From Aequorivita lipolytica (lineage in GTDB: Bacteria; Bacteroidota; Bacteroidia; Flavobacteriales; Flavobacteriaceae), in assembly GCF_007997135.1 (NCBI RefSeq), contig NZ_VORU01000003.1, positions 62,001 to 126,000 of the forward strand: a stretch of 64,000 bases of DNA, read 5' to 3'. The position numbers were made by a program, and so were the translations under genes. Shown here piece by piece: positions 1 to 64,000 of this stretch (positions are counted from its first letter, which is position 1; each line of letters opens with the position of its first letter). The notes beneath the pieces are model-generated. The model worked only from the letters and a program-made list of their open reading frames with translations. It had not been told where the DNA came from and searched no databases.

Positions 1-1147
<1,147 letters not shown>

Positions 1148-1222
1148 TCAATGTTAAATGATTAGTTATTGTCCGCAAAACTACTTATTTTTATGAAGTT
1201 CAACAATAAAATTACCACAGAT

Positions 1223-2230
1223 ATGTCTATTCAAAATATAAATTCTAAACGTTTCATTCCTCTTGCATTCATAGGCGCCTTCGCCTTTTTGCTAGCATCG
1301 TGTGGAACGCATAACAATGGTTATAATCAAAATGACGGGATATATTCTTCTGGCAATAATTCTACTTCGCAAGAAGAATATGCAAATGATGAGCCTTCCA
1401 ATGAAAAATCTAGTTACTATCAGCAGTATTTCAGAAGTAAGTCTGACGCGTACTCAGATCTTCCTGAGGAAGGTGCGATTTTTACAGATATTGAGGCATA
1501 TTCCACTACAGAAAGGTTAGATGAAGAGGGAAATATTATAATTGAAGAAAATTACGATGAAGAAGGCTATGGCTCATGGGGCAGCAATAGTGATGACATA
1601 ACAGTGAACATTTATAATTATGGCGGATTAGGCTACGGATTCTATCACAGACCATATTGGTACGGTGGTTATTGGGGCTATTCGAACCACGGCTATTACG
1701 CCCCTTACTGGGGAATTGGTTATGGATGGAATTATCCATATTATAACTACGGCTATTACGGATACGGATATGGTAATTACCCATATTACGGTTACAACCA
1801 TTACAACAGCAATTATTATAATGGAGTTTCTTATAATCGTGGCAGAAGAAATACGGACTATAGCAGGACCGAGACACGCGGAAGATCAAACAATGTTTCA
1901 ACACGCAATTCCTACAGTCGTTCAGAGCTATCTCGCCGCGTTAACAGGAATAATGTCCGGGCAAATAACACTACCCAAACCACCCGTAGTAATAGTAACG
2001 TTAGGACTACCCGATCCAATTCTAATAATACAATAAGAAACACCCGTTCTAATAATACTAGGAACAATACCTATTCGCAACCCACCCGAAGTAATTCGCG
2101 CAGTACCAAGAATAGTAATTATTCTTCGCCAACACGAAGCAGTAATTCTGGTTCAGTTAGAAGTTCAGGAAGCAGCCGTGGAAACTCAAGTGGTGGAAGC
2201 AGCAGAAGTGGCAGAGGTGGACGCGGTTAA
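1223..2230 (+). CDS. Tyr/Gly-rich then Arg/Ser/Asn-rich lipoprotein, unknown function
   Basis: No family is recognised. The start at 1223 gives a compact lipoprotein signal (hydrophobic FIPLAFIGAFAFLLASC, lipobox LASC); an in-frame ATG at 1193 and a TTG at 1169 would only lengthen the n-region. After an acidic stretch, the middle is built of Tyr, Gly, Trp and Asn (repeats like YYGYGYGNYPYYGYN), and the last about 120 residues are Arg/Ser/Asn/Thr with recurring TRSNS motifs, ending in a Gly/Ser/Arg tail. The protein is 335 residues. It lies 34 bp before the OmpP1/FadL-like porin gene and may be co-transcribed with it. The composition suggests an exported, disordered or wall-interacting protein, which is an inference. 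Confidence 0.8.
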   Translation: MSIQNINSKRFIPLAFIGAFAFLLASCGTHNNGYNQNDGIYSSGNNSTSQEEYANDEPSNEKSSYYQQYFRSKSDAYSDLPEEGAIFTDIEAYSTTERLDEEGNIIIEENYDEEGYGSWGSNSDDITVNIYNYGGLGYGFYHRPYWYGGYWGYSNHGYYAPYWGIGYGWNYPYYNYGYYGYGYGNYPYYGYNHYNSNYYNGVSYNRGRRNTDYSRTETRGRSNNVSTRNSYSRSELSRRVNRNNVRANNTTQTTRSNSNVRTTRSNSNNTIRNTRSNNTRNNTYSQPTRSNSRSTKNSNYSSPTRSSNSGSVRSSGSSRGNSSGGSSRSGRGGRG

Positions 2231-2264
2231 ACGAATTTTCAGAATATTTCATTAAGTTTTATCT

Positions 2265-3797
2265 ATGAAAAGAATATCCTTCTTTTTTATTATGGCCGTA
2301 ATATCTATGTCAGTTATGAAAGCCCAAAATACAACTGACGGCTTAAGATATAGCACAGACCAAAATACAGGCACAGCACGTTTTACTGGACTGAGCGGGG
2401 CAATGGGTGCCTTAGGGGGTGATTTTTCCGCAACCAATATCAACCCAGCAGGCGGAGCAGTTTTCTTGAAGTCGAACCTTATGTTTTCAGCTTCCTTATT
2501 TGATATCGAAAATAATTCTAATTATTTTTCCAACGCTGAAAAGAGTTTCGCTGATGATCTCACGCTTAACCAATTGAGCGGTATTTTTGTAATCAATAAT
2601 TCCAATGAAGATTCTGCCTTCAAAAAGTTTACCGTTGGAGTAAATTATAACGTAACAAAAAACTTTGAGAACGAACTTTACATTGCAGGAACTGGAAATA
2701 CTTCCATTGGAAATTTCTTTTTGGAACAAGCTCAAGGCATTCCTGTAAGCTTTTTGGAATTACAGCCTGGGGAATCCATTTCGAGCCTATATCAATTTTT
2801 GGGAGAAACTGAAGGAACTGCTGCACAGAATGCCTTTCTTGGCTATCAAGCATTTCTTTTTGACCCAGTGGAATTTAACAATCCTTTAAATGATGCATAT
2901 GTTTCAAATATTGCAGGGGGAAGTTTTAATCAGGAATATTTTTACCTTTCCCAGGGTTACAATAGCAAATTTTCCATAAATCTCGCAACACAGCTTAGGG
3001 AGGATTTATTTTTCGGAATAAATATTAATACGCACACCATCGATTTTGATCAAAGTTCGTTTTTACTGGAAAGCAATGACAACAACGGCTCAAAAGTTAA
3101 TCGGGTAGGGTTTGAGAATAATCTGTCAGTAACAGGCGCGGGAGTATCGGCACAAGTGGGCGCAATTGCCAAAGTTGGTGAAAATTTTCGTTTAGGCTTA
3201 AGCTTGGACAGCCCAACTTGGTATCAAATATTTGAAGAAACAACGCAATACCTTGAAAGTAGGAGATTTTTTGAGGGCCAAACAATAAGCGAAACAGTAA
3301 ATCCAAGGGTAATAAATGTATATGAAGATTATACGCTGAAAACTCCTGCCAAAGTTACTGCGAGCGCAGCCTACATTTTTGGTCAAAATGGATTAATAAG
3401 TTTTGATTATTCCTATAAAGACTATGCGTCAATTAAATTTAGTTCTGAATTTAATTCTTCTGATTCCTTTTTTAATAATTTGAATACCACTATCGACAAC
3501 ACCTTGAAAGGTGTTTCCAATTATAGGGCCGGTGCAGAGTATCGTATAAATCAACTAAGCCTTCGGGGCGGTTTTAATTATGAAGATAGCCCATACCAAG
3601 ATACAACTACAATAGGCGACCTTATAGGCTTCTCACTTGGCGCAGGATACAACTTTGGACGCTACACTTTTGATTTAGCCTATTCAAGATCTGAACAACA
3701 AAGAAACCAACAGCTTTATTCCGTCGGTTTAACCGATGTTTCTAAAGTGAATTCTATTTACAATAATATTGTGATGTCGCTTGGCTTCCAATTTTAA
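2265..3797 (+). CDS. OmpP1/FadL-like outer membrane transport protein
   Basis: The 510-residue protein starts with a signal peptide (MKRISFFFIMAVISMSVMKAQ). The mature N-terminus, with DGLRYSTDQNTGTARFTGLSGAMGALGGDFSATNINPAGGAVF, matches the hatch-like start of FadL/OmpP1 proteins in Bacteroidota, where the NPAG motif is characteristic. The remainder alternates amphipathic strands and ends with aromatic Phe (MSLGFQF), as expected for a C-terminal beta-barrel strand. FadL-family barrels take up hydrophobic substrates across the outer membrane; the substrate here is not predictable. It follows the lipoprotein gene by 34 bp on the same strand. Confidence 0.85.
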   Translation: MKRISFFFIMAVISMSVMKAQNTTDGLRYSTDQNTGTARFTGLSGAMGALGGDFSATNINPAGGAVFLKSNLMFSASLFDIENNSNYFSNAEKSFADDLTLNQLSGIFVINNSNEDSAFKKFTVGVNYNVTKNFENELYIAGTGNTSIGNFFLEQAQGIPVSFLELQPGESISSLYQFLGETEGTAAQNAFLGYQAFLFDPVEFNNPLNDAYVSNIAGGSFNQEYFYLSQGYNSKFSINLATQLREDLFFGININTHTIDFDQSSFLLESNDNNGSKVNRVGFENNLSVTGAGVSAQVGAIAKVGENFRLGLSLDSPTWYQIFEETTQYLESRRFFEGQTISETVNPRVINVYEDYTLKTPAKVTASAAYIFGQNGLISFDYSYKDYASIKFSSEFNSSDSFFNNLNTTIDNTLKGVSNYRAGAEYRINQLSLRGGFNYEDSPYQDTTTIGDLIGFSLGAGYNFGRYTFDLAYSRSEQQRNQQLYSVGLTDVSKVNSIYNNIVMSLGFQF

Positions 3798-3875
3798 TTT
3801 TCTTCTAAAATATTATTGACTGCTTGAAACCAGCATAAAATTCGTTGCAATTTTCAGTACCTTAATGCTATTCCG

Positions 3876-3883
3876 TATCTTTG
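3876..3883 (+). promoter_or_regulatory. -7 box (TATCTTTG) of folE promoter
   Basis: TATCTTTG matches the Bacteroidota -7 consensus TAnnTTTG exactly and lies 24 bp before the folE ATG at 3908. No well-spaced TTG -33 element is seen (the nearest TTG is about 28 bp upstream). Confidence 0.55.
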
Positions 3884-3907
3884 CAGGCTTATTATATATT
3901 TCAATAA

Positions 3908-4585
3908 ATGGATTTAGAAAAACAACTTAAGGACATAGAAGAAATGGGGAATGACCACATAGGTAATTCCACAGAAACCCCCATGAGGCATGACGCTTTT
4001 GAGCTCAGCGATATCGAAAAAATTGCAAGTATCAAAAAAGATGTTCAGAATATAATGCACACCTTGGGCCTCGATCTTACTGACGACAGCCTAAAAGGTA
4101 CGCCAACCCGTGTGGCAAAAATGTTTGTACAGGAAATTTTTGGAGGACTTCACCCAGACAGAAGGCCCAAAGCTTCCACTTTTGAAAATAAGTACAAGTA
4201 TCAGGAAATGCTGGTAGAAAAAAATATAACCCTCTACTCTACTTGCGAGCATCATTTATTACCGATTGTAGGAAAAGCTCACATCGCCTATATTTCTAAC
4301 GGCACTGTGGTGGGACTCTCAAAGATGAATAGGATTGTAGATTATTACGCAAAAAGACCACAGGTACAAGAACGATTAACAATGCAAATTGTAAAGGAAC
4401 TTCAAGATGTTCTAAACACTGAAGATGTAGCTTGCGTAATAGATGCCAAACACCTTTGTGTAAACTCTCGAGGAATTCGTGATATTGACAGCAGTACCGT
4501 AACCAGCGAATTTGGTGGAGCCTTCAAAAAACCTGAAACACGCAGGGAATTTTTGGATTACATTAAATTGGATACTGAATTTTAA
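3908..4585 (+). CDS. folE: GTP cyclohydrolase I
   Basis: This enzyme converts GTP to 7,8-dihydroneopterin triphosphate, the first step to tetrahydrofolate and also to the queuosine precursor. The 225-residue length is normal. The zinc ligands are visible as Cys113 and His116 in STCEHHLLPIVGKAHI and Cys184 in KHLCVNSRGI. The signatures GLSKMNRIVDYYAKRPQVQE and the C-terminal TVTSEFGGAF are also present. It has its own promoter. folD at 29281 and queE at 22358 use related one-carbon and pterin chemistry but are not linked to it. Confidence 0.97.
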   Translation: MDLEKQLKDIEEMGNDHIGNSTETPMRHDAFELSDIEKIASIKKDVQNIMHTLGLDLTDDSLKGTPTRVAKMFVQEIFGGLHPDRRPKASTFENKYKYQEMLVEKNITLYSTCEHHLLPIVGKAHIAYISNGTVVGLSKMNRIVDYYAKRPQVQERLTMQIVKELQDVLNTEDVACVIDAKHLCVNSRGIRDIDSSTVTSEFGGAFKKPETRREFLDYIKLDTEF

Positions 4586-4657
4586 GACCACCATATAAAT
4601 TCCAAAACACAATTGACCATTATCTATTCTTGAATTTTAAACCTTGAATTCCAAAAT

Positions 4658-6133
4658 TTGAAACAGCAAGACCTTTTTATATATAATTCACTTTCAAAAA
4701 GTAAAGAAAAATTCACTCCCATTCACGAAGGCGCAGTAGGAATGTACGTTTGTGGACCAACTGTTTATAGCAATGTGCATTTGGGCAACTGCCGCACCTT
4801 TCTTTCTTTTGATTTAGTTTTCAGGTACCTAAAACACTTGGGATACAAAGTTCGCTATGTGCGAAATATAACAGATGCCGGCCATTTGGAAAACGACGGT
4901 GAAAGCGGCGATGATCCAATTCTTAAAAAAGCACGTCTTGAACAGTTGGAACCCATGGAAATTGTTCAAAAATACACGGTAGATTTTCATACCATAATGG
5001 CAAAGTTCAACGCACTGCCCCCAAGTATTGAACCTACGGCTACAGGTCATATTTACGAACAGATTCATATAGTTGAAAAAATAATTGAGGAAGGTTTTGC
5101 GTACGAAAAAAATGGCTCCGTATATTTTGACGTTTTAAAATTCAATGAAACTAATAATTACGGTAAACTGAGCGGCAGGCAAATAGAAGATATGGTTGCT
5201 AATACCCGTGAACTTGCCGCACAAAGTGATAAAAAAAACCCGCAGGATTTTGCGCTTTGGAAAAAAGCCGAACCCCAGCATATTATGCGCTGGCCATCGC
5301 CTTGGAGTGAAGGTTTTCCAGGCTGGCACTTGGAGTGCACGGCTATGAGCACTAAATATTTAGGCAATCATTTCGACATTCACGGCGGCGGGATGGACCT
5401 GAAATTTCCACACCACGAATGTGAAATTGCACAAGCAGAAGCCTGCAACCATACTTCACCTGTGAATTATTGGATGCACGCAAATATGCTTACCCTTAAC
5501 GGTAAAAAAATGTCTAAATCTACTGGAAACTATATCCTCCCGAATGATATGTTTACGGGAGAAAATGATGTTTTAAGCAAGCCCTTCTCGCCTACTGTTA
5601 CCAAATTCTTTATGTATCAAGCACATTACCGAAGCATTCTAGATTTTAGCAGTGATGCTTTGGAAGCTTCGGAAAAAGGTTTTAATAAATTGATGGATGC
5701 TTACCGAACTTTTGATGAAATAACTACTTCAGAAAAAAGCAGCATTGATGTTGAAAGCTGGCGAAAATCCTGCTATGAAGCAATGAATGACGATTTCAAT
5801 AGTCCTATTTTAATAGCCACACTTTTTGAAACCGTGAAATTTGCAAATGCTTTAAAAGAAGAAAAAGATACAATTTCCGAAAAAGATTTAGCACTGCTAA
5901 AGCAAACAATGAGCGACTTCCTTTTTGAAGTTTTGGGACTGCAGGATAATGTTTCGGAAAATTCGCAGGACGGCGAAAAACTTTCAGCAGCAGTAGAACT
6001 TCTTATTCAATTGAGAAATCAGGCACGCGCCAATAAAGATTTCGCGATGAGTGACAAAATTCGAGACGAACTCGCTTCAAAAGGAATTCAACTGAATGAC
6101 GGAAAAGACGGTACTACTTTTACGTTGAATTAA
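4658..6133 (+). CDS. cysS: cysteinyl-tRNA synthetase (TTG start)
   Basis: This class I synthetase charges tRNA-Cys. The HIGH-type motif is HLGN in [20 protein letters not shown], and KMSKSTGN is the KMSKS loop. Zinc-site residues are seen in [15 protein letters not shown] and [11 protein letters not shown]. At 491 residues it has normal length. The reading frame is closed by a TGA at 4631-4633 and contains no ATG before the conserved N-terminus, so the TTG at 4658 is the start that fits ([18 protein letters not shown]). It lies 72 bp after folE. Confidence 0.96.
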
Positions 6134-6137
6134 AACA

Positions 6138-6164
6138 TTTCCCTTCCCTCTTCAGAGGGGGAAA
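6138..6164. repeat. hairpin (CCCTC-TTCA-GAGGG type) after cysS
   Basis: TTTCCC and CCCTC arms pair with GAGGG and GGAAA around a TTCA loop in the short gap between cysS and yidD. It resembles the C-rich/G-rich palindromes at 60332 and 63733. It could also attenuate transcription, but there is no T-run after it. Confidence 0.45.
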
Positions 6165-6173
6165 TATTGAGTT

Positions 6174-6407
6174 ATGAAAAAAATTCTCACATATCCATTC
6201 ATACTTTTAATTAAAGGATATCAAATTTTTATTTCACCATTATTGCCTTCCAGTTGTCGCTACACGCCTACGTGTTCGCATTATGCAGTTGAAGCCTTGC
6301 AAACACACGGAATCCTAAAAGGCGGTTGGCTTGCAGCAAAACGAATTGCGAGTTGCAACCCTTGGGGCGGCTCTGGTTACGATCCTGTTCCACCTAAAAA
6401 GAAATAA
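6174..6407 (+). CDS. yidD: membrane protein insertion efficiency factor
   Basis: This 77-residue peripheral membrane protein assists YidC/Sec-dependent membrane insertion. The family pattern is clear: an N-terminal amphipathic segment ([19 protein letters not shown]), then [21 protein letters not shown] with three conserved Cys, and [17 protein letters not shown] near the end. It lies 40 bp after cysS and 63 bp before lgt, so the three genes may share a transcript. Confidence 0.95.
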
Positions 6408-6470
6408 AACAATGTTCGGTTATACTTTTTCGCTTTTAGTATCTTTACGCGGCGCAATAAATACTTCAAT

Positions 6471-7400
6471 ATGCATTATTTAAGTTTTACCTGGAACCCT
6501 TCTGAAGGGATCGATCTTGGTTTTTTTATGATACGTTACTACAGTTTAATGTTTGTAGTGGCATTCACACTGGGCTGGATTCTCACCAAAAAGATTTATG
6601 AACGCGAAGGGCTGGCTCAGGAAAAACTGGACAGTCTTTTTATCTACATGGTTGTAGCTGTTTTGGTTGGTGCTCGTTTGGGGCATGTTATTTTTTATCA
6701 ACCAGAGCTTTTTGTGGAAGATCCGCTTTCTGTTTTTCTTCCTATAAGCACAGTTCCAGAATTTGAATTTACAGGCTTCCAAGGCTTGGCAAGTCACGGT
6801 GCTGCAATCGCTATTCTTATTGCAATGTATTATTATACAAAAAACGTTGTCAAAAAACCTTTCTTGTGGATTATGGACCGCATCGTAATCGCCGTAGCCG
6901 CCGGTGGCATTTTTGTGCGTATCGGGAATTTTCTAAATTCTGAAATAATCGGAAAACCTTCTGGCGACTTTCCGCTGGGCGTTCGTTTTGTGCACGAGGG
7001 TATTGGGAAGCGGGAAGCTGTGGCCGCAACGGGAATTGACAGTCCAAGTAAAGCTTATGACGCCATTGTACATAATCCACAGTTTGCGGAACTACTTAAT
7101 AGCGTCCCCTTCCGCCACGCGGCACAACTCTATGAGGCAGCGGGTTATGTGATTGTGTTTTTAGTTTGCTGGTATTTATATTGGAAAACCGAACGCAGAA
7201 AACAAATAGGTTACATATTTGGCGTGTTTTTGATACTCCTATTTATGGTTCGCTTTATTGTGGAGTTTGTAAAAGAAAGCCAAGGCGGATTTGAGTCTGC
7301 TTTGGGCTTACTCTCTACAGGACAATGGCTGAGCGTTCCCTTTGTACTTGCTGGAATCTACATTATGTGGAAAGCTTCAAAAAAACCTATGACTGAATAA
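6471..7400 (+). CDS. lgt: prolipoprotein diacylglyceryl transferase
   Basis: This inner-membrane enzyme moves diacylglycerol from phosphatidylglycerol to the lipobox cysteine, the first step of lipoprotein maturation. The window encodes several lipoproteins. The 309-residue protein has about seven hydrophobic segments, the Lgt signature RIGNFLNSEIIG, the conserved His in ASHGAAIAI and the HAAQLYEA motif. A near-consensus -7 box (TATCTTTA, 6440-6447) lies 24 bp before the ATG. The family's GRxGNF reads VRIGNF here, which is a mild variation. Confidence 0.95.
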   Translation: MHYLSFTWNPSEGIDLGFFMIRYYSLMFVVAFTLGWILTKKIYEREGLAQEKLDSLFIYMVVAVLVGARLGHVIFYQPELFVEDPLSVFLPISTVPEFEFTGFQGLASHGAAIAILIAMYYYTKNVVKKPFLWIMDRIVIAVAAGGIFVRIGNFLNSEIIGKPSGDFPLGVRFVHEGIGKREAVAATGIDSPSKAYDAIVHNPQFAELLNSVPFRHAAQLYEAAGYVIVFLVCWYLYWKTERRKQIGYIFGVFLILLFMVRFIVEFVKESQGGFESALGLLSTGQWLSVPFVLAGIYIMWKASKKPMTE

Positions 7401-7410
7401 AAAATGTTTG

Positions 7411-7455
7411 CCACGAATTCACGAATGCTCAAAGTAATTATTCGTGAATTCGTGG
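7411..7455. terminator. 16-bp perfect inverted repeat after lgt
   Basis: CCACGAATTCACGAAT (7411-7426) pairs perfectly with ATTCGTGAATTCGTGG (7440-7455) over a 13-nt loop and is followed by TTTTTT. It can terminate lgt transcription. The sequence also resembles the 'CACGAATTCACGAAT' intergenic palindromes common in Bacteroidota genomes (recalled, not searched). Confidence 0.7.
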
Positions 7456-7474
7456 TTTTTTAATATTTCATTCG

Positions 7475-7972
7475 ATGAAAAAAATACTTATTTCGGCAGC
7501 ACTTGTTGGCTCTATGCTTACATTTTACAATTGTAAAGATACTCCTTCCTCAGAAGGAAAAAGTCTAACAAAGGAAATCACTTTCAATAAAGAAGGCGAG
7601 CTCACTTTAATGAAAGCTGCAAATGATTCAATAATTGCAAAGCTAGATATTGAAATAGCCGATGACGAATATTCAACCCAAACTGGGCTTATGTACCGTA
7701 ACGCTATGGCTGAAAACCAAGGGATGCTTTTTGTGTTCAACGATATGCAGGAGCGCTCTTTTTATATGAAAAATACGCAAATACCGCTGGATATTATCTA
7801 TCTGAATGCTAAAAAGGAAATAGTAAGCATACAAAAAAACGCAAAGCCATTTGATGAGACTTCACTAACTTCTGAAGCTGCTTCGCAATATGTGCTAGAA
7901 GTTAATGCAAACCTTGCCGATAAATGGAAGCTTGAAAAGGGTGATAAGATTGATTTCAATAAAAGCAATTGA
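7475..7972 (+). CDS. DUF192 lipoprotein
   Basis: The 165-residue protein carries a lipoprotein signal (ISAALVGSMLTFYNC; Cys20) and a DUF192 domain over the last about 110 residues. The family core is visible in TGLMYRNAMAENQGMLFVF, RSFYMKNTQIPLDIIYL and YVLEVNANLADKWKLEKGD. DUF192 proteins are small exported beta-proteins of unknown function. It lies downstream of lgt, separated from it by the 16-bp palindrome, and converges on secDF. Confidence 0.9.
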   Translation: MKKILISAALVGSMLTFYNCKDTPSSEGKSLTKEITFNKEGELTLMKAANDSIIAKLDIEIADDEYSTQTGLMYRNAMAENQGMLFVFNDMQERSFYMKNTQIPLDIIYLNAKKEIVSIQKNAKPFDETSLTSEAASQYVLEVNANLADKWKLEKGDKIDFNKSN

Positions 7973-8022
7973 TAATTTAGACTTCTCAGTAAAATTTTAC
8001 ACTTTAGATTAAAACTAAAAAC

Positions 8023-8055
8023 AAAAAGACCTTTCCAAATTGGAAAGGTCTTTTT
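8023..8055. terminator. bidirectional terminator between the DUF192 gene and secDF
   Basis: AAAAAGACCTTTCCAA and TTGGAAAGGTCTTTTT form a perfect stem with an A-run and a T-run, so it can stop both convergent transcripts. Confidence 0.85.
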
Positions 8056-8081
8056 CTAGTACTCCTGAAGAATTTCAGCAA

Positions 8082-11000
8082 TTATGCCTCAAGGGCTTGA
8101 GCTTCCTCTTCTTCTTTTTTATCAATTAAATCTTCAACTCTTTTGCGTTTCACCGTATCATACATCACCGGAGTTGCGATAAACAATGATGAATAGGTAC
8201 CTACAACAATACCTACGATGATTCCAAACAGTAGCCCGCGGATAGATTCTGCACCAAAGAAGAACATACTCAACAATACTATAAGCGTAGTGAAAGAGGT
8301 ATTTAATGTTCTACTTAGCGTGCTACTTAAAGCTACATCTATAATACGGCTCATTTTCCAGCTTGGGTGTTCGCCAAAGTATTCACGAATACGGTCAAAT
8401 ACAATTACCGTATCGTTCAGCGAGTATCCAATTACCGTTAGTATTGCCGCGATAAACGCTTGGTCAATCTCCATGCTGAAAGGCATGAATTTATAAGTTA
8501 GTGAGAACACACCCAGCACGATAAGCACATCATGGAAAACAGCTGTTACCGCACCCAAACTAAACTGCCATCTTCTGAATCGTAGCAGGATATAAAGGAA
8601 TACTACTACTAACGAACCGAATACGGCCCAGAATGAGTCTTTCTTAATATCATCTGCAATAGTAGGGCTCACTTTATAATACTCCATTCTACCAATTTCT
8701 TTTCCGTCACGATCGCCTACAAATTCATCGTAGGTCATATCTGCGGGAAGATCTTTTTTAACGGTCGCAAAAATCATTTGCTCTATCTCTTCGTCAATCT
8801 CGGTTCCGGTTTCGTCAACTTTATACTTAGTAGTAATCTTCAACTGATTGTCACCACCGTAGGTTTTAGCCTCGGCACTTCCGAAGGTCTGGATCAAGTT
8901 GTCTTGAATTTCCTGTGAATTAACATCCTTCGCAAAACGAACGGTATAGGTACGTCCACCCACAAAATCAACACCCTGGTTAAGACCATTGAAGAATAAG
9001 GAAGAAACACTTATCAAAATCATAATTGCAGAAAAAATATACGCCATTTTGCGTTTTTTCAAGAATGAAACGTGAACGTTTGTGAAAAGGTTCTTAGTAA
9101 TTGAAGTAGAGCAAGGCAATGGCTTGCCGTTTTTCGTATAACTATTAATAAACAACCTTGTAATGAAAATTGCCGTAAACAATGAAGTTGCAATACCTAT
9201 CAATAAAGTAGTTGCAAAACCTTGTATTGGGCCAGTTCCGAAAACTAAAAGAATTAAACCAGTAAGACCAGTTGTAATGTTTGCATCTAGAATGGAAGAC
9301 AACGCATTGTTGAAACCATCCTTTATAGCATCCTTCTGCGCTTTACCTTTGGCTAGCTCTTCTTTAATTCTTTCAAATATAAGTACGTTCGCATCTACAG
9401 ACATACCTACCGTTAATACAATACCGGCAATACCAGGAAGCGTTAGCACAGCTCCAAGACCCGCCAATATTCCGAAGATAAATAGAATGTTGACCATCAA
9501 GGCAACATCAGCAAAAGCTCCAGCTTTTCCGTAATATCCAATCATCCATAAAAGCACGATAATAAGTGCAACTGCAAAGGACATTACGCCACTATTTATA
9601 GCTTCTTGACCCAAAGTTGGTCCCACAACCTCACCTTGAATAATCTCAGCAGAAGCAGGAAGCTTACCAGCACGTAGTACGTTTGCTAAATCCTGACCTT
9701 GGTTTACGGTAAAGTCACCTGAAATCTGGCTGCGTCCACCAGCAATAGGACCGGAAGTAACACCGGGCGCAGAGTAAACTATGTTGTCAAGTACAATAGC
9801 AATTTGGCTCTGGTTTTCGTAAGCACTGCCTGTCATTTGTTCCCAAACTTTGGCTCCTTGACCATTCATTTGCATAGATACAACCACGCGGCTCAAGTTG
9901 TCATATTCCTGTCTGGCATCTACCACAACGCTACCTCCTAGCGGTGGAATATTGTCGCGGTTAGCTTTTAGAGCATACAGCGCGGTTACTTCCTCACCAT
10001 TCAATTGTACGTTTGCTTCTGGCAAGCCCCATACAAATTTTGCATAACGCAATTCATTTGGCAAAAGCGATTTAATTTGTGGATTGCGCAAATAACCGTT
10101 TATAACTGAAGTATCCTTTAATTTGAATGTAGCAATAACCGGACTTCCTTGAGTTCCCAAAGAAACCATTTTTGAAAGAATCGGGTTTGCTTTATTATCA
10201 CCAACAAGCGAATCCTTTACATCCTGACCGCCTAAAAGTTTACTTACGTCATCTTCTTCTGTTTTTGAAGAATCGGCCACTATTTCAGTTGTTTCTATAG
10301 TTTCAGATTCAGTTTTCGCCATTGCAATTTCACCTGCTTTAGTATCTGCAGCTTGAAGGAAACCAGCTATTTCATCAAATTTATATACATCCCAGAATTC
10401 AAGTTGGGCGGTACTTTGAAGTAATTTCTTAACCCTGCCTACATCTTTGGCTCCTGGAAGTTCTACAAGTATTCTTGCAGATTTTCCCAAACGCTGAATG
10501 TTCGGTTGGGTAACACCAAACTTATCGATACGCTTTCTTAAAACCTCAAAAGCAGAAGTTATAGACTCATCTATTTTCGTCTCAATAACCGGCTTAACTT
10601 GCTCGTTGGTCATCCCAACGTTAATAACGTCCTCTAAATTCTTGTTAAAGAAAATATTTGGGGAAGCAAGATCATTTTCACCCGGAAGCGCTTCAAAAGC
10701 CTTAAAGAAAGACTCTAAGTAAGTATCTTGGCTATCCTTTTGAAGAGCAGTTGCATTTTCCAATGCTTGGTTAAATGCAGGGTCTTTTGTATTGTTTGCA
10801 AGTCCTTTCAAGATATCCTTTACAGAAACCTCAAGAATTACGTTAATACCCCCTTTAAGGTCAAGACCTTTGTTAAGCTCCTTTTCCTTGGCGGTTTTAT
10901 AGTCAATACCTAAAAATACGGTATTGTTTGCCACAGAATCAAGGTAGCGCGCTTCTGCGATATCCCGCTCCTGTGGTTCATTTTCAGAAAATTTGCTATT

Positions 11001-11117
11001 GGCAAATTCCTTGGCGCTGTCTTCTACTTTGTTCGCAACGAACGTAAAAGAGAGCTGGTAAATACTTACCAATCCAAAAAGGATGGCAAATACTGTAACT
11101 AGTCCTTTGTTTTGCAT
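8082..11117 (-). CDS. secDF: fused protein translocase subunit SecDF
   Basis: SecD and SecF, usually separate in Proteobacteria, are one 1011-residue protein, as is common in Bacteroidota. It uses the proton motive force to aid Sec export. The SecD half has the N-terminal TM, GLDLKGGINVILEV (D1), the P1 periplasmic domain with KLLQSTAQLEFWDV, and a six-TM bundle (QGEVVGPTLGQEAI, GMSVDANVLIFERIKEE). The SecF half begins near residue 690 (FLKKRKMAYIFSAIMILIS, GVDFVGGRTYTVRF) and holds the second TM bundle (VIGYSLNDTVIVFDRIREY). The C-terminal tail is acidic. The promoter is at 11155-11185. Confidence 0.97.
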   Translation of the reverse strand: MQNKGLVTVFAILFGLVSIYQLSFTFVANKVEDSAKEFANSKFSENEPQERDIAEARYLDSVANNTVFLGIDYKTAKEKELNKGLDLKGGINVILEVSVKDILKGLANNTKDPAFNQALENATALQKDSQDTYLESFFKAFEALPGENDLASPNIFFNKNLEDVINVGMTNEQVKPVIETKIDESITSAFEVLRKRIDKFGVTQPNIQRLGKSARILVELPGAKDVGRVKKLLQSTAQLEFWDVYKFDEIAGFLQAADTKAGEIAMAKTESETIETTEIVADSSKTEEDDVSKLLGGQDVKDSLVGDNKANPILSKMVSLGTQGSPVIATFKLKDTSVINGYLRNPQIKSLLPNELRYAKFVWGLPEANVQLNGEEVTALYALKANRDNIPPLGGSVVVDARQEYDNLSRVVVSMQMNGQGAKVWEQMTGSAYENQSQIAIVLDNIVYSAPGVTSGPIAGGRSQISGDFTVNQGQDLANVLRAGKLPASAEIIQGEVVGPTLGQEAINSGVMSFAVALIIVLLWMIGYYGKAGAFADVALMVNILFIFGILAGLGAVLTLPGIAGIVLTVGMSVDANVLIFERIKEELAKGKAQKDAIKDGFNNALSSILDANITTGLTGLILLVFGTGPIQGFATTLLIGIATSLFTAIFITRLFINSYTKNGKPLPCSTSITKNLFTNVHVSFLKKRKMAYIFSAIMILISVSSLFFNGLNQGVDFVGGRTYTVRFAKDVNSQEIQDNLIQTFGSAEAKTYGGDNQLKITTKYKVDETGTEIDEEIEQMIFATVKKDLPADMTYDEFVGDRDGKEIGRMEYYKVSPTIADDIKKDSFWAVFGSLVVVFLYILLRFRRWQFSLGAVTAVFHDVLIVLGVFSLTYKFMPFSMEIDQAFIAAILTVIGYSLNDTVIVFDRIREYFGEHPSWKMSRIIDVALSSTLSRTLNTSFTTLIVLLSMFFFGAESIRGLLFGIIVGIVVGTYSSLFIATPVMYDTVKRKRVEDLIDKKEEEEAQALEA

Positions 11118-11154
11118 GTTTATATTTTTTTTGGTCAGATTTTTTTAAATCGCG

Positions 11155-11185
11155 CAAATATATGATTTGCGGTTATATCTGACAA
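11155..11185 (-). promoter_or_regulatory. secDF promoter (TTG-N20-TATATTTG)
   Basis: On the reverse strand a -33 TTG (complement of 11183-11185) and a -7 TATATTTG (complement of 11155-11162) are spaced by 20 bp, matching the Bacteroidota TTG-N19-23-TAnnTTTG consensus. The -7 box ends 37 bp before the secDF ATG. Confidence 0.65.
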
Positions 11186-11296
11186 TTATCGTGGTTATTT
11201 AAAATTAATTTTGTTGGCTTCGGAAATGTGAAAACAAAAAGCCATTTTCTTAAAGTGAAGACTTTTTCAGCTATAAAAATTATAATGAAGATTTCT

Positions 11297-11911
11297 TTAG
11301 GAAAAAGGGCCAGCCCTTACCTCAGGGATTTTATGTGAAGTAATATCTATTAAAAGTGAAATGTCGCGATAGTTTTTATACGCTACATTTTCATCACGCT
11401 GCTTTAAATCGAAATTGATTTCCGAAGCAGAAAGCGATATAATAGGCTTTAAATAATTATCCTTGGCAGACTTTACAACTACGGGCAATCCTTGCAAACC
11501 GATGTTTGAACCATAATCTTTTTGGATTTTGATTACATCCAGTTTATAAATATTGGAATGATTGCTGAAAGGAATTTTAGAAGAATCTTCCGTTTCATTA
11601 AAAGCGGTATCGCCCAGCTCAAGTTTGTCCTGCTTACCGAACAACCCTTTAATTACGGCAACATCTGTCGCGCTATAGTAAGTAACCTTTAGCTTACCAT
11701 CGTGCATTTCTGAGACTACAATATTCGCTATCCCAACAGATTTTAATTGCGAAGTAATATTAGCAATGGCACGCTGTGCTTGAGAAGAACTGACATTTTC
11801 GGCATTAAACTGAACAATAATTTCCTGATTGGGAAGGGTAGATCGCTCTAAGCCCACCCCAAAAGCAGCTAGAATTATTATAAATACAGGAATGTACCAT
11901 TTACAGTTCAC
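11297..11911 (-). CDS. conserved exported/membrane-anchored hypothetical protein
   Basis: No family is recognised. The 204-residue protein starts at a GTG (CAC at 11909-11911) with a single hydrophobic segment (WYIPVFIIILAAFGVGLE) that may be an anchor or signal. The rest looks soluble, with a region resembling a ferredoxin-like alternation (QEIIVQFNAENVSSSQAQRAIANI...KSVGIANIVVSEMHDGKLKVTYYS). It lies 179 bp upstream of secDF on the same strand and has its own upstream region. It is likely lineage-specific. Confidence 0.75.
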   Translation of the reverse strand: MNCKWYIPVFIIILAAFGVGLERSTLPNQEIIVQFNAENVSSSQAQRAIANITSQLKSVGIANIVVSEMHDGKLKVTYYSATDVAVIKGLFGKQDKLELGDTAFNETEDSSKIPFSNHSNIYKLDVIKIQKDYGSNIGLQGLPVVVKSAKDNYLKPIISLSASEINFDLKQRDENVAYKNYRDISLLIDITSHKIPEVRAGPFS

Positions 11912-11930
11912 GCGCCAAATATAAAAAAAT

Positions 11931-11954
11931 AAAGACTGTATCGCTACAGTCTTT
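11931..11954 (-). terminator. 10-bp perfect stem terminator of the copper operon
   Basis: AAAGACTGTA and TACAGTCTTT pair perfectly around TCGC. It follows the stop of the 11981 gene by 27 bp, and the CTTT/AAAG flanks let it act on either strand. Confidence 0.7.
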
Positions 11955-11980
11955 AAAACAATATAGTCTAAAAAATGAAA

Positions 11981-12835
11981 TTAGAACTCCAGCTCAAAAT
12001 AAAGGCTGCTTTGTGGATTGGCTTCTGTTACATCTTCACCTTTCAAAGTTTCTCCGGCTGCATTCATCAATTTTAAATTAATTTTCCAATAGCCCGTCAT
12101 TGTTAATGATAGTTTACCATCATACATTTTTGATGCTGAACTGTAAGTCATATCTACATTATTTGGCGAACTGTGGTTACCCATTCCGGGCATTCTTGGA
12201 TCTACTGTTATTTTGTAATTTTCAACCACGGGGAAACTCATCATAGTTTCCATTCTGTAAAGCACAGCTTGTAGATCATTAATTGCAACCTCTGGGGTTT
12301 TCGGATTTACGTAAGCCAAAATGTAACGTGTATCATCACTGCCCATGAATACTTGTGTCTTTTTTAGACCATCTACAGGTTGTGAAACAGAAACTCTCAA
12401 AGCTTCTTCCATTGCTTGACCATTCATTGAATAGTTAAACATTACTTCCCAATACTCCGTATTATTGCTTGGCATTTGGAAAACAATATGTCCTTTATAA
12501 ACAGTGCTTTCTTCATTATTGCTTAACATGCTATGTGGCGCAGAATGTTGCGTGGTTTCCATATACATCATTGGCATCCACGTAGGTGCAGCGTTAGTAA
12601 CATACTTATCACTTGCCAGGTCTTTTATTCTAATGGAAACTTCGTTGTAACCTACTTCCAGGTTTTGCTTTTCTGAATAGATCTGTACAATATGGTCTGC
12701 CGCAGGAATTTCATAAATCATGGTTAACCCTTCAACAGGATTAGTTTCCATTGGGGTTTCATCATTGTCATCAGAACAACTAACGAATGAAACTGAAAGA
12801 ATTAAAATTGCGAAAATATATTTTAGTGTTTTCAT
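11981..12835 (-). CDS. Met/His-rich lipoprotein, probably copper-related
   Basis: The 284-residue lipoprotein (lipobox SFVSC, Cys20) has an acidic linker, then two beta-rich segments. The first contains APTWMPMMYMETTQHSAPHS, a dense Met/His cluster. It resembles the YtkA/FixH-like domain (WxPMM...H), and the second half has MPGMGNHSSPNNVDM. Such clusters bind Cu(I) in periplasmic proteins. It is the last gene of the 15427-11981 unit and lies 24 bp after the OprC-like TonB receptor, which supports a role in periplasmic copper handling. The function is inferred, not known. Confidence 0.75.
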   Translation of the reverse strand: MKTLKYIFAILILSVSFVSCSDDNDETPMETNPVEGLTMIYEIPAADHIVQIYSEKQNLEVGYNEVSIRIKDLASDKYVTNAAPTWMPMMYMETTQHSAPHSMLSNNEESTVYKGHIVFQMPSNNTEYWEVMFNYSMNGQAMEEALRVSVSQPVDGLKKTQVFMGSDDTRYILAYVNPKTPEVAINDLQAVLYRMETMMSFPVVENYKITVDPRMPGMGNHSSPNNVDMTYSSASKMYDGKLSLTMTGYWKINLKLMNAAGETLKGEDVTEANPQSSLYFELEF

Positions 12836-12859
12836 ATTTATAATATTTGTCTTTAGTAA

Positions 12860-14899
12860 TTAATTTACTGAATAAGAAATTGTTACGTAAAAGTTTCTGC
12901 CCATCCGTGGAATGTTGTTCCAGTCTGTATAGGTTGAATAATTAGTGTCAAGAATATTTTCAATCCCCGTTTTTACGAAAAGGTCGTTATCATTTATAAA
13001 AAAACGTTTCCCGAAGCTAGCCGAAAGTGTAGCATAAGCAGCACTTTTAGTTTCACCATACGTTGGATTGTAATTAGTTTGCTCCCCAGCGCCGTCTACT
13101 GAAAGCGACGCGGAAAATTGGTTTTTATAGAAATCGATTGCGCTTCGGTACGAAAGCGGACTAATGAGCGGCAAGTTTTCGCCTGCATCATCAACGCCAC
13201 GATGGTACGAAACCTGCCCAGTCAATTTAAATGCATTTGAAATACTATACCTTCCCGAAAGTGAGGCATTAAAAAGCTGTGCATAATCAAGATTGGTATA
13301 AATTTTAACACCTTCAGCACCAATAGTCATTGTACTCAACGAATTATCTACCACGCCGATTATATAATTAAAAACGTGGAAGTAATTTGCTGCAGCAGTA
13401 ATTTCAAAAATTGGTTTTTTATAGGTTACCGAAATATTAGCTTCCGCAGAACTTTCAGTAGTAAGGCTTGGATCACCAATATAATCGTGGTTATCAAAAC
13501 TGTTGAACAAATAAAAACCATAACCTTCCGAAACTGAAGGTGCACGCTCGCCGTATGAAATGCCACCGTTCAAGTGAAAATCATTCAGCATTTTATGGTA
13601 TTGCGCCGAAAAGCTTTTCAGGAAACGCGTATTTGTACGATCCATTTCAGGATAGAAAATTTTTAAACTATTCAGCCCAAAATCATCTGCCACAGTATTG
13701 GAATGAAACGCCAAACGTGTTGAAAGTTTTACCGAAGCATTGCTTAATGGAATGTGGTCTTCAGCATAAAAGCCAACGTTTTTGGTCCGCACATCTGGCC
13801 AAGTAAGCATAAACATCAAGGGCTCATTGCTGTTGGTTGGGTACATCGTCATTTCAGCGTAACTCTTGTTGTAGAAACCATCCAACTTAAAAAAGAAATG
13901 ATGCTTTTCCTTATTCAAATTTGCTTGCGTATAAAACCCAGCAGTCTCGCTCCAGCCAGGCATATCCATATGTATTGGCACATCCGGGCGCTTTGTATCG
14001 TCCATTACGTGCTTAATTGTATTGTAATACATTTTGGATTCCCAATTGCTGAAATTGCCAAACAAAGTATCCTGATTAAAACTCACCGAACCAATTACCG
14101 CTCGAGCCAAGGAAACATCCATTGTTAAGGCAGGATAACCCACATCATTCGCTTCATCATATATTAAGGTAGCAGCGATGGATTTGCCTTCAGCCAATTT
14201 ATAACCGGAATTAACAGAGAAGTTATATTTTTCAAATTGTGAAAAAAGCACTTCTTCATCTCCCCCAGCTTTGTAATTATCAGCTTTACGATAAATTACA
14301 TCTGTATTTAAATAGAATTTTTCATCGGAATAATTCAGCTCGCCACCAAAAACGCGCATTGTGTAATTACTTTCAAAAGCACTTTCCAAAGAGGCGTTCC
14401 AGCCCGTTGGTTTAAAATTGCTTTTGTCCAGTTTTAAGTTGATTCCACCACCAATGGTATTCCCAAAAGCCGCGCCCTGTTGACCGGAACCAATTTGAGC
14501 TTCCGCTAAATTTGATACATCAACGTATGAAGTTATGGGATCCATCTTATCGGTACACGCACCAAAAATCTGCATTCCATCAATGGTTATCGCCAAACGT
14601 TCCGAAGCCATGTCGTTTATGGTTGGCTCCCAAGCGTAGGCGCCGCGTTTTACCATATTGATACTGCGGGACGATTCTAAAAACTCGTCTAAAGTAGACA
14701 AAGGTTTACGTTGTTTTTGGTGATCCAATTGTTTGCCTGCTGAAATTACAATAACCTCATTAAGTTGTATTAGTTTCAGACTATCCTTGGGCGCTTCTTG
14801 GGCATACAATTGCGATGTAAAAATACCGCAAACTAGTGCACACAAAAGACAACCCATAAGTATTCCCTTTGAAGGAAACACATTTATAGATGATTTCAT
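12860..14899 (-). CDS. OprC/NosA-like TonB-dependent copper receptor
   Basis: The 679-residue outer membrane receptor starts at the ATG at 14897-14899, which gives a clean signal peptide (MKSSINVFPSKGILMGCLLC...LYAQ); an upstream in-frame extension is not needed. The plug domain has LNEVIVISAGKQ and an early GMQIFGACTDKMDPITSY segment. That segment contains Cys115-x3-Met119, the CxxxM copper ligand pair known from the OprC/NosA family, with DPxTSY conserved. A His310-Met311-Asp-Met313 run may supply the second half of the site. The barrel ends in an aromatic strand (FYVTISYSVN). It lies between the small Cys-rich protein and the Met/His-rich lipoprotein. Copper is inferred from the motifs. 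Confidence 0.85.
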   Translation of the reverse strand: MKSSINVFPSKGILMGCLLCALVCGIFTSQLYAQEAPKDSLKLIQLNEVIVISAGKQLDHQKQRKPLSTLDEFLESSRSINMVKRGAYAWEPTINDMASERLAITIDGMQIFGACTDKMDPITSYVDVSNLAEAQIGSGQQGAAFGNTIGGGINLKLDKSNFKPTGWNASLESAFESNYTMRVFGGELNYSDEKFYLNTDVIYRKADNYKAGGDEEVLFSQFEKYNFSVNSGYKLAEGKSIAATLIYDEANDVGYPALTMDVSLARAVIGSVSFNQDTLFGNFSNWESKMYYNTIKHVMDDTKRPDVPIHMDMPGWSETAGFYTQANLNKEKHHFFFKLDGFYNKSYAEMTMYPTNSNEPLMFMLTWPDVRTKNVGFYAEDHIPLSNASVKLSTRLAFHSNTVADDFGLNSLKIFYPEMDRTNTRFLKSFSAQYHKMLNDFHLNGGISYGERAPSVSEGYGFYLFNSFDNHDYIGDPSLTTESSAEANISVTYKKPIFEITAAANYFHVFNYIIGVVDNSLSTMTIGAEGVKIYTNLDYAQLFNASLSGRYSISNAFKLTGQVSYHRGVDDAGENLPLISPLSYRSAIDFYKNQFSASLSVDGAGEQTNYNPTYGETKSAAYATLSASFGKRFFINDNDLFVKTGIENILDTNYSTYTDWNNIPRMGRNFYVTISYSVN

Positions 14900-15049
14900 C
14901 TTTGTTGTTTTTAGGGATTTTTGAAGACCTACAAAGCATTGCTTCACTTTGCAATAATCTATAAACAGATTTCGCTTAGCTTGTAATATTAGTAGGAAAT
15001 TAATGGGCAGCAATGCAGTCTGTAGGATTGCTTTGCTGCGCTCGCAATG

Positions 15050-15427
15050 TTATACCAACTGCGGCGGATGAAGAATTTTTGAAGTAAAAAGAGAAGAATT
15101 CAAATTTGGCCTATAGCCTATGTTTTCAACGGAAGAAATTTCAATTTCCGAAGCAAACGCGTATTCATTTATATTTTCTGAAATAATAAATTGCGGTATT
15201 TCAGTTTTAGAAGTTTTACTGCTGAAAGGATTTTCATCCTCGGCTCCAGCTTCTTTTGCAAGTTCTTTTGTTAAATGGCACTTACCGTTACATTGCATTT
15301 CTGGCTTGTCTTTGTTTTCACAAAGTACATTTACTATATAATCATAATTCACAACATACTCCACCACTGGCCACATAGGTTTTGTGAGCATTATTACGGA
15401 GGCGATTATGAGAATTACACTTTTCAC
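15050..15427 (-). CDS. small exported Cys-rich protein of the copper-type operon
   Basis: The 125-residue protein starts at GTG (CAC at 15425-15427). Its hydrophobic N-terminus (VILIIASVIMLTKPMW) can act as a signal or anchor. It then carries VLCENKDKPEMQCNGKCHLTKEL, with Cys36, Met44, Cys46, Cys50 and His51. This C...MxCxGKCxL signature is known from small Bacteroidota proteins next to TonB receptors (recalled). Soft metal binding is plausible. It is first in the unit, and a TATCTTTG box ends only a few bases before the start, so the message may be leaderless. Confidence 0.75.
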   Translation of the reverse strand: MKSVILIIASVIMLTKPMWPVVEYVVNYDYIVNVLCENKDKPEMQCNGKCHLTKELAKEAGAEDENPFSSKTSKTEIPQFIISENINEYAFASEIEISSVENIGYRPNLNSSLFTSKILHPPQLV

Positions 15428-15715
15428 AAGACAAAGATACCATGCACACAGACGTTGAAAAAATGACTTATATCACATTTCAAGCTCTATTTAGGATAAA
15501 ACAATCTATAATAATAAAAAGATTTCAGAAAGATTATTTTAATTTTAAAAATTTGTCAACTTCTCAATGTTAATAAATATTTATCATACTGAATAACAGA
15601 CTATTAACAATGCTTTCTTGACAACTTTAATTTTTAAATTTCAAATTGAGGTTACTAATTAGTTATATTTACCTACTTTAAATTTCAATTCAAAATAACC
15701 AATAATCAATTAAAT
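15428..15715. other. AT-rich divergent spacer before nrdJ
   Basis: Apart from the TATCTTTG box at 15432, this 288-bp spacer is strongly AT-rich with TTG and TATATTTA-like stretches. No cobalamin riboswitch (no B12-box-like G-rich stem) or other RNA element is seen. Confidence 0.4.
15432..15439 (-). promoter_or_regulatory. -7 box (TATCTTTG) of the copper-type operon
   Basis: The reverse strand reads TATCTTTG and then, four bases on, the GTG start of the 15427 gene. The expected transcription start therefore lies at or within the start codon, which suggests a leaderless transcript. A -33 TTG is not evident. Confidence 0.5.
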
Positions 15716-18268
15716 ATGCAAATAAAAACCGCCATCCCCACGCCACAAACCTACACACAAGATGAAGCTTTCGACGCTTCGGTTGAATATTTTAAAGGTG
15801 ATGATCTTGCTGCACGTGTATGGGTAAATAAATATGCCTTGAAAGATTCTGAAGGCAATATTTATGAGAAAACGCCAGCAGATATGCACCGCCGAATTGC
15901 AAAGGAAATTGCCCGCGTAGAGCAACGTTATTCAAACCCGATGACAGAGGATGAAGTTTTTGAAGCAATAAAAGATTTTAAATATATAGTGCCTCAAGGT
16001 AGCCCAATGGCTGGTATTGGCAATCCGTACCAGATTGCTTCGCTTTCCAACTGTTTCGTAATTGGCAACGATGGCAATTCTGACTCGTACGGTGGGATTA
16101 TGAAAATAGACCAAGAGCAGGTTCAATTAATGAAGCGCCGTGGCGGGGTGGGTCACGACCTTTCACACATTCGCCCAAAAGGTTCGCCTGTTAAAAATTC
16201 TGCTTTAACCTCAACGGGGATTGTTCCATTCATGGAGCGTTATTCAAACTCCACTCGTGAAGTAGCGCAGGATGGGCGTCGAGGCGCTTTGATGCTTTCT
16301 GTTTCTATTAATCACCCAGATTCCGAAGATTTTATAGATGCGAAAATGGAGCAAGGAAAAGTAACCGGGGCAAACGTTTCTGTTAGAATGGACGATGCTT
16401 TTATGCAAGCTGTGAAAGATGGGAAAAATTACACGCAGAAGTACCCAATTTTCAGTGAAGATCCAAAAAATACCAAGGAAATTGAAGCAGGAAAACTTTG
16501 GAAAAAAATAGTTCATAACGCGTGGAAATCTGCCGAACCGGGTATTCTTTTTTGGGATACAATTATTAAGGAATCGGTGCCAGATTGCTACGCAGATTTA
16601 GGCTACAAAACCGTTTCTACCAATCCGTGTGGTGAAATCCCGCTTTGCCCTTACGATTCTTGCCGTTTGTTGGCAATCAACTTATTTTCATACGTTGAAG
16701 AACCTTTCACAAAAAATGCAGCTTTCAATTTTGAACTCTTCAAAAAACACATCATAATCGCTCAACGCATTATGGATGATATCATTGATTTGGAGCTTGA
16801 AAAAATTGATGCAATAATCGCAAAAATTGATGCTGATCCGCAGGCGGACGAAATAAAAGCCGTTGAAAAAAATCTTTGGTTAAACATTAAAAATAAAGCT
16901 GAAGAAGGCCGAAGAACTGGAATAGGAATTACCGCAGAAGGTGATATGCTTGCCGCTTTGGGTATAAAATACGGCAGTAAAGAAGGTAACGATTTTTCAG
17001 TTGAAATTCATAAAAAAATGGCAATTGAAACGTACCGCGCTTCAGTTTATGCTGCAAAAGAAAGAGGTGCTTTCAAAATATTTGACGCTGAAAGAGAAAA
17101 AAACAATCCGTTTATTCTTCGCCTAAAAGATGCAGACGAAAAATTGTATTATGATATGTTAGAGTACGGCCGAAGAAATATCGCGCTGCTAACTATTGCC
17201 CCAACCGGAACAACTAGCTTGATGACGCAAACTAGTTCTGGAATAGAGCCAGTATTTATGCCTGTTTACAAACGAAGAAGAAAAGTAAACCCAAACGATA
17301 AAAACGTCCGTATTGATTTTGTGGACGAAGTGGGTGACAGTTGGGAAGAATACGTGGTTTTTCACCACCGTTTTAAGCAGTGGATGGAAGTAAGTGGTTT
17401 TGATACCAGCAAAAATTACAGCCAAGAAGAACTGAATAAAATTGTAAAAAAATCGCCATATTACAAAGCAACTTCTAACGATGTAGATTGGTTGAGTAAG
17501 GTAAGAATGCAAGGCGCGGTTCAGAAATGGGTGGATCATTCCATTTCCGTAACTATCAATCTACCGAATGACGCTACTGAAGAATTGGTTGGCAAATTGT
17601 ATTTGGAAGCTTGGCAAGCAGGCTGTAAAGGCGTTACTGTTTACCGTGATGGATCTCGTTCCGGGGTTTTGATTTCAAACGAAGAAAAGAAAGAGGAAGA
17701 AAATGAAACGCTAACGGCTTTCCCAACAAAACGTCCGGAAGTATTGGAAGCAGACGTAGTTCGTTTTCAAAATAGTAAAGATAAATGGATTGCTTTTATC
17801 GGTTTGATAGATGGAAAGCCGTATGAAATTTTCACAGGTTTTGCTGATGATGAAGATGGAATTTTAGTTCCGCGTTGGGTGTATGACGGCGCAATCATCA
17901 AAAACCGAAACGAGGATGGAAGTTCGCGTTACGATTTTCAATACAAAAACAAAAGAGGCTACAAAACCACTATTGAAGGGCTTTCGCATAAATTCAACCC
18001 AGAATTCTGGAATTATGCAAAATTGATTTCAAGCACCCTACGCCACGGAATGCCGATTGAAAAAGCGGTTGACCTAATCAATAGCCTGCAACTGGATAGT
18101 GAAAATATTAACACTTGGAAAAACGGTGTTGCCCGTGCTTTGAAGCGCTATGTTGCAGATGGCACGGAAGCTCGCAAACAGAAATGTGAAAACTGTAAGA
18201 GCACTTCGCTAATTTATCAGGAAGGTTGCTTGACCTGCAAGGATTGTGGGTCTTCGAAATGTGGGTAA
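15716..18268 (+). CDS. nrdJ: adenosylcobalamin-dependent (class II) ribonucleotide reductase
   Basis: This enzyme reduces ribonucleotides to deoxyribonucleotides using adenosylcobalamin rather than an iron/tyrosyl cofactor and needs no NrdB partner. The 850-residue protein has the NrdJ core: SLSNCFVIGN (active-site Cys), RRGGVGHDLSHIRPKGSPVKN, the NPCGEIPLCPYDSC motif with catalytic residues, and LLTIAPTGTTSLM. A C-terminal extension of about 240 residues ends in a zinc-ribbon-like CENCKSTSLIYQEGCLTCKDCGSSKCG, likely redox-active Cys that re-reduce the active site. It stands alone, with a terminator at 18351. Confidence 0.95.
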   Translation: MQIKTAIPTPQTYTQDEAFDASVEYFKGDDLAARVWVNKYALKDSEGNIYEKTPADMHRRIAKEIARVEQRYSNPMTEDEVFEAIKDFKYIVPQGSPMAGIGNPYQIASLSNCFVIGNDGNSDSYGGIMKIDQEQVQLMKRRGGVGHDLSHIRPKGSPVKNSALTSTGIVPFMERYSNSTREVAQDGRRGALMLSVSINHPDSEDFIDAKMEQGKVTGANVSVRMDDAFMQAVKDGKNYTQKYPIFSEDPKNTKEIEAGKLWKKIVHNAWKSAEPGILFWDTIIKESVPDCYADLGYKTVSTNPCGEIPLCPYDSCRLLAINLFSYVEEPFTKNAAFNFELFKKHIIIAQRIMDDIIDLELEKIDAIIAKIDADPQADEIKAVEKNLWLNIKNKAEEGRRTGIGITAEGDMLAALGIKYGSKEGNDFSVEIHKKMAIETYRASVYAAKERGAFKIFDAEREKNNPFILRLKDADEKLYYDMLEYGRRNIALLTIAPTGTTSLMTQTSSGIEPVFMPVYKRRRKVNPNDKNVRIDFVDEVGDSWEEYVVFHHRFKQWMEVSGFDTSKNYSQEELNKIVKKSPYYKATSNDVDWLSKVRMQGAVQKWVDHSISVTINLPNDATEELVGKLYLEAWQAGCKGVTVYRDGSRSGVLISNEEKKEEENETLTAFPTKRPEVLEADVVRFQNSKDKWIAFIGLIDGKPYEIFTGFADDEDGILVPRWVYDGAIIKNRNEDGSSRYDFQYKNKRGYKTTIEGLSHKFNPEFWNYAKLISSTLRHGMPIEKAVDLINSLQLDSENINTWKNGVARALKRYVADGTEARKQKCENCKSTSLIYQEGCLTCKDCGSSKCG

Positions 18269-18350
18269 AAGAGTCAAGACCGCTTTGCTGAAAGAGCCAA
18301 GAATCAAGACTAATTAATTCTTATAAATAAAAGTAGAATCAGAGAAACAA

Positions 18351-18377
18351 AAAAAGCCGGCAAATTGCCGGCTTTTT
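18351..18377. terminator. bidirectional terminator between nrdJ and mdh
   Basis: AAAAAGCCGGCAA pairs with TTGCCGGCTTTTT, a GC-core stem with A-run and T-run, between two convergent genes. Confidence 0.85.
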
Positions 18378-18404
18378 CAATATTATAAATAAATTCATTT
18401 AGAT

Positions 18405-19331
18405 TTACAATTCAAGTAAATCATTGGTTTTGCGAACCCCTTCAGCACTTTCTTTCATATGTGCTTTTTCAGCTTCGTTCAATTCAAGCTCTACGATTTT
18501 TTCGATACCATTTCGGCCCAAAATAACTGGGGCTCCAATGCAGATGTCTTTTAGTCCGTATTCGCCGTCAAGCATTACGGAGCAAGGGAACATTTTCTTT
18601 TGGTCGCAAGCAATGGCTTGTACCAATGCTGAAACCGCTGCGCCCGGAGCGTACCAAGCTGAAGTTCCCAAAAGTTTTGTAAGAGTAGCGCCGCCAACTT
18701 TGGTGTCTTCCATTACTTGATTCAATCTGTCTTCTGAAATAAAAGCAGTTACGGGAACGCTATTTCGGGTTGCCAATCTTGTTAACGGCACCATTCCGGT
18801 ATCGCTGTGACCGCCAATCACCATTCCGTCCACATCGCTAATGGGAGCTTCTAGAGCTTCCGCCAAACGGTATTTAAAACGTGCGCTATCTAACGCTCCG
18901 CCCATTCCGATAATTTTATTTTTATGCAACCCTGAAGTTTTATGAACCAAATAGGCCATAGTATCCATCGGGTTACTTACCACGATTATAATAGTTTTAG
19001 GAGAATTTTTCACAAGGTTTGAAGAAACGTCTTTTACAATGCCCGCATTAATACCAATCAATTCCTCGCGTGTCATTCCTGGCTTGCGCGGAATTCCACT
19101 GGTAATTACACAAATATCGCTATCGGCTGTTTTGGAATAATCGTTTGTTACGCCCGTAATCTTAGTGTCGAAACCGTTTAATGAAGCCGTCTGCATAAGA
19201 TCCATAGCCTTTCCTTCAGCAAATCCTTCTTTAATGTCCAACAAAACTACTTCGCTTGCAAAATTCTTAATGGCAATGTACTCTGCACAACTTGCACCCA
19301 CAGCACCTGCTCCTACAACTGTTACTTTCAT
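18405..19331 (-). CDS. mdh: malate dehydrogenase
   Basis: This enzyme oxidises malate to oxaloacetate in the TCA cycle. The 308-residue NAD-dependent MDH (LDH-like type) starts with the Rossmann motif VVGAGAVGASCAEYIA. The substrate-binding Arg residues are in SGIPRKPGMTREEL, the catalytic His is in VIGGHSDTGMVP, and the NPMD motif (IIVVSNPMDTMAYL) is present. The N-terminal ATG is the only good start. It converges on nrdJ. Confidence 0.96.
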   Translation of the reverse strand: MKVTVVGAGAVGASCAEYIAIKNFASEVVLLDIKEGFAEGKAMDLMQTASLNGFDTKITGVTNDYSKTADSDICVITSGIPRKPGMTREELIGINAGIVKDVSSNLVKNSPKTIIIVVSNPMDTMAYLVHKTSGLHKNKIIGMGGALDSARFKYRLAEALEAPISDVDGMVIGGHSDTGMVPLTRLATRNSVPVTAFISEDRLNQVMEDTKVGGATLTKLLGTSAWYAPGAAVSALVQAIACDQKKMFPCSVMLDGEYGLKDICIGAPVILGRNGIEKIVELELNEAEKAHMKESAEGVRKTNDLLEL

Positions 19332-19483
19332 ATCTTTTTAGTTAATGGTTAATTGTTATTTGTTAATAAGGGTCAAATCTGAAGTTATAATTATGAAATG
19401 ACACCTATTTCAAAGCTCATTCTGAGCTTGTCACAAAAGTACTATTATCTGCTTAAAATTATAATAACAAAGGGTTAAAAGTA

Positions 19484-19520
19484 AAAAGCCCATTGCTGAT
19501 TATTTCAGAAATGGGCTTTT
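19484..19520 (-). terminator. gyrB terminator
   Basis: AAAAGCCCAT and ATGGGCTTTT form a 10-bp stem with a 17-nt loop, 18 bp beyond the gyrB stop, in the gap upstream of mdh. Confidence 0.75.
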
Positions 19521-19538
19521 CAAATTATTTATTTTTCA

Positions 19539-21575
<2,037 letters not shown>

Positions 21576-21778
21576 TTATTAACAAATAACTGTGAAAAAA
21601 GCAGCTTTTTTCATCGCTTTGAAAGAGATTTGGAAGTTGGCGTAATAGTTGAACACTATTTTCGACAAAACAAACGTTCTTAGGTTTTATTATTTATGGA
21701 ATTTTTGGATTTTCATTAAACTTATTATTAGAATAATAGTCCTATTTTAGAATTCGTTAAGCCTTAAATTAAAACATT

Positions 21779-22321
21779 ATGAAAAAATTATTTCTCCTTT
21801 CGCTCTTTATCGTTTCATCACTCACTTTTCAAAATTTGAACGCACAGAGTTTCCCCCAAATGGATGCCTCTCCTATGGATTTGGTGGTGGCAAGACCTGA
21901 TAAAAATAGCCCCCCTATTGCCAGAGTGATCTACAGCCGTCCACAGAAAAAAGGACGTGATGTTTTTGGTGATTTGGTGCCTTACGGCGAAGTTTGGAGA
22001 ACGGGCGCGAATGAGGCTACGGAATTGACTATTTACACTTCCCTAAAATTCGGCCAAACAATCTTAAAACCTGGAACATACACGCTTTATACTATTCCTG
22101 GTGAAGACAAATGGACCATAATTATAAACAGCGATACCAATGTTTGGGGCGCTTACAGTTATAAGAAGGAAAAAGACGTAGCGCGAATATTGGTTGACTG
22201 CAAAGAAGCTGCAGCTCCCATTGAATCACTTTCAATGATATTTCGTCCCGAAAAGGATGGAACTACTTTAATGATAGGCTGGGATGACCATTATGTGGAG
22301 ATTCCGTTTAAGAAAGCGTAG
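21779..22321 (+). CDS. DUF2911 exported protein
   Basis: The 180-residue protein has a signal peptide (KLFLLSLFIVSSLTFQNLNAQ) and a DUF2911 domain. The signature RVIYSRPQKKGRDVFGDLVPYGEVWRTGANEATELT and the following LKPGTYTLYTIPGEDKWTIIINSDTNVWGAYSYKKEKDVARI fit this Bacteroidota family of unknown function. It is monocistronic, and its 3' end abuts a perfect 32-bp palindrome. Confidence 0.93.
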   Translation: MKKLFLLSLFIVSSLTFQNLNAQSFPQMDASPMDLVVARPDKNSPPIARVIYSRPQKKGRDVFGDLVPYGEVWRTGANEATELTIYTSLKFGQTILKPGTYTLYTIPGEDKWTIIINSDTNVWGAYSYKKEKDVARILVDCKEAAAPIESLSMIFRPEKDGTTLMIGWDDHYVEIPFKKA

Positions 22322-22331
22322 CGACGCAGGG

Positions 22332-22363
22332 CCGTAGAGACGCACGGCCGTGCGTCTCTACGG
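22332..22363. repeat. perfect 32-bp GC-rich palindrome overlapping the queE stop
   Basis: CCGTAGAGACGCACGG (22332-22347) is followed immediately by its exact reverse complement (22348-22363). It is far more GC-rich than its surroundings. It lies between convergent genes and supplies the last codon and the TAG stop of queE. The GTAGAGACGC...GCGTCTCTAC type recurs in Bacteroidota and cyanobacterial intergenic regions (recalled), so it may be a mobile REP-like sequence that also terminates both genes. Confidence 0.8.
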
Positions 22364-22987
22364 AATATTTAAATATTTATGCGTTTGTAATGATACTTTC
22401 CATTTCGGATTCTGCATAACATAATCTACAATTAACGCACTCATTTTTTCTCGCTTGCTCCACTCTGGTTGAAGGTAAAGAATACATTCTTCATTTACTT
22501 TTGCAGCTTGTTCTTCCGCGAAGCGGAAATCATCATTATTGAAAACAATCACTTTTAATTCGTCTGCTTTTCTATAAACTTCTTCCGTTGGAAGTTTCAT
22601 TTTTTTTGGCGAAAGACAAACCCAATCCCAAATTCCTGTTAGCTTGTAAGCTCCGGAAGTTTCAATGTGGATTTGCATTCCACGATCTTTCAACATTTTG
22701 GTTAAAGGTCCCATGTCCCACGTAAGCGGTTCGCCGCCTGTTATCACAATGGTTTTTGAGTGTTTTGCCGCGTTTTCAACAATATTCTCTATGGCAGTTG
22801 GCGGATGCAGTTCAGCATTCCAGCTTTCTTTTACATCGCACCAATGGCAGCCAACGTCACAACCCCCAACTCTTATAAAATATGCGGCTGTTCCTTTGTG
22901 AAATCCTTCACCTTGGATGGTGTAGAACTCTTCCATTAATGGGAGCATTTCTCCCTTTTCAACTAATATTTTAGTTTCCTCTTTCAT
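22358..22987 (-). CDS. queE: 7-carboxy-7-deazaguanine synthase (radical SAM)
   Basis: QueE makes 7-carboxy-7-deazaguanine, the radical-SAM step of queuosine/preQ0 biosynthesis. The N-terminal QGEGFHKGTAAYFIRVGGCDVGCHWCDVKESW holds the CxxxCxxC cluster site (GCDVGCHWC), and VITGGEPLTW and HIETSGAY are conserved. The protein is 209 residues from the ATG at 22985-22987. An upstream TTG at 22996 would lie inside the promoter -7 box, so the ATG is preferred. The last codon comes from the palindrome at 22332. Confidence 0.93.
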   Translation of the reverse strand: MKEETKILVEKGEMLPLMEEFYTIQGEGFHKGTAAYFIRVGGCDVGCHWCDVKESWNAELHPPTAIENIVENAAKHSKTIVITGGEPLTWDMGPLTKMLKDRGMQIHIETSGAYKLTGIWDWVCLSPKKMKLPTEEVYRKADELKVIVFNNDDFRFAEEQAAKVNEECILYLQPEWSKREKMSALIVDYVMQNPKWKVSLQTHKYLNIP

Positions 22988-22993
22988 AGGCTG

Positions 22994-23001
22994 CAAAGGT
23001 A
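22994..23001 (-). promoter_or_regulatory. -7 box (TACCTTTG) of queE
   Basis: The reverse strand reads TACCTTTG, a perfect TAnnTTTG, ending 7 bp before the queE ATG, so transcription should begin at or next to the start codon. This decides against the TTG start at 22996. A TTG lies 25 bp upstream, slightly beyond the usual spacing. Confidence 0.5.
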
Positions 23002-23209
23002 GAAAAAGAGAAGTTTATATACTTGCCAAAGATTTAATTAAATACTTTGAAATTAATGAACCATTTAGGCATATTAACCGATAATCTGATTTAATAGTAT
23101 AATAATCGAAAACTTGAATAAAAAGAAAACACGACTTCTTTTTATCTATGGGATAAGTATATTTTTCCGTTTTATTATAATCCCCAACTCCCTAAAGTAC
23201 TCCTCATAG

Positions 23210-23950
23210 ATGATATTTCCTCCCCAATTAGTTCAACGATTATTGTTTTTTATTTTAATTTTCAGTTTCTTTATAAAAGCACATTCCCAAGTTGCTATAG
23301 GAACAACAAACCCCGACGATGGTTCTGCTTTTGAAATTGAAAGTACCACAGCAGCATTTGTTCCACCGCGAATGACAACAGCCCAAATGCTTGCCATACC
23401 AACACCATTAAAAGGAGCTACAATTTTTAATACGTCAACCGATACAATTTTCGTTTTTAATGGTACGGCTTGGAAAAATCAATTGCGTGCAACTGTTTCA
23501 ACATTGACACTCTACCGTGATTTCTCCGGCTCAGAAACCATTAATGGGAATAGCACCTTTAATAATTTTACCATTGGTGCAGTCGCCAACGAGATTAAAA
23601 GTATAGACACCGATATTTTTGAGGTTTTGGGAGATGGTAAAATTAAAGTTAAGGTTGATGGTGTTTACCAATTTTCTGCAGGATTAAACGTACGTAATTT
23701 TAATGGCACCGCATCTGGTAGTGCGAGAAAATTTATTATTGCAATTTTCAAAAACAATATTAGATACGGTTATTTTTCAAGAGGATTTGCCTTTATACCC
23801 AGTGCCAGTGAGTATTGGGGAACTTCTGGCGTATTTCAGGCAGCATTTAGCGCAAACGATGTTATAGATGTGCAATATTATTTGGACAACAGTAGTGCAG
23901 GTACCCTGTCCGTAGATTATATGAATATTGGTGTGATATTGGTGCAATAA
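23210..23950 (+). CDS. exported protein with C1q/TNF-like C-terminal domain
   Basis: The 246-residue protein has a signal peptide (RLLFFILIFSFFIKAHSQ). It is followed by VAIGTTNPDDGSAFEIESTTAAFVPPRMTTAQMLAI, a common mature N-terminus of secreted Bacteroidota structural proteins. The second half (VKVDGVYQFSAGLNVRN...AIFKNNIRYGYF...GVFQAAFSANDVIDVQYYLDNSSAGTLSVDYMNIGVILVQ) matches a C1q/TNF jelly-roll in strand pattern. Probably surface-exposed; function unknown. Confidence 0.7.
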   Translation: MIFPPQLVQRLLFFILIFSFFIKAHSQVAIGTTNPDDGSAFEIESTTAAFVPPRMTTAQMLAIPTPLKGATIFNTSTDTIFVFNGTAWKNQLRATVSTLTLYRDFSGSETINGNSTFNNFTIGAVANEIKSIDTDIFEVLGDGKIKVKVDGVYQFSAGLNVRNFNGTASGSARKFIIAIFKNNIRYGYFSRGFAFIPSASEYWGTSGVFQAAFSANDVIDVQYYLDNSSAGTLSVDYMNIGVILVQ

Positions 23951-24022
23951 TACTTTTCATAAATTCTTAAGGATATTTCGCAGGCTTCGGTACAATTGCT
24001 ACTTTTGAATAAAATTTCAGGA

Positions 24023-25552
24023 ATGGCAGACAAACAAGCATTTTTTGACCACATAGAGTCGGGCTACGCTACAAAAGGTGATTTCATCACGCTCGGATCC
24101 GCAATGTTTGAAGGCGAAACCATAACTGATGCATACGTAAAAATCCCTCTAAAAACCCTGAACCGCCACGGATTGATTGCTGGTGCAACAGGAACTGGGA
24201 AAACAAAAACACTACAGATAATTGCCGAAAATCTTTCTGAGAAAGGAATCCCAGTCCTTTTGATGGACGTTAAAGGTGACCTTAGCGGTATTGCCCAGCC
24301 TGGAACCAATAATTCCAAAATTCAAGAACGCCACGCTGCTATTGGCTTTCCGTATGAACCGAAAAAATTTCCTACAGAAATATTAACACTTTCAGAACAA
24401 GGAGGCGTTCGTCTTCGTGCTACGGTTAGTGAATTTGGACCAGTACTGCTCTCTCGAATTCTAGATTTAAGCGATGTTCAGGCAGGCATTGTTTCAGTAA
24501 TCTTTAAATACTGTGACGATTACAAAATGCCGTTGCTTGATTTAAAAGATTTCAAAAAAATACTACAATACACCACAGATGAAGGCAAAGACGAATTTGC
24601 CGAAGCTTATGGCCGAATTTCCTCTTCTTCCACGGGAGCTATTCTTCGTAAAGTTGTGGAATTGGAACAGCAAGGCGCCGATATTTTCTTTGGTGAAAAA
24701 TCTTTTGATCCGCAGGATTTACTTCGTATTGATGAAAACGGAATGGGCTATATAAACATCATCCGTTTGACCGATATTCAGGACCGTCCAAAGCTTTTTT
24801 CAACATTTATGTTGAGCCTTTTAGCAGAAATCTACGCCACATTTCCCGAACAAGGCGATAGCGGCAGGCCAGAACTCGTTATTTTTATAGACGAAGCACA
24901 TTTAATTTTCAACGAAGCCAGCAGCGCACTGCTCAATCAAATTGAAAGCATTGTAAAACTGATTCGCTCCAAAGGTGTGGGCCTCTATTTTGTAACCCAA
25001 AATCCGACCGATGTGCCTGATGCTGTTTTAAGTCAATTGGGTTTGAAAATTCAACATGCACTTAGGGCGTTTACAGCGAAAGACAGAAAGGCAATCAAGC
25101 TAACCGCAGAAAATTATCCGCTTTCCGACTATTATAAAACTGACGAAGTTTTAACGGCTTTGGGTATTGGTGAAGCATTGGTAAGTGTCCTGAATGAAAA
25201 AGGAATTCCAACGCCACTGGCACGCACAATGCTTCGTGCTCCAATGAGCCGGATGGACATTTTAACCGATGATGAACTAAAAGATTTATTAAAAACCTCC
25301 AAGTTAATCCCGAAATACAACGAAGTTGTAGATCGCGAAAGTGCTTATGAAATGTTGAATGAAAAAATAGAAATAGCAAATAAAGAAGAAGCAAAAGAAA
25401 AATCAAAACAGGAAAAAGAAGCCTATAAAAAAACTTCTACTAGCCGAGGTAGTTCTAGCAGAAGAAGCACTTCAAATCCTTGGCTAAAAACTCTTTCCAG
25501 CCCTACGGTTATAAGAAGTGTCCTTGGCATTTTGGGAAAAATGATGCGGTAA
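24023..25552 (+). CDS. HerA-like ATPase (DUF853 family)
   Basis: The 509-residue P-loop ATPase starts at the ATG at 24023 (MADKQAFFDHIESGY); the TTG at 23996 is not needed. Walker A is GATGTGKT (residues 54-61). Walker B-like VIFIDEAHLIF and the arginine-finger segment LRAFTAKDRKAIKLTA are present. This matches the HerA/FtsK-superfamily DUF853 proteins, which are DNA-translocase-like proteins of unclear role. The C-terminus is a charged Lys/Glu/Ser stretch. A 10-copy heptamer repeat follows directly after the stop. Confidence 0.88.
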   Translation: MADKQAFFDHIESGYATKGDFITLGSAMFEGETITDAYVKIPLKTLNRHGLIAGATGTGKTKTLQIIAENLSEKGIPVLLMDVKGDLSGIAQPGTNNSKIQERHAAIGFPYEPKKFPTEILTLSEQGGVRLRATVSEFGPVLLSRILDLSDVQAGIVSVIFKYCDDYKMPLLDLKDFKKILQYTTDEGKDEFAEAYGRISSSSTGAILRKVVELEQQGADIFFGEKSFDPQDLLRIDENGMGYINIIRLTDIQDRPKLFSTFMLSLLAEIYATFPEQGDSGRPELVIFIDEAHLIFNEASSALLNQIESIVKLIRSKGVGLYFVTQNPTDVPDAVLSQLGLKIQHALRAFTAKDRKAIKLTAENYPLSDYYKTDEVLTALGIGEALVSVLNEKGIPTPLARTMLRAPMSRMDILTDDELKDLLKTSKLIPKYNEVVDRESAYEMLNEKIEIANKEEAKEKSKQEKEAYKKTSTSRGSSSRRSTSNPWLKTLSSPTVIRSVLGILGKMMR

Positions 25553-25554
25553 GG

Positions 25555-25624
25555 CTGTAAGCTGTAAGCTGTAAGCTGTAAGCTGTAAGCTGTAAGCTGT
25601 AAGCTGTAAGCTGTAAGCTGTAAG
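25555..25624. repeat. 10 x CTGTAAG tandem repeat
   Basis: Ten perfect copies of the 7-bp unit CTGTAAG (70 bp) begin 3 bp after the HerA-like stop and end 50 bp before the next ATG. The reverse complement in one frame reads as a repeated LQLTAYS peptide, a meme often seen as spurious ORFs in Bacteroidota. It is a simple repeat prone to slippage. Confidence 0.95.
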
Positions 25625-25673
25625 ATAAAACAATTAACTCTTAAACTCATAAACTTTTAAATTTAAAACATAA

Positions 25674-26240
25674 ATGAAAAAAACACTTTTACTAATAGGA
25701 ATAGTTTCACTTGCTTTTGTACAATGCGGAAAGGATAGCGATCCTTTTGCAATTAAAAATGGCGTTATTGGGAATTTAAATAACGAAATAAAGATTAAAC
25801 AGATCGATTCCATCTTCGCGGAAGATTCTATCGTAAAAATAAATTCATCCCCCAATGCCCTTGAAACCCAAGGTGAAGTGGAAATTTATGAAAAAGGCGG
25901 AAAAAAACTTTTATTGCTTTCTCCCGATGATGAAAACGACCCAAATTCAACGATAACAAACGTTCAGGTTTTTGATGCGCGTTACAAAACTGAAAAAGGG
26001 CTAACCACAGCAAGTACGTTTAAAGACGTAAAAGCAAATTATACAATTGACAATATTGAAACAACCATTAATGCAGTTGTAATATTTTTAAAGGAGACTG
26101 ATGTTTATTTAACCATCGACAAAAAAAGCCTACCTGAAGAACTTCGGTACAACATGGATCTTAAAGTTGAGGCCAGTCAAATACCCGATGTTGCGCCTAT
26201 CAAATATTTTATGATTGGTTGGGAACCTGCTGCTGAATAA
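25674..26240 (+). CDS. lipoprotein of unknown function
   Basis: No family is recognised. The 188-residue protein has a lipobox (LIGIVSLAFVQC) and a small soluble domain with regular beta pattern (QGEVEIYEKGGKKLLLLSPDDENDP, TEKGLTTASTFKDVKANYTIDNIETTINAVVIFLKE). It is likely an outer-membrane-anchored lipoprotein. It sits after the HerA-like gene, separated from it only by the heptamer repeat. Confidence 0.8.
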   Translation: MKKTLLLIGIVSLAFVQCGKDSDPFAIKNGVIGNLNNEIKIKQIDSIFAEDSIVKINSSPNALETQGEVEIYEKGGKKLLLLSPDDENDPNSTITNVQVFDARYKTEKGLTTASTFKDVKANYTIDNIETTINAVVIFLKETDVYLTIDKKSLPEELRYNMDLKVEASQIPDVAPIKYFMIGWEPAAE

Positions 26241-26332
26241 TTGCAGGCGCTGCAAAGTTTTTGTTAAGGTTAATAACAGAATGAATGTTTTCCTTTAATT
26301 TTAATCCAATTAACCATCAAATTTAATTCATT

Positions 26333-26518
26333 ATGATCAAGATTTTAGGATTTGTTTTAACCATTGCCGGCGGAATTGGCTTAGTGATGGGCATACTTGG
26401 CGCATTTGGCAGTATGAATGTCGGGATGAGCCCTTGGGCCTTGATAATTTTAGGGATAGTATTCTTTTTTGCAGGTATTGGGCTACTTAAAAATAGAAAA
26501 GATACTGATCAATCATAA
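26333..26518 (+). CDS. small two-TM membrane protein
   Basis: This 61-residue protein consists of two hydrophobic segments (ILGFVLTIAGGIGLVMGILGAFG and WALIILGIVFFFAGIGLL) and a short polar tail (KNRKDTDQS). No function is predicted. Its Gly-rich membrane segments are like many small stress-related membrane proteins. A terminator follows at 26530. Confidence 0.7.
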   Translation: MIKILGFVLTIAGGIGLVMGILGAFGSMNVGMSPWALIILGIVFFFAGIGLLKNRKDTDQS

Positions 26519-26529
26519 ATAATAATTTC

Positions 26530-26555
26530 AAACCCTTTGTACTACAAAGGGTTTT
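26530..26555 (+). terminator. terminator after the small membrane protein
   Basis: AACCCTTTG and CAAAGGGTT pair around a 5-nt loop, followed by TTGTCTTT. It lies 12 bp after the 26518 stop and about 20 bp before the next gene. Confidence 0.7.
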
Positions 26556-26574
26556 GTCTTTAAATCTAATTACC

Positions 26575-26814
26575 ATGCCAAACCCAAGAATTAAGAACGA
26601 AGAGCAATACCAAGCGCTGCGCGATAAAGGCTATAGCCAAGAAAAATCCGCGCGAATAGCGAACTCTTCAAACGCCTGGAAAAAAGGAGGCGAGGCAAAT
26701 CCTTATGAAGAATGGACTAAAGACGAACTTTATGATCAAGCCAAAAATGCAGATATTGAAGGCAGGTCAAAAATGAAAAAGGAAGAATTAATTCAAGCTT
26801 TAAGGAACAATTAA
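26575..26814 (+). CDS. small protein with Rho_N-like/SAP-type C-terminus
   Basis: The 79-residue protein starts at MPNPRIKNEEQYQALRDKGYSQEKSARIANSS, the pattern of the small DUF7218-type proteins. Its C-terminus (YEEWTKDELYDQAKNADIEGRSKMKKEELIQALRNN) is a Rho termination factor N-terminal/SAP-like motif that can contact nucleic acid. The ATG at 26575 is the start; an upstream in-frame codon would overlap the terminator. It abuts the next gene (stop 26814, start 26815), suggesting an operon with the VOC and transporter genes. Confidence 0.75.
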   Translation: MPNPRIKNEEQYQALRDKGYSQEKSARIANSSNAWKKGGEANPYEEWTKDELYDQAKNADIEGRSKMKKEELIQALRNN

Positions 26815-27243
26815 ATGAGCAGTCAATTAAGACCATTTCATCTTGCCGTTCCTGTAGATAATTTGGAACGTTGCCGAAAGTTTTACAGAGACGTACTTGA
26901 ACTTCCCGAAGGTCGCAGTAGTGACCATTGGGTAGATTTTGATTTTTTTGGACATCAATTCGTAATTCATTTAAAGGAGAAAAAAACTGAAGATAACGCG
27001 AGTACTAATCCTGTGGATGGAAAAAACGTGCCAATACCGCATTTTGGGGTTATTCTAGATATGGAAACCTTCAAAATTTTTTCTGAAAAATTACAGCGAA
27101 AAAATATTAAATTTATTATTGAGCCCTACATTCGTTTTGAGGGTGAAGTGGGCGAACAGGCAACCATGTTTTTTAAAGATCCTGCTGGCAACGCACTCGA
27201 ATTCAAAGCTTTTAACGACTTAACCCAATTGTTCGCAAAATGA
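26815..27243 (+). CDS. VOC superfamily (glyoxalase-like) protein
   Basis: The 142-residue protein follows the previous stop with no gap. It has one VOC repeat pair: RPFHLAVPVDNLERCRKFYRDVLELPEGR with His9 (metal ligand position), HQFVIHLKE, IPHFGVILDMETF and the C-terminal ATMFFKDPAGNALEFKAF with Glu as a ligand. VOC proteins use a divalent metal in lyase or dioxygenase chemistry; the substrate is unknown. Its stop overlaps the next start by 4 bp. Confidence 0.9.
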   Translation: MSSQLRPFHLAVPVDNLERCRKFYRDVLELPEGRSSDHWVDFDFFGHQFVIHLKEKKTEDNASTNPVDGKNVPIPHFGVILDMETFKIFSEKLQRKNIKFIIEPYIRFEGEVGEQATMFFKDPAGNALEFKAFNDLTQLFAK

Positions 27244-28295
27244 TAAAACAAATTCCGACCCAAATTATCCGACAGATATTTGTCATTTTGCTTATTTTGA
27301 CAATGGGAACCCTTATTTTTAGGGAACTGCTCCCCTATCTTACCGGAGTTTTAGGCGCGATTACCATTTATGTCCTAATGCGAAATTGGATGACAAAATT
27401 GGTAACAAGAAAAAAGTGGAACCCTTCACTTGCTGCATCAGTCCTCATGCTTCTTTCTTTCTTTGGAATACTAATCCCCATAGCAGGAATTATTTTGATG
27501 CTAACCAATAAAATTGGAGATGCCGTTGAAAATTCTGCAGAAGTTGTTGCCGCACTCAAGGAGCAGCTGGGCAAAATTGAAGATAAAGTAGGTTATGATC
27601 TCAACTCTCAAATAGACCCATCTGCTATTACCGGCTGGCTTTCGGAAAATCTACAAAACTTAGCGGGTGGTACCTTTAATGCATTTATTGCTATCGGCTT
27701 AATGTATTTTATGCTTTATTATATGTTTACGAACCGCACCAATTTAAGAGAATCACTCAAAGGATACATTCCGATGGACAAGGATAATCTTAAGGAAATC
27801 GGTTCAGAAGTACAGGCCATGGTTCGCTCCAATGCGCTAGGAATACCTATGGTTGCAATAGCGCAAGGAATTATCGCGTTAATAGGGTTTTTTATTTTTG
27901 GAATTGAGGATCCCTTCTTTTGGTTTGCTATTGTAACTATTGGAAGTATGATTCCTTTTGTGGGAACTTTAATTGGAATCTTACCTGTTTTCGTCCTAAC
28001 CCTTTCAACCGGCCACGCTTTCCAGGCTTGGGGAATTCTTATTTATGGATTTGTGGTTGTAGGCTCAACAGATAATATAATTAGACTCTACGTTCTTAAG
28101 AAATTAGACAACGTTCATCCTTTGGTAACACTTATAGGGGTTATTGTTGGAGTGCCTCTTTTCGGTTTTATAGGTTTAATCTTTGGACCTTTGTTAATCA
28201 GCCTTTTCATGGTATTGGTTAAAATATACCGCAAGGAATATGGCAAATACAAGGTAGAATCCCAAGAAGAATCGTTGAAAAAAATAGTGAAATGA
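27240..28295 (+). CDS. AI-2E family transporter (PerM-like)
   Basis: The 351-residue integral membrane protein has about seven hydrophobic segments (FVILLILTMGTLIFRELLPYL, LTGVLGAITIYVLM, AIGLMYFMLYYMFTN, MVAIAQGIIALIGFFIFG, PFFWFAIVTIGSMIPFVGTLIGI). The AI-2E/PerM family pattern is in the last third (FVGTLIGILPVFVLTLSTGHAFQAWGILIYGF...DNIIRLYVLKK...PLVTLIGVIVGVPLFGFIGLIFGPLL). The family exports or transports small molecules, and the substrate is not predictable. It overlaps the VOC gene by 4 bp and abuts the DCC gene. Confidence 0.92.
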   Translation: MIKQIPTQIIRQIFVILLILTMGTLIFRELLPYLTGVLGAITIYVLMRNWMTKLVTRKKWNPSLAASVLMLLSFFGILIPIAGIILMLTNKIGDAVENSAEVVAALKEQLGKIEDKVGYDLNSQIDPSAITGWLSENLQNLAGGTFNAFIAIGLMYFMLYYMFTNRTNLRESLKGYIPMDKDNLKEIGSEVQAMVRSNALGIPMVAIAQGIIALIGFFIFGIEDPFFWFAIVTIGSMIPFVGTLIGILPVFVLTLSTGHAFQAWGILIYGFVVVGSTDNIIRLYVLKKLDNVHPLVTLIGVIVGVPLFGFIGLIFGPLLISLFMVLVKIYRKEYGKYKVESQEESLKKIVK

Positions 28296-28781
28296 ATGTT
28301 TTCAAAAATAGACAGAACAGCCTTCCCGCCCGCTGAAAAACCAATGATGGTTTGGGATGGCGAATGTGGTTTTTGTAAATACTGGATCACACGGTGGAAA
28401 TCAAAAACTGAAGACCGCATAATTTATAGAACATTCCAACAGGTTTCAGAGAATTATCCTGATATCCCTTTAAAAGAATTCAAAAAAGCATCCCGGCTTG
28501 TTGAAACGGATGGTTCTATCTACAGCGGACCAGATTCTGCGTATAGAAGTTTTAATTATTTTGAAGAGTCCGATTCCCGATGGCATAATCTATATTCTAA
28601 GAATGGATTTTTTACTTCGGTAAGCGATTACACTTATAATTTTATAGCTAATAACAGAAGTTTTATGCTCAAAATAACAAAGCTCTTCTTCGGAAATGAT
28701 CCCGCGGCAATAAAACCTTATTGGTTTATATTGCTACTATTTGTTTTTTCAATAGTTTATGTGCTGCTGACATATTTATAA
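28296..28781 (+). CDS. DCC family thiol-disulfide oxidoreductase (DUF393)
   Basis: The 161-residue protein carries the DCC motif (MMVWDGECGFCKYWITRWKS: DGxCxxC) near residue 22. It then has a predicted membrane segment near the C-terminus (WFILLLFVFSIVYVLLTYL). DCC proteins are thioredoxin-like oxidoreductases of unclear target. It abuts the AI-2E transporter gene without a gap, forming a small four-gene run from 26575. Confidence 0.9.
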   Translation: MFSKIDRTAFPPAEKPMMVWDGECGFCKYWITRWKSKTEDRIIYRTFQQVSENYPDIPLKEFKKASRLVETDGSIYSGPDSAYRSFNYFEESDSRWHNLYSKNGFFTSVSDYTYNFIANNRSFMLKITKLFFGNDPAAIKPYWFILLLFVFSIVYVLLTYL

Positions 28782-28843
28782 CATAATTTTAAAAGTATTC
28801 AATTTTCAAAGCTTTACTTTTAGAAAAGAAAAAAAAACAAATT

Positions 28844-29284
28844 ATGCTATTCGGAAAAAAGAAAGATAAGAAACCATCAAACATCGCTATGATGGACTCC
28901 AAGGTAAACGAAGATTATGTGGAGGAAAAAGTTACCAAAATAAAGGATGAAGACGTTGAAATAGTAATGGATAATGAAGAAGCCATTTCTAAAAAATTGA
29001 GCAATGCCGGTCCTTTGCGCAAATATACAGAACTTGGAAAAATCATGTTTTCAATGCTAAAAGATGTAAAAAAAGGCAGTTATACAAATGTGCCTTGGTT
29101 TACTATTGCAACCATAGTTGTGGCTTTACTCTATGTCTTCAATCCATTTGATCTGGTTCCGGATTTTATTCCTGGAATTGGCTATATCGATGATTTGGCA
29201 GTCCTTTCTATGGGAATGGGCTGGATTGAAACCGATCTTCACAAATATCTGGATTGGCGACTATCTGGTGGGGAAGAAGCTTAA
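28844..29284 (+). CDS. YkvA (DUF1232) family membrane protein
   Basis: The 146-residue protein has a charged N-terminus and a C-terminal DUF1232 segment: VPWFTIATIVVALLYVFNPFDLVPDFIPGIGYIDDLAVLSMGM, the FDLxPDFIPxxGxxDD signature. It is a small membrane protein of unknown function. Its TAA overlaps the folD stop by 3 bp on the opposite strand. Confidence 0.9.
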   Translation: MLFGKKKDKKPSNIAMMDSKVNEDYVEEKVTKIKDEDVEIVMDNEEAISKKLSNAGPLRKYTELGKIMFSMLKDVKKGSYTNVPWFTIATIVVALLYVFNPFDLVPDFIPGIGYIDDLAVLSMGMGWIETDLHKYLDWRLSGGEEA

Positions 29285-30159
29285 ACGCTTCGCTGCTCGC
29301 GTGCTAACAATGTATTTTTTAGAAGCATGGCAATCGTCATCGGTCCCACGCCACCGGGAACGGGAGTGATGAATGAAGCTTTTTTGCTGACATTTTCAAA
29401 ATCTACATCGCCAGTTATTACGTAGCCTTTTGGGTGGCTTGCATCTTCTACTCTAGTAATTCCAACATCTATAATTACAGCATCATCTTTTATCATTTCG
29501 GCCTTTAAAAAATTGGGAACTCCCAATGCCGAAATAACAATGTCTGCCTGAGTAGTAATTTGCGCAATATTTTTTGTATTGCTGTGCGTTAGTGTTACCG
29601 TACTGTTTCCTGGCCAGCCCTTTCGGCTCATTAAGATGCTCATTGGTCTTCCTACAATGTGACTTCTACCAATAACAACAGTGTGTTTCCCTTTTGTATC
29701 TACATTATATCTTTGAAGTAATTCAAGAATTCCGAAAGGCGTTGCTGGAATGAACGTACTCATATCCAAAGCCATTTTTCCGAAATTCTCCGGATGAAAA
29801 CCATCTACATCCTTGGAAGGATCTACGGTAAGCAGTACTTTTTGGGTATCAATTTGCGGAGGCAACGGAAGCTGAACAATAAAACCGTCAATATTATCGT
29901 CTTCGTTAAGCTCCTTAATTTTTTTCAGCAATTCCAATTCGCTAGTGGTTTCGGGCATTTTCACCAAAGTAGATTCAAAACCAACACGTTCGCAAGCTCT
30001 TACTTTGCTTCCCACATACGTAAGACTAGCACCATCATTACCCACAATAATTGCGGCAAGATGTGGTACTTTTTCGCCGTTGGCTTTCATCTTATCAACT
30101 TCGGCTGCGATTTCGTTTTTGATGTCGTTTGAAACTTTCTTACCGTCGAGTATTGTCAT
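29281..30159 (-). CDS. folD: methylenetetrahydrofolate dehydrogenase/cyclohydrolase
   Basis: FolD interconverts 5,10-methylene- and 10-formyl-tetrahydrofolate, supplying C1 units. The 292-residue protein has the active-site YVGSKVRACERVGF (Tyr-x3-Lys), DGFIVQLPLPPQID, the Rossmann-like HTVVIGRSHIVGRPMSILM, and PVPGGVGPMTIAMLLKNT. ffh lies 77 bp upstream on the same strand, so the two may be co-transcribed. It converges on the ykvA-like gene. Confidence 0.96.
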   Translation of the reverse strand: MTILDGKKVSNDIKNEIAAEVDKMKANGEKVPHLAAIIVGNDGASLTYVGSKVRACERVGFESTLVKMPETTSELELLKKIKELNEDDNIDGFIVQLPLPPQIDTQKVLLTVDPSKDVDGFHPENFGKMALDMSTFIPATPFGILELLQRYNVDTKGKHTVVIGRSHIVGRPMSILMSRKGWPGNSTVTLTHSNTKNIAQITTQADIVISALGVPNFLKAEMIKDDAVIIDVGITRVEDASHPKGYVITGDVDFENVSKKASFITPVPGGVGPMTIAMLLKNTLLAREQRSV

Positions 30160-30236
30160 TTGCTGTATATTATTTGTTATTTGTTAAAAGTTAATTGTGG
30201 GTGGTTCCATTAACCGTTAACAATTAACTCTTTCAC

Positions 30237-31565
30237 TTACCTCATCTTCCCCATTGCCTGCATCATCTTTCTTCCGCCGCCGCCTTGCATCATCTTCATC
30301 ATTTTACTCATTTGGTCGAATTGTTTCAAAAGTTGATTTACTTGCTGGACACTTGTACCGCTTCCTGAGGCAATTCGTTTTTTGCGGCTTCCATTTATCA
30401 CGGAAGGTTGTGTTCTTTCTGTTGGTGTCATAGAATGGATTATGGCTTCAATTCCCTTAAAAGCATCGTCGTCGATATCAACATCTTTCAATGCTTTTCC
30501 GGCACCGGGAATCATTCCTACCAAATCTTTCATGCTTCCCATTTTCTTAACCTGTTGAATTTGGTTAAGAAAATCATCAAAACCGAATTGGTTCTTCGCA
30601 ATTTTCTTCTGAAGTTTTCTGGCGTCTTCTTCATCAAACTGTTCCTGGGCGCGTTCCACGAGCGAAACAACGTCTCCCATACCCAAAATTCGATCCGCCA
30701 TACGGGCTGGGTGAAACACATCAATGGCATCCATCTTTTCACCGGTACCGATAAATTTAATTGGCTTATCTACTACGCTTTTAATGGATATTGCAGCACC
30801 ACCTCGTGTATCTCCATCTAATTTTGTGAGTACAACTCCGTCAAAATTCAATCTTTCATTAAAGGTTTTTGCCGTATTTACAGCATCCTGCCCTGTCATT
30901 GCATCAACCACAAAAAGTGTTTCCTGTGGGTTAATTGCTTTGTGCACGTTAGCAATTTCAGCCATCATCGCTTCATCTATTGCAAGACGGCCAGCGGTAT
31001 CTACAATCACCACGTTAAAACCATTTTGTTTGGCGTGTGCAATTGCGTTTTGCGCTATTTGAACCGGGTTTTTATTTTCCGGTTCGCTGTAAACCTCAAC
31101 ACCTATTTGGTCTCCCACAACGTGTAATTGGTTAATTGCCGCGGGACGGTAAATATCACAAGCTACCAAAAGTGGTTTTTTCGCTTTTTTGGTTTTTAGA
31201 TAATTGGCAAGTTTTCCAGAGAAAGTAGTTTTACCACTACCCTGCAAACCGGACATTAAAATAACCGTTGGCGTACCGCTTAAATTGATGCCAGCAGTTT
31301 CGCCACCCATCAATTCCGTCAGTTCGTCCTTTACCAATTTAACCATCAACTGGCCTGGTTGCAGCGTAGTTAGTACGTTTTGGCCTAATGCCTTTTCCTT
31401 TACAGTATTGGTAAACTCCTTTGCGGTTTTAAAGTTAACGTCGGCGTCCAAAAGGGCGCGACGCACTTCCTTTAAAGTTTCGGCTACGTTTACTTCGGTG
31501 ATGCTGCCGTGACCCTTCAGTACATGCAGCGCTTTGTCCAGCTTATCGCTTAAATTATCGAACAT
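30237..31565 (-). CDS. ffh: signal recognition particle GTPase
   Basis: Ffh binds signal sequences emerging from the ribosome and delivers them to FtsY. The 442-residue protein has an N domain, G1 SGLQGSGKTTFSGKL (106-114 core), ACDIYRPAAINQL, DTAGRL, LTKLDGDTRGGAA, and a Met-rich M domain ending in QMSKMMKMMQGGGGRKMMQAMGKM. A perfect -7 box lies 26 bp before the start. The 4.5S RNA gene is not in this window. Confidence 0.97.
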   Translation of the reverse strand: MFDNLSDKLDKALHVLKGHGSITEVNVAETLKEVRRALLDADVNFKTAKEFTNTVKEKALGQNVLTTLQPGQLMVKLVKDELTELMGGETAGINLSGTPTVILMSGLQGSGKTTFSGKLANYLKTKKAKKPLLVACDIYRPAAINQLHVVGDQIGVEVYSEPENKNPVQIAQNAIAHAKQNGFNVVIVDTAGRLAIDEAMMAEIANVHKAINPQETLFVVDAMTGQDAVNTAKTFNERLNFDGVVLTKLDGDTRGGAAISIKSVVDKPIKFIGTGEKMDAIDVFHPARMADRILGMGDVVSLVERAQEQFDEEDARKLQKKIAKNQFGFDDFLNQIQQVKKMGSMKDLVGMIPGAGKALKDVDIDDDAFKGIEAIIHSMTPTERTQPSVINGSRKKRIASGSGTSVQQVNQLLKQFDQMSKMMKMMQGGGGRKMMQAMGKMR

Positions 31566-31590
31566 ATTGTTACTTTCTTTTTGAGAATCG

Positions 31591-31598
31591 CAAAGATA
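31591..31598 (-). promoter_or_regulatory. -7 box (TATCTTTG) of ffh
   Basis: The reverse strand reads TATCTTTG 25 bp upstream of the ffh ATG. The upstream sequence offers only a CTG where a TTG is expected. Confidence 0.45.
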
Positions 31599-31617
31599 AA
31601 AAAAAGTAGGCAGGTTT

Positions 31618-31660
31618 CAGTGGTCAGTGCTCAGTATTCATTGTTCAGTACTCAGTGGCA
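31618..31660. repeat. degenerate CAGTGNTCAGTATTCAGT-type repeat
   Basis: CAGTGGTCAGTGCTCAGTATTC is followed by a variant TTCAGTACTCAGTGG; the unit TCAGTN recurs with drift. This type of degenerate spacer repeat is often seen in Bacteroidota. Its function is unknown. Confidence 0.5.
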
Positions 31661-31687
31661 ATATTCAATGGCATTTTTCAGCGCATC

Positions 31688-31720
31688 TTGTTTCATGTTT
31701 CTTGTTTCTTAGTATCTTTG
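31688..31720 (+). promoter_or_regulatory. nhaA promoter (TTG-N22-TATCTTTG)
   Basis: The -33 TTG (31688-31690) and -7 TATCTTTG (31713-31720) are spaced by 22 bp, a full Bacteroidota promoter. The nhaA ATG is 63 bp downstream, leaving a leader of roughly 55 nt. Confidence 0.65.
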
Positions 31721-31782
31721 AAACTGCATCCGCCCAAGAATATGATTGAAGGATTCGTATATTGCAAACCCTATAAAAATAT

Positions 31783-33111
31783 ATGGTAAAAGAAAAAGTA
31801 CTTTCTCCTTTTCAAAAATTCTTCAACCTTCAAAGCTCTACTGGAATACTGCTGTTGGCAACTACCATTATTGCATTGATTTGGGCAAATTCTGCCTTCG
31901 CCGGAAGTTATCAGTCATTTTGGCAATATGAAATAGGAATTACTTCAGACACTTTTGAACTTAAAAAACCATTACTTCTTTGGGTAAACGACGGGTTGAT
32001 GGCTATTTTCTTCTTTTTGATTGGTCTCGAGATTAAACGAGAGTTTCTAATTGGCGAACTCAACACTACCAAAAAAGTAATGTTTCCACTTTTTGGTGCG
32101 TTAGGCGGGATTGCGCTACCTGTTATTCTTTACATCATACTCAATCAAAACCCTGACACTTTAAAGGGCTGGGGAATACCGATGGCCACGGATATTGCTT
32201 TTTCGTTGGCCATTTTAAAAGTGTTGGGCAATAGAGTGCCCTTGAGTTTAAAGATATTTTTGACAGCGTTTGCAATTGTTGATGATTTGGGTGCGGTATT
32301 AGTAATTGCCGTATTTTATAGTAGTAATCTAGACTTGACATTGTTGGGGTCTGCTTTGGCAATATTAGCAGTTGTCTATTATTTAAGTTACAAGAAATTG
32401 TATTTTGAATACTTAACAATTGCAGCAGGCATCGTAATATGGCTATTGTTTTTGAAAGCCGGCCTTCACCCTACTTTGGCGGGCGTATTAATGGCTTTTG
32501 CAATACCCGTTAGACAAAAAATAAGCACTTTTGAATTTTCTGACCAATTAGAAAGTGTGGTAGAAAACATTAAGAAAAGTAATATTCTTCAAAAGCCAGT
32601 TCTGTCGCCAGAGCAACTGGATTTAATAGACGATTTGGAGGACTGGTCTGATAAATACAGATCACCACTTCAGCATTTAGAGCATAGACTGCATAACTGG
32701 GTGGCGTATTTGGTAATACCTATTTTCGCCCTCGCCAATGCTGGGGTTGCCCTAACCAGCGAAGGTGGGCTGGAGACGGCATTGATTGTTAATATTGTAA
32801 TCTGTCTTATTTTAGGCAAGAGTATCGGCATTTCAACAATTATTTTCGTGGCGAGAAAACTAAAAATTATTGAAGTACCTTCAGATATTACCAACAAACA
32901 AATAATTGGGGTCTCATTTTTGGCGGGTATCGGTTTCACGATGGCTATTTTTATCGCTAGTTTGGCTTTTAACAACAGTCCAGAATATATAGATTCTGCT
33001 AAGATTGGTATCCTCATCGGGTCTTTTCTTTCGGCTATCATTGGTTTTAGCATCCTTCGTTTTAATACGGTTAAAGGGAATTTTAACCACGGCCCTATTC
33101 GCAAAAGATAA
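31783..33111 (+). CDS. nhaA: Na+/H+ antiporter NhaA
   Basis: This inner-membrane antiporter exchanges Na+ for H+ in salt and alkaline stress. The 442-residue protein has the NhaA hallmarks: SSTGILLLATTIIALIWANS, WVNDGLMAIFFFLIGLEIKRE, GIPMATDIAFSLAIL with Asp137, and AIVDDLGAVLVIA with the transport aspartates Asp167 and Asp168. It has about 11-12 TM segments. It stands alone with its own promoter. Confidence 0.96.
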   Translation: MVKEKVLSPFQKFFNLQSSTGILLLATTIIALIWANSAFAGSYQSFWQYEIGITSDTFELKKPLLLWVNDGLMAIFFFLIGLEIKREFLIGELNTTKKVMFPLFGALGGIALPVILYIILNQNPDTLKGWGIPMATDIAFSLAILKVLGNRVPLSLKIFLTAFAIVDDLGAVLVIAVFYSSNLDLTLLGSALAILAVVYYLSYKKLYFEYLTIAAGIVIWLLFLKAGLHPTLAGVLMAFAIPVRQKISTFEFSDQLESVVENIKKSNILQKPVLSPEQLDLIDDLEDWSDKYRSPLQHLEHRLHNWVAYLVIPIFALANAGVALTSEGGLETALIVNIVICLILGKSIGISTIIFVARKLKIIEVPSDITNKQIIGVSFLAGIGFTMAIFIASLAFNNSPEYIDSAKIGILIGSFLSAIIGFSILRFNTVKGNFNHGPIRKR

Positions 33112-33173
33112 AAAGTGTATTTACATTTTTCTAAGCAACTTAGCATCCAAAACAACGCTGATTTTATTTAGAT

Positions 33174-33629
33174 ATGATTTCATTAAATCGCACCAATTCA
33201 GAAAACGAAGACTTTAAAAAACTTGTAAAGCAGTTGGACGCCGATCTTACCATTCGCGATGGTGAAGATCACGCGTTTTATGACCAATTCAACAAGCTTG
33301 ATTCTATAAAATACGCAGTCGTAGCTTATAACGAAAACAACATACCCGTTGGCTGCGGTGCCATTAAACAGTTTGAACCACAAGTGATGGAAGTGAAAAG
33401 AATGTATGTTCCATTAAAGGATCGTGGAAAAGGAATTGCGGTTGAAATATTAAAGGAATTGGAGACTTGGGCTAGGAAGTTGGGCAATACAAAATGTATT
33501 TTGGAAACGGGTATTAAGCAACCCGAAGCAATTGCTCTTTACAAAAAGTGTGACTATCAAATTATCGAAAACTATGGGCAATATGCTGGGGTTGAACAAA
33601 GTATTTGTTTTGAGAAACTGCTGAAATAA
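33174..33629 (+). CDS. GNAT family N-acetyltransferase
   Basis: The 151-residue acetyltransferase shows the GNAT motif A region: VMEVKRMYVPLKDRGKGIAVEILKELETWARKLG, with the R/Q-x-x-G-x-G/A acetyl-CoA loop as RGKGIA. It also has CILETGIKQPEAIALYKKCDYQI. The substrate is unknown. It lies upstream of the ars operon and may be unrelated to it. Confidence 0.88.
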   Translation: MISLNRTNSENEDFKKLVKQLDADLTIRDGEDHAFYDQFNKLDSIKYAVVAYNENNIPVGCGAIKQFEPQVMEVKRMYVPLKDRGKGIAVEILKELETWARKLGNTKCILETGIKQPEAIALYKKCDYQIIENYGQYAGVEQSICFEKLLK

Positions 33630-33725
33630 GTCAAATAAAATCTCCATAAGAATTATAAAAACTTCAATAATATTTTTATTATAAAATCTTTCATCGTAAT
33701 ATTGCAATAAATATATATTACGATT

Positions 33726-34055
33726 ATGGGAATCACAAAAACGGAAATCTTCACAGACCAGCAAAACCAGATTGCAATTTTTGCCAAAGCTTTTGGACAT
33801 CCCGCCCGAGTGGCTATTCTTCAACATTTATTCAAAATTAATAGTTGCATTTGTGGCGATTTGGTGGAAGAAATAGGTTTGGCCCAGCCTACCATCAGTC
33901 AGCATTTAAAAGAATTGAAAAACCTTGGTTTGATAAAGGGAAATATTGAAGGCACAAGCATTTGCTATTGCATCGATAAAGATAACTGGACCAATATGAA
34001 AGAAGTGATGCTACAGTTTTTGGATCAAGACATTTCCAAAGAAAACTGTTGCTAA
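33726..34055 (+). CDS. arsR: ArsR/SmtB family arsenic-responsive repressor
   Basis: The 109-residue winged-helix regulator has FGHPARVAILQHLFKI, a C-x-C in INSCICGDLVEE (Cys41, Cys43), and the recognition helix LAQPTISQHLKELKNLGLI. The last residues are Cys-Cys. Cys41/Cys43 and the terminal pair could bind As(III), relieving repression. It is first in the arsR-arsM-arsC-like-acr3 run, so it most likely controls that operon. The operator was not mapped. Confidence 0.92.
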   Translation: MGITKTEIFTDQQNQIAIFAKAFGHPARVAILQHLFKINSCICGDLVEEIGLAQPTISQHLKELKNLGLIKGNIEGTSICYCIDKDNWTNMKEVMLQFLDQDISKENCC

Positions 34056-34100
34056 AAAAATTTACAAACTAATTACACAACACATTAAAATTTTCAAAAA

Positions 34101-34991
34101 ATGAAAAACGAGCAAGAATTAAAAGAAATAGTAAAAGACCGCTACGCAAAAATAGCCGAACAAGGTAAAGCTGAAAACGCTGCTTCCTGCTGTGGCGCAA
34201 CAACGCCTTCAAACAAAGTTTATAACATTATGATGGATGACTACTCCGAAACGGGTGGCTATGTTGAAGATGCCGATTTAGGATTGGGCTGTGGCCTTCC
34301 GACCCAATTCGCCAAAATAAAAAAAGGGGATACCGTAATTGATCTAGGCTCGGGCGCAGGAAATGATTGCTTTGTAGCCAGACACGAAACCGGAAGCGAA
34401 GGAAAAGTCATCGGGATAGATTTTACGCCAATAATGGTTAAAAAAGCACGTGCCAATGCAGAAAAATTGGGTTTTAATAATGTAGAATTTAGAGAGGGAG
34501 ATATAGATGCAATGCCTATAAACGATGACACTGCAGACGTAATAGTGAGTAATTGCGTTTTAAACCTTGTGCCGAATAAGCAGATGGTAATTGGTGAAAT
34601 TTTCAGGACGTTAAAACCTGGTGGACATTTTAGTATTTCAGATATCGTTTTGGTTGGAAACCTTCCCGATGCTTTAAAGGAAGATGCTGAAATGTATGCA
34701 GGATGTGTTGCAGGTGCAATCCAAAGAGTGGAATATTTACAATTCATAAAAGATGCAGGTTTTCAAAATATACAAATCCAGAAAGAGAAACCTATTGTAA
34801 TTCCGGATGATATTCTTGAAAAATACCTTTCTTCAGAAGAAGTAAAGACCTTCAATAATTCAGACACGGGAATTTTCAGCATCACGGTTTATGCAGAAAA
34901 GCCGGGAACAAAAAAGGACAAACCAAAACTGACAATGGTTAATTTACAGGAAAACGAATCTAGCTGTTCTCCTAATTCTGGTTGTTGTTAA
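34101..34991 (+). CDS. arsM: arsenite methyltransferase
   Basis: ArsM methylates As(III) with S-adenosylmethionine to volatile or less toxic forms. The 296-residue protein has an N-terminal NAASCCGATTPS, the SAM motif VIDLGSGAGNDCFVARHE, SNCVLNLVPNKQMVIGEIFRTLKPGG, and Cys residues in GLGCG, SNC and YAGC that fit the ArsM As-binding set. The C-terminus ends in a Cys-rich SSCSPNSGCC that may also bind As. Its stop overlaps the next start (TAATG). Confidence 0.95.
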   Translation: MKNEQELKEIVKDRYAKIAEQGKAENAASCCGATTPSNKVYNIMMDDYSETGGYVEDADLGLGCGLPTQFAKIKKGDTVIDLGSGAGNDCFVARHETGSEGKVIGIDFTPIMVKKARANAEKLGFNNVEFREGDIDAMPINDDTADVIVSNCVLNLVPNKQMVIGEIFRTLKPGGHFSISDIVLVGNLPDALKEDAEMYAGCVAGAIQRVEYLQFIKDAGFQNIQIQKEKPIVIPDDILEKYLSSEEVKTFNNSDTGIFSITVYAEKPGTKKDKPKLTMVNLQENESSCSPNSGCC

Positions 34992-35620
34992 TGGAAAATA
35001 AACCAGGCTTATTCAACGAGCTAAAAAATTATATTGAAAAGCTTAGCACTGCAACCCTTTCTGAAGAACGCAAAGGGTTGCTTAAACCTTTGATTGATTA
35101 TATAAAGCGTAAAGCATTAAAAGGCGAACCCACTCTTCTTAACTTTATCTGCACACACAATTCGCGGCGCAGCCATTTGGCGCAGGTTTGGGCGCAGGCA
35201 ATGTCGGCTTACTTCAACGCACCAAATATTTCATGTTTTTCTGGAGGGACCGAAGCCACAGCAGTGTACCCAATGGTAGTGCAAACTTTGGAAGGAGCTG
35301 GCTTTCAAATTTCCAAAGAAACCTCAGCCGAAAATCCTGTCTATCACATAACATACGCCACTAACAAAGATTCCTTGCTTGCCTTTTCAAAAAAATATGA
35401 CGACGATTCCAACCCCAAAAGTGGTTTTGCTGCAGTAATGACCTGTTCACATGCTGATGCTGGCTGCCCTTTTGTTGCTGGATCGGAAAAACGAATTTCC
35501 ATAATGTATGAAGACCCAAAAATTTCAGACGGCACTCCCCAGCAACAGCAGATTTATAAAGACCGTAGCGAGCAGATTGCTACCGAAATGAAATACATAT
35601 TCTCAAAAATCGATTTATAA
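34991..35620 (+). CDS. low-molecular-weight phosphatase/arsenate reductase-like protein
   Basis: The 209-residue protein starts at the ATG overlapping the arsM stop. It has the CX5R loop (Cys54-THNSRRS, Arg60) of the LMW-PTPase/ArsC fold, then [20 protein letters not shown]. It fits the arsenate reductase-type protein-tyrosine-phosphatase family found in Bacteroidota ars operons. It would reduce As(V) to As(III) for ArsM or Acr3. The next gene begins 2 bp after its stop. Confidence 0.88.
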
Positions 35621-35621
35621 A

Positions 35622-36680
35622 ATGGCAGCATCAAAAAAATTAGGTTTTTTAGATAGTTATCTAACCCTTTGGATTTTTATAGCAATGGCTATAGGTGTGG
35701 GTATCGGTTATTTTGTCCCCTCCTTTCCTGATTTGTTGAATTCCTTTAATAGCGGTAGCACAAATATCCCTATTGCAATTGGTTTAATTTTAATGATGTA
35801 CCCGCCGCTGGCGAAGGTAAATTATGCCCTTTTGCCAAAAGTATTTAAGGATGTAAAAGTGCTTTCTATCTCTTTGGTGTTAAACTGGATTATCGGTCCC
35901 GTGCTAATGTTTGTACTCGCAATAACCTTTCTTCGGGATTACCCCGAATATATGGTAGGGCTTATTTTAATTGGCCTTGCCCGTTGCATAGCCATGGTTT
36001 TGGTATGGAACGACCTTGCAGAAGGAAGTAGTGAATATGGCGCAGGTTTGGTAGCGCTCAACAGTATTTTCCAGGTGTTTGCATATAGTTTCTACGCTTG
36101 GCTTTTTATTACCGTACTGCCTCCCTATTTTGGGTTTGAAGGCGCTATTGTTGACATTTCCATAGCTACGATTGCCGAAAGTGTGGCAATTTATTTAGGT
36201 GTTCCATTTGTACTTGGCATTTTGAGCAGGGTGATTCTGGTGCCTTGGAAAGGTGAAGAATGGTACACAACCAAGTTTATTCCTGCCATTTCGCCAATTA
36301 CACTTATTGCACTGCTATTTACTATTGTAGTGATGTTCTCTTTAAAAGGAGAAATGATTGTGGAAATCCCAATGGATGTGCTGCTTATTGCAGTTCCGTT
36401 GTTGATTTATTTCATTTTAATGTTTCTTATAGGATTCTTCTTTTCAAAAGCTATGGGTACAACCTATGACAAAACCGCTTCCATAGCCTTTACTGCAGCT
36501 GGCAACAACTTTGAATTGGCTATCGCCGTGGCCATAGCCGTTTTTGGCTTGAATTCCGGACAAGCTTTTACGGGAGTTATTGGTCCTTTAGTGGAAGTTC
36601 CGGCACTTATTTTATTGGTTCGGGTGTCATTTTGGTTGCGGAAGAAGTATTTTGGGAGGGGTGAATCTGTGAGTTTGTGA
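35622..36680 (+). CDS. acr3: ACR3 family arsenite efflux transporter
   Basis: Acr3 exports As(III) across the inner membrane. The 352-residue protein has about ten TM segments with the ACR3 landmarks [46 protein letters not shown] (Cys122, functionally important in Acr3) and [23 protein letters not shown]. The reading frame ends in ESVSL, encoded by a 16-bp direct repeat (36661-36692). It is the last gene of the operon. Confidence 0.95.
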
Positions 36681-36692
36681 ATCTGTGAGTTT
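36661..36692. repeat. 16-bp tandem repeat x2 across the acr3 stop
   Basis: GTGAATCTGTGAGTTT is present twice head-to-tail (36661-36676 and 36677-36692). The first copy codes for the last acr3 residues and the second begins at the stop region. Confidence 0.9.
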
Positions 36693-36852
36693 GTGGTTTA
36701 TGCCGCTGAACTTTTTGTCCAGTATCGAAAAAAGGAATAGTAAATTCCCAAACATCATTTCTTCGTTTTATCTTTTCACAAATTAAAGGAAATGCTCCGG
36801 AATCATTGTGAAGATTTTTATAAGAGTACTGAACTTTTGCAACTTTTGTTTC

Positions 36853-37323
36853 CTAAGTCACCCTAAAACTGAATCTATTCTGAAGCAAATAGCTGTAAAT
36901 AACCGTGATTATCACAGTTAAAAATCGGGATGGCGTAGGGTAAAATTCCAGCACATCCACCAAGATTTTCATGCAGATATAACTCAACAGTAACGAACCC
37001 ATCCCCACAACAAAATATCTAAAAATCTGAACTTTCCACGGTAGGGTTGAATCTTCAAATGTGATAAACCTATTCAATAAAAAGCCTGTGGTGAAGGTAA
37101 TGGGAAACACAAAAAACAGAGAAGCAATGTGTGGACTCAACACCACAAAATACAATTCGATATTCTGTTTGGCGAAAATAAAGTGGTAGAAAATAAAATA
37201 CAAGCAGATATCAAACACCAAATTACTTCCCCCACACACCGCATACCGATAGGTTTTTAGTGGCAGCCAGCGCCGGAATAAAAAATAGAAGGTGTCAATA
37301 AATTTGGTGATACCGTTTTTCAT
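36853..37323 (-). CDS. GtrA family membrane protein
   Basis: The 156-residue protein has four TM segments (RYAVCGGSNLVFDICLYFIFYHFIF, IASLFFVFPITFTTGFLLNRFITF, YFVVGMGSLLLSYICMKILV, FLTVIITVIYSYLLQNRFSF), the GtrA pattern. GtrA-like proteins flip or move lipid-linked sugars; its partner is not nearby. The start at 37323 (MKNGITKFIDTF) is chosen over an upstream TTG. Confidence 0.85.
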   Translation of the reverse strand: MKNGITKFIDTFYFLFRRWLPLKTYRYAVCGGSNLVFDICLYFIFYHFIFAKQNIELYFVVLSPHIASLFFVFPITFTTGFLLNRFITFEDSTLPWKVQIFRYFVVGMGSLLLSYICMKILVDVLEFYPTPSRFLTVIITVIYSYLLQNRFSFRVT

Positions 37324-37471
37324 GTTTTGAATTGCGGGCAAATGTACTGAAAAAGCTTTAGGCTTTATGCTGTAGGCTTTAAGCTAAAAATTGCTTTTAA
37401 AAAACTTATATTTGGGTTACACAACTTTCGCACATTTGTGGGATAGACGTAATAGAATTTTAAGAACTTGC

Positions 37472-37493
37472 GTATATACACGTGTTGTAGTGC
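37472..37493. repeat. left boundary arm of cassette 1
   Basis: The sequence includes TATATAC and GTGTTGTAGTGC. GTGTTGTAGTGC is the exact reverse complement of GCACTACAACAC at 38046-38057, so the 37515 gene lies between inverted 12-bp arms with additional TATATAC matches. Confidence 0.6.
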
Positions 37494-37514
37494 ATTTAAA
37501 AAAAACCGCGTCAA

Positions 37515-38066
37515 ATGAATGAAAATATTGAAATTCCATTGAGTAAAAACAAAATTCTATTACTGTTTTTAGGAGCTATAACCTTCGTTTTATTAGGATT
37601 TTGGTTGGCTATCGACCCTGAAAATTTTAAAGTTTCTGTTTTTCGCTACAGAAGTCCTGAATTGATAAGAGTAGTTGGAATCATTGGTGTTGCACTTTTT
37701 GGAATTTTTTCGTTTTTTATCTTTAAAAAAGTATTTGACAAAAAGTTTGGTTTAATAATCGACAAAAATGGAATTACGGACAACTCAAATGCTACGAGCA
37801 TCGGATTAGTAAAATGGACGGATATTATCGGAATTAGAGTTTTAGAAGTAGTTAACCAAAAGTTTGTTATGATAGACGTTTCTAATCCCGAACACTATAT
37901 TGGGCTTAAAAAAAACGGAATCGGAAAAATGGCGATGAAAGCGAATTATAATAAATATGGTTCACCAATTAGTATAACCGCCAATTCATTAAAAGCTGAT
38001 TTTAAAGAAGTATGGGAAATAATTGAAAAACAGTACGAAAAAAACGCACTACAACACCGTATATAA
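37515..38066 (+). CDS. STM3941-like membrane protein in an attC-like cassette
   Basis: The 183-residue protein begins IEIPLSKNKILLLFLGAITFVLLGFWLAI and has a second TM (LIRVVGIIGVALFGIFSFFIF). It then has a cytoplasmic domain with GLIIDKNGITDNSNATSIGLVKWTDIIGI. This matches the STM3941 family (recalled), of unknown function. Its TAA (38064-38066) lies within the left arm of the downstream palindrome, as is usual for integron-type cassettes. Confidence 0.78.
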   Translation: MNENIEIPLSKNKILLLFLGAITFVLLGFWLAIDPENFKVSVFRYRSPELIRVVGIIGVALFGIFSFFIFKKVFDKKFGLIIDKNGITDNSNATSIGLVKWTDIIGIRVLEVVNQKFVMIDVSNPEHYIGLKKNGIGKMAMKANYNKYGSPISITANSLKADFKEVWEIIEKQYEKNALQHRI

Positions 38067-38180
38067 GCTATGGCTTGGTCTGTGCCTATTTGGAAAATTT
38101 ATGGATTTCCCAAAGCCAGTTTATATTTGGAGAGGTTCGTGCTTTAACACGCCACAGCTCATATACATCAACGTTGTGTG
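38050..38180. repeat. attC-like imperfect palindrome 1
   Basis: GTATATAAGCTATGGC (38059-38074) pairs with GCCACAGCTCATATAC (38151-38166) at 14 of 16 positions, and outer ACAAC/GTTGT arms extend the stem. The mismatches are A/C on this strand and G-T on the other, so the bottom strand folds better. The loop is 76 nt and carries a small TGGAAA/TTTCC hairpin. It follows the STM3941-like gene. Confidence 0.65.
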
Positions 38181-38202
38181 TAATTACTAAAAAACAAAAA
38201 GA

Positions 38203-38742
38203 GTGGACTTATTTTACGTTTTAACGATAGTCATAATGACTTTAATCTTTATCGGAATACCACTTGTTTTGATTTGGATGATTCATAAATTCCTAAAGAA
38301 AAAAACGACCAAGAGAACCTCAATAATAATTACTAGTTTTTTATTTCTAATTTTCTCTTACTTCTTGTTTCGTGATTTTTATCCGACTAACAATTTTTAC
38401 CTAAATGATTACAAGGAAAAAACAAATTTACAACTTCCTAATTCAGCTAAACTGATTGAGAAAAAAGGCTCTAATTCAATTTTCAATTTCGGAGATTATA
38501 ATATCTCATACACAATTGAACTAGCCGAAAATGACTTTGACTTGACGCACAAAGAACTCCAAGACAAAGGATTTAAAGAGAATAAAATGTACTTGGAAAC
38601 TCCAGAAAACGAGTTTTTACTTTCACAGTTTCAAGATACTAGAATAGAAAAGATTCTAGTAAAAGATTATGGATTTAAAAATTATGAAATACTATTTATG
38701 GATAACAACAAAACGATAATTTGTAACTCGAATAAATGGTAA
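38203..38742 (+). CDS. small membrane protein in an attC-like cassette (GTG start)
   Basis: No family is recognised. The 179-residue protein starts at GTG (38203) with two TM segments (FYVLTIVIMTLIFIGIPLVLIWMIHKFL; IIITSFLFLIFSYFLFRDFY). A soluble part of about 110 residues follows (SYTIELAENDFDLTHKELQDKGFKENKMY). A later ATG is possible (38236). It begins 22 bp after palindrome 1 and is followed by palindrome 2, so it forms a second cassette. Confidence 0.65.
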   Translation: MDLFYVLTIVIMTLIFIGIPLVLIWMIHKFLKKKTTKRTSIIITSFLFLIFSYFLFRDFYPTNNFYLNDYKEKTNLQLPNSAKLIEKKGSNSIFNFGDYNISYTIELAENDFDLTHKELQDKGFKENKMYLETPENEFLLSQFQDTRIEKILVKDYGFKNYEILFMDNNKTIICNSNKW

Positions 38743-38752
38743 AAAACTACAC

Positions 38753-38883
38753 ACAACACCTCATAAAATTTATGCTTAAATTTGAACTAGTACAAACCGA
38801 CAAACATTCAACAAACGATTTGCTACGTCCGAAAAATCTCCGATTTTTAAGTCGCACAAATCTTATAAAAACTCGTTAACGGT
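38753..38883. repeat. attC-like imperfect palindrome 2
   Basis: ATAAAATTTATGC (38763-38775) pairs with GCACAAATCTTAT (38854-38866) at 11 of 13 positions, with an AACA/CGTTA outer arm. The loop is 78 nt and contains a perfect AAAAATC-tcc-GATTTTT hairpin (38832-38848). Its size and layout match palindrome 1 although the sequence differs. The rest of the 277-bp gap up to KaiC shows nothing else clear. Confidence 0.55.
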
Positions 38884-39019
38884 CATGCCGTGGCGATTCA
38901 GGAAATATTAATATCTAAACAATTAACACCCCATTAATATCAACAGTATTAATAATTTATTAAATTCAGCTTGAAAAAAAATCTATGGAAACTCTATCTT
39001 AATTAAAAGGACTATCAAT

Positions 39020-40537
39020 ATGGCAAAAACTACAAAAGAAAAAATTACTGCCAAGCGTATTAAATTACTCAAATGCCCTACCGGCATCAAAGGTTTCGAC
39101 GAAATTACCGAAGGCGGGCTTCCGAAAAATGGATCCACGTTGGTTTCCGGCAATCCAGGCTCCGGAAAAACGCTGTTTGGGGTTGATTTTCTAATCAACG
39201 GTGCATCCGATTATAACGAACCGGGGATTCTCATGTCATTTGAAGAGACAGAAGAAGAACTCTATAAAAACGTGGCTTCGCTCAATATGGATTTGGCAGC
39301 GCTTGTGTCGCAGAAAAAAATTGTGCTCGAACATGTTATTTTAGAGCGCAAGGACATTGAGGAAATCGACTTTAATCTTGAGGGGCTATTCGTTCGTTTG
39401 GAAGATGCCATTGATTCTATCGGTGCCAAACGTGTTGTTTTAGATTCTATTGAATCTCTTTTTGCGGGTATTACAGATCTTGGCATTCTTCGCTTAGAGA
39501 TAAAAAGACTTTTCCGATGGCTTAAAGAAAAAAAAGTCACGGCAATCTTTACAGGCGAGGCCGCAAAAACCGGATCTTATACACGTCATGGGCTGGAGGA
39601 ATATATCTCTGATTGCATTATTCTGCTGGATAACAGAGTCAAAGACGAAATTGCCACCCGTAGAGTTCGTGTCATTAAATACAGGGGGTCACGTCATGGA
39701 ACAAGCGAATATCCATTTGTAATAGATGATCAAGGGCTTTCAGTAATTCCCATCACGTCCGCCGGACTTGAACAACCGGGCACAGACAAGCGGGTTTCGT
39801 CAGGGATTCCATCGTTAGATAAATTGTTCACAGGTAAAGGTTTTACCAAAGGCAGTACTATACTGGCTTCGGGCACTGCGGGCTGCGGAAAAACAAGTTT
39901 TGGGGCGGCATTCGCAGTTGAAAGTTGTAAACGTGGGGAACGCTGTCTTCTCTATTCTTATGAAGAATCAGCAGGGCAACTTACTCAAAATATGAAATCA
40001 ATCGGCATTGATTTTGCGCCATGGATAAAAAAAGGACTCTTAAAGATTGTGGCTATCAGACCTTCCTTTCTTGGTTTGGAGATGCATCTACTGAATATTT
40101 ATAAGCTCGTTGATAGTTTCAAACCAAAAGCTGTTGTGGTAGACTCACTCACAAGTCTTATTGGAGAAGGCGATGAGCGTGAAGTTTCATCGATGCTTAC
40201 CCGTATGATTGACCTCTTTAAATCAAAGGGCATCACTACCTTTTTTACAAGCCTTGTTTCTGCAAACTTTAAAAGTAATACGAGTGGCGAAATAGGAGTT
40301 TCATCTCTGATTGACACCTGGATTGTTGTGAGAATGGTAGAAGATGATGAGGGCAGAAGACGCACCCGTGAAGTATTCATTGTGAAATCTCGTGGCACTA
40401 ACCATAATAAGGATGTGCACAAATTTACTATGAGCGATGATGGAATAAGCGTGACGCCTTATGATGAATCTACTTTTAACCGAAATGAGAAAAAGAATTT
40501 TGATAAGAATGTTGCTGAGAATAAAAAAAATAAATAA
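39020..40537 (+). CDS. KaiC-like double-domain ATPase
   Basis: The 505-residue protein has two RecA-like KaiC domains. Domain 1 has Walker A GNPGSGKT (44-51), catalytic Glu75-Glu76 in SFEETEEE, and KYRGSRHGTSEYPF. Domain 2 has GTAGCGKT (285-292), Glu315-Glu316 in YSYEESAGQ, and SRGTNHNKDVHKF. The segment GVSSLIDTW aligns with the KaiC phosphorylation site, so Ser428/Ser429 would take the Ser/Thr positions. Non-cyanobacterial KaiC proteins act in stress or signalling rather than a clock. No kaiA or kaiB is near, and the CheB-like gene follows 6 bp later. Confidence 0.92.
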   Translation: MAKTTKEKITAKRIKLLKCPTGIKGFDEITEGGLPKNGSTLVSGNPGSGKTLFGVDFLINGASDYNEPGILMSFEETEEELYKNVASLNMDLAALVSQKKIVLEHVILERKDIEEIDFNLEGLFVRLEDAIDSIGAKRVVLDSIESLFAGITDLGILRLEIKRLFRWLKEKKVTAIFTGEAAKTGSYTRHGLEEYISDCIILLDNRVKDEIATRRVRVIKYRGSRHGTSEYPFVIDDQGLSVIPITSAGLEQPGTDKRVSSGIPSLDKLFTGKGFTKGSTILASGTAGCGKTSFGAAFAVESCKRGERCLLYSYEESAGQLTQNMKSIGIDFAPWIKKGLLKIVAIRPSFLGLEMHLLNIYKLVDSFKPKAVVVDSLTSLIGEGDEREVSSMLTRMIDLFKSKGITTFFTSLVSANFKSNTSGEIGVSSLIDTWIVVRMVEDDEGRRRTREVFIVKSRGTNHNKDVHKFTMSDDGISVTPYDESTFNRNEKKNFDKNVAENKKNK

Positions 40538-40543
40538 CACTCA

Positions 40544-41119
40544 ATGAAAACCGTTCAACCATTATACATTGTAGGAATTGGTGGCTCAGCCGGCGCACTT
40601 AACGCATACCGAGGACTGCTGGATGCAATGCCGCCTGATACAGGAATGGCCTTTGTTGTTATTTCTCACATGATGCCCACGGCCCATAGTCAGTTAACTA
40701 GAATACTGTCGAGGCACACTGAAATGTCAGTCCTCTTGGCTTCTGATGGGATGTCGATCCATACGAATCATGTTTATGTAATGCCTCCGGACTCAGATCT
40801 TACTGTGGAAAATTTTAAGCTTAAATTAATTTCTCCTCGGACTGGCAGGAACAAACAGGTTGATTTATTTTTCATTTCTCTTGCAGAGGCAATGGGTGTT
40901 CGTGCGGTGGGCATTATTCTTTCCGGGTATGATGGCGATGGCACTGAGGGCTGCAAGCAGATCAAAGCCAACGGAGGAAAAACCTTTGCTCAAGACTCGT
41001 CTGCCGAAGTTGGCAACATGCCGCTCAGTGCTCAGGCAGCAGGTTGCGTTGATTTTGTTTTACCAGTTAATAAAATTCCAGATAAGCTAAAAAGCCTGGC
41101 AGCTGCGCTTGAAACTTAA
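40544..41119 (+). CDS. stand-alone CheB methylesterase domain
   Basis: The 191-residue protein is only the CheB esterase domain: catalytic Ser15 in GIGGSAGAL, His42 in VVISHMMP and Asp132 in SGYDGDGTEG. It has no receiver domain and no CheR partner in the window. CheB removes methyl esters from (or deamidates) glutamyl residues of chemoreceptors. It lies 6 bp after the KaiC-like gene, so co-expression with KaiC is likely. The substrate is unknown. Confidence 0.88.
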   Translation: MKTVQPLYIVGIGGSAGALNAYRGLLDAMPPDTGMAFVVISHMMPTAHSQLTRILSRHTEMSVLLASDGMSIHTNHVYVMPPDSDLTVENFKLKLISPRTGRNKQVDLFFISLAEAMGVRAVGIILSGYDGDGTEGCKQIKANGGKTFAQDSSAEVGNMPLSAQAAGCVDFVLPVNKIPDKLKSLAAALET

Positions 41120-41506
41120 AAACGATTTACAAAACCCGAAAGTCTTGAGTACATGTAAAACAGACCAAAATAAAGTTCAGTTTTTTGAATGAGCTATAAG
41201 AGGAATTAAAATGTTTTGACAATTGAAACATGACAGGAGAAAAAGCACGAACCGCTAACAGCAGCTACCCAAAAGTCGGGGTTTACCTTCGGTGCAGCTT
41301 CGCGGTCGTGTTCCAAAGACAGTTTTGTGGTTAATGGAAATTTAGTTTTTCAAATCAGGTTTTGTGGTAAAAGTAAGGATTTTTGGGCAAAAGATTTTGA
41401 CCTTTACCAAATGCAAATGAAGAATAAAAACTAATGCCAACACCGAGTCCTATGAAAAGCACTAATCCCGTTCTTTAAAAGAAGAAAAATAAAACCTAAC
41501 CCATTT
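41120..41506. other. 387-bp gene-free stretch with a partial repeat element
   Basis: No coding sequence or terminator is clear. From 41245 it contains GCACGAACCGCTAACAGCAG, followed by a CTACCC and GGGG-containing stretch. This resembles the left half of intergenic palindromic cassettes of Bacteroidota (recalled); the 9-mer GCACGAACC also occurs inverted inside palindrome 1 (38134-38142). No matching right half was found. Confidence 0.4.
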
Positions 41507-42682
41507 TTATTCCCCCAAAAGCTTATCACCAAAAGGTCTCCGCAACTCAAACGTACTGGGCTCAATATTTTCCAAAACAGGTTTTAGTAATACATTTTTA
41601 ATCTTTGAAGTATGTCGCGCATAAAGCGTCATTGCAACTGGCGCTGCGCCAACGGCACTTTTTATCAGCTCGCTGGTGCGGCCTAAATGCAATTCCGAAA
41701 CTTTTAGTGTGATGGCTTCTTCCACATAATCGTACAACAAGCGTTCATAAACCGCATATTCAGTATTGTATTCATAATCAATGCCCACATAATTTGCTTC
41801 CAAAGCATCGCCATTCACAAAAGCGGTGCTAAAAGCAATCAATTCAGCATTCAAAAAAACCCCTTTGCAAATAAACAGATCGCCCAGACTTTCCTTTAAA
41901 GCCGCAAAAGAAGCAGGATAGTTTTCGCCATAACGGTATTCAGATTTATTGAGAACATTGGAAAACAATTGCTGAATATTGTTTTGCTGTTCAGCTATTT
42001 CTTCCGAAGAAAGGGTACGAATGGAAAGGGTTTCTGATTTTTTATAGGCACTGTTCGCTTTGGTGCGATACTTGGCTTTCATACTTTGCAGATAGTTGGC
42101 AAATGTTTTCCAAGCAGGATGCATTGATAAAACCATATTCACATCGGCTTGAAAAGGCCTGTATTTATAATCTTCCAAAACTGTAGCGCTTTTTGAAGAT
42201 TCAGGCCAAAATTCCTTAAAAAGAATAACCTTAAACAAATCTTCCCAACGGGCGTCCTTTTGAATTTTCTTCGCGGCTTTTGCTAGCAACGCAATTGTAT
42301 TTTGCTTTGAAATCTTTTCGGTATAAGCAAATCCGTGTTCTCCAGTTGCAAAAATATTTCCACAAACTAAGCCTTTTATAGAAAAGCTATCGTCCTCATT
42401 CCGGCAATCCTGAAACAGTTTTATGAACACATTTTGTTGTGTCGCCTTTTTATAAGTAAAAGTTGCAATTTGAAACATACCCGCCACAATTGGAATCCCT
42501 TCGGTATTATATACCAAAAGGTAAATTGGTTTTATAGTATGCAACAAAGTTTCTTCTAAAGACTTTAAATAGGGTAAGGAAAGATAAACCTGATTACTAT
42601 GTACAACTTCGCACCAATGCGATTGTGGAATTTCAGTTATTGATTGAAAAAAAACAATGTTTTCAGAAATACTGTTCGGCAT
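41507..42682 (-). CDS. GNAT/FemAB-like acyltransferase
   Basis: The 391-residue protein belongs to the large GNAT-fold/FemAB-like group. Visible features are SNQVYLSLPYLKSLEE near residue 30, SMKAKYRTKANSAYKKSE in the middle, ALEANYVGIDYEYNTEYAVYERLLYDYVEEAI and KVSELHLGRTSELIKSAVGA. Proteins of this type are linked to peptidoglycan or lipid modification, but the substrate is not known. The ATG at 42680-42682 is a good start. Confidence 0.75.
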   Translation of the reverse strand: MPNSISENIVFFQSITEIPQSHWCEVVHSNQVYLSLPYLKSLEETLLHTIKPIYLLVYNTEGIPIVAGMFQIATFTYKKATQQNVFIKLFQDCRNEDDSFSIKGLVCGNIFATGEHGFAYTEKISKQNTIALLAKAAKKIQKDARWEDLFKVILFKEFWPESSKSATVLEDYKYRPFQADVNMVLSMHPAWKTFANYLQSMKAKYRTKANSAYKKSETLSIRTLSSEEIAEQQNNIQQLFSNVLNKSEYRYGENYPASFAALKESLGDLFICKGVFLNAELIAFSTAFVNGDALEANYVGIDYEYNTEYAVYERLLYDYVEEAITLKVSELHLGRTSELIKSAVGAAPVAMTLYARHTSKIKNVLLKPVLENIEPSTFELRRPFGDKLLGE

Positions 42683-42950
42683 AAAAAAAGTTAATTCAGA
42701 TATAAAGATAGTGACAGTTATTGGTATGGATTGTAGAAGATACGTTACAGATTGTCTCTTGGTTTTTATAGCGCGGTTTTCATTGTTTCAATATTTAAAC
42801 CAATCAAATTGCATCTTACTAAAAATTTTATTGCAAAAAATTAGGCGATAGTTGAAACAAGAATACCGTCATTTTACAACTTTCGATATATTTCGATTGC
42901 GTATAAAAAGACGGTATTGTTTTGAACGTGGAAATCAGAAGCTAGAAATA

Positions 42951-44225
42951 CTATCTTCTACCTCTATTCCTGCCGCTATTTTGACTTTGGGAATGGTTGG
43001 ATTTCTTAGGTTGGGAATTCCGTCCACGACTGTGGCGTTGTGCTTTTTGCTGCTTTTTTTCTTCTTCGGCAGCTTTTACATCGGCCATGGTTTCAGTGAG
43101 TTCAAAGTCTGTAAGAGTTTTGGGCTGAAGGCGTTCGCCTATCAGTTTTTCAATATCCTTTAAGTAGCCAACTTCGTCTAAACTTACTAAAGAAAGCGCT
43201 TCGCCACTGGCTCCTGCCCTACCTGTTCTTCCAATTCGGTGAACGTAATCTTCAGATATATTTGGCAATTCAAAATTGATAACATGCGGCAATAATGGAA
43301 TGTCTAGTCCGCGGGCTGCAATATCAGTCGCAACCAAAACACGTACTTTTCCTTCTTTAAATCCGGAAAGAGCTCTTGTTCGCGCGCCCTGACTTTTGTT
43401 TCCGTGGATTGCTGCAGAAGTGATTTTTGCCTTTTCCAGCTTTTCACTTAAACGGTTGGCTCCGTGCTTGGTTCTTGTAAAAACTAAAACCTGTTGCCAA
43501 TTTCCTTCGGAAATAAGTTTTATGATTAGATCTGTTTTTTGAGCTTTATCGACACGGTAAACGGTTTGTTCAATTTTTTCAACGGTTGTATTCTGAGGTG
43601 TAGCTTCCACCAAAACTGGATGGTGAAGAAAGTCACCTGCCAGTTTTTTTATTTCTTTTGAAAAGGTTGCCGAGAAAAGCAGATTCTGTCTTTTGGAAGG
43701 AAGTAACGCAAGTATCTTTTTAATATCGCGAAGAAAGCCCATATCGAGCATTCTATCGGCTTCGTCCAAAACAAGGATTTCCACTTTTGAAAGCGTAAGC
43801 GCGCGTTGATCAACTAAGTCCAACAAACGTCCGGGCGTTGCTACCAGAATATCCACCCCATTTCGCAATGCTTTAATCTGTGGATTCGCACCAACCCCAC
43901 CAAAAATAACGGTGGAACGCAGGTCTGTAAATTCGCTGTATTCCCTAAACTCATCCTGCACTTGGGCTGCGAGTTCGCGGGTCGGGGTAAGTATCAATGC
44001 GCGAACGGGCCGTTGGCGCAAAGTAGGTTCGTTGCTCAGTATTTGAAGCATAGGTAGTGCAAAACCAGCGGTTTTTCCGCTTCCCGTCTGGGCAGAGGCT
44101 AACACATCTTTTCCTTCTAAAATTAATGGAATTGCTTTTTGTTGAATTGCCGAAGGCGTTTCATATCCTTTTTTGCTGATTGCTTTCAGCAGGGCATCGG
44201 ACAGCCCAAGTGATTTAAATGACAT
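42951..44225 (-). CDS. DEAD-box RNA helicase (RhlE-type)
   Basis: The 424-residue ATP-dependent RNA helicase contains Q motif [14 protein letters not shown], motif I AQTGSGKT, motif Ia PTRELAAQ, motif II DEAD in [13 protein letters not shown], motif III SAT, and motif [12 protein letters not shown]. The C-terminal extension is basic ([29 protein letters not shown]), typical of RhlE. It acts on structured RNA in cold adaptation or RNA turnover. A near-consensus -7 box on the reverse strand lies about 180 bp upstream (44403-44410, one mismatch), but is not a sure call. Confidence 0.93.
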
Positions 44226-44501
44226 ATTTTATTTAGATTGTTGGAAGCGCTTCGCTTTTGGATTCTTCGATTTTTAGAATCTGGAAACTTTACGCTTTGT
44301 ATTTTTTTAGACCGCTGCGCTTGGAGATAGTATATCGCGGCGCTTTTAGATTTCGGTTTTTTGAAAAACCATTAAAACTAAGAAGACGGTTTTAATAAGC
44401 GGCGAAGATACGGCTATTTTTCTGCGTGGACGATTTTATATTTAAATCTGCAGAATTGCCAAAAAAACAGTATAATTGGAAATCAAACAATAACAACTGC
44501 T

Positions 44502-45122
44502 ATGTTAGGAGGCTTTGGAAGTATAAACCATATGATTGTTACCCTTCGCAACAATAAAAATCTGCTTCCTGCAAAGAGATCTTATTTTAAAAATCGCAAC
44601 TACAGCTCCATCAAAAACGAATATTACAACGCCGTTGGTGATTCCTTCAACATAAAAAAAGCAAGTGGAAAACAACTGTTAGAAGTAAGGTATAAAATAA
44701 GACTAAAAAGAAAAAGAGAGACGCGGAATTTTATACTTCTGCTATCGCTTGGCTTACCATTAATTTGTTTTACACTTTATTTTACTTTCAATAATTTCAG
44801 TTTCGGATTTCCAAAAATGGAACAGGTTGCACCACTGGATATTGAGAAAAACAACAAAGAAAAATATCTTTTCTATTTAAGCGATGGTGATGCGTGGCTG
44901 GAAAAAAGAGATTGGTACAATGCCATATTTCAATATAAAAACGCAGTAAAACTTTATCCAAATGATTTTGGCGCAAATTACAGATTAGCATTAGGGTATG
45001 CTTATCGGTGCCAATATGAATTTGAAGACTGTGCAGTAGGCAAAAAATTGATTGATAAGCTGGAAAAACAATTTCCAGAAAACATAGATGTGAAAGCTGT
45101 AAAAGCAATATTTCTGCACTAG
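44502..45122 (+). CDS. membrane-anchored TPR protein
   Basis: No named family. The 206-residue protein has a basic N-terminus, one TM (NFILLLSLGLPLICFTLYFTF) and a TPR-like C-terminal half (YLFYLSDGDAWLEKRDWYNAIFQYKNAVKLYPNDFGANYRLALGYAYRCQ). It may act as a small scaffold. It lies 72 bp before the TPR histidine kinase, and both have TPRs, so a functional link is possible. Confidence 0.7.
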   Translation: MLGGFGSINHMIVTLRNNKNLLPAKRSYFKNRNYSSIKNEYYNAVGDSFNIKKASGKQLLEVRYKIRLKRKRETRNFILLLSLGLPLICFTLYFTFNNFSFGFPKMEQVAPLDIEKNNKEKYLFYLSDGDAWLEKRDWYNAIFQYKNAVKLYPNDFGANYRLALGYAYRCQYEFEDCAVGKKLIDKLEKQFPENIDVKAVKAIFLH

Positions 45123-45136
45123 GGGGAATAATACGG

Positions 45137-45165
45137 TTGTAACTAAAAAAAACTCCCTATATTTA
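45137..45165 (+). promoter_or_regulatory. candidate promoter of the kinase/regulator operon
   Basis: TTG (45137-45139), 18 bp of spacer, then TATATTTA (45158-45165), one base off TAnnTTTG. It lies between the TPR gene and the kinase ATG at 45195. Confidence 0.4.
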
Positions 45166-45194
45166 TAAGCAACTAACAATCAATCATTATAGTG

Positions 45195-47081
45195 ATGAAA
45201 CGACTATTACTCATTGTAGTATTAGCTTGCGTTTCGTGGAGCAGTCTTCCTCAAACTCCTTCCCAAACACAAGAAGACACATTAAAAACCTCTTTATTAG
45301 AGAGCGAAAAAAATCTCCAAATAACGAAAGATACCCTTTTGGAGTACGCTAATTTCAAGAAAACAATTCAGCTTTCCAAAGAGAGTAATGATTTTGAAAC
45401 CCTTGGAAAGACGTACATTGATTTGGCAAAATGGCACGAAGACCATACCGTGCTAGACTCTTCAATTGTTACTTTACAAAAAGCTATTGCTGTTTACAAA
45501 AAACAGGAAATGTCCAAAGCTCTGGCAGATACCTATCTTTTATTAGTAGTAAATTATAGCGGAAGTGCAGAATATGACAAAGGTTCCGAAACAGTCTATA
45601 AAGCATTGGCGCTCTACGAAAAAATGGGCGACCAACGCGGAATTGCTCAGTGCTATACAAAAATAAGCGACCTCCTTTATTATTCAGACAGTTACGCCGA
45701 AGGTGCAGAATATTGCAAAAAAGCAATCGCAATTCAGGAGAAAAACGGTTATGAAGAAGACTTGGCGCTATCATACAGAAGGCTCTCTGAGAATCAATTG
45801 TTTTTAGGCAATCTTGATGAAAGTTTGGCTAATATGAACCGCGCCATAGCTTTATATAAAAAGATTGGCGAAAACGGACCACCACTTTTGGCCTGCTACA
45901 ATGGTAGAGGTAATATTTATAAATATATGGAACGCTTTGACGAGGCAATTGAAGATTATAACCGCTGTTATAACGGTGCTGAAAAAATAGGTTTTACCCG
46001 TTATATGATGCCGCCTACTGCAAATATTGGCCACGTTTATATTTTACAAGGAAAATATGCCGAAGCATTACCTTACAATCTTCGGGCTATAGAAATTATG
46101 AAACGCATAGGCAACACCAAAAATCTTTGGGAAAACTATATGCACGTTTCCAATATTTATAGTGAATTGGGTGATTATAAAAATGCTCTGGAATATCACG
46201 AGCTATACCAACAAGGCCATGCAGAATACCTGAGCACTATCATTGCACGACAGGAAAGCGAACTACAAGTGAAGTATGAAACCGCCAAAAAGGATATCGA
46301 AATTCTGGACCAGCAGGCAAAGATTTCGCAACAGCGCAAAACACAGTGGCTCTATATTGGTATCGCGGGACTGCTTGGTATTATTCTCTTCGGAATGTAT
46401 TTCACGCTGAAGAACATTCGCAAAAAACGGAAATCACTTTCTTTATTGAATATTGAACTTGACGCCAAAAACAAACAAAATGAATTACTGCTGAAAGAAA
46501 TACACCACCGTGTAAAAAACAATCTGGAAATGGTGAAGAGCCTCATTGCGCTACAATCTGCAAAACTAGAAGATGGTGCCAGCAAAGAAGCAATGCTCGC
46601 CAGCCAAAACCGCGTTCAGAGTATGGGCATTATTCACCAAAAATTGTATCAAGGCGAAAACTTGGGCAGTATTGAAATGAAGGATTATTTCATCAATTTG
46701 GGCGAAGGTGTTTTAGACACGTTTAACGCAGAGCAAAAAGTGAAAATTGAATGTGCCATGGATAACTTAGATTTAGATGTGGACACAGCTGTACCTATAG
46801 GATTGATAGTGAACGAACTTTTAACCAATGCCTTAAAATACGCTTTCCCCGAAGGCGAAAAAGGACAAATAAACATCAGCCTTAAAAAAGAAAACGATGG
46901 GTTATTCTTAAAAGTTTCAGACAACGGTATTGGCAAAACAGTAGGTTTAAAACCAAAGGGCACTGGCTTCGGCACACAATTGATACAACTACTTACCCAG
47001 CAATTAAACGGAACTATTTCTGAAGAATATACAAACGGAACTACGGTTTTTTTCAATTTCAAAAACTTTAAAACCGCCTGA
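45195..47081 (+). CDS. TPR-containing sensor histidine kinase (HisKA_2 type)
   Basis: The 628-residue kinase has a signal/anchor N-terminus (MKRLLLIVVLACVSWSS), an N-terminal periplasmic TPR array (repeats such as GDQRGIAQCYTKISDLLYYSDSYAEGAEYC and EMRFDEAIEDYNRC-type units), and a TM near residue 390 (WLYIGIAGLLGIILFGMYFTLK). It then has a HisKA_2/HATPase domain: EIHHRVKNNLEMVKSLIALQ (phospho-His near residue 437), NELLTNALKYAFPEG and SDNGIG. The ATG is at 45195 (GTG at 45192 also in frame). Its stop overlaps the regulator start (TGATG). Confidence 0.9.
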   Translation: MKRLLLIVVLACVSWSSLPQTPSQTQEDTLKTSLLESEKNLQITKDTLLEYANFKKTIQLSKESNDFETLGKTYIDLAKWHEDHTVLDSSIVTLQKAIAVYKKQEMSKALADTYLLLVVNYSGSAEYDKGSETVYKALALYEKMGDQRGIAQCYTKISDLLYYSDSYAEGAEYCKKAIAIQEKNGYEEDLALSYRRLSENQLFLGNLDESLANMNRAIALYKKIGENGPPLLACYNGRGNIYKYMERFDEAIEDYNRCYNGAEKIGFTRYMMPPTANIGHVYILQGKYAEALPYNLRAIEIMKRIGNTKNLWENYMHVSNIYSELGDYKNALEYHELYQQGHAEYLSTIIARQESELQVKYETAKKDIEILDQQAKISQQRKTQWLYIGIAGLLGIILFGMYFTLKNIRKKRKSLSLLNIELDAKNKQNELLLKEIHHRVKNNLEMVKSLIALQSAKLEDGASKEAMLASQNRVQSMGIIHQKLYQGENLGSIEMKDYFINLGEGVLDTFNAEQKVKIECAMDNLDLDVDTAVPIGLIVNELLTNALKYAFPEGEKGQINISLKKENDGLFLKVSDNGIGKTVGLKPKGTGFGTQLIQLLTQQLNGTISEEYTNGTTVFFNFKNFKTA

Positions 47082-47845
47082 TGGAGAAAGCCGTGAAAAT
47101 ATTAATTGTTGAAGATGAAATGATAATTGCAGCAAATATTTCATTACAATTAACTGAATTGAACTATGAGGTAATAGGTATTCTTCCTCGCGGGGAAGAA
47201 GCACTTTCACACATAAAAATTGAAAAACCAGATATTGTTTTGATGGACATTCAGTTAAAAGGCAAAATGGATGGCATTGAAACCGCCAAGGAAATTGAAA
47301 AGCAATATAACATACCTATCATCTATTTAACCGCAAATGCAGATGATGCACATTTTAGCCGTGCCAAGGAAACGCATCCGTATGCTTTTATCTCAAAACC
47401 CTTCAAAAAACTAGATCTACAGCGCGCTATAGAATTAACCGTTGATAGAATTTCATTGGAAAACGCTTCGGACATTGGTAAAATTAGCAATGACACTATA
47501 GCAACCAACGGAAACGCTACAGATTTCATATTGAACGACCGCATTTTCGTGCGCCATAATGAGAAGATGCTGAAAATAGATATTAAAGACATCTACTATA
47601 TTGAAGCAGACCGCAACTATTGCCGCATCTTTTCGCAGAACAGAGAATATCTATTGGTGATGACCCTAAAAGATATTGACGAAAAACTTCCGCAAAACCA
47701 TTTCCTGAGAATTCATCGTTCGTATATCATCAATCTTTCCCAAATAGATGAGGTAGCGGGAACGCATGTTGTTATTTCGAAAAAAGCAATCCCGATGAGC
47801 AAAGTGATGCGCACGGAACTTCTTAAACGCCTGCAAACTATTTAA
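47081..47845 (+). CDS. LytTR-family response regulator
   Basis: The 254-residue regulator has an N-terminal receiver (IEDEM... VLMDIQLKGKMDG with phospho-Asp, IIYLTANADDAHFSRA, ISKPFKK) and a C-terminal LytTR DNA-binding domain (DIYYIEADRNYCRIFSQNREYLLVMTLKDIDEKLP...FLRIHRSYIINLSQIDEV). It overlaps the kinase stop by 1 bp, so the pair is a two-component system sensing an unknown signal through the TPR periplasmic domain. Confidence 0.94.
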   Translation: MEKAVKILIVEDEMIIAANISLQLTELNYEVIGILPRGEEALSHIKIEKPDIVLMDIQLKGKMDGIETAKEIEKQYNIPIIYLTANADDAHFSRAKETHPYAFISKPFKKLDLQRAIELTVDRISLENASDIGKISNDTIATNGNATDFILNDRIFVRHNEKMLKIDIKDIYYIEADRNYCRIFSQNREYLLVMTLKDIDEKLPQNHFLRIHRSYIINLSQIDEVAGTHVVISKKAIPMSKVMRTELLKRLQTI

Positions 47846-48086
47846 GCTACAGTAACTGCCAGTTTGTAAATTGCATCAATATTTGGTTGGCATTTATCTT
47901 AGAATCCCTCAAATTCAATGATTTAAGAATATTTCTTCATTTCAAGGTACTCAACTATTTTTCAAAAGTACATTTCGGCAAGTAAATGCTTGTCTTCGGA
48001 CAGAAAAACATACCCTTCATCCTAACTGGTTTGTTTTCAATGCCTTAATTCAGGTACTTTGGTCTAAACCAATAAATTTTAATATT

Positions 48087-48566
48087 ATGATTTCAACTAC
48101 AGAATTAAAAAAGGAATTCGGAGCACCCGATCAGGAAGGATCCTATTTAGTGACCATCAAATTGCCTTACCCAATGAAACTGGCTTGGGATAAGCGGGTA
48201 ACCGTAAACCGCATGCGCTGCCATATAAACGTGGCAGACCAGCTAACCAATATATTCAACGAAATACTTGAGCATTACGGAATGGAAAAAATTCAGGAAC
48301 TGGGACTTGACCTATTTGGCGGATGCTTTAACTATAGGCAAATGCGGGGTGGTTCAGATTGGTCTCGACACAGCTGGGGTGTTGCCGTAGATTTAGACCC
48401 TGAAAACAATCCACTGAGAGCTACCTCAGAAACTGCAAGCTTTGCAAAACCGGAGTACAAACCCATGATTGATATTTTTTACAAACACGGCTTTGAATCT
48501 TTGGGAAGAGAAAAAAATTACGATTGGATGCATTTTCAGGTAAAGTCGAAAGAACTAATTTCTTAG
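48087..48566 (+). CDS. M15-family peptidase (D-Ala-D-Ala carboxypeptidase/endolysin type)
   Basis: The 159-residue protein matches the M15C fold. Zinc ligands are His and Asp in SRHSWGVAVDLDPENNP and His in DWMHFQVKS; RQMRGGSDWSRHS precedes them. There is no signal peptide, so it may be a cytoplasmic or phage-derived cell-wall hydrolase. The 240-bp upstream gap shows no other feature. Confidence 0.85.
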   Translation: MISTTELKKEFGAPDQEGSYLVTIKLPYPMKLAWDKRVTVNRMRCHINVADQLTNIFNEILEHYGMEKIQELGLDLFGGCFNYRQMRGGSDWSRHSWGVAVDLDPENNPLRATSETASFAKPEYKPMIDIFYKHGFESLGREKNYDWMHFQVKSKELIS

Positions 48567-48608
48567 TTTTTTACACTTAAGCTTCATTCATTATGAACCA
48601 ACTAAATT

Positions 48609-48935
48609 ATGAAAAGTCTATTTCTTATAGGATTTGCAATGGTCCTTTTTACAGCTTGTGAAAAACAAGAAAAGCGGTATACCCAACAATCGCCAGAAAT
48701 TGACACTCATTACCCAGTAAATGATCCCTCCTCAATGAAGCAAAAAATCGTTACCGAACTTGGACTTTTGGATATATCAATAATTATCTCCGACTTGGAA
48801 GAATTACAAGAAAAAGTAAAATATATTTCAAAAAATCTCCCTTTAAATTCATCGGAGATAAAGATTGACACGTTGAATTACACAACTAATGAACTTAGTT
48901 CAATAGCATTCATTTCAAAAAATAATAAGCGTTAA
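48609..48935 (+). CDS. short lipoprotein sharing its N-terminus with the next gene
   Basis: The 108-residue lipoprotein (lipobox LFTAC) has an N-terminal segment (VLFTACEKQEKRYTQQSPEIDT) nearly identical to that of 48998. After about residue 32 the two diverge completely (HYPVNDPSSMKQKIVTELG versus an NTF2-like fold). It therefore looks like a partial duplicate or chimera. Function unknown. Confidence 0.6.
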   Translation: MKSLFLIGFAMVLFTACEKQEKRYTQQSPEIDTHYPVNDPSSMKQKIVTELGLLDISIIISDLEELQEKVKYISKNLPLNSSEIKIDTLNYTTNELSSIAFISKNNKR

Positions 48936-48997
48936 ATCCAGATACGGTCAAACTGAATAAACTAATAATTAACTAACCAATTTAAATATTAAAAAAT

Positions 48998-49528
48998 ATG
49001 AAAAAACTACTCTTTTTAGGACTTACAATAGTCCTTTTTACAGCCTGTGAAAAACAGCAAACACGTTACACTCAGCAATCACCAGAAATAGACACTTATA
49101 AAAAAGTAATTGCTGATTACGAAAATCGCGATTGGGAATCTTTGGCAAGCCATTATGCAGATACTGCAAAAATATTGAACAATGTAACAATGAAAGATGC
49201 GAAAACCATTGAGCAGGAAATAACAATGGGCAAAGAAGACGCCGGGCTTTTCGCTTCGTGGAAGTATCAACCAGAAAGTGTTGAATATGAAATGGTAATT
49301 ACCGATAAAGGTCAAACTTGGGTAAACTTTTGGGGCATATGGGAAGCTACATTATTGGCGAATAACAAAACGTACGTAATTCCGGCTCACATTACAGCTC
49401 AATTTGTTGACGGAAAAATTGTTAGAGAAGATGGCTATTGGGATCTTTCAGAAATCATGACAGATATGCAGGAGATGCAATACTCCGAGCAAAGTGTGCC
49501 GGGTGAAACGGCCGTACCCGAAGAATAA
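48998..49528 (+). CDS. NTF2/SnoaL-like lipoprotein
   Basis: The 176-residue lipoprotein (lipobox LFTAC) has an NTF2-like domain: YKKVIADYENRDWESLASHYADTAKILNNVTMKDAKTIEQ, with later ESVEYEMVITDKGQTWVNFWGIWEATLLANN and the KIVREDGYWDLS strand. SnoaL-like proteins are catalytic or ligand-binding cones, and its role is unknown. A hairpin terminator follows its stop (49539-49586). Confidence 0.78.
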   Translation: MKKLLFLGLTIVLFTACEKQQTRYTQQSPEIDTYKKVIADYENRDWESLASHYADTAKILNNVTMKDAKTIEQEITMGKEDAGLFASWKYQPESVEYEMVITDKGQTWVNFWGIWEATLLANNKTYVIPAHITAQFVDGKIVREDGYWDLSEIMTDMQEMQYSEQSVPGETAVPEE

Positions 49529-49538
49529 TTTTTCCCCC

Positions 49539-49586
49539 AGACCTAACGGGCATTGCAAGTGAGGAGGCAATCAACCCGTTGGGTCT
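49539..49586 (+). terminator. long-stem terminator after 48998
   Basis: AGACC, AACGGG and ATTGC pair with GCAAT, CCCGTT and GGGTCT, followed by TTAT. It is an interrupted stem of about 16 bp, 10 bp after the stop. Confidence 0.65.
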
Positions 49587-49614
49587 TTATTAAAATATCC
49601 CAAAGAAATTAATT

Positions 49615-49651
49615 AAAAAGTTACCCGACTTCTCGGGCACTAAAGATGAAA
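49615..49651 (+). repeat. hairpin leader repeat, copy 1
   Basis: A stretch of about 38 nt ending in the ATG of the 49646 gene is repeated at 54234 with one mismatch. It contains CCCGA-cttc-TCGGG (49624-49637), 8 bp before the ATG. Confidence 0.8.
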
Positions 49652-50584
49652 ACAGTAGGCATCATAGGTGGTTCTGGGTTTATAGGAAGCCACACCACAA
49701 AGAAATTTTTAGAAGAAGGATACAGTGTAAAAGTATCCGTTACCGATATCAAAAAGAGTGAAAAATACAAACATCTTTTCAATCTTGAAAATTCGGACAA
49801 CCTCAACATCAGCGCATTGAAAGTGGAAGATTTAGAAACCTTGAAAGACTTCATCAGCGATTGCGAAATTGTAATTCACGGGGGTACACCATTTCAGCTT
49901 GACGTAAAAGATCCGCAAAAAGAACTTTTTGACCCAACCATTAAAGGAACGGAGAATTTCTTGACGGCGGTAAGTGAAACCCCATCCATTGAAAAGGTTG
50001 TTATAATTGCTTCCGTTGCGGCGTATAATACAAATTTTCCGATGCCCGCAGGTGGAAAAACACCCCACGATACCTTTAGTGAAAATGACAAGCCCTTTAT
50101 GAGCGAGGAAAGTCATCCGTATGCACAGGCCAAATTTCTTGCCAACCAAGCCGTGGAAAAATTTATTTCAAAGCACCCAAACTTATCCTTTGAAATCACT
50201 TCTGTCTCGCCAGTTGGGGTAATGGGAAAATCCCTTTCTACTCGAGAAGATTCCACCTCTACAGGGTTGCAATTTCTGTTCAAAAATAAAATTGCTCCCA
50301 ATCCATTTGTACAAATGCTCTATGACACCAATGCTGAGATGGCCATTGTAGATGTAGAAGATGTAGCCGAAGCTATTTTTAAAGCTGCGACCATTTCAGG
50401 ATTGCACGGCAAAAATTATTTGTTGAGCAGTGAAAGCTATCCCGTTTCAGACTTGAGCTTGATGCTAAACCACGAATCACCAAAAAATAATCCATCCATT
50501 ATTTATAAGAATGGAATGGCACAAAAAGAATTGGGGATGAAATTCGGCCCTGTTCAAGAGACATTAAATAACTATTCCAAGTAA
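49646..50584 (+). CDS. NAD-dependent epimerase/dehydratase-like SDR
   Basis: The 312-residue extended SDR has the Rossmann start VGIIGGSGFIGSHTTKKF and an active-site Tyr-x3-Lys in SHPYAQAKFLANQA. It resembles dihydroflavonol/aldehyde reductase-type epimerases (VVIIASVAAYNTNFPMPAGGKTPHDTFSENDKPF). The substrate is unknown. It opens with the hairpin leader and heads a run of exported NTF2-like genes. Confidence 0.88.
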   Translation: MKTVGIIGGSGFIGSHTTKKFLEEGYSVKVSVTDIKKSEKYKHLFNLENSDNLNISALKVEDLETLKDFISDCEIVIHGGTPFQLDVKDPQKELFDPTIKGTENFLTAVSETPSIEKVVIIASVAAYNTNFPMPAGGKTPHDTFSENDKPFMSEESHPYAQAKFLANQAVEKFISKHPNLSFEITSVSPVGVMGKSLSTREDSTSTGLQFLFKNKIAPNPFVQMLYDTNAEMAIVDVEDVAEAIFKAATISGLHGKNYLLSSESYPVSDLSLMLNHESPKNNPSIIYKNGMAQKELGMKFGPVQETLNNYSK

Positions 50585-50621
50585 AATAAAACAGAATATT
50601 AACCAAATAAATAACTATACA

Positions 50622-51554
50622 ATGAAGACAATTATTATTTCGGCAATGATGCTAATAGCATTCATTTCCACAGCACAAAAAAAGAACGGAACTATTTACA
50701 GTGACCATCCGGCCATTACCACAGTGGAGGCCATGACCCAAGCCTTTGTTAGTGGAGACACAGACAAGGTAGCCGGTTATCTATCCGATGATTTTAAGGC
50801 ATACAACGGCACGAGCATCAACCCAAATGACAAGGGGCAGGACAAAGCTGCATTTTCTAATTCGGCTAAAAGCTGGAATAACAACCTCGATTATTTTTCT
50901 ATAAGCCGCTCCCCTGGAGCTTATCCCGATGCTTTAGAATATAAAGACGATAACCAAAAAGATGTGGTGTGGGTACAAACCTGGGAAGACATTAAAGGTG
51001 TGCAAAATAAAACAGGAGTTAAGGTTAACCAACCTATGCACCGATTGTTTGTTGTGAATAAAAACAATAAAATACAAACCATTATAACCTATAGCAACGA
51101 CAATATTGGATCAGAAATTCGCCAAAGTTATTCGGATAGGAAGAACGGTACCATCTATAACCATCACGAAAACATCAACACTGTTCGGAAAATGATGTAT
51201 GCCATAGAGTTTAATGACTGGGACAAAGCTTACAGTTTTTATGATAAAGATGTACAGTTCATAGATTCCAGTTCACCCACCATGGAAAGCATTTCCTTAA
51301 CAGAACAAAAAGTGATGGACAAAAATATTCTGGAGAAATATGACGTTGCCAGTATAGATATGGTAGGCTATCCAGATTATTTGAAATATGAAATGGGCAA
51401 TTTAGGTTTAGTACAATCTTGGTGGAATATCAACTTCATCCGCAAATCTGACAAAAAAGCAATTGTACTGCCCATTTTTTACACGACGGAATTCAATGAT
51501 GAAGGAAAAATAACTTCTGAAACAGCTTACTACAACGCGAAATTATTGGATTAA
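50622..51554 (+). CDS. exported protein with two NTF2/SnoaL-like domains
   Basis: The 310-residue protein has a signal peptide (MKTIIISAMMLIAFISTAQ). Two similar halves each begin with NGTIY(S/N)xHxxIxTVxxM, i.e. NGTIYSDHPAITTVEAMTQAFVSGDTDKVAGYLSDDF and NGTIYNHHENINTVRKMMYAIEFNDWDKAYSFYDKDV. Each ends with a VWVQTW/VQSWWN-like strand. This internal duplication is typical of two-copy SnoaL-like proteins. Function unknown. Confidence 0.8.
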   Translation: MKTIIISAMMLIAFISTAQKKNGTIYSDHPAITTVEAMTQAFVSGDTDKVAGYLSDDFKAYNGTSINPNDKGQDKAAFSNSAKSWNNNLDYFSISRSPGAYPDALEYKDDNQKDVVWVQTWEDIKGVQNKTGVKVNQPMHRLFVVNKNNKIQTIITYSNDNIGSEIRQSYSDRKNGTIYNHHENINTVRKMMYAIEFNDWDKAYSFYDKDVQFIDSSSPTMESISLTEQKVMDKNILEKYDVASIDMVGYPDYLKYEMGNLGLVQSWWNINFIRKSDKKAIVLPIFYTTEFNDEGKITSETAYYNAKLLD

Positions 51555-51609
51555 AATCTCTTAATAACTCCCCTGTTTATTAAGTAAAACACTTTAATAC
51601 TAACCCGTT

Positions 51610-51624
51610 TCCGCCTCAGGCGGA
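51610..51624. repeat. TCCGCC-TCA-GGCGGA hairpin before 51642
   Basis: A perfect 6-bp GC-rich stem (51610-51615 with 51619-51624) lies 17 bp before the ATG. It is unlike the AT-rich spacer around it and resembles the other palindromes in this region. Confidence 0.6.
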
Positions 51625-51641
51625 GACACAAATTAAACATT

Positions 51642-52409
51642 ATGAGAAAATTAATTTTTACAATGCTTTTATTGCCGCTATTGGCAATATCGCAAAACAG
51701 CACCGAATACGGTGTATTGGAAAATGTGATGATAACACCTAATCCTTCCCAGCTATCGCAATTTGAGGCAGGACTAGCAGCGCACAATAAAAAATATCAC
51801 GGTAATGGAGCTTATGGCGCCAGAGTTTACTGGATAAGCAGTGGACCCAATGCGGGCAGCTATATGTGGGTGATGGGACCCACGCCGTGGAGCGCCATGG
51901 ATGCAAGACCTGCACAAGTTGACGGGCATGATGCAGATTGGAACAAAAATGTAGCAGCATACGCTATGCCGCAAGGCAATACTACTTATTGGAAATTTAA
52001 CGCTGAAATGTCGCGTTTTTCGAAAGATTTTACACTAAAAAATCTACTGCTGGATACATACGATGTTAAGCGGGGTAAGATGAAGGAAGCTATGGCTCTT
52101 GTAGAAAAAATAGGAAAGGTGTACGCCCAAAAATTACCAAATGAAATTTATGGAATCTACACCAATGAATTTTCCAGTACAAAAGAAGGAAAAGATCTTA
52201 CAGTAGTTTCATTTTTTGACAAGATGGGCTGGATCAGCGAGGATAACGGAATGGACAAGAAATTTGATGAGGTACATGGAAAAGGAAGCTGGGATAAATT
52301 CTTAGAAGATTGGTATGATGTTACCGATGGCGGCGAAACCGAACTGTGGATTTTCCGTCCAGAACTAAGCGGTATTAGCGGCGATGTAAAAGCTGCAGAT
52401 AGAAAATAA
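51642..52409 (+). CDS. exported protein with two ABM-like halves
   Basis: No family is recognised with confidence. The 255-residue protein has a signal peptide (RKLIFTMLLLPLLAISQ). The first half (ENVMITPNPSQLSQFEAGLAAHNKKYHG...ARVYWISSGPNAGSYMWVMGPTPW) and the second half (KGKMKEAMALVEKIGKVYAQKLP...LTVVSFFDKMGWISEDN) have the alternation of a dimeric alpha/beta barrel (ABM/NIPSNAP-like). This is an inference. It sits inside the NTF2-like cluster. Confidence 0.65.
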   Translation: MRKLIFTMLLLPLLAISQNSTEYGVLENVMITPNPSQLSQFEAGLAAHNKKYHGNGAYGARVYWISSGPNAGSYMWVMGPTPWSAMDARPAQVDGHDADWNKNVAAYAMPQGNTTYWKFNAEMSRFSKDFTLKNLLLDTYDVKRGKMKEAMALVEKIGKVYAQKLPNEIYGIYTNEFSSTKEGKDLTVVSFFDKMGWISEDNGMDKKFDEVHGKGSWDKFLEDWYDVTDGGETELWIFRPELSGISGDVKAADRK

Positions 52410-52423
52410 CGTAAAGAAGGTGA

Positions 52424-52458
52424 ATGTACGGTGCGGCGTTGCCGTGCCGTACATTTTT
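52424..52458 (+). terminator. GC-rich terminator after 51642
   Basis: ATGTACGGTGCGGC pairs with GCCGTGCCGTACAT (12 of 14) around GTT and is followed by TTTTT. Confidence 0.8.
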
Positions 52459-52488
52459 CATTTTAAAGAATATCTAAAAAAAATAATT

Positions 52489-52824
52489 ATGAAAACTGAA
52501 GAAACACAATGGAGTAAGGAAGAGCTGAAAACTTATATTTTGTTGCTCTGCGCAAAGGCAGATAATTTAGAAAGCGAAGCAGAAATTGAACTAATAAAAA
52601 CAAAAACCACTGCTGAAATTTTCGAAAAAATGTTCCTTGAATTTAAGAGCGACGAAGAAGATGAAAGTCTTGAAAAAATTCAGGATGTTTTGGAACGGCA
52701 CCAATATTCTGAATTGGAACTGTGTGAACTGAAAAATGAAATTCAGCAAATCTTTGCCGCCGACCGCAAGATACAAATGGCGGAAAGCAATCTGGGTAGG
52801 ATTTTGGACAATATTATTTATTGA
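52489..52824 (+). CDS. small acidic helical protein (TerB-like, uncertain)
   Basis: The 111-residue protein starts at the ATG at 52489; the in-frame upstream part would read through the terminator. It is mostly helical (LLLCAKADNLESEAEIELIKTKTTAEIFEKMFLEFKSDEEDESLEKIQDVLERHQYSELELCELKNEIQQIFAADRKIQMAE), with alternating acidic and hydrophobic residues. It is similar in style to TerB-like proteins, but this is only a guess. Confidence 0.6.
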   Translation: MKTEETQWSKEELKTYILLLCAKADNLESEAEIELIKTKTTAEIFEKMFLEFKSDEEDESLEKIQDVLERHQYSELELCELKNEIQQIFAADRKIQMAESNLGRILDNIIY

Positions 52825-52882
52825 GAAAAAAGAATAAAGAAAAAAGATAAAAGAATACCCATACTCATAAAAGTCAAATCCG

Positions 52883-53314
52883 ATGAAACCGAAAATCTTT
52901 AAAACCTTGTTTTTAATATTACTGAGCTTCGCAATGAACGCCCAAGGTGAAGACCCACACGGAAATCATGAATCTGCAGTAACTGGTATGCCTTTGGAAA
53001 AAATATTGATGGTTTTGGATATCACCGTCCACGATTCCCTTCAATACCAACAGTACCGACTAAAAGTGGAACCACTGATTGAAAAATTTGGAGGTACTTA
53101 TTTGGTACGTTCTGGCGGAATGGCTTTTGATACCCGACCGGATAGAAAAATAATTCCAGGAGATGGAAACTGGAACCCAAATAGATTTATTATCGTGCAA
53201 TGGGATTCGATGGAAGCACTCCAAAAATTTACAGATTCAGAGGAATACAAAGCTACCGCAAAACTGAGGGAGAATTCGGCAACAACAAAATCCATTATTG
53301 TAAAAAAATATTGA
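52883..53314 (+). CDS. exported DUF1330 protein
   Basis: The 143-residue protein has a signal peptide (MKPKIFKTLFLILLSFAMNAQ). Its DUF1330 domain reads KILMVLDITVHDSLQYQQYRLKVEPLIEKFGGTYLVRSGG...NRFIIVQWDSMEALQKFTDSEEYKATAKLRENSATTKSIIV, the ferredoxin-like ABM fold typical of DUF1330. Its role is unknown. It precedes the two-domain SnoaL gene by 30 bp. Confidence 0.88.
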   Translation: MKPKIFKTLFLILLSFAMNAQGEDPHGNHESAVTGMPLEKILMVLDITVHDSLQYQQYRLKVEPLIEKFGGTYLVRSGGMAFDTRPDRKIIPGDGNWNPNRFIIVQWDSMEALQKFTDSEEYKATAKLRENSATTKSIIVKKY

Positions 53315-53344
53315 AAATTATACTCACTTAAAATCTTATAAGAA

Positions 53345-54223
53345 ATGAAAAAACAAACATTACTATTCGTACTCGCTTTTATAAGCATTTCAACAGTATT
53401 TGCCCAAAAAAGTAATATTGACAAAGACATTAAAATGTACACCCAAGTTTGGAACAACATTGTGAACAAAGGTGATATTAACCAAATCAACGATAAAAAT
53501 TTCGACACAAACCTTGTGATGGTTACAAGTCCAGAAAACATCGTTGGTATTGAAGCCTTTAAAGCCTATTACCAAAACTTCTTAACCGGATTTTCGGACG
53601 TTACATTTACGGTTAAAAACATTTTTGGCCAAGGTGACCAACTTGTAAAACATTGGCAGTTCAAAGGGAAGCATACTGGTAATTTCTTCGGAATTCCACC
53701 TACTGGAAACCTCGTTGAAGTTGAAGGCGTTACAATAGCGAAAATGAAAAACGGAAAAATTTTACAGGAACAGGATTTTATGGACAGTTCGGTGTTTATG
53801 CAGCAATTGGGAGTGGTTTCCAATCCTGAAAATTTAGAAATTGTTGAAGGGCTTTACAAAGCATTTTCAGCGGGCGATATTCCTGGCGCGCTTGCCCCAA
53901 TGGACCCAAAAATTGTATGGAATGAAGCTGAAGGAAATTCCTTGGCAGATGGCAATCCTTACATAGGTCCGGATGCGGTTTTAAATGGTGTTTTTGCAAG
54001 AGTTGGCGGGAATCACGAATATTTCAAACTGGAGAACATTCAGCTTCACGAAATGAGCAACAACCAAGTATTATCAACCCTTCGTTATGATGCCAAAGTG
54101 AAGAAAACCGGAAAAGCCTATAATGCCCAAGTTGCACATCTTTGGACGCTTAAGGACGGAAAGATAATTGCTTTTCAGCAATATGTGGATACTAAGAAAC
54201 TTGATGAAGCTGAGAACAAATAA
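53345..54223 (+). CDS. exported protein with two SnoaL/ester-cyclase-like domains
   Basis: The 292-residue protein has a signal peptide (MKKQTLLFVLAFISISTVFAQ). The first SnoaL/ester-cyclase-like domain is MYTQVWNNIVNKGD...FLTGFSDVTFTVKNIFGQGDQLVKHWQFKGKHTGNFFGIPPTGNLVEVEGVTIAKMKNGKILQEQDFMD, whose GKHTGxFxGIPPTGxxVxxxG is characteristic. The second NTF2-like domain is NLEIVEGLYKAFSAGDIPGALAPMDPKIVWNEAE. The function is unknown. It is 42 bp from the SDR at 54265. Confidence 0.85.
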   Translation: MKKQTLLFVLAFISISTVFAQKSNIDKDIKMYTQVWNNIVNKGDINQINDKNFDTNLVMVTSPENIVGIEAFKAYYQNFLTGFSDVTFTVKNIFGQGDQLVKHWQFKGKHTGNFFGIPPTGNLVEVEGVTIAKMKNGKILQEQDFMDSSVFMQQLGVVSNPENLEIVEGLYKAFSAGDIPGALAPMDPKIVWNEAEGNSLADGNPYIGPDAVLNGVFARVGGNHEYFKLENIQLHEMSNNQVLSTLRYDAKVKKTGKAYNAQVAHLWTLKDGKIIAFQQYVDTKKLDEAENK

Positions 54224-54233
54224 AACATTAACC

Positions 54234-54270
54234 AAAAAGTTACCCGACTTCTCGGGAACTAAAGATGAAA
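54234..54270 (+). repeat. hairpin leader repeat, copy 2
   Basis: Same 38-nt sequence as 49615-49651 with one substitution, ending in the ATG of the 54265 gene. The CCCGA-cttc-TCGGG hairpin is intact (54243-54256). Confidence 0.8.
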
Positions 54271-55119
54271 ATAGCACTAATTACAGGAACAAGTAAAGGC
54301 ATTGGCCTTGAAACAGCATTGGCTTTCGGTCGTGCTGGCTATAAAGTATTTGCCACGATGCGAAATCCAGCAATGGCTTCAGATTTCAAACAAATAATTA
54401 AATCCGAATCACTCGATATTCATATTTCCGAAATGGATGTGGATTCTGATGCTTCAGTTAAAAAATGTATCGATACCGCAGTCCAAAACCACGGTCAGAT
54501 TGATGTGCTTGTGAACAATGCAGGTATAGAACGTCACGGCTCTATTGAAGAATTGCCTTTGGAAGATTTTAAAGCCATTATGGAAACCAATTATTTCGGG
54601 GTGCTGCGATGTACAAAGGCATTGTTGCCTCAAATGCGGAAAAATCGTAGCGGTTGTATTATTAATGTGGCTTCTGTTTCTGGGCATAAATCCAACAGTC
54701 CACTAGGCGCATATGCCGCCAGTAAGTTTGCACTTGAAGCCATTAGCGAAGCCTTGGCTGGAGAAGTAAAACCATTTAATATTAAGGTTGCCATCGTAGA
54801 ACCTGGAATTATAAATACACAAATGGCAAATGATATTTCAGTAGATGAAAAATCTATTTACCCACATTCCAAACGCTTGGCAGGTCTGTTTTCAGCATCA
54901 CTTCAAAATCCAACAGCGCCAACACTTGTGGCAGACAAGATTTTGGAAATCGCAGAAAGCAACACTTGGAAGTTAAGACATCCTGTGGGTCCTGATGCTG
55001 AACCCTTCATTCAATGGAGAAAGTCAATGACGGATGAAGAATGGGTGGATTGGAATGCCGCCAATGACGACGATTGGTATGAAGCAGTTCAAAATACATT
55101 TGGATTGGATGCTAGATAG
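54265..55119 (+). CDS. classical short-chain dehydrogenase/reductase
   Basis: The 284-residue SDR has TGTSKGIGLETALAFGRAG (TGxxxGIG), VLVNNAGIERHG (NNAG) and an active-site YAASKFALEAISEAL (Tyr-x3-Lys). It is followed by IVEPGIINTQMANDIS. It reduces or oxidises an unknown substrate with NAD(P). It begins with the hairpin leader repeat, the same as the SDR at 49646. Confidence 0.92.
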   Translation: MKIALITGTSKGIGLETALAFGRAGYKVFATMRNPAMASDFKQIIKSESLDIHISEMDVDSDASVKKCIDTAVQNHGQIDVLVNNAGIERHGSIEELPLEDFKAIMETNYFGVLRCTKALLPQMRKNRSGCIINVASVSGHKSNSPLGAYAASKFALEAISEALAGEVKPFNIKVAIVEPGIINTQMANDISVDEKSIYPHSKRLAGLFSASLQNPTAPTLVADKILEIAESNTWKLRHPVGPDAEPFIQWRKSMTDEEWVDWNAANDDDWYEAVQNTFGLDAR

Positions 55120-55308
55120 CTGATTTTCCCGCAATATGCAGACACCAAAAAGAACGCAAATGCGGAGAATTAAATAATTGCAGTTATTGATAATCACGTT
55201 CATCAATATAAAGCCGTTGAAGGAAAAGCAAAATTCCAGCAAAACAGACAGTCCCCATGAAATAAATATAAAAAAGGATTTAAGACCACAATTTTAAATA
55301 CCAAAAAC

Positions 55309-56673
55309 ATGGCAAAAGCAACAAACAATCTAAAAAATAGATTCGGTCGAAGTTTAACAGACAACGCATTAACACGCTATGTTACTTTCTCTGCTCTCTA
55401 TATAGCCCAAGGAATACCGGAAGGCATTACCTATTTTGCCATTCCAGCTTGGTTGGCGATGAATGGCAAATCGGCATTGGAAATAGCTGCATTTGTTGGT
55501 GTTATCGGTATTCCCTGGAGTTTTAAAATTATAATTGCGCCTTTAATGGACCGTTTCACATTTTTGGCAATGGGCCGAAAGCGGCCGTGGGTAATTTTTG
55601 GCCAATTAGGTTTAATAGTCAGCTTTTTGAACATTGGCTTAGTTCCAGACCCGTTAAATAATCTTTCTGCATTAATGGTCGCGGGGTTTTTCATCAGTTT
55701 TTTTGGCGCATTTCAAGATGTGGCAACAGATGGAATGGCGGTAGATGTTATTCCGCCAAATGAACAGGCCAGAGCCAATGGCCTTATGTGGGGAACCAAA
55801 ACAATAGGTATTTCAGCATCTTTGGTCATAGGCACTTGGCTTATTAATACCGTTGGTTTTTCAATCGCGGTTTCCTCACTGTCCATTGCGGTGGCAGCAA
55901 TCATGTTTTTTCCTATTTATTTTAGGGAACGGCCCGGCGAAAAATCGATGCCGTGGACTCTCGGCGCAGCTTCACCAGATTCCAAACAAACGCAATTGCA
56001 AAGCTGGAAGCATATTTTTAAAAGTCTTCTTAAAGTAGTAAGCCTAAAATCCAGTATCGTTTTTGGGGTTGGCGTTTTTATGGTGGGTATTATGTTTGGG
56101 CTTGTTGACACACTTTTGCCCATATTTACCATTCAGGAATTGGGCTGGACAAACACCTCCTTTTCCCAAGTTTTCTCAGTTACTTCAGTAATCGGTGGAA
56201 TATTGGGAATGGTTATAGGCGGCTACTTAGTGGATTATTTTGGAAAAATAAAAATGCTGACCCTATATCTTGGCATCTTGGCACTCCTGATAACAGTCTT
56301 TGCTTTTATTCCAAATTTATGGGGCAGTAACATCATTATATACAGTTTTATACTGAGCTACTATACTTTTTACACTTTTTTGTGCATTGCAGTATTTGCA
56401 TCTGCCATGCACCTGTGCTGGAAAACGGTGGCCGCAACACAATTTACGCTTTATATGGCATTGAGCAATATGGGGCGGGCCTCGGGCTCGGCCTTATTGG
56501 GGGTTCTGAAAACAAATTTCACTTGGGAATGGGTCTTTATTTTTATTGCCATCATGCCAGTGGTTATGGCAATCCTTATACAATTTATCAATTTTACAAA
56601 ACACAGGGACCAGGTAGATAGCTTCGTTGTTTTAAACCAAACCTTGGTGGCGCCGCCTGTGATTAAGGATTAA
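55309..56673 (+). CDS. MFS transporter
   Basis: The 454-residue transporter has 12 hydrophobic segments. It has PAT/AmpG-like features: TFSALYIAQGIPEGITYFAIPAWL, APLMDRFTFLAMGRKRPWVIFGQ and QDVATDGMAVDVIP. It could carry muropeptides or another small molecule; the substrate is not predictable. It has its own spacer of 189 bp upstream. Confidence 0.85.
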   Translation: MAKATNNLKNRFGRSLTDNALTRYVTFSALYIAQGIPEGITYFAIPAWLAMNGKSALEIAAFVGVIGIPWSFKIIIAPLMDRFTFLAMGRKRPWVIFGQLGLIVSFLNIGLVPDPLNNLSALMVAGFFISFFGAFQDVATDGMAVDVIPPNEQARANGLMWGTKTIGISASLVIGTWLINTVGFSIAVSSLSIAVAAIMFFPIYFRERPGEKSMPWTLGAASPDSKQTQLQSWKHIFKSLLKVVSLKSSIVFGVGVFMVGIMFGLVDTLLPIFTIQELGWTNTSFSQVFSVTSVIGGILGMVIGGYLVDYFGKIKMLTLYLGILALLITVFAFIPNLWGSNIIIYSFILSYYTFYTFLCIAVFASAMHLCWKTVAATQFTLYMALSNMGRASGSALLGVLKTNFTWEWVFIFIAIMPVVMAILIQFINFTKHRDQVDSFVVLNQTLVAPPVIKD

Positions 56674-56682
56674 CTTCAAACG

Positions 56683-56802
56683 ATGATTAAACTCTCTAGA
56701 AATAGCAGCAGAAACCCACTTAATAAACGCAAGGCCAAAAACCGTCCCGTTTGGGACACGAATATCGGTAAAAAAATAATCGAACACAATCTCGTCCTTT
56801 AG
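56683..56802 (+). pseudogene. DUF6090 5' remnant next to the REP element
   Basis: ATGATTAAACTCTCTAGAAA encodes MIKLSRNSSRNPLN, close to the DUF6090 start (MIKLFRNxRKNLL). The DUF6090 body is absent, and the reading frame continues into the REP-bearing element at 56744 until a TAG at 56800-56802. It is probably a disrupted copy. Confidence 0.6.
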
Positions 56803-56889
56803 GTACGAAATATCATATTACGTACCTAAAGGCACGTTTTTAAAAACGATAACGCATTAATGCCACCGATATAGAGTCCCTAACGGGAC
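56744..56889. mobile_element. transposase-less REP element (146-bp imperfect palindrome)
   Basis: Outer hairpins GTCCCGTTTGGGAC (56744-56757) and GTCCCTAACGGGAC (56876-56889) enclose GTCCTTTAGGTAC (56794-56806) and GTACCTAAAGGCAC (56822-56835), with 36 and 40 bp between hairpins of each end. This is the same end structure as the IS200-type element at 59148-59767 but with only 15 bp between the two ends instead of a gene, as in a MITE. Confidence 0.8.
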
Positions 56890-56907
56890 AGAATCAAAAT
56901 CCAATAA

Positions 56908-57666
56908 ATGATTAAACTCTTCCGAAATACCCGCAAAAACCTTCTCGCAGAGGGCAAAACCACAAAATACCTAAAATACGCCATTGGTGAAATTATCCTC
57001 GTGGTTATTGGTATTTTGATTGCCTTGAGCATTAATAACTGGAACCAAAACAGAAAAGAAGCAATTGAGGAAAAAGCGATATTAAAAACATTATTACAAA
57101 ATCTTAACGCAGCAAAAAAGCAGTCTGAAGCACTTATTTCTGAAGAAGAAACCCTAAAAATAAGCCTTATAAGACTTCTTGGAATTGATGCGAACCCTTC
57201 TAAAAAAAATGATACAATAATTCCTGATTCAATTTTTAAAACTACAGTTTGGGACCTGCAAAGCGACCAACCAACTTTTAACGCCTATAACAATTTAAAA
57301 AACACTAATAAGCTTAGTTTAATAAAAAGCAAAAAAATAAATGAAAAGTTTACAGACTTAGAATTTTACCTAAACAGGCTCAACGACGTACTTGAGGACA
57401 GGTTGAGCGTACATCAAATTCGTGTAGATAATATATTGGAAAACGATATTAATTTCATCCCCTTAGTAAAATCGAGCGTACCAACTATTAATATTGAATA
57501 CGAACCACAAAATAATTATAATCAATTATTAAAAGTTAAAAGAATTAGAAACCTTCTGGGTATGAAATTAGACTTTACCCAAGATGCTATTGATCATCGC
57601 ATAAATCTCGATAAAGAAATAAAGGATTTAATAACGCTAATTGAATTAGAATTAAATAAAAAATAG
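56908..57666 (+). CDS. DUF6090 family membrane protein
   Basis: The 252-residue protein has the family start MIKLFRNTRKNLLAEGKTTKYLKYAIGEIILVVIGILIALSINNWN, with one TM near 28-45 (AIGEIILVVIGILIALSI). A long C-terminal helical region follows (ILKTLLQNLNAAKKQSEALISEEETLKISLIRLLG), likely in the periplasm. DUF6090 is of unknown function and occurs in many copies in Flavobacteriaceae (recalled). It lies immediately after the MITE-like element. Confidence 0.85.
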   Translation: MIKLFRNTRKNLLAEGKTTKYLKYAIGEIILVVIGILIALSINNWNQNRKEAIEEKAILKTLLQNLNAAKKQSEALISEEETLKISLIRLLGIDANPSKKNDTIIPDSIFKTTVWDLQSDQPTFNAYNNLKNTNKLSLIKSKKINEKFTDLEFYLNRLNDVLEDRLSVHQIRVDNILENDINFIPLVKSSVPTINIEYEPQNNYNQLLKVKRIRNLLGMKLDFTQDAIDHRINLDKEIKDLITLIELELNKK

Positions 57667-57685
57667 CCGAAATACAACATAAATT

Positions 57686-58201
57686 ATGAGAACAAAACTT
57701 TTAGTATTTAGTTTGATGGGACTTTTAATGAGTTCAGCATTATACAGTCAAACCCTAGATGAAAAATATACAGAAGATGTAAAAACCATAGCTACAATTA
57801 TAGATGCCTATTACGCTGTAATTTCAGGAGCAAGCGAAGATCCTTGGCAATTTGAAAGAGACAACTATTTACATTCAGATACTGCAGTTATAACACGGTT
57901 AGACGACAACGGAAAAGTAGATTCACATACTTTGGAAGCGGAATACATTCCTTTGTTATTGCTTCCTAAAGAAGATTTTTACGAAAAAGAACTCAAACGA
58001 AAAGTGAGTCAATTTGGCAATATGGCGCAAGTTTGGAGTGCCTATGAAGTAAGAACCAAGCCAGAAATCGCTTCAAATATAAGAGGATTAAATAGCATTC
58101 AACTTCATTTTGAAAACGGAAGGTGGTTTATAGATAGTTGGACTACGCAAATGGAAACGGAAACCAATACTTTAGTTACAGATTTTTTGAAAGCGGAGTA
58201 A
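57686..58201 (+). CDS. exported NTF2/SnoaL-like protein
   Basis: The 171-residue protein has a signal peptide (LVFSLMGLLMSSALYSQ). Its domain (DAYYAVISGASEDPWQFERDNYLHSDTAVITRLDDNG...MAQVWSAYEVRTKPEIASNIRGLNSIQLHFENGRWFIDSWTTQ) matches the NTF2-like fold. The function is unknown. It lies between two DUF6090 genes. Confidence 0.75.
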   Translation: MRTKLLVFSLMGLLMSSALYSQTLDEKYTEDVKTIATIIDAYYAVISGASEDPWQFERDNYLHSDTAVITRLDDNGKVDSHTLEAEYIPLLLLPKEDFYEKELKRKVSQFGNMAQVWSAYEVRTKPEIASNIRGLNSIQLHFENGRWFIDSWTTQMETETNTLVTDFLKAE

Positions 58202-58264
58202 AACTTTTAATAGATAATTGTTGTGACCAACTAAAAATATAGGGAGAAAAAATAGAAATCAGTT

Positions 58265-59008
58265 ATGATAAAGCTTTTCAGAAACATCCGCCAAAACCTT
58301 CTAAATGACGAGCCTTCCATAGCTTTAGCGAAGGGAGGAGGCAAAACCACAAAATACTTTAAATACGCCATCGGCGAAATCATCCTAGTGGTCATTGGTA
58401 TTTTGATTGCGTTGAGCATCAATAATTGGAATGAAAACAGAAAAGTACAAAAAGAACAATCGGTATTCCTGACCAATATTGTGCAAGACCTCACGGAAGA
58501 TTTGACGCAAATCAATAAAATTATCATACATCAGTCGAACAAGCTGGAAAAAGTAAATGCCTTAACCATTGAATTGTCGAAAACAAATGATAAAGATTTC
58601 AAAACTATAGAGACCCTATTTTCCCAACTTCAAACTACTGAAAATGACACCTTTTTTGCAAATATGGGAACCTACTCCACCTCAAGCTCTGAAAAAGTCA
58701 TTGGAAATTTAAATCCTGAATCGCTCAAAATTGCAATTACAAATCTATACGAACGATTTTATTACCGATTGACCTATAATGGCGATTTATATGATGCCGA
58801 CGACCAAAAAGTAGCTTTTGAAAGAGGGAAATTTTATAACAAAATCACTAAAAAACTAAAAGATAAATATGTAATTGAGAACAGCGAATTTTCAAATCTC
58901 ATCAGCATTATTTCCTATGACAATTCATTCTATTTGGAATTATGCCACAAAACAAAAGAGGAAATCGAAAGAGTTACGTCTCTCATCAATCAGCGTTTAA
59001 AAAATTAA
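58265..59008 (+). CDS. DUF6090 family membrane protein with in-frame insertion
   Basis: The 247-residue protein is a paralog of 56908. Instead of LLAE-GKTTKY it reads LLNDEPSIALAKGGGKTTKY, a 10-codon in-frame insertion (58310-58339) built around a CCTTC...GAAGG palindrome. TM and C-terminal helical region follow as in the paralog (FKYAIGEIILVVIGILIALSINNWNE). The extra codons keep the frame open. Confidence 0.85.
   Translation: MIKLFRNIRQNLLNDEPSIALAKGGGKTTKYFKYAIGEIILVVIGILIALSINNWNENRKVQKEQSVFLTNIVQDLTEDLTQINKIIIHQSNKLEKVNALTIELSKTNDKDFKTIETLFSQLQTTENDTFFANMGTYSTSSSEKVIGNLNPESLKIAITNLYERFYYRLTYNGDLYDADDQKVAFERGKFYNKITKKLKDKYVIENSEFSNLISIISYDNSFYLELCHKTKEEIERVTSLINQRLKN
58310..58339 (+). 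repeat. in-frame palindromic insert in DUF6090
   Basis: CCTTC (58313-58317) and GAAGG (58330-58334) pair, with GCT/AGC extension. It encodes EPSIALAKGG, which is absent from paralogs at 56908 and 59012. Confidence 0.6.
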
Positions 59009-59011
59009 CCA

Positions 59012-59185
59012 ATGATAAAACTCTTCAGAAACATCCGCAAAAACCTTCTCGCAGAAGGCAAAACATCAAGATACCTAAAATACGCCATTGGCGAAATTAT
59101 CCTCGTGGTCATTGGGATTTTAGAACGGAAAATTATTCATTGCACACGTCCCGTTAGGGACTTTATATTGGTAGAAGAGAAATAA
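59012..59185 (+). pseudogene. DUF6090 copy truncated by IS200-type element
   Basis: ATGATAAAACTCTTCAGAAA encodes MIKLFRNIRKNLLAEGKTSRYLKYAIGEIILVVIGIL, matching DUF6090 up to the middle of the TM. It then switches to ERKIIHCTRPVRDFIL, coded by sequence running into the REP left end at 59148, and stops at 59185. The remainder of DUF6090 is not found downstream of the element, so the copy seems destroyed by insertion or recombination. Confidence 0.8.
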
Positions 59186-59767
59186 AGTATCAACCAGCGT
59201 GCCGTTAGGTACGCAATATAAATGCACAATACATGGCAAACACCTATACACAAATCCACATACAAACCGTTTTTGCGGTTCAAAACAGACAGAGCTTAAT
59301 ATTAGGACAATGGAAGGAAGAATTGTACAAATATATAACCGGAATAATTCAAAATTACGACCATAAAGTGCTTCAGATAAACGGAATGCCAGACCACATT
59401 CATATTTTATTCGGAATGCGGCCAACGCAATCTCTTTCAGATTTAATGAAATTTGTGAAACAGGATTCGTCAAAATGGATCAACCAAAAAGGGTTTGTAA
59501 ACAGAAAATTTTCGTGGCAGGCTGGTTATGGTGCATTTTCATATTCGAAATCAGATGTGCAAAATGTGATAAATTATATCAAAAATCAGGAGGCACATCA
59601 TAAAACAAAAACATTTACCGAGGAATATTTGCAATTATTAAAGGATTTCGAAATCGATTTTGATAATCGTTATATATTCCATCCCATTGAATAATATATG
59701 CTGTACCTAAAGGCACAGAAATAATACCGTTAACATATTGCTACCAATATAAAGTCCCTAACGGGAC
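59148..59767 (+). mobile_element. IS200-type element with paired REP hairpin ends
   Basis: Left end: GTCCCGTTAGGGAC (59148-59161), 37 bp, GTGCCGTTAGGTAC (59199-59212). Right end: GTACCTAAAGGCAC (59703-59716), 37 bp, GTCCCTAACGGGAC (59754-59767). The ends are inverted copies of each other and enclose one HUH transposase gene. Each end is a two-hairpin unit, so the element resembles RAYT/REP or TnpA-REP systems. Confidence 0.85.
59233..59694 (+). CDS. tnpA: IS200/IS605-type HUH transposase (TnpA)
   Basis: The 153-residue Y1 transposase has the HUH motif in NGMPDHIHILFGM (His55-x-His57) and a catalytic Tyr candidate Tyr115 in VINYIKNQEAHH. It starts ANTYTQIHIQTVFAVQNRQ, a form common in Bacteroidota. 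Single-strand transposases of this type act on hairpin ends. It is intact (no stop, normal length), so it may be active and could also mobilise the derivative at 56744. Confidence 0.93.
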   Translation: MANTYTQIHIQTVFAVQNRQSLILGQWKEELYKYITGIIQNYDHKVLQINGMPDHIHILFGMRPTQSLSDLMKFVKQDSSKWINQKGFVNRKFSWQAGYGAFSYSKSDVQNVINYIKNQEAHHKTKTFTEEYLQLLKDFEIDFDNRYIFHPIE

Positions 59768-59820
59768 AGATTCAGAATTTTAAATAGAAATGAATTTTAC
59801 AGACAATCAAATTATAAACC

Positions 59821-61014
59821 ATGAAAACTAAACTACTCCTTTTCTTAAGCATCGCAACGCTTCAATTAAGCGCCCAGAACTATCAAAAAATTCACAACAA
59901 AGCCATATTAGTGGATACCCACAACGATTTTCTTATGCAGACAATGGAAAAGAATTTCGTTTTTGATACCAATTTAAAAGGTAAAACCCATAGCGACTTA
60001 AACCGAATGAAAGAAGGCGATGTAGATGTGCAGTTTTTTTCCGTTTTTAGTGACGGCGACCAATCGAATCCGTATGCTTTCGCCAATCGTCAAATAGATA
60101 GTTTGGATGCCGTTATAAAACGAAATCCAAATAAAATTGTGAAAGTTTTCAATTCAAAAGAACTTTTAAAAGTTGTGAAGCAGAAGAAGATTGCTTCATT
60201 AATGGGACTGGAAGGCGGCCATCAATTTGAGAACGATTTGGGCAAACTTGAAGCACTTTACAATCGTGGTGTTCGCTATATAACCTTAACTTGGAACAAC
60301 TCGACTCCTTGGGCAACAAGTGCTTCCGACGAGTCCTCCCCTAACCCCTCCAAAGGAGGGGGACTTAATTCCGAAGGAAAAAAAGGGCTTACTGCTTTTG
60401 GAAAACAAGTAGTTCAAAAAATGAACAGTTTGGGGATGATGGTAGATATTTCGCACGTTGGCGAACAAACGTTTTACGATGTAATCACCACGACTACAAA
60501 ACCCATTATTGCTTCCCATAGTTCTGTTTACACGCTCTGCCCGCACAAACGAAATTTAAAGGATGACCAAATAAAAGCCATCGCAAAAAATGGAGGCGTT
60601 ATTCAAATCAATTTTAATTCAGGGTTTATAGACCCGAGTGTTGATAAAAGAGAATCTGCCTTTCTTGAAAAACACAAAGTGGAAATAGATTCCCTTAAAA
60701 AAAGTGGGGTGCATCCGTTCCTAGCTGAAGCGGCTATGTACCAAAGATATACGGATGAATCAGAAGCGCTTCGAGCTCCTTTTGATTTTGTAATTCAACA
60801 TATAGAATACGTCATCAAATTGGTTGGTGTGGATTATGTGGGAATCGGCTCCGATTTTGATGGCATTTTGTTGCCTCCAAAACAATTGGATGATGTAACG
60901 GATTATCCTTTAATAACAAAAGTTTTGGTTGAAAAAGGCTATAGCGAAAAGGATATCGACAAAATCCTTGGCGGAAATCTGCTTCGGGTTTTGAAGGCGA
61001 ATGAAAATAATTAG
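59821..61014 (+). CDS. M19 (renal-type) membrane dipeptidase
   Basis: The 397-residue protein has a signal peptide (LLLFLSIATLQLSAQ) and M19 motifs: ILVDTHNDFLMQTME (metal ligands), SLMGLEGGHQFENDLGKLEALYNRGVRYITLTWNNST, MMVDISHVGEQTFYDVITTTTKPIIASHSSVYTLCPHKRN and VDYVGIGSDFDGI. It hydrolyses dipeptides. Between TSASDE and GLTAFGKQVV it carries a palindrome-coded stretch (60332-60365), so it may be a repeat insertion. It follows the IS element by 54 bp. Confidence 0.9.
   Translation: MKTKLLLFLSIATLQLSAQNYQKIHNKAILVDTHNDFLMQTMEKNFVFDTNLKGKTHSDLNRMKEGDVDVQFFSVFSDGDQSNPYAFANRQIDSLDAVIKRNPNKIVKVFNSKELLKVVKQKKIASLMGLEGGHQFENDLGKLEALYNRGVRYITLTWNNSTPWATSASDESSPNPSKGGGLNSEGKKGLTAFGKQVVQKMNSLGMMVDISHVGEQTFYDVITTTTKPIIASHSSVYTLCPHKRNLKDDQIKAIAKNGGVIQINFNSGFIDPSVDKRESAFLEKHKVEIDSLKKSGVHPFLAEAAMYQRYTDESEALRAPFDFVIQHIEYVIKLVGVDYVGIGSDFDGILLPPKQLDDVTDYPLITKVLVEKGYSEKDIDKILGGNLLRVLKANENN
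60332..60365 (+). repeat. palindromic insert inside the M19 dipeptidase
   Basis: CCCCTCC-AAA-GGAGGGG (60345-60361) with outer AGTCC/GGACT arms. It encodes SSPNPSKGGG within a variable loop. The G/C-rich composition differs from the surrounding gene. Confidence 0.65.
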
Positions 61015-61102
61015 TAATTGATGGGAACTGAAATGCAACACGAAAGAAACATCCCATCCAACGGAAGCCATTATTCATTGTAAGACTCAAAACCTTTGCG
61101 AC

Positions 61103-61146
61103 CTCTGCGCCTCTGCGGTGGATTTTTTTACCGCAAAGGCGCAGAG
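61103..61146. repeat. 17-bp arm palindrome before the S33 peptidase
   Basis: CTCTGCGCCTCTGCGGT (61103-61119) pairs at 16 of 17 positions with ACCGCAAAGGCGCAGAG (61130-61146). The arms differ from those at 62268 by C/T exchanges only, so the two are related. Confidence 0.8.
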
Positions 61147-61205
61147 AACGAAGAGAAATTTCGAAAACCTCATTAAATACTTTTAAACAAACTAAACCAA
61201 TCATT

Positions 61206-62249
61206 ATGAAAAACACAATTTACTTTCTAATCATTTCAGCAAGCCTTCTTTTAAGCTGCGTCGAAAAACAAGAAACAAAGACCGAAACCGATAGCAAATC
61301 CGGCTATATGGATTATTCAAACACCGACGACCAAATAACGGGCGGCATCAAAATGATTCCCATTACAACTCCAAAAGGCACCTTCAATGTTTGGACAAAA
61401 CGCGTGGGCAACAATCCAAAAATGAAAGTCTTGTTACTTCATGGCGGTCCTGGAGGAACTCACGAAGCTTTTGAAAATTTTGACGGCTATCTTCCGAATG
61501 AAGAAATTGAATACATCTATTATGACCAGCTAGACAGTTATTACAGCGACAAACCAAACGATTCTACCCTTTGGACTACAGAACATTTTGTGGAAGAAGT
61601 GGAGCAGGTTCGCAAAGCTTTAAATTTAAATAAAGACAATTTTTACTTGCTCGGCCAATCGTGGGGCGGAATTTTGGCGATGGAATATGCACTGAAATAT
61701 CAAGAAAACTTGAAAGGATTAATAATTTCAAATATGATGGCGAGCATCCCCGAATATGAAAAATATGCAGAAGTTTTGGGAGCCCAACTACCGCCACAGG
61801 TTTATAAGGAAATCAAAGACATGGAAGCCAAAGAAGATTTTTCAAATCCTAGATATACGGAGTTGGTGATGAACAATTATTACACAGAGCATATCCTTCG
61901 AAAACCTTTGGATGAATGGCCAGAGTTTATCAATCGCACATTTGCGCACCTCAACCCAAATATTTATATCTATATGCAGGGCTATAGCGAATTTGGTGTA
62001 ACTGGGGACGCAACCCTTAAAGGCTGGGATGTTTCCGATAGGCTAAAAGAAATTAAAGTTCCAACATTAATGATTGGTGGCAAATACGACACTATGGATC
62101 CAAAATATATGGAATGGATGAGTACCCAAGTGCAAAACGGAAGAAGTTTAACTGCCAATGCAGGCCACGTTTCACAATATGACGACCCAGAAACTTATTT
62201 CCCTGGATTGATAAAGTTTATAAAAGATGTGGATGATGGGAAGTTTTAG
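61206..62249 (+). CDS. proline iminopeptidase-like alpha/beta hydrolase (S33), lipoprotein
   Basis: The 347-residue protein has a lipobox (ISASLLLSC) and an alpha/beta-hydrolase core: HGGPGGTHEAF (oxyanion HGGPG), the nucleophile elbow GQSWGG, Asp in GGKYDTMDPKY, and His in NAGHVSQYDD. HGGPGG and GQSWGG are typical of proline iminopeptidases, which release N-terminal proline. The periplasmic anchoring suits peptide degradation with the neighbouring dipeptidase. It is bracketed by related palindromes at 61103 and 62268. Confidence 0.88.
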   Translation: MKNTIYFLIISASLLLSCVEKQETKTETDSKSGYMDYSNTDDQITGGIKMIPITTPKGTFNVWTKRVGNNPKMKVLLLHGGPGGTHEAFENFDGYLPNEEIEYIYYDQLDSYYSDKPNDSTLWTTEHFVEEVEQVRKALNLNKDNFYLLGQSWGGILAMEYALKYQENLKGLIISNMMASIPEYEKYAEVLGAQLPPQVYKEIKDMEAKEDFSNPRYTELVMNNYYTEHILRKPLDEWPEFINRTFAHLNPNIYIYMQGYSEFGVTGDATLKGWDVSDRLKEIKVPTLMIGGKYDTMDPKYMEWMSTQVQNGRSLTANAGHVSQYDDPETYFPGLIKFIKDVDDGKF

Positions 62250-62267
62250 CCATTTCGCAAAAAATTA

Positions 62268-62331
62268 ACCACAGAGACACAGAGTACACAAAGAAAGCTC
62301 TGTGAAATCTGTGCCTCTGTGCCTCTGTGGT
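62268..62331. repeat. 17-bp arm palindrome after the S33 peptidase
   Basis: ACCACAGAGACACAGAG (62268-62284) pairs at 16 of 17 positions with CTCTGTGCCTCTGTGGT (62315-62331). CTCTG[C/T]GCCTCTG[C/T]GGT is the shared form with 61103. Confidence 0.8.
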
Positions 62332-62357
62332 GAAGTTTAAAAACGTTTTCTCAATCA

Positions 62358-62387
62358 ATGATAAAACTCTTCAGAAACATCGCATAA
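62358..62387 (+). pseudogene. DUF6090 5' fragment (10 codons)
   Basis: ATGATAAAACTCTTCAGAAA then ACATCGCATAA. The first 24 bp are identical to the truncated DUF6090 copy at 59012, then the frame stops. It is a remnant or a solo start segment. Within the 337-bp gap 62250-62586, nothing else is seen apart from the palindrome before it. Confidence 0.65.
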
Positions 62388-62586
62388 TATCTTCCCATCA
62401 ACTTCAAAAACCACGGCTTCGGTAAGCATTTCCACAGCTTCGGAAAGTTTTATAGCCCCTTTGCACCTAAGATGTAACTTTTTGTACCTTAATTCATTAA
62501 CTTTAGCACACTCCCCGCAAAAGTCAACCAATTCACGGTACAGAAAGAGTTACAGAAGTTTTTAAATCTAAAAAAATTATATTCAA

Positions 62587-63756
62587 ATGAAATCAAAATC
62601 AATAAAAGGAAAATCTACAAAAGAAATCAAAACTGCCTTGGAAGAATGTTTCGCTGACGGTTTCAATCCAACTTTAGCAATTTGCTTTATTTCAAAAAGC
62701 CTTGACCGAAGCACTATTACTAATTTGTTGGATGCAGCCGGCATCAGCGTTTTCGGCTGCACCACGAATGGGGAATTTATAGATGAAGAACCCGAAAAAG
62801 GCTCGGCAGCTATTTTGTTGATGGACATGAACAAAGACCATTTTCAAATTTATTTTGAAGAATATCCGGAAAAAAATTATCGGGAAGTTGCAAAAGGAAT
62901 TGCTAAAAAAGCAAAAGAAAAGTTTGCAAACCCTGCTTTTTTTATCGGGATAAGTGATGCTTCTGCAGATGGTGAAGAAGTGCTGCGTGGCATTGAAGAG
63001 ATAGCAGGATCAGCAGTAAACGCATTTGGAGGTGCTGCAGGAGATGATTATTCATTTTCTGAAACATTCGTATTTACTAATGGGAAAGACAGTGGCAAGG
63101 CCATGGTATGTATTGCATTGGATGAGTCAAAAGTGCAAATAAATGGTATTGCCACATGTGGATGGAAGCCAGTGGGTACAGAAAAACTAGTGACCAAAAG
63201 TGAAGGAAACCATGTGTTTACAGTAGATAATCTTCCGGTGTTGGATCTTACTGCAAAATATGGCGGTATTACAAATGTATCCCCAGAAAACGATAGTTTA
63301 TTGATAGAAATAGCTGCCAACTTTCCTTTACAATTGCAACGTGAAAAGGGTGATCCCGTAATGCGGCCAGGCCTTGTGGTAGATTGGAGCGATCGATCTT
63401 ATTACACCAGTGGTGCAGTGCCGCAAGGATCAAAAGTCCGTTTCTCTTTACCGCCCGATTTTGATGTGATGGAGAAAGTGGTGAAAGGTGTAGAGAATTT
63501 AAAAGCTACAGTAATGCCCGAAGCAGATGCGGTGATAGTTTTTAGTTGTACAGGAAGAATATTATCCTTGGGACCATTGATGTCACAGGAACTTGAAGGC
63601 ATCAAAAATGTTTGGAATGTTCCAATGGTAGGCATGTTCAGTAATGCAGAATTGGGAAGAGCAACTGGAGGAAATCTCGAAATGCACAATTTGACAACTT
63701 GTTGTGTGGCATTAAAAGAAAAAGCCCCCCAACCCCCAAAGGGGGAGAATACGTGA
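62587..63756 (+). CDS. FIST domain sensor protein
   Basis: The 389-residue cytoplasmic protein matches the FIST_N/FIST_C domain pair: DGFNPTLAICFISKSLDRSTITNLLDAAGISVFGCTTNGEF (N), and QGSKVRFSLPPDF...ATVMPEADAVIVFSCTGRILSLGPL...VWNVPMVGMFSNAELGRATGGNLEMHNLTTCCVAL (C). FIST domains are proposed to bind small ligands such as amino acids. The last residues (KAPQPPKGENT) are coded by a palindrome and do not belong to the domain. A paralog begins 107 bp downstream. Confidence 0.9.
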   Translation: MKSKSIKGKSTKEIKTALEECFADGFNPTLAICFISKSLDRSTITNLLDAAGISVFGCTTNGEFIDEEPEKGSAAILLMDMNKDHFQIYFEEYPEKNYREVAKGIAKKAKEKFANPAFFIGISDASADGEEVLRGIEEIAGSAVNAFGGAAGDDYSFSETFVFTNGKDSGKAMVCIALDESKVQINGIATCGWKPVGTEKLVTKSEGNHVFTVDNLPVLDLTAKYGGITNVSPENDSLLIEIAANFPLQLQREKGDPVMRPGLVVDWSDRSYYTSGAVPQGSKVRFSLPPDFDVMEKVVKGVENLKATVMPEADAVIVFSCTGRILSLGPLMSQELEGIKNVWNVPMVGMFSNAELGRATGGNLEMHNLTTCCVALKEKAPQPPKGENT

Positions 63757-63840
63757 ACGGAAAAGTCAAAAAACTTCTCCCTTTGCGAGGCACAAAACAA
63801 TCAAGGGGAGGTGTCGAAGGCGGAGGGGTTCAGCCCCAAT
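63725..63840. repeat. G/C-run palindromic complex at the FIST 3' end
   Basis: CCCCC-aaa-GGGGG (63733-63745) is followed by TTCTCCCTTTG and then AAGGGGAGGTGTCGAAGGCG and GGAGGGGTTCAGCCCC. It encodes the last residues of the first FIST protein and fills most of the gap to the second. It is similar to the inserts at 60332 and 6138. Confidence 0.6.
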
Positions 63841-63862
63841 TTTAATTGTCAATCAAAACACC

Positions 63863-64000
63863 ATGCAAGCAAAAACAATAAAAGGAAAATCTACGGAAGA
63901 AATAAAAACCGCTTTACAACAAAGTCTAACGGACGGTTTTAAACCAACTCTTGCCATTATCTTCCTTTCCATAAAACAGGACCGAGACGCTATTTGCGAA
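63863..64000 (+). CDS. second FIST domain protein, C-terminus cut by window edge
   Basis: The 46 codons visible (MQAKTIKGKSTEEIKTALQQSLTDGFKPTLAIIFLSI) match the N-terminus of the 62587 protein closely (MKSKSIKGKSTKEIKTALEECFADGFNPTLAICFISK), so this is a tandem paralog. The 3' end lies beyond the window. Confidence 0.85.
   Translation, partial: MQAKTIKGKSTEEIKTALQQSLTDGFKPTLAIIFLSIKQDRDAICE

Follow-up and report, generated by a model that had tools for sequence, protein, structure and literature searches.

The ends of the insertion sequences IS608, ISDra2 and IS605 are not known to be inverted copies of each other. In the IS200/IS605 family the left and right ends carry their hairpins on the same strand, and IS608 cuts 3′ of TTAC with a following C preferred (a TTAC|C target), according to the sections of PMC5934647 used here. 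REPtrons join a TnpA_REP (RAYT) gene to REP, BIME or REPIN repeats; the E. coli TnpA_REP cuts REP, not its complement, and requires a stem mismatch (PMC8266576, sections on this enzyme). Subclass 1.2 of the TnpA_Y1 transposases has the signature Y---Q--HH, the motifs DH[IV]H and WQ, a median length of 148 aa, a specific C-terminal domain and Bacteroidota among its hosts, and occurs at 1.7 copies per genome with a mean identity of 36% between copies (Quentin et al. 2018, Table 1, PMC6006769). The sections of this defining paper on which we draw describe the subclass without REP sequences and generally without IS200-type end structures, and name no substrate for it.

The locus described here lies in a window of 64,000 nucleotides from Aequorivita lipolytica and consists of a Y1 transposase gene, tnpA, between two inverted double-hairpin modules (Table 1). 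It resembles a REPtron in that a Y1 gene lies between inverted palindromic repeats, which are found elsewhere as inverted units, and its stems are short, as in the group 3 REPs of PMC8266576 (as far as its cited sections describe them). It differs in that the protein scores with the IS200 model and not the REP-associated one, the GT[AG]G at the hairpin foot is absent and a YTAC-CRATAT motif stands about 9 nt before the outer hairpin instead, and the repeat is made of two hairpins with the motif between them. The closest solved relatives belong to the IS200/IS605 family (IS608, ISDra2), which is likewise hairpin-based, and the YTAC|C of the motif resembles the IS608 target. Unlike in that family, which has several near-identical copies per genome, the gene is low in copy number; the ends in the window are inverted copies, the repeats occur without the gene, and its neighbours in the window, as far as tested, encode DUF6090 and M19 peptidase proteins rather than TnpB.

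The protein agrees with subclass 1.2 in its motifs, length, low copy number and host phylum; it departs from the published account, as given in the sections cited above, in that a hairpin pair is present at one or both ends of 57 of 77 loci (from the best 80 of at least 586). The CGTC-tagged REP families (PMC3733652) share the short palindromes and have Bacteroidetes among their phyla, but their stems are 8-9 bp, and that paper reportedly found no transposase gene flanked by CGTC repeats; the present repeats may be distinct from them. In our working classification the system is filed as REPtron-like, with a protein of subclass 1.2, outside class 2 TnpA_REP. In the open-access papers searched we found none that ties REP-like repeats to subclass 1.2, and an earlier notice elsewhere is possible.

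Table 1. Coordinates in the window of the tnpA element, its gene-free neighbour and adjoining DNA.
Feature	Position	Strand	Remarks
Whole element: tnpA between two inverted double-hairpin modules	59148..59767		
Outer hairpin, left end (HPb)	59148..59161	-	GTCCC-GTTA-GGGAC on +
Motif CTACCAATATAAA, left, between outer and inner hairpins	59162..59174	-	CTAC = 59171-59174
Inner hairpin, left end (HPa)	59199..59212	-	GTGCC-GTTA-GGTAC on +; G-T pair, A-C on -
tnpA, 153-aa HUH/Y1 transposase, subclass 1.2 type	59233..59694	+	PDHIH, WQ, YIKNQEAHH
Inner hairpin, right end (HPa)	59703..59716	+	GTACC-TAAA-GGCAC
Motif CTACCAATATAAA, right; candidate cleavage site between hairpins	59741..59753	+	CTAC = 59741-59744
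Outer hairpin, right end (HPb)	59754..59767	+	GTCCC-TAAC-GGGAC
DUF6090-type gene 5′ remnant and adjoining DNA, directly left of element	59013..59147	+	by eye
tnpA-less four-hairpin copy, ~2.3 kb from the element	56744..56889	.	gaps 36 and 40
Four-hairpin copy, outer left	56744..56757		
Four-hairpin copy, inner left	56794..56806		degenerate, 13 nt
Four-hairpin copy, inner right	56822..56835		
Four-hairpin copy, outer right	56876..56889		

The first-pass annotation had described paired hairpins with 37-nt gaps and inverted ends around an intact 153-aa HUH transposase, and the coordinates bear this out, with a 37-nt gap separating the two hairpins of each end. A 27-nt inverted repeat (59148-59174 / 59741-59767), 100% complementary, makes up the outer ends, and the inner ends are complementary at 82% over 22 nt. 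The right inner hairpin contains an A-C mismatch on the + strand, which is G-T on the other strand, and the left inner hairpin is its mirror image. The mismatch is found at the right end of 7/7 close genus tnpA copies (at least 75% identity; G000, three in G016, G019, G011 and G021), where the search pattern itself required that hairpin and yet matched at each of the seven. The proposed strand asymmetry is supported, but the mismatch was seen in the close clade; across the wider set, loop and inter-hairpin motif tell the strands apart. Folding of both strands, as had been suggested, places both hairpins in the 83-nt ends on either strand; the isolated 14-nt inner hairpin folds only as the left, + strand form (-1.0 kcal/mol; the other three 0). 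Constant spacing had also been proposed, and 13 of the 15 pattern-matched genus modules have a gap of 36-40 nt; it is not exactly constant, the remaining two having 32 and 67. By eye, the left ends in G011 and G019 each have a single recognisable hairpin. A permissive Rfam search of 56500-61100 gave one match only, unrelated and under the gathering score. The first-pass view that paired-hairpin ends on so small an element are not a textbook layout is qualified by a precedent, as the left ends of IS608, ISDra2 and IS605 have a second small hairpin (PMC5934647, in the sections cited). To the left of the element, DUF6090-type genes (56908-57666, 58265-59008) form an array over 56683-59147, together with two 5′ remnants recognised by eye (from ~56683 and 59013); each hairpin element adjoins one of the remnants.

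The tnpA ORF is intact and matches Pfam Y1_Tnp (E 4.6e-29). It scores 73.8 bits with the NCBIfam IS200 model NF033573 (cut-off 55) and 40.2 bits with the REP-associated (REP_Tyr) model NF047646, below its cut-off of 80, which places it outside class 2 TnpA_REP. The motifs PDHIH, SWQAG and YIKNQEAHH fit the DH[IV]H, WQ and Y---Q--HH of subclass 1.2, and the single copy in its own genome fits the low copy number of that subclass. Y115, Q119, H122 and H123 are invariant in 23/23 aligned homologs; F128, E131 and Y147 are conserved after the HH pair, as read from the homolog alignment rather than from the published C-terminal-domain profile of subclass 1.2. With a profile of the 23 homologs, the solved relatives are IS200-type transposases: 2a6m, named ISHp608, and 2xm3/2xma, named "transposase", which we take to be the ISDra2 transposase. 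Genus copies compared in pairs give dN/dS of 0.04-0.09 (9/10 pairs with finite dS; dS >1 in most), and by this measure purifying selection acts on tnpA within the genus.

A phage collection holds four records similar to TnpA, every one below 30% identity, and a plasmid collection holds four, at 54% and 38% (Bernardetia, Persicobacter) and two cyanobacterial ones at 28%. The cyanobacterial plasmid homolog that was viewed adjoins tnpB, and the Bernardetia one has one hairpin within the 1.7 kb viewed. In the G016 genome three tnpA copies with the same similarity score lie side by side within 2.3 kb (C1:113500-121500, L155); a right-type module follows each of them, and the cluster looks like a local amplification. 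A tnpA of G221 (C18, L152) has an in-frame TGA, though modules of its family are scattered through that genome.

The arrangement recurs around related genes. We sampled the best 80 of at least 586 encoding places, mostly from Bacteroidota with few records from other phyla. In these best 80 loci a hairpin pair 46-57 nt apart, with one mismatch allowed, is present at 82 of 157 tnpA ends versus 1 of 458 ends of other genes, and with strict stems and 44-58 nt at 55/157 versus 1/458, the two ends of a locus, and related loci, being non-independent rows in these counts. Both ends could be tested at 77 of these loci, and the pair is on both sides in 23, on one side in 34 and on neither in 20. The 350-nt flanks of the best 80 loci contain a mean of 2.31 strict hairpins versus 0.30 in control windows, and at least two in 103/147 versus 54/1228; in the 200-nt flanks, 85/127 of the spacings between neighbouring hairpins are 45-60 nt, versus 9/42 in controls. 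At the 82 ends the median distance between hairpin centres is 51.5 nt (quartiles 50 and 53, inside the selected 46-57 range). Read outward from the gene, 130 of the 164 loops begin with TA (TAC/TAAC type), 9 are of the opposite, TA-last type and 25 are other; 3-nt loops are commoner in the inner hairpin (48/82) and 4-nt loops in the outer (53/82). Inner-versus-outer stem identity is preserved only weakly from one end of a locus to the other: stems of the same rank match better in 8 of 23 loci, equally in 14 and worse in 1.

Loci bearing the pair include Ignavibacteria and Rhodohalobacter records. For eleven homologs of 48-58% identity the pair, sought over a wider span of 190 nt, is at 11/22 ends, and the strict motif is at 4/22. 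Ten divergent homologs (33-44% identity) have the pair at 1/20 ends and the motif at none of them, and thus fit the published description of subclass 1.2 as without REP.

In the alignment of the 55 strict ends, YTAC-CRATAT (T 0.93, A 0.93) stands 5′ of the outer hairpin; the 5′ side of the inner hairpin is without it and keeps A-N-A-T alone. A looser YTAY-NN-A stands just 5′ of the outer hairpin in 68/82 ends and of the inner in 9/82, with 7 and 10 on the opposite strand. Anchored on YTAC..A.AT and a CC..GG core only, 47 of 155 tnpA ends match, versus 1 of 4614 control windows. Of these 47 ends, 39, 39, 40 and 30 have Watson-Crick pairing at HPb stem pairs 3, 4, 5 and 6, against shuffle means of 25.3, 32.0, 19.5 and 16.8, the observed values being reached in 0, 2, 0 and 0 of 5000 shuffles, a control that kinship among the rows makes optimistic and that covered HPb. 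The HPb stems differ among loci with compensating bases, and pairing so far above that of reshuffled partners indicates that it is kept by selection. By analogy, the motif between HPa and HPb would take the place of the cleavage site in the right-end/left-end junction of an IS200/IS605 circle. The motif differs at a second tnpA of G221 (L209), which suggests specificity.

The modules are also found away from the gene. A search of the host genome, which the first-pass annotation had recommended, returned five exact outer hairpins at three places: the window element, the four-hairpin copy and a cluster on contig C3, in which one right-type module is followed by several left-type hairpins. In the four-hairpin copy the place of YTAC is taken by TTAC at the left end (- strand) and by CCAC at the right. 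A gene flanked by palindromes that are present elsewhere in the genome, as in REPtrons, is thus seen here and in G221, G285 and G016. The dispersed units of G221 have the order inner-outer-outer-inner, the mirror of the arrangement around the gene. Five are complete (L169, L171, L227, L228, L230), with hairpin starts 49-52, 31-34 and 52-53 nt apart and outer stems that differ in sequence yet pair, and a sixth (L229) has three hairpins. G285 has one motif family both beside tnpA and on another contig, and an array in G016 has 15 hairpins, with the motif in one direction at 14. The double-hairpin module is an independent repeat, of which inverted four-hairpin units and direct arrays occur where tnpA is absent. 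The earlier proposal of REP-like ends linked to a Y1 transposase is supported, and is to be amended in that the locus is not simply an element with special ends.

At L169 and L171 the G221 units continue beyond their four hairpins as another outer inverted repeat, which has a CCCTG/CAGGG hairpin. The G016 region C1:2956500-2976490 (L156) has few ORFs of at least 150 aa, ~333-bp repeats at several places and many arrays of a 7-bp unit (TGTCGGT); the two ~333-bp units that were read both contain a left-type double-hairpin module.

We surveyed 296 genomes of the class, of which the subclass 1.2 profile matches 162 (divergent members included); the other 134 are counted as tnpA-negative, an assignment that may be wrong for some, because at most 13 candidates were scored per genome. 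The motif pattern matches 179 times in the tnpA-positive and 22 times in the tnpA-negative genomes, the reversed control 56 and 34 times; as the reversed pattern also matches (90 in total versus 201 forward), some motif matches are due to chance. At least one match is present in 58/162 versus 14/134 genomes (Fisher 3e-7), and at least two in 30/162 versus 2/134 (control 12 and 5). Within the genus, 40 of 45 motif matches fall in G000, G016, G019 and G021 (2, 27, 2 and 9), with 8 in all for the reversed control, and G011 has tnpA and no pattern match. Hairpins without a link to tnpA, which the first-pass annotation had named as the adverse case, are thus seen as gene-free modules in single genomes, and the association with the gene stands across the 296.

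Two genomes depart from this association. G158 has 8 motif matches and no tnpA. G103 has 21 in dispersed units, and the matching motif is absent at all five of its tnpA genes that were viewed (of seven, the two further ones being fragments). Three of four aligned G103 copies (146, 174 and 211 bp) have both ends of a shared terminal inverted repeat beyond the hairpins, and another mover is therefore possible there. In these units (L163-L166) the hairpins are central and the common terminal inverted repeat is ACTGTTTAAA; in the copy L166 similarity starts roughly at the CTAC motif, as though a junction had formed there. An ORF between two of the G103 units presumably encodes an exosortase-type membrane protein.

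Element-free sites in sister strains, which had been suggested as a check, were found at two loci. The site of the window element is without an element in 8/8 sister genomes that have the adjacent M19 peptidase gene, with 17-175 nt between this gene and the next ORF. Several sisters have a DUF6090-like remnant without the element upstream of the peptidase gene, and G004 has, by eye, a possible degenerate remnant at the site. These element-free sister sites did not reveal the precise target of the window insertion. The second locus is downstream of a conserved gene present in 26/28 genus genomes, for which 25 downstream regions were scored or classed (G004 left out). The gap there is 63-69 bp in five genomes; G000, G014 and G008 (the last by eye) have modules without tnpA, G011, G019 and G016 have tnpA with modules, a contig end cuts G021, and 13/25 have other DNA, which is unscored. 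Presence and absence at both loci indicate that modules and gene come and go.

From these comparisons we consider it likely that the locus is a REPtron-like system on the IS200 side of the family, in which one low-copy Y1 transposase gene is accompanied by its own family of dispersed double-hairpin repeats. The module of ~65-70 nt reads, outward from the gene, HPa (loop more often of 3 nt), ~24 nt in the window, YTAC-CRATAT and HPb (loop more often of 4 nt). Comparison among loci and genomes brings out module order, spacing, outward polarity, HPb pairing, gene-free occurrence, genome association and purifying selection. We favour the REPtron-like reading because of the pair counts, the place of the motif, HPb covariation, the association across genomes, the G221 units, the element-free sites and dN/dS, and the IS200-type solved relatives (ISHp608) and the IS608 TTAC|C preference also count for it. 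Counting against it are the 20/77 loci without a pair, the divergent homologs without it, G103 and G158, the reversed-pattern matches and G011.

The probable substrate of TnpA is single-stranded DNA, cut after YTAC in the stretch that separates the hairpins. We propose that a TnpA dimer would bind HPa and HPb on one single strand, the outward-reading one, exposed by replication or transcription, and would cut this strand between them at YTAC|C; both the position of the cut and the choice of strand are guesses. Rejoining of the ends would copy or move modules and give rise to inverted REPIN-like units and direct arrays, with the gene sometimes carried along. The gene would mostly stay put, because the modules are inverted and no single strand has both ends in cleavable orientation. 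The conserved inner mismatch could serve like the stem mismatch of the E. coli REP.

The perfect 27-nt outer inverted repeat and the tnpA-less copy with similar ends ~2.3 kb away might also belong to an insertion sequence of the IS200/IS605 type, mobile as a single unit bounded by the 27-bp inverted ends, from which 56744-56889 would derive by internal deletion, as a MITE does. The M19 peptidase site, empty in all eight sisters, and tnpA elsewhere in G011, G019 and G016 agree with such movement; the presence of tnpA at different loci among genus genomes means that the gene moved, or was lost and gained. We nevertheless regard this as unlikely, since there is one copy in its own genome, the inverted ends differ from the same-strand LE/RE layout of IS200/IS605 (cited sections of PMC5934647), the modules are repeated beyond the ends in arrays and four-hairpin units and persist without tnpA at the orthologous locus in G000, G014 and G008, and the copy number and identity reported for subclass 1.2 (cited sections of PMC6006769) are low.

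It is distinctly improbable that another enzyme mobilises the modules and that the subclass 1.2 gene is a passenger of, or an insertion target in, repeat arrays. The G103 units with terminal repeats of their own and no matching tnpA among those viewed, and the G158 matches without tnpA, would be explained in this way, but fixed module order and polarity around the gene in many families would not, nor would the more numerous motif matches in gene-bearing genomes. We give very little credence to the reading that the hairpins terminate transcription directed into the element, protecting the gene from read-through, and recur for that role. Both outer hairpins and the right inner one do score as terminator-like into the element (4 sites in the region; shuffle mean 0.7), and termination of read-through may be a side function. 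The stems, however, are only ~5 bp, the conserved motif is tied to one hairpin of the pair, the spacing is narrow, and gene-free units and direct arrays occur elsewhere.

Returning to the REPtron-like reading, recurrence around many related Bacteroidota genes suggests a mobile repeat family not previously tied to this enzyme group. A more far-reaching form of it, which we hold tentatively and with more doubt than belief, is that a REP system arose from the IS200/IS605 side, separately from the known RAYTs, in which the module is a ready-made right-end/left-end junction, one dimer holds both hairpins and cuts YTAC|C, and what moves, in a large part of the Bacteroidota, is the repeat rather than the gene. 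If the module is the substrate of subclass 1.2, this enzyme group becomes testable by a simple oligonucleotide assay. In that case transposases would have given rise to REP systems by two routes, the second of them derived from IS200, and the module could account for many of the short palindromic repeats between Bacteroidota genes.
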